IMG/VR virus record: IMGVR_UViG_3300028025_001187
Span: 1 to 40,683 of that record
Length of the DNA stretch: 40,683 bases
Reading direction: 5' to 3' (one strand)
Origin: a virus
Shown here: positions 1-40,683 of the stretch, piece by piece
Position numbering within the stretch: the first letter of the stretch is position 1
Layout of the letters: each line of letters opens with the position of its first letter
Notes under the pieces: generated by a model
Database searches by the model: none
What the model saw: the letters and a program-made list of their open reading frames with translations, nothing else
Told to the model about the DNA's origin: nothing
Program-made: the position numbers and the translations under genes

Positions 1-132
1 CCTAAGCGGCGGCGCGTGACCCTTACTATCGGCCCTCACTATCATCCCTATATCTGCCTAGACTTAACATCTAAACCATCAAGCCAGAGTATATAAGTGA
101 CGGGGAATTACCCCTTAAGAATTGGAGACTCA
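1..132 (+). promoter_or_regulatory. Leftmost non-coding segment, possible early promoter
   Basis: No gene is visible before the first start codon at 133. An AT-rich TATATA hexamer at 90-95 could be a -10 box, but the best -35-like hexamer (TTAACA at 64-69) is 20 bases away, longer than ideal. If the genome is circular or circularly permuted, this stretch joins the control region at the right end. Rightward transcripts starting there would then run through into the early genes. Confidence 0.3.
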
Positions 133-315
133 ATGAATGACCGCCCACTATTAGGTCGCCTCAACCTCTCAAGCCATCGCGCCTTGATGATCTGGACGAT
201 CACTTATGCAATGAATCACCGCGAAGAGATCAGCCCTGCGATGATTGCCAGAATGAGGCAAGGCAATCCCTCCGAAAGACAGGCCGCGCAGATGCTCTCG
301 CTCTTTATGCCCTAG
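133..315 (+). CDS. Hypothetical early protein, 60 aa
   Basis: First gene of the rightward early cluster; I do not recognise its family. I chose the ATG at 133 over the in-frame GTG at 97 because a GGAG motif (124-127) sits five bases upstream of it. The product is rich in Arg and Met, has no membrane segment, and could be helical (an SSHRALMIWTITYAMNH stretch followed by Glu/Met/Arg-rich residues). It stands alone, separated from the next gene by a 127-base gap that holds a strong promoter. A small helical protein of this kind may act on host functions, but that is only inference. Confidence 0.6.
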   Translation: MNDRPLLGRLNLSSHRALMIWTITYAMNHREEISPAMIARMRQGNPSERQAAQMLSLFMP

Positions 316-374
316 ACATCCCCGGCCTCTCATTCCGTTATCAAATTGTTATAAAGCTGCGCCCCCTTTTAACC

Positions 375-403
375 TTGACGTATGGGGTAGACACCCCTAG
401 AAT
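375..403 (+). promoter_or_regulatory. Strong sigma70-type promoter with palindromic spacer
   Basis: TTGACG (375-380) and TAGAAT (398-403) each match five of six consensus bases and are separated by an ideal 17-base spacer. The spacer carries a perfect inverted repeat, GGGGT-AGAC-ACCCC, which could be an operator. Transcription would start near 410. The message would begin with a small stem-loop (CGGG/CCCG, 412-424) just ahead of the purine-rich ribosome binding site of the gene at 443. This is the clearest promoter in the window and probably drives the early cluster. Confidence 0.75.
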
Positions 404-442
404 TATGCAATCGGGACAAGCCCGAAAGAGAGAGGTAAGGCT

Positions 443-667
443 ATGAAGAGACTAACCGCGCAGGAGATCATAGAGAATAATAAGAGAATTATAAAAGAGA
501 ATAATCTTAAGAATTGGCAAGAGATCCATAACTATACGCTAAACAATAGAGTAAACAATTTTGTAAACTGTGGCGCGTGTGGTTTATTTATCGGTAAAGA
601 AGAGCAAGATCTAGACGGTTATCACCTCGCTAATTTATGCGATGCTAATGATGAAATTGGAGAATAA
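443..667 (+). CDS. Early protein with a single CxxC pair, 74 aa
   Basis: First gene downstream of the 375-403 promoter, with a GAGAGAGG ribosome binding site. The family is not recognised. The N-terminal half is very rich in Asn, Lys, Ile and Glu (KRLTAQEIIENNKRI) and probably helical. The middle holds one CGAC motif near residues 43-46, and a lone cysteine near residue 66 (LCDAN) is the only other possible metal ligand. The C terminus is acidic. It overlaps nothing; the next gene starts five bases after its stop, which suggests coupled translation. It could be a half zinc ribbon that binds metal as a dimer, but there is no direct evidence. Confidence 0.65.
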   Translation: MKRLTAQEIIENNKRIIKENNLKNWQEIHNYTLNNRVNNFVNCGACGLFIGKEEQDLDGYHLANLCDANDEIGE

Positions 668-671
668 AATT

Positions 672-836
672 ATGAACATCTACTCTATAAATTTAATCTT
701 TACTACTGACAGGCCAATAGATGAAACCGAATTAGAAACATTAAGATCTCAAGTGATCGCACAGATAGAAGAGCCCGTTACGGCTGACGGTGATGATGTC
801 GATTATATTACTAACCTAATTAGAGGGGGCAACTAA
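672..836 (+). CDS. Hypothetical acidic early protein, 54 aa
   Basis: I chose the start at 672 rather than the in-frame ATG at 642, because a GGAG (659-662) stands in front of 672 and the shorter form avoids a 26-base overlap with the previous gene. The product begins with a beta-like stretch (NIYSINLIFTTDR), has a Glu-rich helix and ends with an Asp-rich segment (TADGDDVDYI). No cysteines or membrane segment are seen. It lies between two coupled genes in the early operon; the next gene starts one base after the stop. Function unknown. Confidence 0.6.
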   Translation: MNIYSINLIFTTDRPIDETELETLRSQVIAQIEEPVTADGDDVDYITNLIRGGN

Positions 837-837
837 T

Positions 838-963
838 ATGAATTGCAATCTATGCGGTGAGGTAATCGTAGACCTTTCGAAAGGTGCAATCGTTGAGCCC
901 TGGGGCGAGACTTGCGAGAATTGTCTCGATGATATAAAAGAATTCGGGACATCTAGAATATAG
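838..963 (+). CDS. Zinc-ribbon microprotein, 41 aa
   Basis: A very short gene preceded by a strong AGAGGGGG binding site. It carries two CxxC knuckles, CNLC at residues 3-6 and CENC near 26-29, separated by about 20 residues. That spacing is typical of a single treble-clef or rubredoxin-like zinc ribbon. It would fold around one zinc ion and may bind nucleic acid or a host protein. Its TAG stop codon (961-963) touches the 5' strand of the hammerhead ribozyme that follows, so self-cleavage would leave this message with a defined 3' end just after its stop codon. Confidence 0.7.
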   Translation: MNCNLCGEVIVDLSKGAIVEPWGETCENCLDDIKEFGTSRI

Positions 964-1014
964 ATCGAAACACCCGAAAGGGTGTCTAGGCGTGAGGCGC
1001 CTACTGATGAGATC
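963..1014 (+). ncRNA. Type II hammerhead self-cleaving ribozyme
   Basis: Every universally conserved hammerhead position is present in the right order. Stem II 5' strand is GATC (963-966), followed by the core GAAA (967-970). Stem III is a hairpin (970-975 with 980-985) closed by a GAAA tetraloop (976-979). The cleavage triplet is GTC (984-986). Stem I is a perfect 6-bp hairpin (987-992 with 998-1003) with loop TGAGG. The core CTGATGA (1004-1010) and the stem II 3' strand GATC (1011-1014) complete it. The predicted cut lies between 986 and 987. Because the open end is stem II, this is the type II topology seen mainly in bacteria and phages. It sits between two genes of one early transcript, so cleavage would split that message and leave a 5'-hydroxyl end capped by the stem I hairpin. 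Confidence 0.9.
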
Positions 1015-1038
1015 AGACTACCGAAAGAGAGACAGATT

Positions 1039-1350
1039 ATGAAGAGCACACTAGAATATATGAAAGAAGAGATCCGCGAGGGCCTTAAATATTCCACACT
1101 AGAAGAGATAGAAGACCGCGCAGGCGAGGCGATAGACAGTCACCTACCCGTCTATAATAATGAGATAATCGAAGAGTGGCAGGCAATGCCTGGCGATTAC
1201 GATAATCGGGGCGCGGAAGAATTAGGTTATCGTATCGGGTTCACTATCTACCAGTTAATGAGCCTTGACCTCTACGTTTATTATAGCGATCTATATGCTA
1301 AGGCGATAGAAGAGATTAAGCAAGAGCAGGATAGCGCGGTGAGCGCGTGA
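1039..1350 (+). CDS. Hypothetical acidic helical protein, 103 aa
   Basis: First gene downstream of the hammerhead ribozyme. The ATG at 1039 is preferred over the GTG at 982 because 982 lies inside the ribozyme and 1039 has a GAGAGAC binding site. The product is acidic and mostly helical, with many Glu, Asp and Tyr residues (TLEYMKEEIREGL, then AGEAIDSHL) and a Tyr-rich segment (LDLYVYYSDLYAKAIEE) near the C terminus. It has no Cys and no membrane segment. Family unknown. It overlaps the next start by a GTGA junction. Its acidity would suit a DNA mimic, but that is speculation. Confidence 0.65.
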   Translation: MKSTLEYMKEEIREGLKYSTLEEIEDRAGEAIDSHLPVYNNEIIEEWQAMPGDYDNRGAEELGYRIGFTIYQLMSLDLYVYYSDLYAKAIEEIKQEQDSAVSA

Positions 1351-1493
1351 AACTTAATCGGCGAGGGCGTATCGTGAGGGCGATCCTAATCGGGGCAGGC
1401 ATCACTCTAGCCTTATGGCTATCGGGCCACTTATGGTACACGGTAGAGGGAGGCTATTGTATCGGGTCAATGGCTAAGTGTATCGGGTACTAG
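1347..1493 (+). CDS. Small single-span membrane protein, 48 aa
   Basis: GTG start overlapping the previous TGA (GTGA junction), a pattern repeated at 1876, 3819 and 4188. The N terminus is strongly basic (KLNRRGRIVR). It is followed by a hydrophobic segment of about 18 residues (AILIGAGITLALWLSGHLW), then a short tail with two cysteines (YCIGSMAKCIGY). By the positive-inside rule the N terminus faces the cytoplasm. It resembles the tiny early membrane peptides of many actinophages, which may block superinfection or alter the envelope; its role here is unknown. Confidence 0.6.
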   Translation: MKLNRRGRIVRAILIGAGITLALWLSGHLWYTVEGGYCIGSMAKCIGY

Positions 1494-1499
1494 AGGCGT

Positions 1500-1533
1500 A
1501 CTATCTCGCACCCTTGACGGGGTGCGCGGTAGT
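1500..1533 (+). ncRNA. Intergenic mRNA hairpin A (processing candidate)
   Basis: Stem ACTATC/GGTAGT (1500-1505 with 1528-1533), a single T-C mismatch, then CGCACCC/GGGTGCG (1507-1513 with 1520-1526), closed by a 6-base loop. No U-run follows, so it is not an intrinsic terminator. The outer strand sequences recur in the hairpin at 2759-2799, which suggests a shared element of the early transcript, perhaps an RNase III site or a 5'-stabilising hairpin. Confidence 0.55.
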
Positions 1534-1568
1534 CTGCAACTAGGCAGAATAGAGAGAGAGGCAAGAAT

Positions 1569-1706
1569 ATGAGAGAGTGCAAAAGCTGCGAGAGTGTGGA
1601 TCTAGTCTATAGCGGCGTAGACGCCTTTATTTTAGGCGTACCTACTGAAACATATTGCTACCCCTGCGCTAACCAATTAGCGCGAGAGGGGGCGGTTATA
1701 TGCTAG
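1569..1706 (+). CDS. Zinc-ribbon microprotein, 45 aa
   Basis: Starts after a GAGAGAGAGG binding site. Two CxxC pairs (CKSC at residues 4-7, CYPC near 30-33) flank a short beta-like middle segment (VDLVYSGVDAFILGV), the layout of a one-zinc ribbon. A downstream helix (ANQLAREGA) follows the second knuckle, as in treble-clef fingers. The stop overlaps the next start by seven bases. With its neighbours at 838, 1700 and 3226 it makes a run of small metal-binding proteins in the early region, probably binding nucleic acids or host factors. Confidence 0.65.
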   Translation: MRECKSCESVDLVYSGVDAFILGVPTETYCYPCANQLAREGAVIC

Positions 1707-1879
1707 ACCGCTGCGATAAGTGCGAGAATATGGCACGCATAAGAGTAACGGGGGCGGTGCCTCACGCTAATCTATGCGCCAGACACGCAGCGGCTCTATG
1801 CGAGAGTGTAGGGGATGCGACGGGCGCTGCTAAGTTTACCGCGTTAATAGAGGGAGATAGAGAGGGGGTAAGTGCGTGA
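1700..1879 (+). CDS. Zinc-binding small protein, 59 aa
   Basis: Begins inside the end of the previous gene. The N-terminal CDKC (residues 5-8) and a later cluster (LCARHAAALC, about residues 25-34) supply up to four Cys plus one His, consistent with a treble-clef zinc site followed by an Ala-rich helix. The rest is acidic and hydrophilic. It ends in a GTGA overlap with the next gene. Family not recognised; it resembles the many unnamed zinc-knuckle proteins in actinophage early regions. Confidence 0.6.
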   Translation: MLDRCDKCENMARIRVTGAVPHANLCARHAAALCESVGDATGAAKFTALIEGDREGVSA

Positions 1880-2049
1880 TAATCGAGAGAGTACACCCTA
1901 CGGGGGCGATAGTAGTAAGCGCACTAGTAAAGTGGCAGGGCGTAAAGTGGCTAGAGAGTGCGACCTATTATGGCTATAGCGTGCGCGACGCTAAGCGATC
2001 TTTTAAGGATAGCTGCGCCCGATTAAACTACACAATAGAGAGAGACTAG
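1876..2049 (+). CDS. Hypothetical small protein, 57 aa
   Basis: GTG start in a GTGA overlap. The sequence reads as two or three beta strands (AIVVSALVKWQGVKWLE), an aromatic patch (TYYGYSVRDA) and a basic helix (AKRSFKDSCARLNY). This arrangement recalls short actinophage proteins in which a strand-turn-strand unit precedes a YSxxDAxxxF helix. No metal site is seen. The last gene before the structured gap at 2050-2146. Function unknown. Confidence 0.55.
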   Translation: MIIERVHPTGAIVVSALVKWQGVKWLESATYYGYSVRDAKRSFKDSCARLNYTIERD

Positions 2050-2054
2050 ATCTA

Positions 2055-2119
2055 GGCTATAGGTTATCTCCTATCCTCTCTCTACGGTAGAGGGAGAGGG
2101 TAGGGGAGGGCAGATAGCC
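2055..2119 (+). ncRNA. Intergenic mRNA stem-loop C
   Basis: GGCTAT (2055-2060) pairs with ATAGCC (2114-2119). Inside, a pyrimidine-rich strand (CTCCTATCCTCTC) faces a purine-rich strand (GAGAGGGTAGGGGAG), giving a long, slightly irregular duplex just upstream of the clamp gene. No terminator U-tract follows. It probably shapes or processes the clamp message; it could be an RNase III target. The pairing is seen directly; its role is inferred. Confidence 0.5.
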
Positions 2120-2146
2120 CTAATAGATATGAAAGAGAGAGAATAT

Positions 2147-2749
2147 ATGAGCACACTAGAGGATAAAGTAACGGCCGTTAATTATGTGGAGGGCGAGGGC
2201 GGGCTATTGCTTGAGCTATTAGAGGGAGTGAGCACGCACGCGGATAAGGATAAGGGGCGACCTACTATCAACGCGGTACATATTGAGAGTGAGGGAGGGC
2301 TATTAAAGGCTAAGGCAACCGATAGATATCGCTTGATCGAGGGCAGCGTGCAGACACTAGATGGGCGACTAGACGCTAGCCTTATTTCACTAGAGGATAT
2401 TAAGCGCATCATCACCCTATGCAAGGCGCATAAGGCTAACCGCGTGCAGCTATCGCGTATCGGTAACGCTCTTACCGTATCCTCACTAGGGGACGCGATC
2501 ACCTTTACGCTATTAGACGGTACATTCCCCCCTACTGAAGAGCTCTTTATTAAGAGTGAGGGAGATCCAATAGCGGTAGAGGGCGTGGCCTTTAACCCTG
2601 CACTTATGGCCGATTATGCAAAGATCGCGGGTAAGAAAGCAGGGATCAAGATCTACTTTACGGGTGAGGGTAAGCCTATGCGGGTGAGAATTACGGGCGA
2701 TAAGATCGCGTGGCGGGCCTTGCTTATGCCTATGCGCTATCAAGATTAA
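2147..2749 (+). CDS. Short DnaN-like DNA sliding clamp, 200 aa
   Basis: Sliding clamps encircle DNA and tether the replicative polymerase. The first two thirds match a DnaN central domain: LLELLEGV helix, ATDRYRL (compare ATDGHRL), a helix at SLEDIKRIITLC, and LLDGTFPPTEELF (compare LVDGRFPDYRRVLP). The end matches only the last half of domain 3 (FNPALMADYAKI ... RALLMPMR), including the hydrophobic pocket region that binds polymerase peptides. Bacterial clamps are about 370 aa with three domains; this one has about one and a half. The start at 2147 has AAAGAGAGAG in front; 2129 is an alternative. No phage polymerase is present, so it may serve the host polymerase III. Confidence 0.75.
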   Translation: MSTLEDKVTAVNYVEGEGGLLLELLEGVSTHADKDKGRPTINAVHIESEGGLLKAKATDRYRLIEGSVQTLDGRLDASLISLEDIKRIITLCKAHKANRVQLSRIGNALTVSSLGDAITFTLLDGTFPPTEELFIKSEGDPIAVEGVAFNPALMADYAKIAGKKAGIKIYFTGEGKPMRVRITGDKIAWRALLMPMRYQD

Positions 2750-2758
2750 GTAGTGGCG

Positions 2759-2819
2759 TACTATCGTACTCTATCCATATACGGTAGAGTGCGGTAGTAT
2801 CTTACTAAAGGGTAAGATA
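2759..2819 (+). ncRNA. Intergenic mRNA double hairpin B
   Basis: A continuous 15-bp stem (2759-2773 with 2785-2799, with a few G-U pairs) is closed by an 11-base loop. A second 8-bp hairpin follows directly (TATCTTAC 2798-2805 with GTAAGATA 2812-2819). The long duplex shares its outer strands with hairpin A. There is no U-tract, so termination is unlikely; a duplex of this length would suit RNase III. The second hairpin overlaps the first by two bases, so they may compete. Confidence 0.55.
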
Positions 2820-2844
2820 GATAGATGAGAGAGAGGGTAAGACT

Positions 2845-3003
2845 ATGCAGCTACAAGAGATAGATACCTTGCAAGATCTAAAGGTATGGGTAGAAGAGAA
2901 TATGCAGGGGGCTATAGTGGAAGAGGGAGAGGGCGGAATAGTTATCCGCACTAATCTAATCTCCACTATGGGCGGATATCTACACGAAAGAGAGAGCGAG
3001 TAA
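2845..3003 (+). CDS. Hypothetical acidic protein, 52 aa
   Basis: Preceded by GAGAGAGGGTAAG and joined to the next gene by a TAATG overlap. The product is strongly acidic (MQLQEIDTLQDLKVWVEEN, then EEGEGG) with a short beta segment (IVIRTNLIST). No cysteines or membrane segment. It follows the double hairpin in the early operon. Family unrecognised; a small acidic early protein could be an inhibitor of a host DNA-binding enzyme, but nothing proves this. Confidence 0.6.
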   Translation: MQLQEIDTLQDLKVWVEENMQGAIVEEGEGGIVIRTNLISTMGGYLHERESE

Positions 3004-3224
3004 TGCTAAGTAAGAGAGAGATCTTAGAGATCATAGATAGCACGGCTAGTTTTAATGCCTATATTGAGGGAATGGATACCCTTAACGGCCAGTCACTAGA
3101 TCTAGTGATGCAAGTGGCAGGGGTAGATGGGCAAGAGTGGACGGATGAAGAGTGCCTAGAGATCATTAAAGAGATCGTAGATCACACTAATAATTACCGT
3201 AACACGCACGACTGGGCAGACTAG
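3003..3224 (+). CDS. Hypothetical acidic protein, 73 aa
   Basis: Translationally coupled to the previous gene (TAATG). It is acidic and alpha-helical throughout, with a helix at SKREILEIIDSTASFN and another at DEECLEIIKEIVDHT, and a conserved-looking WTDEEC turn. No metal site; a single Cys. It could form a small helical bundle. The family is unknown to me. The neighbouring zinc protein starts one base after its stop, so the three genes 2845-3399 are made together. Confidence 0.6.
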   Translation: MLSKREILEIIDSTASFNAYIEGMDTLNGQSLDLVMQVAGVDGQEWTDEECLEIIKEIVDHTNNYRNTHDWAD

Positions 3225-3225
3225 C

Positions 3226-3399
3226 GTGAGCGATTACTACTACGCTGCCGATCCTGCCTTCTACGATAACTCGGAGTGGGCCACTTGTGATACGTGTAAG
3301 AGAGAATATGACCGCAAAGAATATAATTCTGATACGTGCGTAGAGTGTGAGAATAAGCTAGATCCCGCGCTAAATTGTGAGTGTGGATATGAACATTGA
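3226..3399 (+). CDS. Double zinc-knuckle protein, 57 aa
   Basis: GTG start one base after the previous stop. The N terminus is Tyr/Asp-rich (SDYYYAADPAFYDN). Then come CDTC (residues 21-24) and CVEC (about 38-41), separated by about 13 residues, and a C-terminal CEC motif. This can bind at least one zinc in a FYVE/RING-like or rubredoxin-like knuckle pair. The small size and acidic surface suggest protein binding more than DNA binding. Part of the set of early zinc microproteins; family not recognised. Confidence 0.65.
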   Translation: MSDYYYAADPAFYDNSEWATCDTCKREYDRKEYNSDTCVECENKLDPALNCECGYEH

Positions 3400-3412
3400 G
3401 AGAGGGAAAATA

Positions 3413-3583
3413 ATGAATAAAGAATATCTAATTGCTAAGGCGGATCTATGCAAGGATCTAGCCATTGAGCAGCTAAGCAACGGCGAGAATGAAGAGGGAG
3501 TGAAGAACCTCAAGCGTATGATACGGGCGCTAGAGGAGATCAACCTTATTAACTACCTAGAAGAGAGAAGAGGGCGAGAATGA
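3413..3583 (+). CDS. Hypothetical helical protein, 56 aa
   Basis: I chose the ATG at 3413 (after GAGAGGGAAAA) over the upstream in-frame start at 3377, which would overlap the zinc protein. It is predicted to be two amphipathic helices (NKEYLIAKADLCKDLAIEQL and GVKNLKRMIRALEEINLIN), similar in layout to a TPR or helical hairpin unit, ending in a basic RRGRE tail. An ATGA overlap couples it to the next gene. Function unknown. Confidence 0.6.
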   Translation: MNKEYLIAKADLCKDLAIEQLSNGENEEGVKNLKRMIRALEEINLINYLEERRGRE

Positions 3584-3822
3584 GTAACTTCTATTCGACT
3601 AACGAGAATCTAATCTATCTATATGAAGTCACCGACCCACAAGGCGTGGCCATATGGGGAGGAGAGAAGATCGAAGATATGTTTGACTGGTACTGGCGAT
3701 CACCAGAAGGGGCGAGGGTATTTATATCTGCGTGGAATAGCAATGATGAAGATGCCCATATGGTGGGTAGACCTATCGAAGTGACTGCAATCGTGGGATC
3801 TAAGGTGGGTGAGGGCAAGTGA
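3580..3822 (+). CDS. Hypothetical alpha/beta protein, 80 aa
   Basis: ATGA overlap with the previous gene. Aromatic and acidic, with a beta-like segment (NLIYLYEVTDPQGVAIWGG), a Trp-rich helix (MFDWYWRSPEGARVFI) and a C-terminal strand (IEVTAIVG). It may fold as a small alpha/beta unit. No Cys. The next gene starts in a GTGA overlap. It lies just before the transition to the longer genes at the end of the early cluster. Not assigned to a family. Confidence 0.6.
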   Translation: MSNFYSTNENLIYLYEVTDPQGVAIWGGEKIEDMFDWYWRSPEGARVFISAWNSNDEDAHMVGRPIEVTAIVGSKVGEGK

Positions 3823-3908
3823 CCTTTAGTTTAGGGATACTAGCAGCGTTACTGCTAGCATATGCACTGATAGTAGTGGAGGATAAATTTAATGACGGAT
3901 CTCGATAA
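3819..3908 (+). CDS. Tiny membrane peptide, 29 aa
   Basis: GTG start in a GTGA overlap. The product is almost entirely one hydrophobic helix (FSLGILAALLLAYALIVV) followed by a charged tail (EDKFNDGSR). The gene contains a perfect 7-bp inverted repeat (3840-3846 with 3852-3858). Its end also carries the GGAGG binding site (3878-3882) of the next gene, so it may act partly as a leader peptide. Very short genes of this kind are easy to overcall, but the overlap pattern matches its neighbours. Confidence 0.45.
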   Translation: MTFSLGILAALLLAYALIVVEDKFNDGSR

Positions 3909-4191
3909 GAGAATCAAGGGCGCTATGAATATGGCTGTGCGCCAGCGTAACTATCGGAGGGCCAGAGATAGAGCTATGACACGCCTATCCAATGCTTACC
4001 CTGAGACATACAAAGAACTGCTCGAACAGGAGAAAATTGTAGATGAACAGATGGGTAAGAAGTGGCTTGATATTGACGGCAGTACTGACCAGTATATGGA
4101 TCTTAACTCCGATACATCACCTACGGGTGGAGGAGAGGGCGAGCAAGCCAATTCCGGTCCAGACCAAGGCAACGATGGAGGAAAAGCGTGA
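3892..4191 (+). CDS. Hypothetical protein with basic head and disordered tail, 99 aa
   Basis: Strong GGAGG site nine bases upstream. The N-terminal half is basic and helical (DKRIKGAMNMAVRQRNYRRARDR), followed by a helix containing YPETYKELLEQEK, and the last 35 residues are low-complexity Gly/Asp/Glu/Asn. The basic helix could bind nucleic acid. Its 3' half (from 4043) is also read in another frame as the N terminus of the lytic transglycosylase. It ends in a GTGA overlap with the gene at 4188. Family unknown; the regular overlap with both neighbours supports it as real. Confidence 0.65.
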   Translation: MTDLDKRIKGAMNMAVRQRNYRRARDRAMTRLSNAYPETYKELLEQEKIVDEQMGKKWLDIDGSTDQYMDLNSDTSPTGGGEGEQANSGPDQGNDGGKA

Positions 4192-4465
4192 GAATAAACG
4201 AATCGCCAGACAATATAGTCTCGCTCTCGGATATACGCACAAGCAAACAGCGTGCCTTATCACCTTATGGACCCGTGAGAGTAGGTTTGACCACCTCGCT
4301 AAGAACCGACAAGGATCTTCAGCTTACGGAATTGCTCAACTCCTTAGAGAGAAAAGTCGAGAGCCTGAATTACAAATCCTTCACGGTATACGATACATTG
4401 GTCATCGCTATAGAGGCGATGCGTGTAGCGCTCTCAGACATTCTGATCGAAGAGGATGGTACTGA
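4043..4465 (+). CDS. Membrane-anchored lytic transglycosylase (SLT fold), 140 aa
   Basis: Lytic transglycosylases cleave the glycan strands of peptidoglycan. The N terminus is a signal anchor: basic NRWVRSG, then a hydrophobic stretch (LILTAVLTSIWILTPI). The catalytic domain starts near residue 65 with LWTRESRFDHLA, where the Glu in RES is the expected acid catalyst, followed by GSSAYGIAQ. It ends with a QILHGIRYIGHRY...CSAL...GWY pattern typical of the actinobacterial SLT group. An AGGAG site (4028-4032) stands ten bases before the ATG. The gene overlaps 3892-4191 and 4188-4478 in different frames, so about 400 bases are read twice. Its stop overlaps the methyltransferase start (TGATG). It may open the wall during entry or lysis. 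Confidence 0.75.
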   Translation: MNRWVRSGLILTAVLTSIWILTPIHHLRVEERASKPIPVQTKATMEEKRENKRIARQYSLALGYTHKQTACLITLWTRESRFDHLAKNRQGSSAYGIAQLLREKSREPELQILHGIRYIGHRYRGDACSALRHSDRRGWY

Positions 4466-4478
4466 TGAGACTCCTTGA
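4188..4478 (+). CDS. Hypothetical protein overprinted on the transglycosylase, 96 aa
   Basis: GTG start in a GTGA overlap with the preceding gene, the same junction type used elsewhere in this operon. The product is balanced and hydrophilic, with a helix at LQLTELLNSLERKVESL, a second helix at YDTLVIAIEAMRVALSDIL, and an acidic end. Nothing identifies its family. Nearly all of it (4188-4465) is also read one frame over as the transglycosylase catalytic domain. Its protein-like composition and conserved junctions argue that it is real, but one of the two frames could be incidental. Confidence 0.5.
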   Translation: MRINESPDNIVSLSDIRTSKQRALSPYGPVRVGLTTSLRTDKDLQLTELLNSLERKVESLNYKSFTVYDTLVIAIEAMRVALSDILIEEDGTDETP

Positions 4479-5103
4479 TCTATATTGCAAGGCAGGAGGA
4501 GCGAGCAAGGGCTATGCAGATGCCGGCTTTGATGTTGTAGGTATAGATATCAAGAAGCAGAAGCGATATCCCTATGAGTTCATCCAAGCAGACTGCCTTG
4601 AGATCATCAAGGATCTTGATTACCTACGCACCTTTGATGTAATAGCTGCAAGCCCACCTTGCCAGACTCATTCACGCACCAAGCATTTAAGAAACGCTCA
4701 AGGTAAATCAACCGACAAGGTAGACCTTATCCCTCAGACAAGGCAAGCCTTGATCGAGTCCGGTAAGCCATACATAATAGAGAATGTTCCTGGTGCTCCA
4801 CTGGTAGATCCGGTCCAGTTCTGTGGTTCATCCTTCGGGTTAAAGGTACGCAGACATAGACTCTTCGAGTCCAGTATCAAGATAGTTGGATCTATCTGCA
4901 ACCATAAGACACAAGGTAAACCGGTTGGTATCTATGGATCTATGCGTGATGAGATCCCTCAAGGGGGACACACTGCCAAGTCAATAGAGGAAGCGCGGGA
5001 AGCGATGGGAATTGACTGGATGATCTGGGGAGAATTGGTAGAAGCAATACCGCCACGCTATACCTATGAGATAGGCAAGCAGTTACTATCCGTGTTACAA
5101 TAG
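4465..5103 (+). CDS. DNA (cytosine-5-)-methyltransferase, 212 aa
   Basis: Transfers a methyl group from S-adenosylmethionine to C5 of cytosine in DNA. Motif I is degenerate but recognisable at LLDLYCKAGGASKGY. Motif IV is ASPPCQTHS, with catalytic Cys near residue 66, motif VI is ENVPG (about 106-110), and RRHRLF (129-134) corresponds to motif VIII. It is much shorter than usual (about 330-400 aa) and lacks a clear target-recognition domain, as in many phage versions. The ATG at 4465 overlaps the transglycosylase stop; 4456 is an alternative start. It probably protects phage DNA from host restriction and may be an orphan enzyme. Last gene of the rightward early unit. Confidence 0.85.
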   Translation: MRLLDLYCKAGGASKGYADAGFDVVGIDIKKQKRYPYEFIQADCLEIIKDLDYLRTFDVIAASPPCQTHSRTKHLRNAQGKSTDKVDLIPQTRQALIESGKPYIIENVPGAPLVDPVQFCGSSFGLKVRRHRLFESSIKIVGSICNHKTQGKPVGIYGSMRDEIPQGGHTAKSIEEAREAMGIDWMIWGELVEAIPPRYTYEIGKQLLSVLQ

Positions 5104-5126
5104 TTTTGTTTCCTTCCAGCACAACC

Positions 5127-5161
5127 TAGCCCTCACCGTTACCTCTTTCCGGTGGGGGTTA
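5127..5161. terminator. Bidirectional terminator hairpin between converging operons
   Basis: A 12-bp stem (5127-5138 with 5150-5161, two G-U pairs) with an 11-base loop lies between the end of the methyltransferase gene and the end of the leftward FmdB-like gene. The plus strand lacks a long U-run, but the stem is long and its position between convergent units is what a shared terminator needs. Confidence 0.65.
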
Positions 5162-5166
5162 GTGCT

Positions 5167-5337
5167 TTATCCACCGTTACTGTAGAACCCTGGACCCTTA
5201 AAGGTGATAGCGGGAGAGGACCAAGTACGAGACATAGACTGGTAGCAATCAGTACATACAGGAGCAATGATCTCAGCGTGGATAGACTGTTCGATCTCTC
5301 TGGTGCTACCGCACTCACACTTAAAAGCATAGATCAT
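5167..5337 (-). CDS. FmdB-like zinc-ribbon protein, 56 aa
   Basis: Matches the FmdB-type ribbon: an N-terminal YAFKCECG knuckle (residues 3-10), a second knuckle CTDC (28-31), then the family's characteristic end, RTWSSPAITFKGPGFYSNGG (compare VFSAPGIVFKGSGFY). Such ribbons bind one zinc and are thought to regulate transcription or bind protein partners. Start overlaps the upstream stop (ATGA). Last gene of the leftward replication operon, just before the terminator at 5127-5161. Cellular FmdB proteins are somewhat longer (about 60-110 aa); this one keeps only the core. Confidence 0.75.
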   Translation of the reverse strand: MIYAFKCECGSTREIEQSIHAEIIAPVCTDCYQSMSRTWSSPAITFKGPGFYSNGG

Positions 5338-5717
5338 AGCTTTACTGCCTCTTCTATATCTAAGTAACCTACTAACTTGTAAATCTTATCCTTGTTATCA
5401 AACTCGGTAGACACTGGCATCACTTGTGTATACCATTTAGGTTCTGGTAGATCCATAAGATCAAAAGAATAGATACCAAGTGGAGTCGAGTTGATGTAGT
5501 ACGGAATCAGATCTCGTTCTGCTGCCTGAGTGATGAGCTTGCGGTACTTCATCTCTTCGATAAGCAAGGTCTGATAGTGAGTCTGTCTGCATTTAAGTTC
5601 GATATAGTGGGCAGCCTTCTGGCTGGTGCAGTCATAAGAATCATAGATCCCTGGACTCTTAACTAAGTCAGGGTAGAGACTGCCTTTGAGATAGTTAAAT
5701 AACTCTTCTTCTTTCAT
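5334..5717 (-). CDS. Putative PD-(D/E)XK nuclease-like protein, 127 aa
   Basis: A candidate restriction-like fold: acidic residues (Asp26/Asp29 in YDSYDC), then HYIELKCR with the E-x-K pair (Glu40, Lys42), followed by a helix (TLLIEEMKYRKLI) that often carries a supporting Lys. The remainder is beta-rich and ends in LVGYLDIEEAVKL. Overlaps the sigma-like gene by four bases (ATGA). Could be a recombination or DNA-degrading nuclease, or a non-catalytic relative. The E-x-K pattern alone is weak evidence, so the family call is tentative. Confidence 0.5.
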   Translation of the reverse strand: MKEEELFNYLKGSLYPDLVKSPGIYDSYDCTSQKAAHYIELKCRQTHYQTLLIEEMKYRKLITQAAERDLIPYYINSTPLGIYSFDLMDLPEPKWYTQVMPVSTEFDNKDKIYKLVGYLDIEEAVKL

Positions 5718-6346
5718 CTAAACGGTGTCTCCCCGCCTAGTTCTTCTTGCAATCTACGCAATGAGTTGGTACATCTACGATCAGCAGTGGATACTGCACA
5801 CTCTAGGAACGATGCTATCTGCTGCAGCGTAGCGTTCTCATAGTGGCGCATACGCAATACCGCTTGGTCCTTCTCATCTAATTCGAGATAAGCCTTCTTA
5901 ATATCTATCAGGCTAGCAAGTAGGTTGCCACCTTCTGCTGGGCTAGATGAACCGCGTGGTTGGCCATCCTTGATCATCTCTTGTGCCTGCTCTAGCACAG
6001 CACCACTTACGATGGATGCAATAACAAAGGGTAGTAGCTGGCCAAGCATTAAGGTTTCGTAGTAAGCCTCATCCATCAACTGATAGCCGGACTTGTTAGC
6101 CTTCTCCTTGCGTGCATAGCGTTCTGCTGCACGCCTCATCTGCCAAGCGATGCGCTTCTCATTATGCTCTAGCTGTTTGGCATCTTCAACACTCATCTGC
6201 TCGGTGATGTAATCATTACGGGTGATGGCCCAGGCAATACACTCCTGAGTTATATCATCCCTTTCAACCCAATGCTTATAGCGCCGATGGATTGCATAAG
6301 CAACCGATGGCGCTAACTCATAAACAATAGGATGCAGTTCACTCAC
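5714..6346 (-). CDS. Sigma-70-like RNA polymerase factor, 210 aa
   Basis: The N-terminal part resembles sigma region 2 (HPIVYELAPSVAYAIHRRY then RDDITQECIAWAI, as in ECF-type factors). The C-terminal part is a clear region 4 helix-turn-helix: LDEKDQAVLRMRHYENATLQ, then QIASFLECAVSTADRRCTNS. It would bind core RNA polymerase and a promoter -35 element, redirecting transcription to phage promoters. A Gly/Ser-rich linker joins the two domains. I place the start at GTG 6346, which overlaps the upstream gene by eight bases; an ATG at 6379 would give 221 aa and a 41-base overlap. Late promoters are a plausible target, but I cannot see a shared motif that proves it. Confidence 0.75.
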   Translation of the reverse strand: MSELHPIVYELAPSVAYAIHRRYKHWVERDDITQECIAWAITRNDYITEQMSVEDAKQLEHNEKRIAWQMRRAAERYARKEKANKSGYQLMDEAYYETLMLGQLLPFVIASIVSGAVLEQAQEMIKDGQPRGSSSPAEGGNLLASLIDIKKAYLELDEKDQAVLRMRHYENATLQQIASFLECAVSTADRRCTNSLRRLQEELGGETPFR

Positions 6347-6740
6347 AGTCTGTGTCTTCAACCTCTGGCCATACACCATCTAAGACCATCATTGCAATAG
6401 CAGAGTAGTTCAATAGATCGAGGAATGAATCACGCAAGGACTCATTGCTAGGCTTAACATCTGAGTCAACCAAGTTGTTGATGCGAGCTATCTTATCCCA
6501 CATACGTACACGCAGACCATTAAGTGGTCCACCTGGTGAGTGAGCAATATTCTTTGGGCCGTAGTCGTGATGCTTACGGATAAGTAAATTACCTGCTGCA
6601 TCCATAATACGCCAGACATCAGTAGCAAACTCAGGGTTTACCTTGTCGGTGTAGGGCGCAGTAGAACTGTCTCTGTCTCCGTATTGATCTCTAGGATCTG
6701 GAAGCCCATATGCTGCAAAGTCTGTATCATCTGTAGCCAT
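6339..6740 (-). CDS. DUF1599/Nmad1-like nucleotide-modification protein, 133 aa
   Basis: Matches the DUF1599 (Nmad1-like) pattern: KHHDYGPKNI near residues 56-65, GLRVRMWDKIARINNLV near 75-91, and a C-terminal SLRDSFLDLLNYSAIAMMVL helix. The family is helical, metal-dependent in related folds, and linked by genome context to modified nucleotides in phages; its exact reaction is unclear. The first 40 residues are a disordered, Asp/Pro-rich extension. It lies between the sigma-like factor and primase genes. With the methyltransferase it hints at altered phage DNA or nucleotide pools, but modification is not shown. Confidence 0.75.
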   Translation of the reverse strand: MATDDTDFAAYGLPDPRDQYGDRDSSTAPYTDKVNPEFATDVWRIMDAAGNLLIRKHHDYGPKNIAHSPGGPLNGLRVRMWDKIARINNLVDSDVKPSNESLRDSFLDLLNYSAIAMMVLDGVWPEVEDTDCE

Positions 6741-6750
6741 TCGTCTCTAC

Positions 6751-7401
6751 TCATCCTTTCGGTTCGCCCACTAGCAGGGTTCTGGTGGCATCTGCACCAT
6801 ATGCTAAGTAGTGATCGTTAATATCCATACCAGGTGGTAGTGTAACAATAGTTGAGTTTAATATCTCGTTGGCGACACGCTTAGAGAAGTCAGCACCTGG
6901 GTTACTGCCATCCTCTTTGATGTCGTTATCGCCTACAACAAAGACTGTTTCATATCCTGTAAATAACTTCGGGAAGTGTGGCTTCCAAGACTGAACTCCT
7001 GGTACACCCACTGCTGGTATACCCAGCATCCCGCTAGTGATGACCGCATCTAGTTCACCTTCGCAGATAACTATATGAGGTGATAGTGGTATCACATCTG
7101 AGACATTGTAAAGGTGTGCCTTCTGTCCAGTAGGTGAGCCATACTTAGGTTTGCCATCATCTAAACGCCGAAACTTAAAGCCTACGCAACTGCCACCGGC
7201 GGTGATGTAAGGGATAGAGATCCATCCTTCATACATCTCGTGACCATTCAGTGGATCGGTCACCGTGCCTAGTTGGAACTTAGCTGCTACAAGTTCAGAG
7301 ATCCCACGTTCGTCTAGTGCGACCAGAGTTTCCGGACTTACCTCTTGGGCGTATCGCTGCGCCGCTTCCAGTAGCAATTTCGACTGCGCGTTTGAGGCCA
7401 T
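6751..7401 (-). CDS. DNA primase, TOPRIM catalytic part, 216 aa
   Basis: DnaG-type primases make RNA primers. The TOPRIM domain is present: VICEGELDA, with its catalytic Glu near residue 114, and the metal-binding DxD in VVGDNDIK (Asp158, Asp160). The N terminus carries the typical RNA-polymerase subdomain start (YAQEV...LDERGISELVAAKFQLG). The zinc-binding domain is encoded by the separate upstream gene 7295-7672; the two overlap by 107 bases in different frames. No C-terminal helicase-interaction domain is visible, so the enzyme is a minimal, two-piece primase. Works with the DnaB-like ATPase at 8585-9439. Confidence 0.85.
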   Translation of the reverse strand: MASNAQSKLLLEAAQRYAQEVSPETLVALDERGISELVAAKFQLGTVTDPLNGHEMYEGWISIPYITAGGSCVGFKFRRLDDGKPKYGSPTGQKAHLYNVSDVIPLSPHIVICEGELDAVITSGMLGIPAVGVPGVQSWKPHFPKLFTGYETVFVVGDNDIKEDGSNPGADFSKRVANEILNSTIVTLPPGMDINDHYLAYGADATRTLLVGEPKG

Positions 7402-7672
7402 CCCTAAACTCCAAGTTCTCTATGATGCAGACTATGTTGACTGCGTTGCCACCTCTACCGCAAGTGTGGCAAAAGTATAAGTTCTTATATGTGTTGATTA
7501 CGGCAGACCTACGTGTGTCACTATGCAAGCAACACTTAACTGATACATCCTGTCCTTCTCGTACTTCCCCACCGAAGTAGGTAACGATTGGACCTATGGG
7601 GATTGAGTTTGCATCAGTGGAGCCGGAACTCCCTTTGCCTTTACCCAACCTTGACCAGTCTTGTGCTGACAT
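7295..7672 (-). CDS. DNA primase, zinc-binding part (CHC2-type), 125 aa
   Basis: Carries a CHC2 zinc site: Cys47-x2-His50, then Cys68-x2-Cys71 in LYFCHTCGRGG, the DnaG motif that reads template DNA. The C-terminal tail is Gly/Arg-rich and disordered (RPRGKSGNSGRTRRT). I prefer the ATG at 7672, which has GAAGGG five bases upstream, to the GTG at 7678. Its 5' end overlaps the previous zinc gene (7594-7767) and its 3' end overlaps the TOPRIM gene, each in another frame. No canonical slippery heptamer is visible, so I read them as two separate subunits. Confidence 0.8.
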   Translation of the reverse strand: MSAQDWSRLGKGKGSSGSTDANSIPIGPIVTYFGGEVREGQDVSVKCCLHSDTRRSAVINTYKNLYFCHTCGRGGNAVNIVCIIENLEFRDGLKRAVEIATGSGAAIRPRGKSGNSGRTRRTWDL

Positions 7673-7767
7673 ACACACCCTTCACACTTCTCGTGCCAGT
7701 GTGCAGCACGCTTGAGATGGTTCAGTGAGTTCTCTTCACCTGCCTTGGTACAGTAATCGCAGATCAT
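7594..7767 (-). CDS. Zinc-finger microprotein overlapping the primase gene, 57 aa
   Basis: Starts in an ATGA overlap with the upstream gene. Cys3-x2-Cys6 (CDYC) is followed by a helix containing His18, His24 and His26, and then CEGCVCQH (from residue 28), which offers more than enough ligands for one zinc. The C-terminal 24 residues are basic and Pro/Gln-rich. They share about 79 bases with the first part of the primase zinc gene in another frame. Similar CxxC...CxGCxCQH proteins sit beside primase genes in other actinophages as far as I recall; function unknown. Confidence 0.65.
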   Translation of the reverse strand: MICDYCTKAGEENSLNHLKRAAHWHEKCEGCVCQHKTGQGWVKAKGVPAPLMQTQSP

Positions 7768-7931
7768 TCTTCTACCTTCTTGCTCTCTAGTTCTTGTTGA
7801 CCCTTCTGCCAGGCAACGCCTGCATCAAAGCCAGCGTTGTACCCTTGATCGAAGGACTCACTCTTTGCAGATTCATAACCTAGCCCAGCTAATCTTTTAC
7901 GATTCTCAGGTAGGCCGATCTTGGTTGTCAT
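7764..7931 (-). CDS. Hypothetical small protein, 55 aa
   Basis: Coupled on both sides (ATGA junctions at 7764-7767 and 7928-7931). The N-terminal part is basic (TTKIGLPENRKRLAGLGYE). The middle contains a Gly-rich helix with a repeated G-x3-G spacing (YNAGFDAGVAWQKG) and the end is a charged, Glu/Lys-rich tail. It may form a short coiled coil. No metal site or membrane segment. Lies in the primase-resolvase stretch of the replication operon; family not recognised. Confidence 0.6.
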   Translation of the reverse strand: MTTKIGLPENRKRLAGLGYESAKSESFDQGYNAGFDAGVAWQKGQQELESKKVEE

Positions 7932-8077
7932 ACTTTCTTTGCCCTCTTCTTAGGTGCAGGCTTTTCAGCAACGTACTCTTCGACTGCTTCTTCAGCATCA
8001 GCTTCTACGATTGCTTCTTCTAATACTTTTGGAATCAGGATCTCTGATGTGGTGATACTACCTTCTGGTACTGGCAT
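7928..8077 (-). CDS. Hypothetical acidic protein with Lys-rich tail, 49 aa
   Basis: A short gene in the chain between the resolvase and the previous gene, starting at a TAATG overlap. It has an acidic helix (LEEAIVEADAEEAVEEYVA) followed by a basic, Lys/Pro-rich tail (EKPAPKKRAKKV). Opposite charges at the two ends suggest that it could bridge a basic and an acidic partner, such as DNA and a protein. No known family. The gene is supported mainly by its exact start and stop junctions. Confidence 0.55.
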   Translation of the reverse strand: MPVPEGSITTSEILIPKVLEEAIVEADAEEAVEEYVAEKPAPKKRAKKV

Positions 8078-8427
8078 TATTGCTTCTCCTTTAGCCATTG
8101 TGCTAGGTCCTGAATGACCCAGGCTTGATCTATTGAAGCGTTGCGACGCTTAACTATCACATAAGACAGTGGCACTTCCCCAATACCACGAGCCTTAGCG
8201 TAGTTAAGCGCCTCAACTTGTGCTTCTCTCCAGAACTCAGGCAACGAAAGAGTTGCTCGGTTCTTGAGTTCAAGGATGTAAGTCTGTCCCGCGATAACAG
8301 TTACGATGTCGCCTTCATCCTTTGCCCCAGCTTTAGTCAGACGTTCTGCAATGGCACCCATCTTACGTAGCCACTTCATTACATCTGTCTCAAACTGAGA
8401 ACCCTTAGTCTTGTTGTACTGACTCAT
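8077..8427 (-). CDS. Holliday-junction resolvase-like PD-(D/E)XK nuclease, 116 aa
   Basis: Has the complete catalytic order of Hjc/Hje-type resolvases: Glu13 in GSQFETDVMKWL, Asp40 in AGAKDEGDIV, and Glu53-x-Lys55 in YILELKNR. Hjc-type enzymes cut four-way DNA junctions that form during recombination and packaging. The length of about 115 aa fits the family well. It would resolve branched replication or recombination intermediates before DNA is packaged by the terminase. Its start lies 23 bases inside the preceding gene. A related VSR-type or restriction endonuclease function is possible. Confidence 0.8.
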   Translation of the reverse strand: MSQYNKTKGSQFETDVMKWLRKMGAIAERLTKAGAKDEGDIVTVIAGQTYILELKNRATLSLPEFWREAQVEALNYAKARGIGEVPLSYVIVKRRNASIDQAWVIQDLAQWLKEKQ

Positions 8428-8572
8428 CTACCAGTACAACCTTGTTGATCTTATAGATGACGTTGCCTTCTTCATCCTTAACTAGTTCGACAACACCAGA
8501 TTGAAGCAGAGCACCAACGAAGTTGGTCAAGTCTACCTTGATCGCATCTATCTGTTCTTGTAAGTCAGCCAT
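8405..8572 (-). CDS. Hypothetical small protein, 55 aa
   Basis: Lies between the DnaB-like and resolvase genes and overlaps the resolvase start by 23 bases. It has a helical N terminus (ADLQEQIDAIKVDLTNFVGALLQ), possibly a short coiled coil, then a beta hairpin-like segment (VVELVKDEEGNVIYKINKVVLVDE). The helix followed by a charged hairpin resembles a winged-helix fragment, but it is too short to be sure. No known family. Probably a small partner of the replication proteins. Confidence 0.6.
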   Translation of the reverse strand: MADLQEQIDAIKVDLTNFVGALLQSGVVELVKDEEGNVIYKINKVVLVDESVQQD

Positions 8573-8584
8573 TTAATTCCCTAT

Positions 8585-9439
8585 CTATTGTTGGACTATG
8601 TAGTCGCCTTGATATCCACTTACTGCATCGTTTCTTAGCATAACACCCCACGCATTTTTATCAGATATCTGACAAGCAGCGTAGTTGACAAATAGTGTTA
8701 CGTAATCCTTACCATCTGCAGCGTGTGGACCAAAGCGGTTCTTTACTGCAGCTACCTTCAATTCACCATTGGATGGGTCATAGCCCAGCGTTAGGATCAG
8801 CGCCGGTAACTGACTCACCTTGCCGTGAATAGCACGTCTAGCAGGTGGGTTAGATGGTAATCCATACTCACTCTGCTCAGATACGTGGTGTAGCACAAGT
8901 ACGCAGGCTTCAGTCTTACGTGCCATATCGTGCAGTTCCATCATTATCGCACGCAAGCCAGCCCACTCATTGTCAGTCTCTGCTGCAACGTTCATTAAGT
9001 TGTCTATAACAATTAACTCTGGAGCGTGACCATAGAGTTCTACATATGCTCTGATCTCTAACTCGATATCATCTAGTGATGGTGACGAATCAAAGACCCA
9101 TTTAATATGTTCTAGTTTCCCAAAGTGTTTATCGTAGTAGTGCTTATCCTTAGACAAGTTTAGCTCCACCGATACTTGCGAGTGACCAGAGGCAACAGAT
9201 GCTGCTCTCATCATCACAGTTGTAGTATCAGTATCTGCCGAGAAGAAGAGCGTTGATACATCTGCCTTCATTGCATAGACAAGTGCAAACATAGACTTAC
9301 CAGCGTTAGGTGCCGCAGCTACCATACAGACTTGTCCTCGTCGGAACTTAATCTGCTTCATTGACAGTGCCTGCCACACGTCAGGAAGTGGTGTTGCCTT
9401 GGTAAGCACCCCACTCCAAGCGCGTGATAAGTCAAGCAA
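8585..9439 (-). CDS. DnaB-like RecA-fold replicative ATPase, 284 aa
   Basis: A P-loop ATPase of the RecA/DnaB group. Walker A is AAPNAGKS (residues 42-49) and Walker B is ELIVIDNL (141-148), followed by VLVLHHVSEQ, the sensor motif of DnaB-type helicases. The N-terminal domain of DnaB is missing, so it resembles the single-domain helicases common in phages (compare RepA-like proteins). It would unwind the phage fork, or load at the origin, with the two-piece primase encoded downstream. Overlaps the WhiB gene by eight bases. A RadA-like recombination ATPase is the main alternative. Confidence 0.75.
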   Translation of the reverse strand: MLDLSRAWSGVLTKATPLPDVWQALSMKQIKFRRGQVCMVAAAPNAGKSMFALVYAMKADVSTLFFSADTDTTTVMMRAASVASGHSQVSVELNLSKDKHYYDKHFGKLEHIKWVFDSSPSLDDIELEIRAYVELYGHAPELIVIDNLMNVAAETDNEWAGLRAIMMELHDMARKTEACVLVLHHVSEQSEYGLPSNPPARRAIHGKVSQLPALILTLGYDPSNGELKVAAVKNRFGPHAADGKDYVTLFVNYAACQISDKNAWGVMLRNDAVSGYQGDYIVQQ

Positions 9440-9698
9440 CTTCTTCCCCCTTTATTTTTATTCGTCGTTCACGTCGAACTAATCTGCGTTGGCCTTCATT
9501 CAGGCCACCCCATATACCAAACGTTTCATTCTGTATTCCCCACTCAGCACACTCGCTCTGGTGAGGACACCTTCTACAGATAGATTTGGCAGTAGCAACT
9601 TCAATCGTGTTGCGACTTGCAGCATCATTTTCAGGAAACCAAAAGTCGCCACCGACTGTAGCGCAAGCAGGGTTCTCATAGAACCGAGGCTCGCGCAC
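9432..9698 (-). CDS. WhiB-family transcriptional regulator, 88 aa
   Basis: Contains the four cysteines that hold a [4Fe-4S] cluster: Cys12, then Cys41-x2-Cys44-x5-Cys50. The turn GIWGG (61-65) and a basic C-terminal tail (RRLVRRERRIKIKG) complete the WhiB signature. WhiB proteins bind region 4 of the primary sigma factor and alter promoter choice. Phage copies are known to repress host whiB genes. Its presence is the best evidence for an actinobacterial host. It is encoded upstream of the DnaB-like gene and may redirect host transcription early in infection. Confidence 0.9.
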   Translation of the reverse strand: MREPRFYENPACATVGGDFWFPENDAASRNTIEVATAKSICRRCPHQSECAEWGIQNETFGIWGGLNEGQRRLVRRERRIKIKGEEVA

Positions 9699-9701
9699 CG
9701 A

Positions 9702-10073
9702 TCATCGAACCCAGATAGTTTCGCACTTGTCTGTTGCACCCTTTGGTGCAGCACACATATATCCAGTCCAAGGTCCACGAGCTGATGTACCAGTACGTAG
9801 AGCCATCACTCCGTGACGACAGGTTTGCGCTCCATCTGATGCAGGAGCAACTGGTGTTGCGTTAAATGCTGCAGCAACTGATGCAACTGTTGGTGCTGCT
9901 GGTGCTGCTGCGCTGGCACCTAGTTCAACACCGGTTGCCTTGATGTTAAGTGCGTTCATAGCAAGATCTGCTAGTCCAGATTCTAGTTCTGTAACTGATG
10001 CAGCATAAAGATTGATAAGTGTTCCATCAGGTAACTTGTAATTAACCTGGAACTTTGTTCCTTCTGTAGCCAT
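9702..10073 (-). CDS. Hypothetical protein, possible ssDNA-binding partner, 123 aa
   Basis: Begins with a beta-rich segment (TKFQVNYKLPDGTLINLY), has an Ala/Pro/Val-rich, probably disordered middle (SAAAPAAPTVASVAAAF), and ends with CRHG ... GPWTGYMCAAP...CETIWVR. The three end cysteines and one His could form a zinc ribbon. It lies one base from the Cas4-type exonuclease gene, as SSB or recombinase partners often do. I therefore suggest a DNA-binding helper role, but nothing in it matches a known OB fold clearly. Confidence 0.5.
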   Translation of the reverse strand: MATEGTKFQVNYKLPDGTLINLYAASVTELESGLADLAMNALNIKATGVELGASAAAPAAPTVASVAAAFNATPVAPASDGAQTCRHGVMALRTGTSARGPWTGYMCAAPKGATDKCETIWVR

Positions 10074-11030
10074 TTATTTTCCTCCACTAGGTTTGATGTT
10101 GAGCCTTGCAGTTTCTTGTCCAACACTTACTGGGACATAACCAATAAGTTCTTTCACTTTATCTTTGTCAACTGTCTCACGACCTTTGATCTTTGTCCAA
10201 CTGATTTCAATACCACTGGCTGTGACACCAACGGTTCCCTCGAAAGAAGTCTTGATTGAATCTCTCTCAGTTTCCAACTCTTTAATCTTTGCATCTAATT
10301 GTAGAAAGTGCAAAGCGTTCTTGTCAATTTGTTCGTCCTCAATCACTACTTCACTAAGGACGATATGTTCTTTTTTTAAGCCAACACAACCCATCGTTCC
10401 TGATGCGTCGTAGTACTGGCAGTAGTGCTTACAGAATGATTCATCCTTCTCAGGTTCTGGAGCTGACTCCATCCTCTTGATCTCAGTTAACCACTCCATA
10501 GCTTCTAGTGCAACATCTTCATCGTAAGGTTCTGAGTGAACTTTGACATCCTTCTCAGCACCATCACGAGCTATAGCAACTAGGTTAACTGTGTTGACCT
10601 TGTGACCATTCTGCGATAGTAGATATCCGTAGATCTGCACCTGCCAACGCTGTTGCTTTGATGGGAAGTAAGAAAGGTTCTTGACCTTGCTAGTCTTCCA
10701 GTCAATGACAGCACCGGTGCTAGGTATAAATAGATCCACGTGTGCTTTCATATCACCGTGTTCTACTGCAGTTTCAACCAAGTAATCTTTACCATCAGGA
10801 TCTAGGTGACCGATTGCTTCTTCGATTGCAGCGTGGATAGCAGTACCCATAATTGCTGCCAACTTTGATTGGTTATCGTTAGTCTCTGGCTGTCCGTTCA
10901 ATCGGTACCAGACCTTACGACGACAGCCACCAATTTCAGATGGACCTACTTGTGTCTGAGTACTGCGATCACGAGAGGCATCTTTAGCGTGGAGCACTGT
11001 GAGTAGCAGTTCTTTTGGATCTGTAATCAT
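10074..11030 (-). CDS. Cas4/RecB-family exonuclease with Fe-S cluster, 318 aa
   Basis: PD-(D/E)XK nuclease: His66 (GTAIHAAIE), Asp99 (AHVDLF), Asp110 and Lys112 (VIDWKTSK), and the QVQIYGY motif near residues 132-138. Cys36, Cys200, Cys204 and Cys215 would bind a [4Fe-4S] cluster as in Cas4 and AddB. Cas4-like enzymes resect DNA ends for recombination. Beyond residue 230 a separate coiled helix (LDAKIKELETERDSI) and a C-terminal beta domain follow, longer than a plain Cas4. No CRISPR arrays or other cas genes are present, so it serves phage recombination rather than spacer acquisition. Confidence 0.8.
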   Translation of the reverse strand: MITDPKELLLTVLHAKDASRDRSTQTQVGPSEIGGCRRKVWYRLNGQPETNDNQSKLAAIMGTAIHAAIEEAIGHLDPDGKDYLVETAVEHGDMKAHVDLFIPSTGAVIDWKTSKVKNLSYFPSKQQRWQVQIYGYLLSQNGHKVNTVNLVAIARDGAEKDVKVHSEPYDEDVALEAMEWLTEIKRMESAPEPEKDESFCKHYCQYYDASGTMGCVGLKKEHIVLSEVVIEDEQIDKNALHFLQLDAKIKELETERDSIKTSFEGTVGVTASGIEISWTKIKGRETVDKDKVKELIGYVPVSVGQETARLNIKPSGGK

Positions 11031-11188
11031 TGCGGGTTCCTTACAATAAATGCAGCACCTGGATAGTTGGCTGCTTCTAACTGTTGTGCGATCTGCTCAC
11101 GCAGTTCTATCTCCATAAAGACTGGTGTTGCTGATCTGCGACCAGATTGTATTGCTTCCTCTATCGCATACTTCAGTGTCTTTTCCAT
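11027..11188 (-). CDS. Hypothetical helical protein, 53 aa
   Basis: Joined to the exonuclease gene by an ATGA overlap and to the upstream membrane peptide by TAATG. It begins with KTLKYAIEEAIQSGRRSA, a helix, and has an amphipathic central helix (MEIELREQIAQQLEAA) and a short C-terminal tail (YPGAAFIVRN). Composition is ordinary and no metal site is visible. Perhaps a small subunit of the nuclease, given its tight coupling, but this is inference. Confidence 0.6.
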   Translation of the reverse strand: MEKTLKYAIEEAIQSGRRSATPVFMEIELREQIAQQLEAANYPGAAFIVRNPQ

Positions 11189-11274
11189 TATCGCTTATCT
11201 CTATACTGTAGAAACGCATCGAGAGCATAAGCTGATACGAAGCCGATCAGTAATCCAAATAAAAATCCAAGCAT
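11188..11274 (-). CDS. Tiny membrane peptide, 28 aa
   Basis: A very short gene between the Ntn hydrolase and 11027-11188, coupled by TAATG. It is almost wholly one hydrophobic helix with Gly spacing (GFLFGLLIGFVSAYAL), then a charged end (DAFLQYRDKR). This resembles other tiny phage membrane peptides that alter the cell envelope. Its size makes it uncertain, but the exact TAATG junction supports it. Confidence 0.45.
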   Translation of the reverse strand: MLGFLFGLLIGFVSAYALDAFLQYRDKR

Positions 11275-11277
11275 TGT

Positions 11278-11832
11278 TTATCCTTTCTCTTGAGTAACTA
11301 ATTGAATCGGAGGACAGGTGTTCACGTCAAGTACCGACGCGATCTTTACTGCGCGTTCGGCTACTACCTTAGACATCAGCAAGGACTTATACGATCCAGG
11401 CTTGAGTGAGTAGAGATAGCCTAAGGCAAATGCTCCACCACTACCGGCTGAGAAGAGTCCACGTTCGCTGGAGTTAAAGGATAGATCTGAACCGATAGAA
11501 AATAACATCCCATCAAATGCCAGAAGATAAGCAAAGTTAGCTTCCTTATCGGATGGTTCGTATCCATTATCCTTGAAGGCAGCGTAGATACTTGGCAGTA
11601 TCTTCTTGCCCATCCACTCAACAGGATCGTAGTTCTTATACGTTGGTGGTTTCCAATTAAACGCAAGGATATCTCCAGGTCGTGAGTCGCCCGTGATACC
11701 TAACAGATAGCTCCCAATGTGAACGATCTTCGGAGTCTGCGTGGATATGATGCGCTGATCGTTATCGGTGATCTGCGAATCAGCAGCCATCACTACGAAG
11801 TCAGGTCCTTGGATACCTACCAGAGTTGTCAT
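11278..11832 (-). CDS. HslV/proteasome-like Ntn-hydrolase peptidase, 184 aa
   Basis: Proteasome-fold threonine peptidase. Removing Met1 exposes Thr as residue 1 (TTLVGIQG), as in HslV, with no propeptide. Counting from that Thr, Asp17 lies in MAADSQ and the catalytic Lys in TPKIVHIG is at 34, one position off Lys33. Then GITGDSRPGD (compare AGGTADAF) and GSGGAFALGYL (the Ser129-type loop) follow. It would form a ring peptidase with a host or missing ATPase. First gene of the leftward replication operon, so it is made early in that unit. It may degrade host regulators or mature phage proteins. No partner ATPase of the HslU, ARC or Lon type is seen. Confidence 0.75.
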   Translation of the reverse strand: MTTLVGIQGPDFVVMAADSQITDNDQRIISTQTPKIVHIGSYLLGITGDSRPGDILAFNWKPPTYKNYDPVEWMGKKILPSIYAAFKDNGYEPSDKEANFAYLLAFDGMLFSIGSDLSFNSSERGLFSAGSGGAFALGYLYSLKPGSYKSLLMSKVVAERAVKIASVLDVNTCPPIQLVTQEKG

Positions 11833-11956
11833 TGGCAGATCATATCACGGCGTGTCGCAAGACACACTCTTACCAGGCGTGTGTACAATATGAGCCGTAG
11901 GCGAATAACGGTAGGCGGCCCTAGACGGGCCGAGGAGTGTGAGGAGGCCCGACAGT
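11833..11956. promoter_or_regulatory. Divergent gap with hairpins, probable promoter region
   Basis: 124 bases between the leftward Ntn hydrolase gene and the rightward zinc protein gene. It holds two strong hairpins: GTGTC-GCAA-GACAC, with a GNRA-type loop, and CGGCCC-TAGAC-GGGCCG (11916-11932). It also contains two candidate -10 sequences, TATGAT on the minus strand and TACAAT on the plus strand. No convincing -35 partners are seen. Since both flanking units must start here, it is probably their shared promoter and leader region. Confidence 0.4.
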
Positions 11957-12226
11957 ATGCTGCTCCGTCTACTCTCCCTGCAGAAATTCATAGGCAGGCG
12001 TAAGCCCTACGATGGCCTTCCTGACCCCTTTGGAGCCGATTTGAGGGCCTTAGGCCCGATCCACGCCTGTACCTGTGGCTGCACTATGTTCAATATCCTA
12101 GCGGCCTTTGAAGATTATGACATTGCTTGGTGGCACCTTGACGGAACCTGTGCCAACTGCGGAAATCTGGTAACAATTCCCTGCCCTGTGGATAACCCTG
12201 ATGGACCACAAGCTAACGGATATTGA
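11957..12226 (+). CDS. Zinc-ribbon protein, 89 aa
   Basis: Rightward gene on the strand opposite to its neighbours. AGGAGG at 11942-11947 stands nine bases before the ATG at 11957, an ideal ribosome binding site that fixes this start over the GTG at 11939. It carries CTCGC near residues 37-41 and a second pair CANC near 63-66, consistent with one zinc-ribbon site, and WWHLDG between them. The C-terminal Pro/Gly tail is disordered. It shares 26 bases with the HNH gene. Probably a small partner of that nuclease or a nucleic-acid-binding protein; family not recognised. Confidence 0.65.
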   Translation: MLLRLLSLQKFIGRRKPYDGLPDPFGADLRALGPIHACTCGCTMFNILAAFEDYDIAWWHLDGTCANCGNLVTIPCPVDNPDGPQANGY

Positions 12227-12551
12227 TGAGGCTGCAAGGACTGGCACCTGTTCAGTCTGTGGTTTTACCAAGATTAAACTCAGAGACAAGAACCGACCCA
12301 TCAACAGCAGGTATCGGTGCAAGTCAGTCTATAAACGTAACATCATCAAGAACCAGTACCCATATGCAATCCACAAGAAAGAGACCTGCGAGAAGTGTGG
12401 CTTCATACCAGTCCACATCAGCCAGCTCGACGTTGACCACATTGACGGGGATAGGTGGAACAACAACCCATCTAACCTACAAACACTCTGTGCTAACTGT
12501 CACCGTCTCAAGACGCACTTGAATAACGATAGCGATTCTGGTATTTTTTAA
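12201..12551 (+). CDS. HNH homing-type endonuclease, 116 aa
   Basis: Holds an HNH core near the C terminus: LDVDHIDGDRWNNNPSNLQT followed by LCANCHRLKTH, giving the two histidines and an Asn plus the CxxC pairs (CEKC and CANC) that form the zinc-stabilised beta-beta-alpha-metal fold. An N-terminal CSVCG...YRC ribbon precedes it. HNH enzymes nick or cut DNA. Here it lies in a two-gene island facing the late operon and may be a free-standing homing endonuclease or a packaging-associated nuclease. Position and opposite orientation favour the homing type. Confidence 0.8.
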   Translation: MDHKLTDIDEAARTGTCSVCGFTKIKLRDKNRPINSRYRCKSVYKRNIIKNQYPYAIHKKETCEKCGFIPVHISQLDVDHIDGDRWNNNPSNLQTLCANCHRLKTHLNNDSDSGIF

Positions 12552-12589
12552 CACAGTGGGGAAATATAAGTACTCACGAGTGCTGGACT

Positions 12590-12633
12590 AAACCTCTGCA
12601 GACTTCGCGGCCTGCAGGGGTTTCGTTCTTTTG
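12590..12633 (+). terminator. Rho-independent terminator of the HNH unit
   Basis: A 12-bp stem (AAACCTCTGCAG with CTGCAGGGGTTT, 12590-12601 and 12612-12623, one G-U pair), a 10-base loop, then CGTTCTTTT. A clean terminator for plus-strand transcripts from the HNH gene. Confidence 0.8.
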
Positions 12634-12637
12634 GGCA

Positions 12638-12673
12638 TAAAAAAAGAAGGCCGGTCCCCGTAGGGACCGACCT
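12638..12673 (-). terminator. Rho-independent terminator of the late operon
   Basis: On the minus strand a stem (AGG-mismatch-CGGTCCC and GGGACCG-mismatch-CCT, loop CGTA on the plus strand) is followed by a run of seven T. It stands 27 bases beyond the holin stop and marks the end of the long late transcript. With 12590-12633 it keeps the two converging units apart. Confidence 0.85.
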
Positions 12674-12699
12674 CCTGTTGCCTCGCGCTTATGGGCTAA

Positions 12700-12888
12700 T
12701 TACTTAGCGCCACGTCCAAACTCTGTTGCCTTTGGGTCTAGTGCTTTAAGCAATGGACCTGCAATAGCAGCAATACCTGCTGTTGCTAGTGCCTTTGGAT
12801 CTGTAACTCCTGCAAGGTATAGAGCAAGTACTGCTGCTACTCCTGCACGAAGATATGTTGCGAGCATTGATTTCATTTTTGCGTTCAT
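12700..12888 (-). CDS. Putative holin, 62 aa
   Basis: Last gene of the late operon, just after the endolysin. Basic N terminus (NAKMKSMLATYLRAG), a hydrophobic stretch (VAAVLALYLAGV), a short polar turn, and a second hydrophobic stretch (LATAGIAAIAGPLLKAL), then a basic tail. Two membrane spans and about 60 residues fit class II holins, which form pores that let the endolysin reach the wall. No sequence motif is diagnostic; the call rests on topology and on coupling to the endolysin (ATGA overlap). Confidence 0.7.
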   Translation of the reverse strand: MNAKMKSMLATYLRAGVAAVLALYLAGVTDPKALATAGIAAIAGPLLKALDPKATEFGRGAK

Positions 12889-13337
12889 TTGTTCTCCTTC
12901 TTCTTAGGTAAAGGCTTAACTGCTGCCTTCACTTTGTTGATGGCCTTTGGCTGGGGCAGCCAAGGGAACCAAGGAGAAGTGTCGTTGCCGCACCCTTCCT
13001 TGATCGAAATATGTAGGTGCTTATTGTGTTTATTGGAACCGGTGTAGTCACGGTCACCCTTTTCCTTTGACCAGATTCTGCCCTGGAATATCAGGTACTT
13101 GACTCGTGGATCATTCTGTAAATCTTTATAGGCAATGGTGCAGTCAATACCCTTAGCAGGATCGTGTGTGATGTCTACTGCAAAGCCTGAGTTGTGGTCA
13201 GAGTTAGGGTTCTGATGTACGTGAGCTGCGCTAGGGAGCAATCCATCTGATGCCTTCTTGCGCTTAGGAAAGTGTGCTGTTGCTTGGCGCAGTGCTGCGA
13301 TAGCAGCAGGCGTTGCCTTCTTTGCTAATGGGATCAT
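12885..13337 (-). CDS. Endolysin, M15-type peptidase, 150 aa
   Basis: A zinc D-Ala-D-Ala carboxypeptidase/L-alanoyl-D-glutamate peptidase-like fold: His48 and Asp55 in NSDHNSGFAVDITHD, then His109 in NKHLHISI, the three metal ligands. It cleaves peptide bonds in the peptidoglycan stem. The C-terminal 25 residues are basic (Lys/Pro-rich, KAAVKPLPKKKENK) and may bind the wall. No signal peptide, so it relies on the adjoining holin candidates. Overlaps both neighbours by four bases. Confidence 0.8.
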   Translation of the reverse strand: MIPLAKKATPAAIAALRQATAHFPKRKKASDGLLPSAAHVHQNPNSDHNSGFAVDITHDPAKGIDCTIAYKDLQNDPRVKYLIFQGRIWSKEKGDRDYTGSNKHNKHLHISIKEGCGNDTSPWFPWLPQPKAINKVKAAVKPLPKKKENK

Positions 13338-13537
13338 AGTTCCTTCTTCTGTATCAGAATCTGGTAGAGGATCTCTACTTTCTCTTCTAATCGAATCACT
13401 GAATCCTTGAGTGAACTGCCAGAGTTAGGCTTGAGTTCATTGAGGTAGTGCTTAACTAACCATCTGACTGCAGCAGCAAAGCCACCAACGATGGTTACTA
13501 CAGCAACAGCTACTGTTGCATAGTCTTGTGCTTGCAT
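13334..13537 (-). CDS. Putative membrane protein, holin or antiholin candidate, 67 aa
   Basis: One hydrophobic segment (YATVAVAVVTIVGGFAAAV) followed by an amphipathic helix and a coiled-coil-like segment (LKDSVIRLEEKVEILYQILI). This single-span plus coiled-coil layout is like XhlA-type lysis proteins. It sits just before the endolysin gene in a four-base overlap. With 12700-12888 the window has two candidate pore-forming lysis proteins, which could act as a holin pair. Confidence 0.6.
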   Translation of the reverse strand: MQAQDYATVAVAVVTIVGGFAAAVRWLVKHYLNELKPNSGSSLKDSVIRLEEKVEILYQILIQKKEL

Positions 13538-15447
13538 TAGATTGTCCTAATTGTGACTAGAAGTGTGCCGCCAAAGCCAGAGAACCTTTTGTCCTCTGGA
13601 GTTTTGTTGATGAAATCCATCTCTTCGATGATGCCTAGATACTCTTCACCGGTTCTAAAGTCTTGAACGCGGATGGTGTCACCAACATTTTCAATAGCTT
13701 CAAGTTGAGACATACGGACATAGGCAGATCCTTCATAGCCTACTTCGTTACTGAACTTATCGCTCTCGTGGTCATAGCAGAATACTGGGTACTGGATCAG
13801 GCGTTGACGTGGGACTGCTGGCAGTGACTTCAACTGGTAGCCAGTAAACAGTGGACCCTTAGAAGAATCAGTACTTGATCTAATCATAGTAAACTTAAAA
13901 CCTAGATACTCTTGTGATGTAGTCGGGTAGTTTACGTTGATCTCTGGAACAGTTGTTCCTTGTGAGAATGAACCGATGTTGTAGGTATTATCTCTTGAGT
14001 CAATAGATTCGATAGCAATGCCACCATTGGATGTATCAATACGAGCTTGTAATAGTTTATAGATCTTAGTCTCAAGTGTGTTGTAGCGGATGTAACCGGT
14101 ACGTAGGTAGCCATTTGCTACTAAGGTTGTAGATTCAGCCCAGATGTTATTGCCTGTGGAAAATGCTACTCGGTCTGAGTTACCAAAGAAAGCAACCTGA
14201 GATGCAGTAGCGCTAGTTCCAGCAGCAACTAGATCCCAAGCCCAAGGAAAATACAGAGCATTAGCGATAACAGTTGTAGATAAATCTGTGCGTACTAGCC
14301 CAGCTTCGCCATCTATAAGGGTAGAGATGTAAGCAAAGCTGTCCCTGAAAGCAATAGCAGTACAGGCTGCATCTTTGAATAGAAGCGGTCCATACTGGAT
14401 ATCTCCAGTAGTATCAGCAACACCCACTCTAAAGCCTAGGTTGGTTGCAAGGATTGCATATGTACCAAGGTAGATATCAAAGTCATTGATATACTCACCG
14501 CTTGGTAGATCAACGATAACAGTAGGTGTCTCTAGGGTTGGAAAGCCAAGAGCGTTTGGAGTTGTTGCATCTAGGCTGATCTTGTAGACAGATGATGAGG
14601 TTCCGTTTGGATCATAACCTGAGATGTAGATAGCCTGTGGTCCTTCAGAGATACTTGACCATACCCAAGATGAGTTAGGATGGGTATAGAGTGCAGTAGG
14701 TAGTGCTGTAGAAGCGCTAGCATTGGCGTTAAGCTCATAGATAGCAGGACCGATAGCAGCAATAAGGCGCTGCTTAACATAGCGGATAGTGGCACGAGTA
14801 GTGCTGGCTGCTGAATAGATCTCAGTATCGCTAGTAGTTCCAGAGATATTACCTCGGTGAACTGTTGAACCATTAACAAAGAAGTATTGCTTACCGTTAG
14901 TAGTAAGGCTGTAGATAGTAGATGCTGTACCAGTTTGTGTGTACGTAGCTGGAGTACCAGTAGTAGATGGAATCTTCTTGAGTGCTGATCCATCACTAAT
15001 AATGATGCAGTCATTGGTGCCATCATTGACACCGATCATCTGGGCAGGGGCTGCTCCAGCATAGAATGAAGCTGTATCATTAAGCAGAGTGGCCTGTCCT
15101 CTAGTCCAGACATCTATACCTTTAGATTCTGTGTACTGAAAGCGCAGCGACTCTTCTTGGATAGGCTCAAAATACTTAATCCCCGCTCCTAGGTGGAACG
15201 AGGATTGAGATCTAACCCACCAGCCGGTGAGCGTCTGCTCACCTGGTTCACGCGTCTGGTCAATCTGTTGCTTACGATACTGCGCTGTGACTCGACGATA
15301 AGGTTGTTCATCAGATGCAGCAAGAAAGAACGGTAGTCCTGCAAAGGCTACTTCGTAGGCTGGCCCAGTTGGAATATAGGCGGTAGATCCTGCAGGGTTG
15401 GAAAGTACATAGGGAATTCCCTCAGTAATATCATCGCCGTAGGGCAT
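13537..15447 (-). CDS. Beta-propeller-like tail protein (nozzle or minor tail), 636 aa
   Basis: A long beta-rich protein with repeated Trp/Tyr/Gly-containing units (for example RATIRYVKQRLIAAIGPAIYEL and SWVWSSISEGPQAIYISGYD). This fits the beta-propeller folds of podovirus tail nozzles such as T7 gp12-like proteins. Few helices, and no membrane segment. The C terminus (PAVPRQRLIQYPVFCYDHES) may bind the fibres. Its position after the tail fibre cluster and before lysis genes supports a role at the tail tip. The fold is inferred from composition. Confidence 0.6.
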   Translation of the reverse strand: MPYGDDITEGIPYVLSNPAGSTAYIPTGPAYEVAFAGLPFFLAASDEQPYRRVTAQYRKQQIDQTREPGEQTLTGWWVRSQSSFHLGAGIKYFEPIQEESLRFQYTESKGIDVWTRGQATLLNDTASFYAGAAPAQMIGVNDGTNDCIIISDGSALKKIPSTTGTPATYTQTGTASTIYSLTTNGKQYFFVNGSTVHRGNISGTTSDTEIYSAASTTRATIRYVKQRLIAAIGPAIYELNANASASTALPTALYTHPNSSWVWSSISEGPQAIYISGYDPNGTSSSVYKISLDATTPNALGFPTLETPTVIVDLPSGEYINDFDIYLGTYAILATNLGFRVGVADTTGDIQYGPLLFKDAACTAIAFRDSFAYISTLIDGEAGLVRTDLSTTVIANALYFPWAWDLVAAGTSATASQVAFFGNSDRVAFSTGNNIWAESTTLVANGYLRTGYIRYNTLETKIYKLLQARIDTSNGGIAIESIDSRDNTYNIGSFSQGTTVPEINVNYPTTSQEYLGFKFTMIRSSTDSSKGPLFTGYQLKSLPAVPRQRLIQYPVFCYDHESDKFSNEVGYEGSAYVRMSQLEAIENVGDTIRVQDFRTGEEYLGIIEEMDFINKTPEDKRFSGFGGTLLVTIRTI

Positions 15448-15456
15448 TGTTACTCC

Positions 15457-15717
15457 TTAGTTGTTAGACAGTGCTGAGATTTCTTCCGGTGTTAAACCAA
15501 TCGCTGCAAGTTTTGCTTCTGCAGATTCTTTAGCTGCTGCCTTGGCTGTTGCCCTTGCTGCTTCTTCTGCTTCCATTGCTGTAATAGCAGCCGCTACTTG
15601 TTCAGCAGTTGGTGTTGCAATGCCTTCAGTGCGCCAAGCGATTGTAGAAATATCATCATTGACCATAGAAAACTCTGCGTCTGGATACATATATCGGATT
15701 GCTTCAAAGTTTTTCAT
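15457..15717 (-). CDS. Tail protein with helical C terminus, 86 aa
   Basis: Short virion-associated protein. The N-terminal part (FEAIRYMYPDAEFSMVNDDISTIAWRTEG) resembles XkdW-type tail assembly proteins. The C-terminal helix (AAAKESAEAKLAAIGLTPEE) has a close counterpart in the 18627-18851 protein (AMAKLQALGLSGDEISAII), which suggests a shared fold or partner. Start is coupled to the end of the tail fibre gene upstream by a four-base overlap. It may help to assemble or attach a fibre. Confidence 0.55.
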   Translation of the reverse strand: MKNFEAIRYMYPDAEFSMVNDDISTIAWRTEGIATPTAEQVAAAITAMEAEEAARATAKAAAKESAEAKLAAIGLTPEEISALSNN

Positions 15718-16640
15718 ACTAGGATCTCCATTGCTGAAATTTGAACTGATGTTCCTGACGGATTTGCTGAGAAAGATGCTGCGCCAATAATATTATTGAT
15801 CTGCATTTTGTATGTTGTTGCACTTGTTGTAGCAGGTGAATCTACATACTGAATTGAGTATGGTGTATAAGCGGCAGTGTTGACTCCACCTCCACTTGGA
15901 TAGTAACCACCCACAAAGGATGACTGAAGGGATGTCGAAGCTCTAAGTAGTTGCACATAACCGCTGAAGTAAACAGAACTGCTACCACTTGATCCGACTG
16001 TTCCGAAGGATGAGACAACAAGGATCTTGCTGGTTGATAAGGTTGGGGTAATGGTTACTGATAATCCGCTAACATCAATCCATCCAGCACCAGCAGTATT
16101 AGTAACGTTGGTAGTAGTCGCTGTGACTACCTGACCAATACGAGGAGTTGCTGAGACTGTAGCCCAAGCCAATCCTCTGGTCTGTGAACTATCTGCTACC
16201 AGTACTTGACCGTTAGTTCCTACCCCTACTCGCCCTACTACTCCAGCAGCAGATGCTGCATAGATATCACCCTTAGCTGTCAGGGTATCTGGCTGGATTG
16301 CAGTGTTAAAGTAGATAAGATCAGATGATGTAAGGACGTGCTTGATGGATGCACCAGCACTGTGAGCAATACCAGATACTCCTGGAGTTCCTGTTCCTGC
16401 TTGTCCTCGACTGATGGTTAGTGTGTCACCGGACACACCTGTTACATAAACAATCTCTTCATTGATGGTATCTACATCTATTGCAACCGTAAAGATGTCT
16501 ACGTTACCAGGAGCAAGTGTTACGCCACCTAGCAAAGCAGTAGCGGCAGCAACCGATGGAAGAACCATAGTAGTTGCAGTAGTGTTTATACCACTGTTAA
16601 GCGTTGTCTCAACGCTGATACTTGAATATTCTCTAGTCAT
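15714..16640 (-). CDS. Tail fibre protein with receptor-binding-type C terminus, 308 aa
   Basis: Beta-rich, Gly/Ser/Thr-rich. The middle contains the common fibre segment GDIYAASAAGVVGRVGVG followed by GTNGQVLVADSSQTRGLAWA, present in many phage fibres. The N-terminal 100 residues (TREYSSISVETTLNSGINTT) likely form the attachment region and the C-terminal 130 residues a jelly-roll-like tip. It is encoded beside the 298-residue tail protein. Probably a host-recognition fibre or tail spike. No enzyme signature is seen. Confidence 0.65.
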   Translation of the reverse strand: MTREYSSISVETTLNSGINTTATTMVLPSVAAATALLGGVTLAPGNVDIFTVAIDVDTINEEIVYVTGVSGDTLTISRGQAGTGTPGVSGIAHSAGASIKHVLTSSDLIYFNTAIQPDTLTAKGDIYAASAAGVVGRVGVGTNGQVLVADSSQTRGLAWATVSATPRIGQVVTATTTNVTNTAGAGWIDVSGLSVTITPTLSTSKILVVSSFGTVGSSGSSSVYFSGYVQLLRASTSLQSSFVGGYYPSGGGVNTAAYTPYSIQYVDSPATTSATTYKMQINNIIGAASFSANPSGTSVQISAMEILV

Positions 16641-16648
16641 TATCTGCC

Positions 16649-17545
16649 TTACTTTGTGTAGTGGATACGGATTGGGTACTTGTCTTGAAGTTTAAGTGCT
16701 TCGTCATTGAGTCTCTGCTGGTATAGAGCATAGATATAACGAGATGAAGCAACGCCTGCTGTGCTTGGAATCTTGGTATCGTTGAGATCAGCTTCTGCTG
16801 AAGTTAGATTGATACGTCCAGAATCTACATAAGATAGTAACTTGTAGCAGGCTCCTAGGATTACTACTTCAACAGATGATTCAGGCAACCCTGTTACATC
16901 TGCGTAGTCGTCTGTATTGTTATCTAAAGTATTAGCAGTGGTTGTGTAGTACACCTGTACTGTTCTACCAGGCTGGATGTTCTCATAAATATTTACTGTG
17001 TTTGTTGTGTTAAATGTGGCAATGTTAGCCATTGGGTCTGCACGCCAACGGTTGATAGGCAGCCACTCAAGGCTTGAACCTGTTGTCTGCCAAGACATAT
17101 AAAGGATTGACTCAAGATCATCAGGCAAGGCATAGGTTGTCTGGCTTGCATTGAAGGTAAAGGTGTAGGAAGAGACGGCCCAGAGCTTAGGATAGAGGCT
17201 ATTGATTACATCATTGATAGCCTTCTTAATCATTGTTCGTGGGAAGGTTGGAGTAAGAGTGACCTGTGCGTACTGGCTGTGAGGTGCAGGGGAAGTTCCC
17301 TGATATCCTCGACCAAATCCTGGAGCTGCATTAAGTGTGCTGCTTGTCTGGCTAAAGTTATCAATCCAGATAAGTTCATCATCAATTTCGATAATACCTT
17401 TGGCTAGGTTGGCAGATGAACCGATGCCGATAGCCGTTGCTGTGGTATTGATAGCAGATGTTAGGTATGTGATTCTATCTTGACGCAGGGTGTAGCCTGC
17501 TAGAGATGAGCGAACCTCATCAACCATATCATTTAGTGTTGGCAT
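16649..17545 (-). CDS. Tail or connector protein, 298 aa
   Basis: Mixed alpha/beta virion protein. It begins with a helix (PTLNDMVDEVRSSLAGY). The middle (NDVINSLYPKLWAVSSYTFTF ... YALPDDLESIL) resembles the tail-adaptor proteins that sit below the portal in podoviruses. The C-terminal region (ADLNDTKIPSTAGVASSRYI) is helical and could contact a ring. No membrane or enzymatic motif. It overlaps the glycosyltransferase gene by one base. A T7 gp11-like role is my inference. Confidence 0.5.
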   Translation of the reverse strand: MPTLNDMVDEVRSSLAGYTLRQDRITYLTSAINTTATAIGIGSSANLAKGIIEIDDELIWIDNFSQTSSTLNAAPGFGRGYQGTSPAPHSQYAQVTLTPTFPRTMIKKAINDVINSLYPKLWAVSSYTFTFNASQTTYALPDDLESILYMSWQTTGSSLEWLPINRWRADPMANIATFNTTNTVNIYENIQPGRTVQVYYTTTANTLDNNTDDYADVTGLPESSVEVVILGACYKLLSYVDSGRINLTSAEADLNDTKIPSTAGVASSRYIYALYQQRLNDEALKLQDKYPIRIHYTK

Positions 17546-18603
17546 TATTTCCTTTCATACCAGCCATCTCCCCATAGAGTTAGCAGTCTTGCAAAGTATT
17601 GCTCGTATTGTGGTGCAATAGCATCTAGTGAATACAACGCTACTGCTCTCTTATGTATTGCTACTGGGTCTAAATCCTTGACCCATTCTGTTGCTACTGC
17701 AAACTCCATTGCATTTCTGCAACGGTATCCAGTTACTCCATTTGGGTTAGTCTCTGTGAAGGCTCCCCAGTCTGTAGTAATTGTTGGAGTTCCACAGGCT
17801 TGCGCCTCAATTACTACATTTCCAAAAGGTTCGATATAAAGCGTTGGAGCAAATAGGGCAATAGCACCGCCCATTAACTTTGCTCGTTCTTCTGGTCCTA
17901 CTGGTCCTACCCATTCACCATATTCAAGTTTAGGTTTACCAGGACCGGCTAAGATAAGTTTAAGACCTAACTCTTTGCAGACGTGCTGGGCAACAATGAT
18001 TCCCTTGCGATCTACCATACGACCTACGTAAAGGTAGTAGTCTTCCTTCTTCTCTTGCAACGGAAACATCTCTGGTTCTAAGTAACCAGGTATTACCGCA
18101 TCATAGAAGTTGCCATCTACCATTGTTGGGTCTTTATATGCCGCATAGATGCTGTGCATCCAAGCGTAAGACTCAAAGACTTTGTACTTGCTAAAGACTC
18201 CACCATAGCCAACACCGAACTCGACGCTCATATAATCTGGATAAGCATCTGCAATAGGCTTCTGTGAAGCACCACCGATAAGACAGATAAAGTCTTTCTT
18301 TTGCAGGCGCTTACCTAGTTCGTGGATAGCGTTCTGATTAAAGATCTGCCAATGCGGTAGCGAGTTATCAAACCCAGCTTCGGTATAGTGTTTATCACCG
18401 AGTGCCTCGTCTTGCTGTTCTTTGGTGATGCAGGTGATGAGTTCATCAACCGGTGCTTCATTCTGATCTCCAGCATAGAGATAGACCATATGGCCTAGGC
18501 TCTTCATCATCATACAAAAGCGTCTTACCTTTTCGGTATAGGCACAGTTGACGTAATCTTTAGTTGTTTGTGTATGTGGCAGGCTTATTACGTGGAATCT
18601 CAT
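17545..18603 (-). CDS. Glycosyltransferase, GT-B fold (GT4-like), 352 aa
   Basis: Two-domain GT-B enzyme. The C-terminal half carries YVGRMVDRKG (192-201), KLILAGPGKP, and the E-x7-E catalytic pair in EPFGNVVIEAQACGTP (Glu258, Glu266). GT4 enzymes move a sugar from a nucleotide donor to an acceptor and are retaining. It lies inside the tail fibre block, so it probably glycosylates a virion or fibre protein, or changes the cell surface. No signal peptide or membrane anchor, so it works in the cytoplasm. Its start lies just after the small gene 18627-18851. Confidence 0.85.
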   Translation of the reverse strand: MRFHVISLPHTQTTKDYVNCAYTEKVRRFCMMMKSLGHMVYLYAGDQNEAPVDELITCITKEQQDEALGDKHYTEAGFDNSLPHWQIFNQNAIHELGKRLQKKDFICLIGGASQKPIADAYPDYMSVEFGVGYGGVFSKYKVFESYAWMHSIYAAYKDPTMVDGNFYDAVIPGYLEPEMFPLQEKKEDYYLYVGRMVDRKGIIVAQHVCKELGLKLILAGPGKPKLEYGEWVGPVGPEERAKLMGGAIALFAPTLYIEPFGNVVIEAQACGTPTITTDWGAFTETNPNGVTGYRCRNAMEFAVATEWVKDLDPVAIHKRAVALYSLDAIAPQYEQYFARLLTLWGDGWYERK

Positions 18604-18626
18604 CTTGACAGTATAGCAGATCTATG

Positions 18627-18851
18627 CTAGATGATAGCGGAAATTTCATCTCCTGATAGACCTAGTGCCTGGAGCTTTGCCATAGCAGATAACTTGGCAT
18701 CAGCCTTAGCCTGCTCTGCTGCCTCACGCTCTGTCTTCTCAATCGCAGCAGCCTGTGCATCTACTGCACGCTGCTCGATCTCTTCAGGGGTGAGGTCCAC
18801 GTATGAGTGTGTTCCCTTTGCTACATCTACAATAAGTTTCTTTTCAGCCAT
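18627..18851 (-). CDS. Helical tail-associated protein, 74 aa
   Basis: Acidic, Ala/Glu-rich helix (LTPEEIEQRAVDAQAAAIEK) followed by a conserved tail (KADAKLSAMAKLQALGLSGD). The tail matches the C terminus of the 86-residue protein at 15457-15717 almost position by position, so the two probably bind the same partner or form a pair. It lies between the glycosyltransferase and the 102-residue protein, which it overlaps by eight bases. Likely a small virion or fibre-assembly protein. Confidence 0.55.
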   Translation of the reverse strand: MAEKKLIVDVAKGTHSYVDLTPEEIEQRAVDAQAAAIEKTEREAAEQAKADAKLSAMAKLQALGLSGDEISAII

Positions 18852-19152
18852 TGTTTTCCTCCATAATGATTACGTGCGTAGCATCTGAACAAGACCAAAT
18901 GCAAGTCTCTTCGTCAAGCGTCACCTTATCTGGGTGGCACTCTGGCTTTGGTGCAATGAAAGCATCGCGGGTTGCATCGTATGAGTAACCGATACCTGCG
19001 TAGTTCTTTCTGATGTTGCCGTTGTAACTGGTCTTAACCCAGGTACCACCGAGTGAGTTCATAAAGGCTTCGCCTTCATCTGGCTCACTGTTATCGCCTA
19101 CGAGTACACGGAGAACAATGTTGTTCTCATCAATCTCTGCCCAATGTGACAT
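18844..19152 (-). CDS. Conserved tail-associated protein, cyanophage-like, 102 aa
   Basis: Matches a small protein often found beside cyanophage tail fibres: it begins SHWAEIDENNIVLRVLVGDN, then LGGTWVKTSYNGNIRKNYAG, then GYSYDATRDAFI and ETCIWSC near the end. Its function is not settled. In those phages it is a virion component or fibre chaperone. It is encoded directly after the glycine-rich fibre genes and shares eight bases with the next gene. A single pair of cysteines close to the C terminus could be structural. Confidence 0.7.
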   Translation of the reverse strand: MSHWAEIDENNIVLRVLVGDNSEPDEGEAFMNSLGGTWVKTSYNGNIRKNYAGIGYSYDATRDAFIAPKPECHPDKVTLDEETCIWSCSDATHVIIMEENNG

Positions 19153-19164
19153 TTATATCTCCTA

Positions 19165-20532
19165 TTAACTTGCTATTGGATAACGAACAATAATAATACC
19201 TGAACCACCTGCTGCACCGGCAGCAACAGAAGTACCTCCACCACCGCCGCCACCTGTGTTGGCAGTTCCTGCGGTTGGGTTAAGTACAGTTCCACCATAC
19301 CCATAACCACCGTTACCACCGCCACCATCTCCACCAAGTTTTAGTGTTGAGCCAGCACCAGTTCCACCACCACCACCACCGGCATAGTAGACAGTTCCTG
19401 AAATATTCTGACCTGTTGTAGTTGCAAGACCCCAAGAAGAGTAAGTAGAAAGACCATCTCCACCATAGCCCACAGTGTCAGTGTTTCCAGCTTCTGCCGA
19501 ACCACCACCACCGCCACCAGGTAATGGTACTCCCGTAGCTCCACCGCCACCAGGAAATCCTTGACCGCTAGGACTTGCTGCCCCACCAGAACTGTTATAG
19601 CCGCCAAGACCACCACCGCCAGAAGCTCCAGCAACACCGTTCTGTGTACCGACACCGTTATCCGATGCGCCTCCACCACCACCTGTTGCAACTATTGAAG
19701 CAAAAGATGAGTTGACACCGTTTCCACCATTGTTACCAGAACCAGTACCAGCAGTTCCTCCTGCACCAATAGTGCAAGAGTAAGCAGTTGCGCTAGCAAG
19801 TGATTGTGCGGATGAATAAACAAGGCCGCCTGCACCACCACCGCCACCTGACCAGTAACCACCACCAGCACCACCGGCAACGACTAGCACATCTGCGCTA
19901 AGTCCTACTTGTGGGGTAAAGGTTCCGCTTGAAAGAAACGCGTGGTACCAGTAAGTGCCATCAGTTGCAATGATGTTGCCACCGCTTGCCTTTGGCGCAA
20001 TGGCAGGTGTAGTACCTAGGGCTGCTATGCCATAGAGTGAGAAGGTTGAGTTGGCTACAAAAGAAGCCCCTGCTGGAAATATAGTTACACTATTGATTGC
20101 AGAAGTTAAAGGTGCTAAACCTGCAATAAGTTCTGCATATGCAGTTGTTCCATTTTGTTCGTGAGCATTATCAACACTGATTGATTTATTATTTGTGCTT
20201 AAATAGTTAGGAATATAAATATCAGTATTAGAAAAAGTGGATGCGGTATTATTAGCAGCATCTGCTAATCCGACAAAAACTCCATTAGCAGAGGTTGAAC
20301 TAGAAGAACTAGCCGAAGAACCATCGCCTCTAAGGAAGCGCCAAGAATAAGTAATGCTTTGATTTCCATTAAAATACATTTGCATTACATCAAGAGTTGA
20401 ACTAGAAGTGCCTCTTGCACTGACAACAATCTTCAAATCGGTGTAACCCGTTTGTGGGATCGAGGCAAATGTGACTGATGATGCTGATGCGTTAAGTTCG
20501 GTGCGTTCAAGAAGAACATAATTTTCTGGCAT
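19165..20532 (-). CDS. Glycine-rich tail fibre protein A, 455 aa
   Basis: Two parts. The first 190 residues form a beta-sandwich-like domain (SSVTFASIPQTGYTDLKIVV ... STFSLYGIAALG) shared with 20544-21881 and 21883-22506. The rest is a glycine-rich region (VLVVAGGAGGGYWSGGGGGA), as found in cyanophage and marine phage fibres, ending in IIIVRYPIAS. Such glycine-rich repeats fold as polyglycine-II-type tips. This is probably a receptor-binding or fibre-tip protein. Its DNA is rich in CCACC repeats, so frame shifts and recombination between the paralogues are likely over time. Confidence 0.75.
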   Translation of the reverse strand: MPENYVLLERTELNASASSVTFASIPQTGYTDLKIVVSARGTSSSTLDVMQMYFNGNQSITYSWRFLRGDGSSASSSSSTSANGVFVGLADAANNTASTFSNTDIYIPNYLSTNNKSISVDNAHEQNGTTAYAELIAGLAPLTSAINSVTIFPAGASFVANSTFSLYGIAALGTTPAIAPKASGGNIIATDGTYWYHAFLSSGTFTPQVGLSADVLVVAGGAGGGYWSGGGGGAGGLVYSSAQSLASATAYSCTIGAGGTAGTGSGNNGGNGVNSSFASIVATGGGGGASDNGVGTQNGVAGASGGGGLGGYNSSGGAASPSGQGFPGGGGATGVPLPGGGGGGSAEAGNTDTVGYGGDGLSTYSSWGLATTTGQNISGTVYYAGGGGGGTGAGSTLKLGGDGGGGNGGYGYGGTVLNPTAGTANTGGGGGGGTSVAAGAAGGSGIIIVRYPIAS

Positions 20533-20543
20533 TTATCTATCTC

Positions 20544-21881
20544 CTATTTCGCATAACGAATTATTACAACGCCTGAGCCGCCATTACCGCCGATTGTTCC
20601 ACCGCCGCTACCAGCGGCTCCACAACCACCACCGCCACCACCAGTGTAAGCGCTAGCATTGACTCCGTTAACGTTTCCGCCACCGCCATTGCCACCACCG
20701 GCTGTTGCTAAACCTTGTTCTCCTGATGTTCCTGCACCACCACCGCCGCCGCCTACAATAGCGCCGTTAACACCAGTGCCAGTTGCAACTAGCCAAGTCG
20801 AATATGCAGAAGACCCTGCTCCTCCATTACCGCCTGAAATAGATGTTCTAACATTAGCTGCTTGTCCTACTCCTGTAGCTCCGCCACCGCCACCGCCGTT
20901 ACCTGTAACGGTAGGTGAATTAAATCCGTTACCGCCTGCGCTACCTTGTCCAGATGTTCCTGCGGCGCCAGTGTTTCCACTGTTAGCAAGTCCAGCTCCA
21001 CCGCCGCCTGAACCACCTGTTGATGCGCGACCATCTGAATATCCACCACCCGCTCCACCGCCAACTGCCGCAGTTAAAGCTCCAAATTGTGATGCAATTC
21101 CACTAGTTCCCTTTGTATAAGTAGCACCACCGGTACCACCACCGCCAACTGTTATGTTGTAGGAAATTGCAGTTAGTGCCTGTGAAGCAAATGCAAGCAA
21201 ACCACCTGCTCCACCGCCGCCACCGTTTGCCCAAGTAGAGCCACCACCACCACCACCGCCACCGCCTGCAACAACTAGCACGTCACAAGTCAAAGATTGC
21301 TTAGGGATAAAGGCAGATGATGCACCAAAGGTGTGATACCAATACTGTGAATCCTCTGTGATGATACCGCCCGTTGCCTTTGCAGCGCCTTGGTCGGCGT
21401 TGGCGATACCGTAGAGTGAGAATGTAGAGCCGACTGCAAAGTTATTTGCACTTGTTTTTACTGTAACAGATGTAATGGCAGCAGTGCTGCGCCATAGGCA
21501 AATACCTGCGCCTGCCTCTGCGTTAGCGGTGTTCCACCTAAAAAGAGCAGATTTATATGTCGTCGAATTAGAATAGTTTTGAACCTGAACAATAAAAGTC
21601 GCTGGCTCCGTTGTTGTCAAGTAGCCAATATAGGATGAAGTCTGGCTGGAATAACGATTCGAGAATGCAGCAGAGCCGTTTCCGTACATCCAAGTAAGGG
21701 AGTAGTTAGAAGCTGTATCACCATTAAATTGGATCTGTGGGTTAAGAGCACCACCGGATGCTGTAGAATTTATGACCAAAACCAAATCTGTGTAACCGCT
21801 AATGCCAGTAAGATCAAGGGTGACTGATGAGGTGGCAGTGCCAACAACTGTTCTGCGTAATTCTGTATATGTATTCGGCAT
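20544..21881 (-). CDS. Glycine-rich tail fibre protein B, 445 aa
   Basis: Paralogue of 19165-20532 with the same layout: an N-terminal beta-sandwich (SSVTLDLTGISGYTDLVLVI ... GSTFSLYGIANADQ) and a long glycine-rich C-terminal region ending in VVIIRYAK. The two differ strongly in the body and tip, suggesting that each recognises a different surface. Same head unit as the third paralogue, 21883-22506. The position of the three in tandem argues for duplication followed by divergence. Likely fibre or fibre-tip proteins, perhaps expressed together on one virion. Confidence 0.75.
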   Translation of the reverse strand: MPNTYTELRRTVVGTATSSVTLDLTGISGYTDLVLVINSTASGGALNPQIQFNGDTASNYSLTWMYGNGSAAFSNRYSSQTSSYIGYLTTTEPATFIVQVQNYSNSTTYKSALFRWNTANAEAGAGICLWRSTAAITSVTVKTSANNFAVGSTFSLYGIANADQGAAKATGGIITEDSQYWYHTFGASSAFIPKQSLTCDVLVVAGGGGGGGGGSTWANGGGGGAGGLLAFASQALTAISYNITVGGGGTGGATYTKGTSGIASQFGALTAAVGGGAGGGYSDGRASTGGSGGGGAGLANSGNTGAAGTSGQGSAGGNGFNSPTVTGNGGGGGGATGVGQAANVRTSISGGNGGAGSSAYSTWLVATGTGVNGAIVGGGGGGAGTSGEQGLATAGGGNGGGGNVNGVNASAYTGGGGGGCGAAGSGGGTIGGNGGSGVVIIRYAK

Positions 21882-21882
21882 A

Positions 21883-22506
21883 TTACTTCACCCCGTATAG
21901 TGTGAATTGGCTATTAGCAGCAAAGGACCCAGCCTCTGGTGTAAGCGTCATTGAGTTGATTGCCGTTGAACTATTCATCCAAGAACCTGAAACGAGGTAA
22001 ATTGAACCAGCTCCATTTCTATCTACTCCACCAAAATTGCGTAAAGTTTTATTTTTACTGGTATTAGCATAATCAAGTATATCTACAATAACTGCACCAA
22101 AAATAGAAGCAGTTGCATTTCCGCCAGCATATCGTTGTAGATAAATAGCATTTTGACTAGCGAGTCCAGTCACTTGTACTCCGCCACCACCATCAGTTCT
22201 TAAGTCGTGATAACTATAGTTTGCTGCAGTGTCAGAATTAAAAATTATATTGCAATAGTTATCAGTGGCTGCTGCGGTTGTTCTTGCTATTGAGCGAAGT
22301 TGTAAATGCTTGTATGTGTTTGGAATACCAGCAAAGGTTACAGATGCTGTTGTCGTAGATAGGCTTATTGTAGCCAAAGAATCAAAGGCACCATCTGGTT
22401 CCCAAGGGTTCCAAGTGGTATTGCCTGCCAACATATCTGTATAACGCGTGACGGTAGCCATACCACCGGCGTTACTCATCTTGTAGATGTAATTGTTTGA
22501 TGCCAC
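21883..22506 (-). CDS. Tail protein with the shared fibre head domain, 207 aa
   Basis: Consists mainly of the same domain that starts the two glycine-rich fibres: VTFAGIPNTYKHLQLRSIAR and the closing STAINSMTLTPEAGSFAANS, which aligns with SAINSVTIFPAGASFVANS in 19165-20532. It has no glycine-rich C-terminal region. Its own N-terminal 40 residues (NYIYKMSNAGGMATVTRYTD) may attach it to the tail. It is probably a stand-alone fibre component or capping protein. Located one base from the following virion gene. Confidence 0.65.
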   Translation of the reverse strand: MASNNYIYKMSNAGGMATVTRYTDMLAGNTTWNPWEPDGAFDSLATISLSTTTASVTFAGIPNTYKHLQLRSIARTTAAATDNYCNIIFNSDTAANYSYHDLRTDGGGGVQVTGLASQNAIYLQRYAGGNATASIFGAVIVDILDYANTSKNKTLRNFGGVDRNGAGSIYLVSGSWMNSSTAINSMTLTPEAGSFAANSQFTLYGVK

Positions 22507-22812
22507 TTAGGAAATCTCCACTCCTGAGATGTGGAAGTTGATCGTGGTAGCAGATGCTCCACCCTTGATTGTCTGGGTTGTAGCCAATACTTGCTTAAGC
22601 GGAATCACGGTTGAATCATAGGCCCCAACGGTAACTGTTGTGGCAATAGATACATCATTGAGCGACATCGTAAAATTGCCTGCAGTGCCTGCAGTATTAG
22701 TAACAACAATGTCGGTTACAACAGTTGTAGTTGACGCTGGCACTGTATAAAGCAGTGTTGATGTTGTAGTAGTTGCAGCGCCTCGAAAGAGCGCCTTAGA
22801 TGTTTGTGGCAT
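22507..22812 (-). CDS. Small beta-sandwich virion protein, 101 aa
   Basis: Thr/Val-rich and probably all beta (STLLYTVPASTTTVVTDIVV, then NFTMSLNDVSIATTVTVGA). This is the composition of capsid-decoration or fibre-base proteins. No Cys, no membrane segment. It lies between the shared-head protein and the collagen-like fibre, so a fibre connector or decoration role is plausible; the family is not identified. Confidence 0.55.
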   Translation of the reverse strand: MPQTSKALFRGAATTTTSTLLYTVPASTTTVVTDIVVTNTAGTAGNFTMSLNDVSIATTVTVGAYDSTVIPLKQVLATTQTIKGGASATTINFHISGVEIS

Positions 22813-22821
22813 TGTTATCTC

Positions 22822-24331
<1,510 letters not shown>

Positions 24332-24335
<4 letters not shown>

Positions 24336-24616
24336 GCTGAGACACCTCTGAGAGCTTGCGCTGCAGGTAGTTGAAAAGTACCAGCGATAAGGTTACATAC
24401 ACCGTTATAGTCGAGGCGATTATCGCTAGTTGTCCCCGCAATCGCATTTAATACTCCTACTGTATCTGTTAAGTTTGTACTTACTGAACGCTGTACTGCC
24501 CACTGACGGGCAGCAAGTGCTTCATCCACCATCGCCCCTGGTGCTCGATAGGTGCCACCATTGGCTAGACGATTGAGTTCATCCAATAGTGTTGTGCCGT
24601 ATTCTCCTAGTGCCAC
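24332..24616 (-). CDS. Helical virion protein, 94 aa
   Basis: N-terminal LGEYGTTLLDELNRLANGGT, a Pro/Ala segment (YRAPGAMVDEALAARQWA), then a polar stretch ending in QLPAAQALRGVSA. Helical, no Cys, no membrane segment. Related small proteins lie near capsid or fibre genes in freshwater phages, but I cannot give a function. Could be a tail or head-completion protein. Coupled to the neighbour by a four-base overlap. Confidence 0.55.
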
Positions 24617-24626
24617 CTATATCTCC

Positions 24627-24788
24627 TTACTTCTTCTTGCGAGCTGCTGCCGCGTTATCTACTAGGTTTGGATAAGGTCGTCCTGCTGCCTTAGCCCGTG
24701 CCTTTGCTGCCGCCTTTTGTGCAGGCGTTAAGGTCTTTGACTTCTTCTTAGGATTCTTTGTATCCCAAAATGCTACTTTCTTTTTCAT
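24627..24788 (-). CDS. Lys/Ala-rich basic protein, 53 aa
   Basis: Very basic and helical (KKKVAFWDTKNPKKKSKTLT, then AQKAAAKARAKAAG), ending in RKKK. No known motif. Such proteins may bind packaged DNA or act as small virion proteins in the head. One of a run of four similar genes (24627-25464). Encoded tightly next to the DUF6321-like gene with a four-base overlap. Confidence 0.6.
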   Translation of the reverse strand: MKKKVAFWDTKNPKKKSKTLTPAQKAAAKARAKAAGRPYPNLVDNAAAARKKK

Positions 24789-25063
24789 TTGCAACTACAA
24801 TCCCAAGCACGAAGTGACTTGTTAATTCTTGAGTTCGGATCTTTAGCAGTTTTGCTAGAAGTATTCTTTGCCTTCATCCCACACATACGACCACAGAAAG
24901 ACTTGCGCCGTCCTGCAGACTTAGGTGATTTGGCAGCCTCAGCCTTCTTGACCGGAGGCTTGAGGTTCATCCCCTGCGCTTTGGCAGAGGCACGACCCTT
25001 GGCATTAAGGCCACCCTTAGGGTTCTTGCCTTCTGCTCTTTGCCACGCTGGAGACTTAGCCAT
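24785..25063 (-). CDS. DUF6321-like basic protein, 92 aa
   Basis: The pattern SPAWQRAEGKNPKGGLNAKG...KSAGRRKSFCGRMCGM...WDC matches the small DUF6321-type proteins of phages, which are basic, Cys-containing and of unknown role. The four to five cysteines near the C terminus could bind zinc. It is probably a DNA-binding virion or packaging protein. Lies in the block of Lys-rich genes between capsid and fibre genes. Confidence 0.7.
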   Translation of the reverse strand: MAKSPAWQRAEGKNPKGGLNAKGRASAKAQGMNLKPPVKKAEAAKSPKSAGRRKSFCGRMCGMKAKNTSSKTAKDPNSRINKSLRAWDCSCK

Positions 25064-25291
25064 TTACTTTGCCTTACCCATTCTTTTAGGATTTAGTTTA
25101 GGGTTAGGACCTTTTTTAATTGGCTTAGGACTTAAAGCTTTTTTAACAATGTCTTTATTGTTAATCTTTGGATAAAACTCTTTTAATTTCATTTTTGTAG
25201 CAGGGTCAATAGACGCAATCTTTTTTTTAGCTTGTGTCATACGTGCCGCATAAGCCTTTGGGTCTACAGGCTTTCCGTTGATTTTTGGCAT
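25064..25291 (-). CDS. Lys-rich basic protein, 75 aa
   Basis: A strongly basic protein: an N-terminal NGKPVDPKAYAARMTQAKKK helix, a middle helix, and a Pro/Lys-rich C-terminal tail (PKPIKKGPNPKLNPKRMGK). No Cys. It begins one base after its upstream neighbour's stop codon begins, so it is part of the same translation block. Likely binds DNA or RNA in the virion; no family assigned. Confidence 0.6.
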   Translation of the reverse strand: MPKINGKPVDPKAYAARMTQAKKKIASIDPATKMKLKEFYPKINNKDIVKKALSPKPIKKGPNPKLNPKRMGKAK

Positions 25292-25464
25292 TACTTTGTT
25301 TTACCCATTCTCTTCTTAGACATCTTTGCTTGTGATAGTGCAATAGCAATCGCTTGCTTCTTACCCTTTACTACTGGTCCTTTACTAGACCCAGAGTTTA
25401 GAGTTCCAGCCTTAAACTCTTTCATTACCTTAGCGATTTTGGCCTTCTTAGCTGCCTTGTTCAT
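25291..25464 (-). CDS. DUF6496-like small basic protein, 57 aa
   Basis: The sequence KVMKEFKAGTLNSGSSKGP followed by KGKKQAIAIALSQA matches the DUF6496-type pattern of small phage proteins: a helix, a Gly/Ser turn, then a basic helix. Function unknown. It ends in a Lys-rich tail. The short TAATG overlap with the next gene supports the start. It may be a DNA-binding head protein. Confidence 0.7.
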   Translation of the reverse strand: MNKAAKKAKIAKVMKEFKAGTLNSGSSKGPVVKGKKQAIAIALSQAKMSKKRMGKTK

Positions 25465-25589
25465 TACTTAGCAGACTTTCCCATAGCACCTGTCTGGATT
25501 GACTCATAGGTGCAATACTTCATAGCACCTTCGTATTGCTTATCAGGTGTTGGATACTTTGCGATATCTTCTTCTGTGTAGTTTTCCAT
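25464..25589 (-). CDS. Hypothetical small protein, 41 aa
   Basis: Short gene between the DUF6496-like gene and the CxxC protein. Its product is acidic at the N terminus (ENYTEEDIAKYPTPDKQYEG) and ends in a short basic segment. It has one Cys. No known family. The stop overlaps the following start by TAATG. It may be a small virion protein. The start is supported by the AAGGAGTAAC site upstream. Confidence 0.55.
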   Translation of the reverse strand: MENYTEEDIAKYPTPDKQYEGAMKYCTYESIQTGAMGKSAK

Positions 25590-25598
25590 TGTTACTCC

Positions 25599-25865
25599 TT
25601 AGTTTTTGAAGGTCATACTGATTCCATCGAAAGCCTTACCAGCCTCGTTGGAAAGTTGAACTGCTGCATCTATATCTTTACTCTTTGTAGAACGTGGTTC
25701 TATTCCTTGACGTGTTGCGTCATAATAGGACTGTAGTTCCCTATCGTGCTGCTTAGCAGTAGGAATACCGTTCGCTCGCAAAGAGACTTCATTAACTTGT
25801 AAGCCTAGAACCTTGCATCCAAAGCAAGTAGGTACTGGTTCAGGATGATCTTCCCAATGCTTCAT
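25599..25865 (-). CDS. Hypothetical protein with CxxC motif, 88 aa
   Basis: I chose the start at 25865, which overlaps the upstream stop by ATGA, over the in-frame ATG at 25880, inside the upstream gene. It opens with KHWEDHPEPVPTCFGCKVLG, holding one CxxC pair that could form a small zinc site with the His residues, and continues as helical and acidic. No other match. Part of the block that follows the capsid gene. Confidence 0.6.
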   Translation of the reverse strand: MKHWEDHPEPVPTCFGCKVLGLQVNEVSLRANGIPTAKQHDRELQSYYDATRQGIEPRSTKSKDIDAAVQLSNEAGKAFDGISMTFKN

Positions 25866-26185
25866 ACTGGAGTCACCCAATCGCCGTATCCTGCATCAAT
25901 AAGTACCTGTGCTTGGTAATCACTAATCTCGTATTCGTGACCACCAAGGAAGTAATAACTAGCTGCTGCTAGATCATCTTGGCTAGGAGTCAATGTCAGA
26001 GTAACATTAGTTCCATTGACAATAAGTGTCTGGCCACGTGCTACATCTGTAAGGCTGATTGGGATAGGACCGTCAATGGTTCCACCATTGAACCGGCGAC
26101 CAGCAAGGCGTGAGTACTTGGTGAACTCACCAGTGCCTGCGCCCCAGGTTTGCCATTGGTACGGTGTCATTAGCGTGTATGCCAT
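25862..26185 (-). CDS. Small virion or head-completion protein, 107 aa
   Basis: Beta-rich with Trp- and Tyr-rich ends (TPYQWQTWGAGTGEFTKYS, and YYFLGGHEYEISDYQAQVLI). The central PIPISLTDVARGQTLIVNGT is a strand-turn-strand pattern. It may be a head-completion or decoration protein because it is the first gene after the capsid. Not recognised as a named family. Separated from the capsid by a 64-base gap with a hairpin. Confidence 0.55.
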   Translation of the reverse strand: MAYTLMTPYQWQTWGAGTGEFTKYSRLAGRRFNGGTIDGPIPISLTDVARGQTLIVNGTNVTLTLTPSQDDLAAASYYFLGGHEYEISDYQAQVLIDAGYGDWVTPV

Positions 26186-26209
26186 ATCTAACCTTTCCTA
26201 AGTGACAGA

Positions 26210-26227
26210 GGTGGGTTTGACCCCACC
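26210..26227 (-). other. Hairpin after the capsid gene
   Basis: GGTGGG (26210-26215) and CCCACC (26222-26227) form a perfect 6-bp stem with a 6-base loop on either strand. No U-run follows, so strong termination is unlikely. It lies in the 64-base gap between the capsid and the next gene and could stabilise the capsid message or partly attenuate the downstream genes, helping to give more capsid than tail protein. Confidence 0.45.
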
Positions 26228-26249
26228 CCTGCCGTTGCACTTATCGGAA

Positions 26250-27428
26250 TTATCCGTTTGTTGCTGCAGACTCAATGCGATAGAGCGCTGCTTCACGAAG
26301 GCGTGCAAAGCCTCCGAAGTAGTACCAACCGATTGTGCGGAAACGACGGAGTGCATCAATCTCTGGACCGATAACGGTTGAGATGTCTGCAGCCTGTGCT
26401 TCAGCCAATGCTTCACGACCTGCGATGATCGCACGGTAGTTGTTGGTAAATGTAACAGTACCTGTGTCAGCAACTGATGTGATATTAGATGCTGTTAGTG
26501 CATAGGTAAATGTTGTTGATGTTGTACCTGTGATGGTATATGTGCCGTTAACTGCTGTGTTTGTTACAGCAGCAACTGTTACAACCTGACCTGTTCCGAG
26601 GCCGTGAGCAACTGCAGTAGTAATTGTTACTACGTTAGATGTCAAAGCAACGTTGGTGATTGAAACTGTAGGTGTGATACCTGTTGAGAGCTTTAGACCA
26701 TTGAGGACACGTGGTGTCTCAACGATGAAAGCGCCTTCGATAACGCCTACTGCACCAGCAACGAACGGTGTACGCTCTACGTACTTTGTTAGCTCCTGGA
26801 ATCCGCCTGTACCAGTCTCAGCGCGAAGGTCTGCTGACTGACGTGGGTGGAGGTATGCTGCGTAGAGTTCACCCATACGAGGCAATGCCTTGTTTGTGCG
26901 TAGTGAAACAACAGCGTTGCGGATATCCGCTACTGTCATTGTGTCTACTGGGAGAACTGCAGATGATGCAGTTGGAGCAGTTCCTGATGGACCGTTTGAG
27001 TAGATAACGTTGGTTCCTGCTGAGAGGACCTGTCCTACTACGTTGTCAATCGAGTCTGCTGCGTTGTACGCGATGATGTCAGCAAGAGCTGAATCAACGT
27101 CGTTGAAAGAAGTTAGGTTTAGCTTCTTTGTTGTTGTTACTGCTGAACCGTATTCGTTCAGAGTTACTGTAACCTGTGAAGGGTTACCGAGAGCAATGGA
27201 AGATACATCTGATGTTTCTGTCAATGTAGATGTTGCTTGTGCAAGATCTGAATAGATTGAGAATACAACTGATGATCCTGGCATTGCCTGTTGCACTGGC
27301 TTGACGTCAGCGAGAGAACGCATAACTGGAATGGAGCGAAGCGCCATTCTGACATATTGGTCGTATGCGGCCTGTACTAGGGCGCTGATCGTCGAGCTAG
27401 AGGTGGGGGTACCTGTTGGGATAGCCAT
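26250..27428 (-). CDS. Major capsid protein with an inserted Ig-like domain, 392 aa
   Basis: The body has a capsid-like plan: an N-terminal arm, then MALRSIPVMRSLADVKPVQQ, a spine helix (SFNDVDSALADIIAYNAADS), VADIRNAVVSLRTNK and an AYLHPRQSADLR region. The last 60 residues are helical (REALAEAQAADISTVIGPEI). Between about residues 252 and 328 lies VTITTAVAHGLGTGQVVTV...NGTYTITGTTSTTFTY, a beta domain well known from tail proteins, so it appears to be an insertion that could decorate the head. It directly follows the scaffold, as is usual. Confidence 0.85.
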   Translation of the reverse strand: MAIPTGTPTSSSTISALVQAAYDQYVRMALRSIPVMRSLADVKPVQQAMPGSSVVFSIYSDLAQATSTLTETSDVSSIALGNPSQVTVTLNEYGSAVTTTKKLNLTSFNDVDSALADIIAYNAADSIDNVVGQVLSAGTNVIYSNGPSGTAPTASSAVLPVDTMTVADIRNAVVSLRTNKALPRMGELYAAYLHPRQSADLRAETGTGGFQELTKYVERTPFVAGAVGVIEGAFIVETPRVLNGLKLSTGITPTVSITNVALTSNVVTITTAVAHGLGTGQVVTVAAVTNTAVNGTYTITGTTSTTFTYALTASNITSVADTGTVTFTNNYRAIIAGREALAEAQAADISTVIGPEIDALRRFRTIGWYYFGGFARLREAALYRIESAATNG

Positions 27429-27458
27429 TTGGGTCTAGCCTTTCGTTAGGATCGGATG

Positions 27459-27932
27459 TTAGAGTCCAGACAATCTAATGACTTCATCTAGTTCTTCACG
27501 ACTGTTTGTATTGAGAAGTTTTTGCATTATGTCTGCATTATGTTCTGGCGAAGCGCCAGCATCTGCAGTGTTAGTCATTCTCTTATACGCAGCAGCCTGA
27601 GCTGGATCTACATTAGGTGTTGCCTGGGTTTGGCTGGAGTCAATACCGAAAACATCGGCATAATCATCTAGCCATTTAGACAGTGACTCTTCAGTTGGGT
27701 CAATGTCCTGCGGAATAAATGAAGCAATTTTGCCATTCACCCCGCGAGATGCGAGGACATCCTTAATTGCTCGTTCGCGCTGGCCCTTGCTAAGGTTTTC
27801 AAACTGAGCACGAAGCTCTTGTAGTTCTTTATCCTTTTGCTTTGAAGCCTTGCGTAGTTGCTTTACAAGGTCATTCGACGAATCGTTTGTAGTGATATCG
27901 TCGTCTTCATCCTCGTACTCGTAATTGGACAT
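27459..27932 (-). CDS. Scaffolding protein, 157 aa
   Basis: Acidic N terminus (NYEYEDEDDDITTNDSSNDL), a long helical coiled-coil segment (LRKASKQKDKELQELRAQFE), and an acidic, Pro/Gln-rich tail. It lies just upstream of the capsid gene in transcription order, the usual place for scaffolds that guide head assembly and then leave. No protease domain is seen, so removal is likely by exit rather than cleavage. The identification rests on position and composition. Confidence 0.8.
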   Translation of the reverse strand: MSNYEYEDEDDDITTNDSSNDLVKQLRKASKQKDKELQELRAQFENLSKGQRERAIKDVLASRGVNGKIASFIPQDIDPTEESLSKWLDDYADVFGIDSSQTQATPNVDPAQAAAYKRMTNTADAGASPEHNADIMQKLLNTNSREELDEVIRLSGL

Positions 27933-27966
27933 AGTCCATCTCCCTATCAGTTAGTTGATTGCGCCA

Positions 27967-28046
27967 GCCTCATATCCAAATGGGGATTTGGTATGGCTCT
28001 GACTCCTGGTATTATTGTCGCTCCACTAGGCCAGTCGTTCTAGTGG
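27967..28046 (-). ncRNA. Structured RNA element before scaffold and capsid
   Basis: The 122-base gap between 28055-29260 and the scaffold gene contains two clear hairpins on the minus strand. CCACTAG/CTAGTGG (7-bp, 10-base loop) spans 28023-28046. An extended stem of AGCC, ATA and CCAAAT pairs around a CCCC loop spans 27967-28000, with short bulges. A TATAAT hexamer (28054-28059) near the start may be a promoter -10 box. It does not look like a tRNA. It may be a leader that controls capsid expression or a processing site. Confidence 0.45.
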
Positions 28047-28054
28047 CAGGTTTA

Positions 28055-29260
28055 TTATATTCCGCCTGCGCGGTCTCGTGCTAATGCCCCGCTGGTTACT
28101 CCAGACTGACCACCAAAGGTAGCCTTCTCAAGTCCAGTAACTTTCTGGCGTTGCTTGCGTGCTTCAGCTTGACCTGTAAGTTTGAATACTTCTGATTCTG
28201 CGATTGTTTGGTTATACGGTGATTGGCCGTATATTGATGCCAACTCTGAACCACGCTGTAATCCTGCGCCGATTGCAGAGTAACCTTCAGTAGCTGATGC
28301 CTTATCTACACCATACTTCTGCAGTTCTTCTGCTCTTTTAAGGCTAGTTGTAAGTCCAGATTGCATTGCAGCGCCACCGATTTCAGCAGCAGTTACCTTG
28401 CTCTGAATACTCTTGAGAGCGTTCTTAGGATCAAGAGCATAAGCCAAGATATCTCCATTAGTAATATCAGGGTAAAAACTCTTTAATGCCTTGGAAACTT
28501 CTGGATTAGCGTTGACTACACGATCCTTGGCAGTAATAATTCTATTTTCTAACTCTGTTGAAGATACATCATTAGCAAGGAGGGATTCAAACCCAACTTG
28601 TCTACCAGTTTCATCCTTTGTGTAATAGGATTCTGGCAGATCGTAGTTACGCATAACATTCTGATATTGATCTTCAAGTGCTACGTAATCTGCTGGGCTA
28701 AGAGCTGCCAGTCCTTTAGAAAGTCTTACCTCGTTAGCCTTGAAGCGATCTTTATATTCTTGAGTTCCACGTAGTCGAAGCGCAAACTCTGATGGAGGAG
28801 TGCCATCTGTAAGTAGGTTAGATATGCTATCTACTAGTGAACCTAGCCCTAATGGCTGAAACTCCATCTTGAGGATATTAAATGCGCTAAGGCGTTCTGC
28901 TGTCTTTTCAGCCTCTGTAATTTTATCCAAGTAATCCTTGGTGTACTTTTCAATATCAAAGGCATCTATTGCTTCTTTACCTTTTTTAACGGGATCAAGT
29001 TCTTGCACATCTTTGTCAGATCCAGCAAAGGTTCCATCGTCGTCAACGTTACTTGTTGTGCTGTTATTCTGGTCAACAGTATTGCCAGATGGTCCAGTAA
29101 CTCCTGCGACTACACCAGCCTGGAGTCCACCTTGTGGGCCAACTGCTGCTGAATCTGTCTTTGAATCAGATGGTGTAGAGATATTGAGTATCTTCTTTTC
29201 TTCATCTGTCAAAGGTTGGCCAGATTGTAATTTTCTAAGTGCTGTTCTTGAGTCGGCCAT
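28055..29260 (-). CDS. Putative internal virion protein, 401 aa
   Basis: Mostly helical with a disordered Gly/Ser/Asp-rich region near residues 45-85. It opens with RTALRKLQSGQPLTDEEKKIL, then long helices (IEKYTKDYLDKITEAEKTAE and NIIDVFA-like segments) with regular charge patterns. It has no known enzyme motif. It is one of three large proteins between portal and scaffold, the usual place for internal virion proteins that leave the head on infection. Identity is inferred from position and predicted helices. Confidence 0.5.
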   Translation of the reverse strand: MADSRTALRKLQSGQPLTDEEKKILNISTPSDSKTDSAAVGPQGGLQAGVVAGVTGPSGNTVDQNNSTTSNVDDDGTFAGSDKDVQELDPVKKGKEAIDAFDIEKYTKDYLDKITEAEKTAERLSAFNILKMEFQPLGLGSLVDSISNLLTDGTPPSEFALRLRGTQEYKDRFKANEVRLSKGLAALSPADYVALEDQYQNVMRNYDLPESYYTKDETGRQVGFESLLANDVSSTELENRIITAKDRVVNANPEVSKALKSFYPDITNGDILAYALDPKNALKSIQSKVTAAEIGGAAMQSGLTTSLKRAEELQKYGVDKASATEGYSAIGAGLQRGSELASIYGQSPYNQTIAESEVFKLTGQAEARKQRQKVTGLEKATFGGQSGVTSGALARDRAGGI

Positions 29261-29262
29261 AG

Positions 29263-30174
29263 TTACCCCATAAATCCAAAGTCTTTGAGCACGGTAGAGG
29301 CAACAGTTGCTGCATCATTACGTGCATTATTTGTATACTGCCAACGTGGATCTTTACGTAGCTCTTTCTCAAATTCATAAATTGACTTAGTTCCAACCTT
29401 GCCATCAGGCAGGGTGTAGGCAAGTGCATTACGAACCTTTGGATCAAATAGATCAATACCAGTATCTGGTATTTCAAGGATGCTACTCATTGACTGGATG
29501 TATGGATCAGCCAAAGTCTTTAAGTTAATACCAGCCTTAATCTTATCTGCTAAGGCAGGGAAGGCTTCTGCTGCGCTTTCACGCAAGGCATTAAAGGCAG
29601 TATTCTCATCAATAGTTCCAGCAGCAATGCCATTAGCATAGCTAGTTGCAGCACTATCAGATAGAAGTAATCCATTATCTGTAGCAAAGTTCTTGAGGGC
29701 TACGAAGTATTTTCCTGATGGACCTTCTGGTATTGCAAGCGTATTAACTTCCTGCTTACCGGCAAGAACATCTGCCTTTACCTTGTTTTCAATCCATAAC
29801 TTAGGATCTTCGCCATTGGCTGTAAGGTATTCGGTTTTAATAAGTTCACCGTTTTTATAGGTGTACTTGATTGTGCTCTTGCTTTTACCCTTTTCAGACT
29901 TATACTGAGCAGTAACTGCTGGTAGCCAAGTCTTTAATTCTGTAGAGTTAGCATCTCTGCCCTTGTACTTTTGAAAGATTGTGTTGATGTAGTCAGCAAG
30001 AGTCGAAGCCGGAGGGATATTGGAAGATACCTGTGTGCTTGTATAAACGCCAGACTTCTTTGGCTTTTCTGTTATTACTTCAGGCAATGCTGCCACTGCA
30101 GCATCATATGCCTCTTGGGTGATTTTACCTGCTGCTAATTGTTCATCAAGAAATTTTGTATTTTTGGTACTCAC
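29263..30174 (-). CDS. Putative internal virion protein, 303 aa
   Basis: Helical, Lys/Asp-rich, with an N-terminal segment TKFLDEQLAAGKITQEAYDA resembling short repeats found in ejected phage proteins, and a C-terminal conserved-looking end (DPRWQYTNNARNDAATVAS). No membrane or Cys. Together with its neighbours it forms a block of three proteins between portal and scaffold. It probably forms part of a head core or ejection channel; no direct homology is recognised. Confidence 0.5.
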   Translation of the reverse strand: MSTKNTKFLDEQLAAGKITQEAYDAAVAALPEVITEKPKKSGVYTSTQVSSNIPPASTLADYINTIFQKYKGRDANSTELKTWLPAVTAQYKSEKGKSKSTIKYTYKNGELIKTEYLTANGEDPKLWIENKVKADVLAGKQEVNTLAIPEGPSGKYFVALKNFATDNGLLLSDSAATSYANGIAAGTIDENTAFNALRESAAEAFPALADKIKAGINLKTLADPYIQSMSSILEIPDTGIDLFDPKVRNALAYTLPDGKVGTKSIYEFEKELRKDPRWQYTNNARNDAATVASTVLKDFGFMG

Positions 30175-33100
30175 TTAGGCTCCTTCGGCGTTAAATACTT
30201 ATCAGTAATAAGATCTTGACTTAGGAATCTCTCATAGAATGGACCAAAGCCTATTGGATCATCAGTTTTCAATTTCTTAACAATAGAATCATAGGCAATA
30301 CGAATGTCAATGTTAGACTTTGCATCAATGGATCGAGCACTCCTACTTAGAAGTTCTTGGGCATACTTTTTGCGAATATCAAAGTATACTTCAAGACTCT
30401 TAAAGGTTGCAGAATCTTTATTATCTTTACGATAGTCTGGATCATTTAGGATCTTTGAAAGTCCATAGATAATTCTGTTTGTTTTAGATCCATCTGAATC
30501 CAAATAATCATCATACCAAGGTGTCTGAGCAAATTGACCAGTTTTTTCATCAAGGATAAACTCACCCTTTGCATCCTTTTGGCGTGAGAATTCAGAAAGT
30601 TTTATTTCCTTATACGCCTTAAGATCTTCTGCACCCTTTTGGGTAATTGAAGATAATCCTCTAGCAGCAAGTTGTGCATCAATCTCGTCCATAACTTCGC
30701 CATACTGAATCCAGCCAATTTCAGCTTCATTCTTCTTGCGTGCTTCTGCTGGGCTAATTGGCTCTAAGAATTTCTGTGGTGAATCAGCCGATATCTTATT
30801 ATTGTAAAGCCACTTGTAAGCAGCGTCTGAAAACTTATATCCTTCTTTCTCATTGACCACAAAGCCAATGAGTTTAGGTTCGATACTTGATAACTCCGAA
30901 AGAAGAGGTCCATACTTTTTAATATTCTTTACAGCACCAACTGTATAATCTACCTTAGCAGGGTTAGATGATGTGCTTGCTGTAAAGGCAAAGTATTCTG
31001 GAAAGTCTTTAAGGAATTTAGCATCTGCATCCATACCGTAGAGTTGCTTATACTCACGAGACTTTTGGATGTAGTACTGATAAGGGCTATCAAATCGTGG
31101 AGCAAAAGGTAGGATAAGGTTTGCTGCAATACGCAACTTCCAATAATCCTTAGTTTTCTGCATAATTTCTTTTGCAGTAGGTGGCTTAGTACCGTTTTTC
31201 TTTGCGTTAACCATCTCTGTACTAAAGATAAGGCTATATGACTTAGCAAACTGAGCATCATCTAACTCTTTGTTTGCTGCAATAGACTTCTGTACCCAAG
31301 CAGGAAGGAAGTTGGAAGCAACATTTTTTGATGCACCATATGGTAAAGCCCACTTAAAAGCCTCTTCAAGATCTGGCTTGTCTTTGACAATCTCAGAAAT
31401 TGGAGCTGCAATATATGGCCCTACTGGGAAGATATCACTAGCAATGTTTGGGTTGCCCTTGTTGTAAAGAACATCCATACCACCTTGGAATATGATATCT
31501 AAAGATTGCTTTGGGATACCCATTTGGGTAAGTGAATCCATACCAGGTATACCCTGAAAACCCTTTGGGGCTGATATCCAGATTACATCACTACCAGAAG
31601 TCTGACCTTCCGGAACTGGATTGCCATCTTGATCAGTAACTAAACCTGCACGATTAGGTGATTGCCAAATCATATAACCACGATTAAGAATTGCTGGATT
31701 TGCTACAGAAAACTTAAGCCAAGTCTTGTAAGCGTTTTCTTGTGCTGAAAAGAATGGGCTAATAAACTTCATTGCTCCGGCAAGATTGCTTCGACGTTCA
31801 ATATTAAACAATATGCCCTTCATATCGCGCACTGCTACCTTATGCGAAGCTGACATAATGGCTTCTTGGTCTGCTGGTGTAAGTTTGTCGCCTTTAAGTC
31901 CAGAAACAATATCAATCCGACGACGTGCTTCCTGTCGGTATAGCTGAATATAGAGTGGATTTCTAGCCCAAGCATCTTCAGGAAGTTGAGCAAGAAACTT
32001 AAACGCTCCGTTGATGAAGTTTTTAACAGTTAACCTTGAACCATTAGAAACTGCTTCTTCAAGAATGTGACCGTGAATAACAGGCAGTGTTGTTGGGTCC
32101 TTAAATGCTGAACGTAAATCATTTGCTGTAACTTCACGGATATTTGTACGTAGACCTGATGATTCAGGTAGATACTGATCTAGGAAGCGACTAATTTTAG
32201 TAACATATTCTGCTGATTCTTCTGTATTAATGGCAAGACGTTTGCGTAGAATACGACCATCAGGCGATCCTGCCAACCATCGAGAAATATCATCAACACT
32301 TTCACCGGCAACGAGTCGTCTAACTACCTCTGAGTTACCAAACTGCTGGCGCAGGGTCTGCGCCCACTGTTCAAAGTAACCAGGATCTGTTGGTTTTACA
32401 ATACCGTAACCTCTAGATTGTAAAGCGCGACCAAACATATCGGAATTACTGTCTACCATACGCTGGAATGAGTTAGCAGATGATGCAGTTCTACGGAACA
32501 TCTCACCTAAAGGTCCACCAAAGGCATCATATAGTTCATATCTAGTACCATCACTAGCAACAACCTCAAAAGATCCTGTACCAATACGCTTCTTAGGCTC
32601 AACAGTTCCTACACGGTTGATAATCTCGTTGTAGTGATTGTAAACTGCAAGTTTTTCTTCTTGAAGTAACCTAAGTGTATTAAGTTCACCCATAGCATCT
32701 AGGTCATCTGGCTTAAGTGATATACGTGCCTCTAGTTCAGCCATTCTTGTCTTAAGTTCATTGAGTTCACGAGTGACTATATTGGCTGATTCCTGAACTT
32801 TCTTGATTGTCATACCATCAAACTTAGGCAAATAGCGGTCAATCAAACGAGTAGGCTCTTTTACTGTATTGTAAATGAAGTTTCCAAGTCCTGGACCAAG
32901 GTGACGTAGTGTTGTCATAGCGCCAACTGAAGATGCAATACGAGCTTGTGAATCAATACCGTTACGAATTGTATATCCTAAGCGGATAAGTACTGCTGCC
33001 TTAAATAGATCCTGGAAAGCATCTGCTACGTTAAATACTGGGTTAGTTAGATTGCCCTTCATCTTAAGGAAGAAGTTTGCATTTTCACGAAGGAGGCGAT

Positions 33101-34913
33101 CTAATACTTCAAAATCCATAATAGGCAGAAAGTTGCCAGTTTGAGATTCAAGTTGTGGGATTTTAAGGATTGAACCATCGGTGTCTACCATAAAGCCTCT
33201 GTCTTTAATAGAGGCTAGAGCAGATCTGCGACCTAAAGAAAAATTCTTATAGATCTCATCTGCTCTTTCTACGTCCACACCGTGCTTTATAGCAAGAGCA
33301 CGTACTGCTGTACTTTCGATAGCAATAGCAGCAATCTGACGATCTTCAGGCGTTAATGCCTTCATATAATTGTCTAATAATTTGTTTGCTTCATCATCTG
33401 TAAGAGCACCAAGGCGACGTAGATTTGCAGGTGTAACTCCAGCGATTGCATCAGATGGGCGAAGTCGCTCTAAAGTTGCTACTACTTCACGGAAAGAATC
33501 TGCATCATTGAAGTCAATAATACCTGCTGGACGCTCACCAAGACCCCAAGAGATCTTTTGATATAGGCGATGGAAAGGTGTTGGCTGGAAAACTTCAATA
33601 TTTGCAGTTCCAACATTTTGATCGTAAAAACGAATAGAACGTGACTTGGCTACAAAGTCTTCTACACCTTGTGCAAGGTAACCAGTTGTACGTCTAAGTG
33701 CTCCGCCACCTTCGCCTAGAGTCATCATCTTTGCAAATGTTTCATCTGACTTAAGTAGAGCATTATAGTTTGCTAACGCATCATCTATTACTGATGGTGA
33801 ATCATTTAGAAATGGAATCATTCCGGCTTCATCTGGAGCAGCAAATAGTTTCCACTCATCAACAGCAGATATATCTCCACGCGCCACTGTGAGAGCATCG
33901 CTCATATCAGCTCTAAGTGCAGCTAAATCATCTAGCGCCTTTGGATCGCCCATTGCTGAACGAAGGATAAGAGCTGTTTGGTCAACCTGATCTGACTGAC
34001 CTAATAGGTGAGCAAGAAGTGCTGGCTGATTTGATGATCGAACTAAAGGATGGTTCAAAGCATAGACTGAATCGTTAGCAGTAAAATCATCTAGTACTTT
34101 AGTGAAACGATTTTCTACACCATACTGAGCCTTGGTAATATCTTCTGCTGCTTTAGCAACATCATCTGCTGTTTTTAGTGAACCTTTAACTGCTGCACTT
34201 GCAGCAGCTACCTTTAATCCCTTTGCAGCGCCAAGAGTTACATCGCCAACAAAGAGTGCTGTAGTGTCAAGAAATCCAGATTGTACTTTACCCCAGGCAC
34301 TTTGATTAAATGCCATATCACGTTCACGTGGATCATAGATATTAAACTTTGGATCAAAAATTAAACGCACATTTTGAGAAACAGCCTGACCGAATGTAAT
34401 AGGTCCTACTGTTTTCTTTTCACCAGTAACAGGATCTATAATTTCCTGTGATTCATTTACTGCTCGGTAGGCTTTCTTCCAGTCATTAGGATCAAAGAAA
34501 CTTGCCGTGCCACCAAAGGTACCTGTTTGAACCAAGTTAAATGTTGCTGCTGGTTCACGAATGTACTCTTGGTTGATCTCATTGATCTTTTCAAGAGTAG
34601 TTTGTAGTCCAGGAACTTTCATAATAGCTCCGCCTGCTGAAGCAAGTGGACGAACTATGTTCTTCTGGCTTTCGTTCCAGGCAGACTTAAATGGTTTTAC
34701 AAAGCCATTGTAATCTTCATCATCGTTCCAAGGAGCAGTTCCAATGTCGTATGCCATCTTTGCGACACCACCAACACCGTAGGCAAGATCTACTCCAAAC
34801 TTGCCAACATTTTCTACAAGTTTGCCTGTTGTCTCAAGCCCAGTTCCAACACCTTTAACTACACTTGTGGCTACGTCGCCAATTCGATTCCATATACTCA
34901 CTACATATTCCAC
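30171..34913 (-). CDS. Giant putative internal virion or ejection protein, 1580 aa
   Basis: Largest gene of the window. The N terminus has hydrophobic, Gly-rich, amphipathic stretches (VVKGVGTGLETTGKLVENVG, then FGVDLAYGVGGVAKMAYDIG), which could insert into membranes. The rest is long and mostly helical, with no obvious protease or lysozyme motif. A segment (MKFISPFFSAQENAYKTWLK) is typical of large virion proteins of marine and freshwater phages. It lies between portal and capsid instead of after the tail genes, unlike a tape measure, so an ejected internal core protein is a better guess. It overlaps its neighbour by 13 bases. Confidence 0.6.
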   Translation of the reverse strand: MEYVVSIWNRIGDVATSVVKGVGTGLETTGKLVENVGKFGVDLAYGVGGVAKMAYDIGTAPWNDDEDYNGFVKPFKSAWNESQKNIVRPLASAGGAIMKVPGLQTTLEKINEINQEYIREPAATFNLVQTGTFGGTASFFDPNDWKKAYRAVNESQEIIDPVTGEKKTVGPITFGQAVSQNVRLIFDPKFNIYDPRERDMAFNQSAWGKVQSGFLDTTALFVGDVTLGAAKGLKVAAASAAVKGSLKTADDVAKAAEDITKAQYGVENRFTKVLDDFTANDSVYALNHPLVRSSNQPALLAHLLGQSDQVDQTALILRSAMGDPKALDDLAALRADMSDALTVARGDISAVDEWKLFAAPDEAGMIPFLNDSPSVIDDALANYNALLKSDETFAKMMTLGEGGGALRRTTGYLAQGVEDFVAKSRSIRFYDQNVGTANIEVFQPTPFHRLYQKISWGLGERPAGIIDFNDADSFREVVATLERLRPSDAIAGVTPANLRRLGALTDDEANKLLDNYMKALTPEDRQIAAIAIESTAVRALAIKHGVDVERADEIYKNFSLGRRSALASIKDRGFMVDTDGSILKIPQLESQTGNFLPIMDFEVLDRLLRENANFFLKMKGNLTNPVFNVADAFQDLFKAAVLIRLGYTIRNGIDSQARIASSVGAMTTLRHLGPGLGNFIYNTVKEPTRLIDRYLPKFDGMTIKKVQESANIVTRELNELKTRMAELEARISLKPDDLDAMGELNTLRLLQEEKLAVYNHYNEIINRVGTVEPKKRIGTGSFEVVASDGTRYELYDAFGGPLGEMFRRTASSANSFQRMVDSNSDMFGRALQSRGYGIVKPTDPGYFEQWAQTLRQQFGNSEVVRRLVAGESVDDISRWLAGSPDGRILRKRLAINTEESAEYVTKISRFLDQYLPESSGLRTNIREVTANDLRSAFKDPTTLPVIHGHILEEAVSNGSRLTVKNFINGAFKFLAQLPEDAWARNPLYIQLYRQEARRRIDIVSGLKGDKLTPADQEAIMSASHKVAVRDMKGILFNIERRSNLAGAMKFISPFFSAQENAYKTWLKFSVANPAILNRGYMIWQSPNRAGLVTDQDGNPVPEGQTSGSDVIWISAPKGFQGIPGMDSLTQMGIPKQSLDIIFQGGMDVLYNKGNPNIASDIFPVGPYIAAPISEIVKDKPDLEEAFKWALPYGASKNVASNFLPAWVQKSIAANKELDDAQFAKSYSLIFSTEMVNAKKNGTKPPTAKEIMQKTKDYWKLRIAANLILPFAPRFDSPYQYYIQKSREYKQLYGMDADAKFLKDFPEYFAFTASTSSNPAKVDYTVGAVKNIKKYGPLLSELSSIEPKLIGFVVNEKEGYKFSDAAYKWLYNNKISADSPQKFLEPISPAEARKKNEAEIGWIQYGEVMDEIDAQLAARGLSSITQKGAEDLKAYKEIKLSEFSRQKDAKGEFILDEKTGQFAQTPWYDDYLDSDGSKTNRIIYGLSKILNDPDYRKDNKDSATFKSLEVYFDIRKKYAQELLSRSARSIDAKSNIDIRIAYDSIVKKLKTDDPIGFGPFYERFLSQDLITDKYLTPKEPK

Positions 34914-35320
34914 AACTGCTTGATAATTGCACGTGTCTCTGGAGATGTATCTGGCAAGTCTGCTACATATGCCAATACTGGCTTAGCTGCTTGAATTGCT
35001 GCACGGAAGTTTGTATCATCTTCCTTACGCATTTGTAGCGCTTCTGATCCTGCGCCAGGACCTCGATCAATACCTGTGGTGATTGGTTCGTCCTTAAATT
35101 CTGTCTCAGCATAAAGCGGTGTAAGAGGTGCTGATTTTGACATTACCTCTGATGCTGGTATCGAACCAGGTGATTTAGCGAGTGGAGCGCCGGACTTAAT
35201 AGCCTCTGTCTCAACACCTTCGCCATAGGCAATAGAACCCATTTGTAAATTATCTGTACGCGTGGCATATTTGCCAGGACCTGCTGGACCAGCCAATGGA
35301 TTCATTGGTGCTGTTGTCAT
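34901..35320 (-). CDS. Hypothetical virion protein, 139 aa
   Basis: I chose the start at 35320 (TTAPMNPLAGPAGPG), which overlaps the upstream stop by ATGA. The product is Pro/Gly/Ala-rich and probably largely disordered, with a helical C terminus (NFRAAIQAAKPVLAYVADLP) that ends in AIIKQLWNM. No known family. It sits between the portal and the giant internal protein, so it may help connector assembly or DNA ejection. Confidence 0.5.
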   Translation of the reverse strand: MTTAPMNPLAGPAGPGKYATRTDNLQMGSIAYGEGVETEAIKSGAPLAKSPGSIPASEVMSKSAPLTPLYAETEFKDEPITTGIDRGPGAGSEALQMRKEDDTNFRAAIQAAKPVLAYVADLPDTSPETRAIIKQLWNM

Positions 35321-35538
35321 CGGTCCTCCTCTAAAGTCTCTAAGTCTTGCGCCATCTTTTCCCAAGCCTGATTAGTTTCAGTCTTATGGTTAGAATGGTA
35401 AATACTTAATTCATATAATGATTCAAAGAATCCTGATAGAACCTGCGTAAAGTTAAACGCAGCTTCTGCGATTATTACTACAAAATCGGAAGAGCGTATA
35501 GGACGACGTATTCTGTTATTGTCCATCGCCCTATACAC
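35317..35538 (-). CDS. Hypothetical protein, 73 aa
   Basis: Basic N terminus (DNNRIRRPIRSS), a hydrophobic helix (FVVIIAEAAFNFTQVLSGFF) and an acidic C-terminal helix (WEKMAQDLETLEEDR). The hydrophobic part is borderline for a membrane span. An in-frame start at 35526 (MDNNRIRRP) is also possible. Ends in an ATGA overlap. It may be a small late membrane or assembly protein; the function is unknown. Confidence 0.5.
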   Translation of the reverse strand: MYRAMDNNRIRRPIRSSDFVVIIAEAAFNFTQVLSGFFESLYELSIYHSNHKTETNQAWEKMAQDLETLEEDR

Positions 35539-35553
35539 CTTCCATCAAAATAA

Positions 35554-35694
35554 TTAACCCTTTTTTACTGATGTTCCCTTGCGAGCTTTTGCCATCATAC
35601 CGAAAAAAACCTTGCCGCCTTTTGGCTTAGAGGTATCCTTCTTGCCTTCTACAGGCGTTGACATTGGCGCCTTAGCGCGTGATCCCTTGTTCAT
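35554..35694 (-). CDS. Small Lys/Gly-rich basic protein, 46 aa
   Basis: A short gene between portal and 35317-35538 that is too small for many gene finders. The product is basic throughout (NKGSRAKAPMSTPVEGKKDT then KGGKVFFGMMAKARKGTSVK), with no Cys. It resembles the run of small basic proteins in 24627-25464 and might bind DNA in the head. A GGGAGGTG site precedes the start, which supports it as a real gene. Confidence 0.55.
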   Translation of the reverse strand: MNKGSRAKAPMSTPVEGKKDTSKPKGGKVFFGMMAKARKGTSVKKG

Positions 35695-35711
35695 ATTTAC
35701 ACCTCCCTCAC

Positions 35712-37475
35712 TTATGCTGCGCCGGTAATACCAGCGAGTAGTTGTGCTATATCTGGACGTTGACCAGCAGCAGGGGCCGAACCAGCTTGTGTTTGTGGAG
35801 GTTGCTGCGAGGCAGGGGCGGGGGCCGCACCTGCTGCTGGAATCTGTTGCTCCATACCTGGTGCCATAGGTGGCATCTCTGGGCTTGGTGCTGGTGGCGC
35901 TTCTGGTGTAAACGCTTTTTCGATAATGTTTTCTAGGGCTTGTCCCTTTTGGCGACCTTGGATAACAGTTGCGATACGGCTGATAATCTCTGAAGGGTCT
36001 TGGCCTTGCGCCGCGAGTGACGGTATCGCCTGTGCATACTGAGCAAGAGCAACCCGCAAAGAATCGCGCATTTCTTCAATGTCAACACGTTGTTCCTCCT
36101 GCGTAACGTTAAGATCCATTGGGATCTCACGACGTACATAGTCGCGTGATACGAGTTTATCTGAACGCATCTGTAGCAAAGCAATGATGGCACGGTTAGG
36201 GTCCATACCAGACATAATTCCGTAGCGTACATCTACGCCATATTCACCCTTGATATCGCGTGATGGGATGTACTTGAGTACATAAGGTGTTCCATCGTCG
36301 CTTCCCTTAATAGTCTTAGGGATACCGCCAAATACCTTCTCGTCTGCTTCAAAGCAGAGAGATACAAGTTCTGTAAATAGTCGAGCAAACTGTGCTTGTG
36401 CTGCCTTGATCTGTGTATCAAAGCCAGCCTGTAGAGCTTGAACTCCACGACCTGTAACAACAGATGCGTTAATTTCACCAGAACGTGATTCTGGGTAACG
36501 AGCACCAAGACGTAGTTCACGCTCAAGAACGCCGGACTCTGTAAAGACTCCAGGTGGTAGTTCTAGCGGTACACGACGGATGCCTTGTGGATTAGCAGAG
36601 CGCATAATTGCATCCGGTCCAAGTGCCAACTCTTGCACATCTTGTGGGATAGCAATAGGTGCTTGGATAGATTTTTCAGCAGCTTGGATCTGCAAGATGG
36701 CAAAGCGAGCACGGGCCAGTTGGACTGAGAGTACATCATCAAACTGACCACGTGCTTCGCCATCCAAGGAGGAACGCATAACGGTACGTGCCATACACTT
36801 ACCAAGAATGTTTGGCGTTGAAGATAGAACTAGGTTCTTGCGTTCAGGAAGATATAGCAAATCCTGGTCTTTGTCGTGATATCGAACCATTGATACATAA
36901 GGAGAAGATAACTGATACTGGTTGCGACCTAGGATCTGATCGTAAAACTCTGGATACTGTGATGCAAGCGATTCAGCATCGGTAACAATAACCTGAGTAA
37001 CAGATAGAGTTCTGCCATAACGATCTAGTTCTGGATAAACACCAAATGGGTTAAGCATACGGATACGAGGATTATTATCATCGTAATCCATCTCAACCAT
37101 ACCAACACATATACCGTAGGTATTATACCAATCGGCTGCTGTATACATCTGGAGCTGTAGATCAGAGTTTGCGACATAGAAATTGGCAATACGCGTGCGA
37201 GTATCTGCACCCTTACGTGCTGCATCAGAAACCATATTGGTTGCTGAACAGTTAAAGGATGGCAGTGGCGCCATTGCTTCTGCTAAGTCACGGGCTGCTA
37301 CGTCAATAAAGTTAGCAACGAGAGGCTTTGGATAGTCCTCTGAAAACATCGAAGGAAATACCTTGGAGATATCTCCTTGACGTACCGAAAGCACATCACG
37401 CATACGCTGGTCACGCGCTGCTGAACGCGTGCGTAGGCGCGATAACTTCGCGTCAACTTCTTTGACTGATAACAA
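35712..37475 (-). CDS. Portal protein, 587 aa
   Basis: Portals are 12-subunit rings through which DNA enters and leaves the head. Positions after the terminase and before the scaffold-capsid block fit. Features include the N-terminal wing, VAARDLAEAMAPLPSFNCSA and GVYPELDRYGRTLSVTQVIV, a long helical stem region, VTGRGVQALQAGFDTQIKAA, and a Pro/Ala-rich C-terminal tail (EAPPAPSPEMPPMAPG). The length is typical for podovirus-like portals. The tail is disordered. It probably contacts the tail adaptor and the large internal proteins. Confidence 0.85.
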   Translation of the reverse strand: MLSVKEVDAKLSRLRTRSAARDQRMRDVLSVRQGDISKVFPSMFSEDYPKPLVANFIDVAARDLAEAMAPLPSFNCSATNMVSDAARKGADTRTRIANFYVANSDLQLQMYTAADWYNTYGICVGMVEMDYDDNNPRIRMLNPFGVYPELDRYGRTLSVTQVIVTDAESLASQYPEFYDQILGRNQYQLSSPYVSMVRYHDKDQDLLYLPERKNLVLSSTPNILGKCMARTVMRSSLDGEARGQFDDVLSVQLARARFAILQIQAAEKSIQAPIAIPQDVQELALGPDAIMRSANPQGIRRVPLELPPGVFTESGVLERELRLGARYPESRSGEINASVVTGRGVQALQAGFDTQIKAAQAQFARLFTELVSLCFEADEKVFGGIPKTIKGSDDGTPYVLKYIPSRDIKGEYGVDVRYGIMSGMDPNRAIIALLQMRSDKLVSRDYVRREIPMDLNVTQEEQRVDIEEMRDSLRVALAQYAQAIPSLAAQGQDPSEIISRIATVIQGRQKGQALENIIEKAFTPEAPPAPSPEMPPMAPGMEQQIPAAGAAPAPASQQPPQTQAGSAPAAGQRPDIAQLLAGITGAA

Positions 37476-37502
37476 TGGAACTCCTAATAACGGGGAAACT
37501 AA

Positions 37503-37982
37503 TTACTTCTTCTTTGTAGCCTTAGTTTGTGCTGCTTTTAAGACTGGCTTAATAGGTCCACCCTTTGCAAGCATACGCTTTGCAGGCTTGGCAGATGATG
37601 CTTTTGCTGACTTAACGGGTGATGCCTTCTTAACAACAGCCTTTTTCTTAGCGGCTGTGTTGGCGCGAGAGCGTCGCATCATATCTTCCATATCCATCTT
37701 GGAGGTTTTCTTTTCAACGCCAGCACCATACTTTGCTTGGTACTTTGCCATTTCATCAACTTGCTTTTTGATAGACTTTTGAGGAATACCTAGTTTACGA
37801 GCTGCTGCATAAAGACGAGAAGGATTTTCAAATCTATCCTTACGTGTCTCTGTTGTTTCGTCAGTGCTTACAAAAAAGTTTTCAAACTTGTCAGCGTTTG
37901 TTCTGCCACTAAACTTGTATCCACCAACACCGCCAACTTTAGGGAAGGCTCCCTTTGGCTTGCTTAATTTCTTTGGTGCCAT
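37503..37982 (-). CDS. Basic late protein, 159 aa
   Basis: The N-terminal 50 residues are Lys/Gly-rich (PKKLSKPKGAFPKVGGVGGY). The middle has helical segments (RLYAAARKLGIPQKSIKKQV), and the C-terminal third is a run of Lys/Ala/Ser repeats (KKAVVKKASPVKSAKASSAK). Likely a DNA-binding or packaging-associated protein between the terminase and portal genes. It resembles histone-like tails. No enzyme motif. Confidence 0.55.
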   Translation of the reverse strand: MAPKKLSKPKGAFPKVGGVGGYKFSGRTNADKFENFFVSTDETTETRKDRFENPSRLYAAARKLGIPQKSIKKQVDEMAKYQAKYGAGVEKKTSKMDMEDMMRRSRANTAAKKKAVVKKASPVKSAKASSAKPAKRMLAKGGPIKPVLKAAQTKATKKK

Positions 37983-38006
37983 CTTTATTCTCCTTGGTTG
38001 GTAAAA

Positions 38007-38435
38007 TTACTTCTTCTTCATATTCTTGTTACTCATAAGTTGCTTTAGTGATCCACCCTTTGCAACTCCACGCTTTGTGCGAGGTTCCTTAGTAAGAGCC
38101 TTAGCACCAGCCTTAGCACCTTTAATAAGTAATTCCGATGGAGCCATTGCGGCTTTTGTAGCAAAACCAACTGCTTTACCAGCAGCGCCAGCAATCTTTT
38201 TTGCGTCTTTCTTAATGCCAATAACTGCTTGAGTCTTTTGTCCTGCGCGAGCAGCTTTCTTCTTAGCAGCAGCGCTCATAGGTGCTGGTGAGTATGATCT
38301 TGATTGACGCTCCATACGCTTTAGTGCGTTGAGTTCAAATTGCTGATCCATACTAAGCTTGCCACTTGCTAGCGCTCCCTTGCCTGCAGAAAGCTTCTTT
38401 AACTTTGCTTTATCAGCATCAGTCATCTTCTTCAT
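38007..38435 (-). CDS. Basic Lys/Ala-rich late protein, 142 aa
   Basis: Basic protein with helical N terminus (TDADKAKLKKLSAGKGALAS), a conserved-looking DQQFELNALKRMERQSRSYS, and long Ala/Lys-rich stretches (IKKDAKKIAGAAGKAVGFAT). Such proteins coat DNA or bind the terminase. A tail RGVAKGGSLKQLM follows. It lies directly downstream of terminase, where a packaging helper may be expected. The family is not known to me. Confidence 0.55.
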   Translation of the reverse strand: MKKMTDADKAKLKKLSAGKGALASGKLSMDQQFELNALKRMERQSRSYSPAPMSAAAKKKAARAGQKTQAVIGIKKDAKKIAGAAGKAVGFATKAAMAPSELLIKGAKAGAKALTKEPRTKRGVAKGGSLKQLMSNKNMKKK

Positions 38436-38445
38436 TTCTATCTCC

Positions 38446-40308
38446 TTAGATTACTCTCATTTTATTTTGTTCTGCGAACGCTTCTTCCAAGTTGATGACT
38501 GTTCGCTTGCCTAGCTCTTGGCGAGATAGGAATGGATTTTTCATATGGTGGGTGGCATACTTACCGTAGTTGAGCATCTCACGTGCTCGGATCTCACAGA
38601 ACCACAAAGCCATCACCATATCGGTCTTACCCTTAGTCGTTGGAGTCCAGGTAATTAACTGCTCGATCAGAGCCTTGATATTCTCGGTCTGATCTGATGG
38701 CAGATGTATTAAGTTATCTCGATGGTGCTTACCATCAAACTGCTTAGTACCAAAGAGGGTAGACATAGATGCCACACCGAAGCCGGCATCCCACTTGTTA
38801 GAACCAGTATGGTGTTCCTTGAACTGCACTCCGCGTGAAGCCAAGTGCATACGGATACCTTCGTCCTGGGTTAGGAAGGACTGAAAGGCGTTCTTTTCGA
38901 CGATCCACTCTGAGGGGGAGTAGAGGGATGTCCAATCAAAAATAAGATTACGGATATCGGCTGGAGACGGGCGGCTAATTTTAATAGCATCTACTATGTA
39001 CCTCTTGCTCGTTGATCGGTCAATGGCATAGCAGATAGCTGCAGTATCACCAATCATTGCAGGGTCTAGTCCACAGATATAAGTAAAGCCGTTTAAGTCT
39101 CTAGGATGGCCTGGGTGACCGGCAACTAAGTTGCCTGCCTTACGCATACCGTCAATAGATCCCTTTACACATACGGGATCAAAGGCAGCGTTTTCAGAAA
39201 CATCCTGCTGTTGATATACTAAAGCCCAGGTGCTTGCATCCATCGCCTGGCGTTCGTTGTAAAGGTTACGTCCTGACCACCGAGGGTATAGGCCGTCCTC
39301 ATTCTTGTCAGATTCTAACTGTCCGTCAAATGGAGCATCAGATGCTGGCCATAAGGTAACCCACTTGTCGGGGTCTTCATCTGCCTCAAGAAGCGCCGGC
39401 ATCGCTAGATACTTCCAAGGAACTTGGCCACCTGGGTAGCGGTCCTCTGAGCGTAGCTCGCGGTAGAGGTCAACGGATGCTACACGAGTTCCGATAACAA
39501 TCAATTTACCCGTAGGGTTCAAACGGGATCGCACATCCTGGGTCAACCAGCGGATCTGCTTCTCAAACTCATTGGCGTTCTTAAGAGTGACCGCGTCGTC
39601 TACGATAATCATATCTGCACGCTTACCGTAGATCTGACCACCGATACCGACGGCTTCGATGTTTGGGTCTTTTTCAGATGACTCACGGAGTTCATCACCA
39701 AAGGTGACACGGGTTGCCTGCCACGAAGCAGTCTTAGAGTTAAACCCTACGCCAGCAGCATACGCAGTCTGTAGATCTTGATACATTGGATGCGTCAGAC
39801 GTTGCTTGATGGCGTAGAGAAAGTCGGCAGCTAACTGCTGCGTTTGGGATACGATCAGTACTCGAAAGTTAGGATTCCTACATACCTGCCACGTCACATA
39901 GTCCACCGTGATCGTGATGGACTTGGCGTGGTTGGGCGGGATATTTATCAGAACGCGGTTGGCCGCAAGTCCTGGCTCAAACTTCATAGAGGGGTGTAAC
40001 CACTCAGGCTCTCGCCCTTCGATTACATCCACGATATTCTGCTGGTGAGCAAAGGTGCGGCTATGCAGGAAACGTTGCCGGAACTCTGCAAAGGTTAGGT
40101 CGTGTACATCGCCAGAGGCAAACTGCTTATCCTTTAGCCCTAGGCGGGTTCGATCTACTTTATCTGCAAAAACCTTGTCTGTGCGACGGTAGTACTCATA
40201 AGTCTTAATGGACTTGCCAGCCGAGGCAGTTGCTGCCTCAACGGTCATACCTTCTGCGACGGCGCCGAGGATAACTCGCTTGGCGATGTCTGCTGAGTTA
40301 TCAGCCAT
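38446..40308 (-). CDS. Terminase large subunit, 620 aa
   Basis: Packaging motor with an ATPase and a nuclease. The Walker A-like motif is NIPPNHAKS (122-130), Walker B is ADMIIVDDAV (231-240), and VIGTR (271-275) is the coupling motif. The RNase H-like nuclease begins with GLDPAMIGDTA (Asp415) and includes VEKNAFQSFL. The first 60 residues (EGMTVEAATASAGKSIKTYE) resemble the helix-turn-helix of small terminase subunits, and no separate small terminase gene is clear nearby. First gene of the late operon, read leftward from the control region. Confidence 0.9.
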   Translation of the reverse strand: MADNSADIAKRVILGAVAEGMTVEAATASAGKSIKTYEYYRRTDKVFADKVDRTRLGLKDKQFASGDVHDLTFAEFRQRFLHSRTFAHQQNIVDVIEGREPEWLHPSMKFEPGLAANRVLINIPPNHAKSITITVDYVTWQVCRNPNFRVLIVSQTQQLAADFLYAIKQRLTHPMYQDLQTAYAAGVGFNSKTASWQATRVTFGDELRESSEKDPNIEAVGIGGQIYGKRADMIIVDDAVTLKNANEFEKQIRWLTQDVRSRLNPTGKLIVIGTRVASVDLYRELRSEDRYPGGQVPWKYLAMPALLEADEDPDKWVTLWPASDAPFDGQLESDKNEDGLYPRWSGRNLYNERQAMDASTWALVYQQQDVSENAAFDPVCVKGSIDGMRKAGNLVAGHPGHPRDLNGFTYICGLDPAMIGDTAAICYAIDRSTSKRYIVDAIKISRPSPADIRNLIFDWTSLYSPSEWIVEKNAFQSFLTQDEGIRMHLASRGVQFKEHHTGSNKWDAGFGVASMSTLFGTKQFDGKHHRDNLIHLPSDQTENIKALIEQLITWTPTTKGKTDMVMALWFCEIRAREMLNYGKYATHHMKNPFLSRQELGKRTVINLEEAFAEQNKMRVI

Positions 40309-40496
40309 TAGACTCCTAGGACCGGCTGGGCCGGAATTGATTTTATTATCGGGCTGAGCAATTTATCGGATCTATGTATTAGATAGACCCCACTATCCTC
40401 CCTTATCACCCCGTAAACCGCAGGCCGCAGGGGGCAGGGGGTCTCATCCGCAGGGCAGGCAGCACCCCCCGTTGCTAATTTTTTGTGCGCATACAT
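40308..40496 (-). CDS. Possible small gene upstream of terminase, 62 aa
   Basis: An open frame whose stop overlaps the terminase start (TAATG). The product (AHKKLATGGAACPADETPCP, then GVIREDSGVYLIHRSDKLLS) has three Cys and a possible beta hairpin, but no recognised family. A GGGG motif is the only ribosome binding hint. The region is otherwise promoter-like and could simply be a leader. I rate this as uncertain; the junction is the main evidence for a gene. Confidence 0.3.
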   Translation of the reverse strand: MYAHKKLATGGAACPADETPCPLRPAVYGVIREDSGVYLIHRSDKLLSPIIKSIPAQPVLGV

Positions 40497-40683
40497 CTAT
40501 AATCCCCAGAAAGAAATATTTGCTAAAGTGAAAGGCCGAAAGTGGCCTCTGACCTGCACTTTTACCAATGTGATGAAGGTCACAATAATAAAACGGGAAA
40601 TGCTCTAAATTTCCTGCCTTATATACAGTAGGGGAGCAAAGCGGGGAAGACCTTTGCGACCCGTCCGGTTGGCCTCTCACGAG
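40497..40683. promoter_or_regulatory. Control region at the right end
   Basis: No convincing gene in these bases. A perfect TATAAT lies at 40498-40503 on the plus strand, without an optimal -35. A hairpin (AGGCC/GGCCT, 40533-40548) follows. A second candidate promoter, TTTACC (40561-40566) and AATAAT (40584-40589) with a 17-base spacer, would direct rightward transcription. In a circular or permuted genome this would feed directly into the early genes at the left end. Confidence 0.5.
40569..40584. promoter_or_regulatory. CRP/GlxR-type operator palindrome
   Basis: TGTGA-N6-TCACA, a perfect two-fold CRP/FNR-family binding half-site pair (40569-40573 and 40580-40584). It lies in the spacer of the candidate promoter 40561-40589, where a bound protein would compete with RNA polymerase. 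Actinobacteria have CRP-type global regulators such as GlxR that bind this consensus, so the host might sense state through it. The match is visible; the role is inferred. Confidence 0.55.

Follow-up and report, generated by a model that had tools for sequence, protein, structure and literature searches.

What does a hammerhead-like element do between two small genes of a phage operon, and is it a ribozyme at all? We addressed this question in a viral contig of 40,683 nt (IMG/VR record IMGVR_UViG_3300028025_001187; the whole stretch is called the window below), in the left arm of which an operon of small genes lies with a DNA clamp gene nearby. The neighbouring clamp and methyltransferase genes suggest that the operon is early. 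The actinophage origin proposed in the original prediction appears plausible, as the terminase was closest to those of Streptomyces phages (43%) among the named phages searched. When window positions 1-6000 were compared with named phages by blastn, only a methyltransferase fragment was matched, and the clamp gene gave no match among named phages. The element and its surroundings are as follows.

375-403, + strand: promoter-like sequence (TTGACG-17-TAGAAT) in front of the operon, with a small hairpin and CCGAAAG after it; a consensus match only, with the number of promoter-like sites in this region near the shuffle mean.
838-963, + strand: upstream ORF of 41 aa with two CxxC motifs (zinc-ribbon-like), called the zinc ORF.
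963-1014, + strand: entire type II hammerhead ribozyme motif, 52 nt, recognized by a hold-out covariance model and Rfam RF02276.
1017-1027, + strand: leader ACTACCGAAAG, also located 3' of other hammerheads and promoters in related phages.
1039-1350, + strand: downstream ORF g4 of 103 aa, without a family match and conserved in relatives.

The element lies between two co-directional genes, as had been claimed, and it was also correct that it begins at the stop codon of a zinc microprotein gene and ends before the next gene. The TAG stop (961-963) of the 41-aa ORF overlaps the first base of stem II (963), and 24 nt separate the ribozyme end (1014) from the next start codon (1039). Two further intergenic stretches of the window, 1514-1537 (TTGACG...GGTAGTCTGC) and 2777-2790 (ATATACGGTAGAGT), are promoter-like and resemble CTATACGGTATAGT stretches ahead of operons in relatives. 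The parts of the motif were assigned as follows.

962, + strand: conserved A directly outside stem II (33/35 of the short subgroup described below), also the A of the TAG stop.
963-966, + strand: 5' strand of stem II, GATC, paired with 1011-1014 (sequence reading and covariation).
967-969, + strand: core G12 A13 A14 (GAA), by sequence reading.
970-985, + strand: stem III, 970-975 paired with 980-985 (6 bp), with the GAAA tetraloop at 976-979.
986-987, + strand: predicted cleavage site C986/U987, with the GUC (GTC) triplet at 984-986, by the known hammerhead mechanism.
987-1003, + strand: stem I, TAGGCG at 987-992 paired with CGCCTA at 998-1003, with the pentaloop UGAGG (TGAGG) at 993-997.
1004-1010, + strand: core CUGAUGA (CTGATGA), by sequence reading.
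1011-1014, + strand: 3' strand of stem II, GATC, paired with 963-966.
1015, + strand: conserved A directly 3' of stem II (30/35 of the short subgroup).

Every base named in the original prediction was found in 963-1014 on the + strand, including the GUC triplet in front of the expected cut. The catalytic core GAA(A)...UH...CUGANGA is present in type II order, and its GAA(A) part occupies 967-970, where A970 also serves as the first base of stem III. Three helices are formed with 16/16 pairs, stems I and III being closed by loops and stem II being open. All six pairs of stem I are present, consistent with the predicted hairpin at the 5' end of the downstream product. Within the whole window, 963-1014 was the single core match to the hammerhead pattern.

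A hold-out covariance model, built without the window copy and without its nearest stem II group, matched the window with 69 bits (E 6e-19). RF02276 (Hammerhead_II) was the best family match to 963-1014, with the same core, strand order, loop-closed stems I and III and open stem II, but the score of 29.7 bits (E 9e-6 over this genome) was under the curated gathering cut-off of 37 bits, and the window copy differs from the family in carrying no loop I pseudoknot. Because 29.7 bits falls under the cut-off, the Rfam scan of the whole window at this threshold reported no match.

For analysis of covariation, a core-only pattern was used, which matched 63 stretches in viral contigs and 7 in genome contigs. 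The pattern fixed core, stem-end and loop bases only and not the stems, so that the other stem positions test the pairing independently, while the invariance of the core in this set is partly by construction. Among 34 distinct sequences of the window geometry, 98.5% of the stem cells were paired, compared with 26-39% when one strand was slid. Both-side changes were present in 13 of the 16 stem pairs, and the three pairs that never varied were those fixed by the pattern. Loss of the core together with lack of compensation in related phages had been named as evidence against a ribozyme; in these phages the core was kept and compensatory changes were seen. One core-pattern match, in a Lachnospiraceae genome (L069), was rejected as chance after its stems failed to pair. 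A chance match to a short motif could also be proposed for the window, where, at this size, 0.24 occurrences of the bare core would be expected if the stems are disregarded. However, the core descriptor with stems gave 0 matches in 1.13 Mb of shuffled loci, the hold-out E value is very small and the element is present in relatives, and we consider the probability of a chance match negligible. The core, helices and covariance model match all agree, and this strong sequence evidence identifies 963-1014 as a genuine type II hammerhead, a further member of a known ribozyme class, which is predicted to cleave itself.

In the loci scanned we found 101 distinct type II hammerheads of two forms, long and short. 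In the long form, the complementarity of loop I to the tail 3' of stem II exceeds that to shuffled tails, and this pairing is the known type II pseudoknot (PMC3088659). The window copy belongs to a short, fixed-geometry and pseudoknot-free subgroup with a 6-bp stem I, a 4-bp stem II, an A at either side of stem II and a loop I of five bases, usually U-N-A/G-N-G/A. In this subgroup the complementarity between loop I and tail was no better than with shuffled tails. The RF02276 cut-off was passed by some short members (L005, L008 and L060), not by all. Locus L005 also contains, at 7572-7689 (+), a match to the Rfam Betaproteobacteria-1 RNA with 105 bits.

The loop I pseudoknot speeds many type II ribozymes. 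It was sought in the window copy and none was found, and this bears on whether the structure is inactive or very slow and acts at most as a spacer or hairpin. The loop I-3' tail pseudoknot is present in the majority of known type II hammerheads and is common but not defining (PMC3088659). In the short form, the loop and the A residues on both sides of stem II may provide the tertiary contact. Folding predictions with ViennaRNA, in which tertiary contacts are not considered, gave the hammerhead for the 52 nt alone in the window copy and in the other stem-forming members. With the natural flank of the window copy included, stem II (about 0.20) was less favoured than a competing hairpin, 1004-1008/1012-1016 (about 0.76). 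The pairing of this hairpin is interrupted by a mismatch in L079 and L121; it is thus not conserved as an alternative, and a conserved switch operating through 1004-1016 was unsupported. The competing hairpin, the lack of a pseudoknot and the report that 4 of 18 tested consensus hammerheads were inactive (Perreault 2011, PMC3088659) all favour an inactive structure, but every catalytic base is present, the hairpin is broken in relatives and the isolated element is predicted to fold correctly. Inactivity therefore seems quite improbable to us.

The placement of the hammerheads relative to codons was counted with simple open-frame rules rather than curated gene calls. Among those with sufficient upstream sequence, the stop codon of an upstream frame fell at -4 to 0 relative to stem II in 35/52 short and 25/47 long hammerheads, compared with 2.8% of random sites. 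Downstream, a ribosome-site-like motif plus a start codon within 90 nt followed 86 of the 101 hammerheads and 27% of random sites; in the short form the distance to the start codon was 11-37 nt (median 22 nt). Several contigs (L001, L004, L030 and L066) carry five to eight hammerheads in a few kb. The IMG/VR loci L004 and L001 have eight and six type II hammerheads, respectively, within a stretch of about 5 kb; most are closely followed by a start codon, which would suit an operon being cut into single-gene messages. On a bacterial contig of Streptomyces sp. NRRL F-5123 (L066:610-3779), five type II hammerheads are located in 3.2 kb. Because four of the five are also present on the viral contig L033, this stretch is probably a prophage.

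Relatives of the window were located via the clamp gene and g4, which gave 48 loci, several of them truncated. Hammerheads were present in only three of these further loci (L079, L110 and L113), most relatives of the operon being without a ribozyme. In L079 and L110 the ribozyme lies upstream of the same clamp gene as in the window, with compensated stems. The L113 copy (3539-3591, +) has an extra U between core and stem II, and its activity is doubtful. Three more loci (L121, L126 and L130) came from a pattern based on the leader, which also matched a half-lost copy in L123 and, in L137, at a contig edge. In the half-lost copy (L123:7491-7530, -), the leader, stems I and III and the downstream gene match L126, and the 5' strand of stem II and the GAA core are replaced, as if broken by recombination. 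Since most operon relatives are without the ribozyme and the L123 copy is half-lost, the ribozyme is optional and dispensable in this phage group.

The junction occupied by the ribozyme also differs. In the window and L110 it precedes g4, and in L079 a different gene; in L054 it separates the g7 and g5 homologues, and in L121 another gene intervenes between the zinc ORF and the ribozyme. A tie to the zinc ORF was rejected, as L117 and L121 keep this ORF without a ribozyme directly behind it, and so was a tie to g4, most homologues of which are without a ribozyme. Patchy presence, differing junctions and the half-lost L123 copy with its downstream gene intact would all be expected if the ribozyme were an active but neutral or selfish module, moved among gene junctions by recombination with no benefit to the phage. 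Against this, compensatory change maintains the stems across divergent phages and the position of the ribozymes between stop and start codons is tightly constrained, and we consider a purely neutral or selfish element rather unlikely.

The leader ACTACCGAAAG or a close variant is located 3' of the ribozyme in the window, L079, L110, L121, L123, L126 and L130. The gene L079_dn is headed by a ribozyme in L079; in L072, L077 and L081, where the protein identity is 90-92%, it is the first gene behind a promoter-like sequence, which is followed by a short hairpin and the same leader. Of the 71 leader-like sites that the group contains, a promoter match was seen at 11, a hammerhead core at 8 and both at 0, although the promoter pattern was simple, missed L072 (TTGCAC-16-TATAGT by eye) and may have given some spurious matches among the 11. 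On the contig L130, a ribozyme-headed and a promoter-headed arrangement occur at successive genes.

Hammerhead cut chemistry is established for the class, and it is from the ribozyme class that we infer the activity of this copy, the resulting ends and their effect on stability; a biological role is suggested by the comparison with related phages. The polycistronic RNA would fold and cut itself co-transcriptionally between C986 and U987. The 3' end of the upstream message (g1, g2 and the zinc ORF) would be formed by the stem III hairpin and carry a 2',3'-cyclic phosphate. The downstream message (g4 and g5) would have a 5'-OH and open with the stem I hairpin, after which come the leader ACUACCGAAAG and the start codon. 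Because of the type II layout, both new ends would be closed by hairpins. The ribozyme would act as an RNA-level substitute for a promoter, giving an internal gene the same 5' end of hairpin and leader as homologous genes of related phages receive from a promoter, and the two operon halves could then differ in stability and translation.

The main effect of an active ribozyme may instead be on the upstream half, where cleavage would trim the 3' end of the g1-g3 message and expose or protect it, the leader being incidental. Both products are affected equally by the cleavage chemistry and a stop codon often overlaps the ribozyme edge, as this explanation would have it. However, the downstream leader is conserved across different genes while the upstream genes differ, and the closest homologue of the zinc ORF (L121, 73%) is followed by another gene with no intervening ribozyme. 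We give an upstream role only a small share of the probability. It is probable, in our judgement, that an active ribozyme divides the message of the operon in two and leaves the downstream part with a hairpin at its 5' end, much as a promoter would provide. More tentatively, the ribozyme plus leader might form a cassette that stands in for a promoter and can be placed before many genes with the same hairpin-leader 5' end; we regard this as possible, though doubtful.

Self-cleaving RNAs near phage genes have been described before. Type II hammerheads occur in prophages, in tandem near genes, and such arrays cleave in vitro and in E. coli (PMC3088659). In the haloviruses HF1/HF2, an early gene starts 13 nt downstream of HHphage, and the 5' end mapped for the early transcript is within 3 nt of the HHphage cut site (PMC3088659). 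Like the hammerheads that Perreault et al. 2011 described from phages and prophages, the elements described here flank genes in phage operons, self-cleavage being predicted in our case; different from that work, a fixed 52-nt form, the overlap with the stop codon and the alternation of promoter and ribozyme were measured. The alternation at one leader was not found in the accessible literature, many subscription papers being unsearchable, and likewise the fixed 52-nt form and the stop-codon overlap were not found there and may be published. Earlier work, as summarised in PMC10085705, reported an enrichment of hammerhead and twister ribozymes in the vicinity of Mu-like phage genes. Those are likewise bacterial self-cleaving ribozymes associated with phage genes, but the neighbours here are others, namely a small-gene operon adjoining a DNA clamp gene.

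In phage contigs, the Rfam cut-off overlooks many members of the short pseudoknot-free subgroup. The function of the hammerheads found in genomes of bacteria and phages has been called an open question (PMC6155905). In our comparison, one homologous gene follows a ribozyme in L079 but a promoter in L072, L077 and L081, with the same leader in all four, and L130 has both arrangements; with this alternation at one gene, a role of the ribozyme in setting the internal 5' end of a message becomes directly testable. If the ribozyme plus leader does stand in for a promoter, it would allow these phages to build modular operons without new transcription starts.
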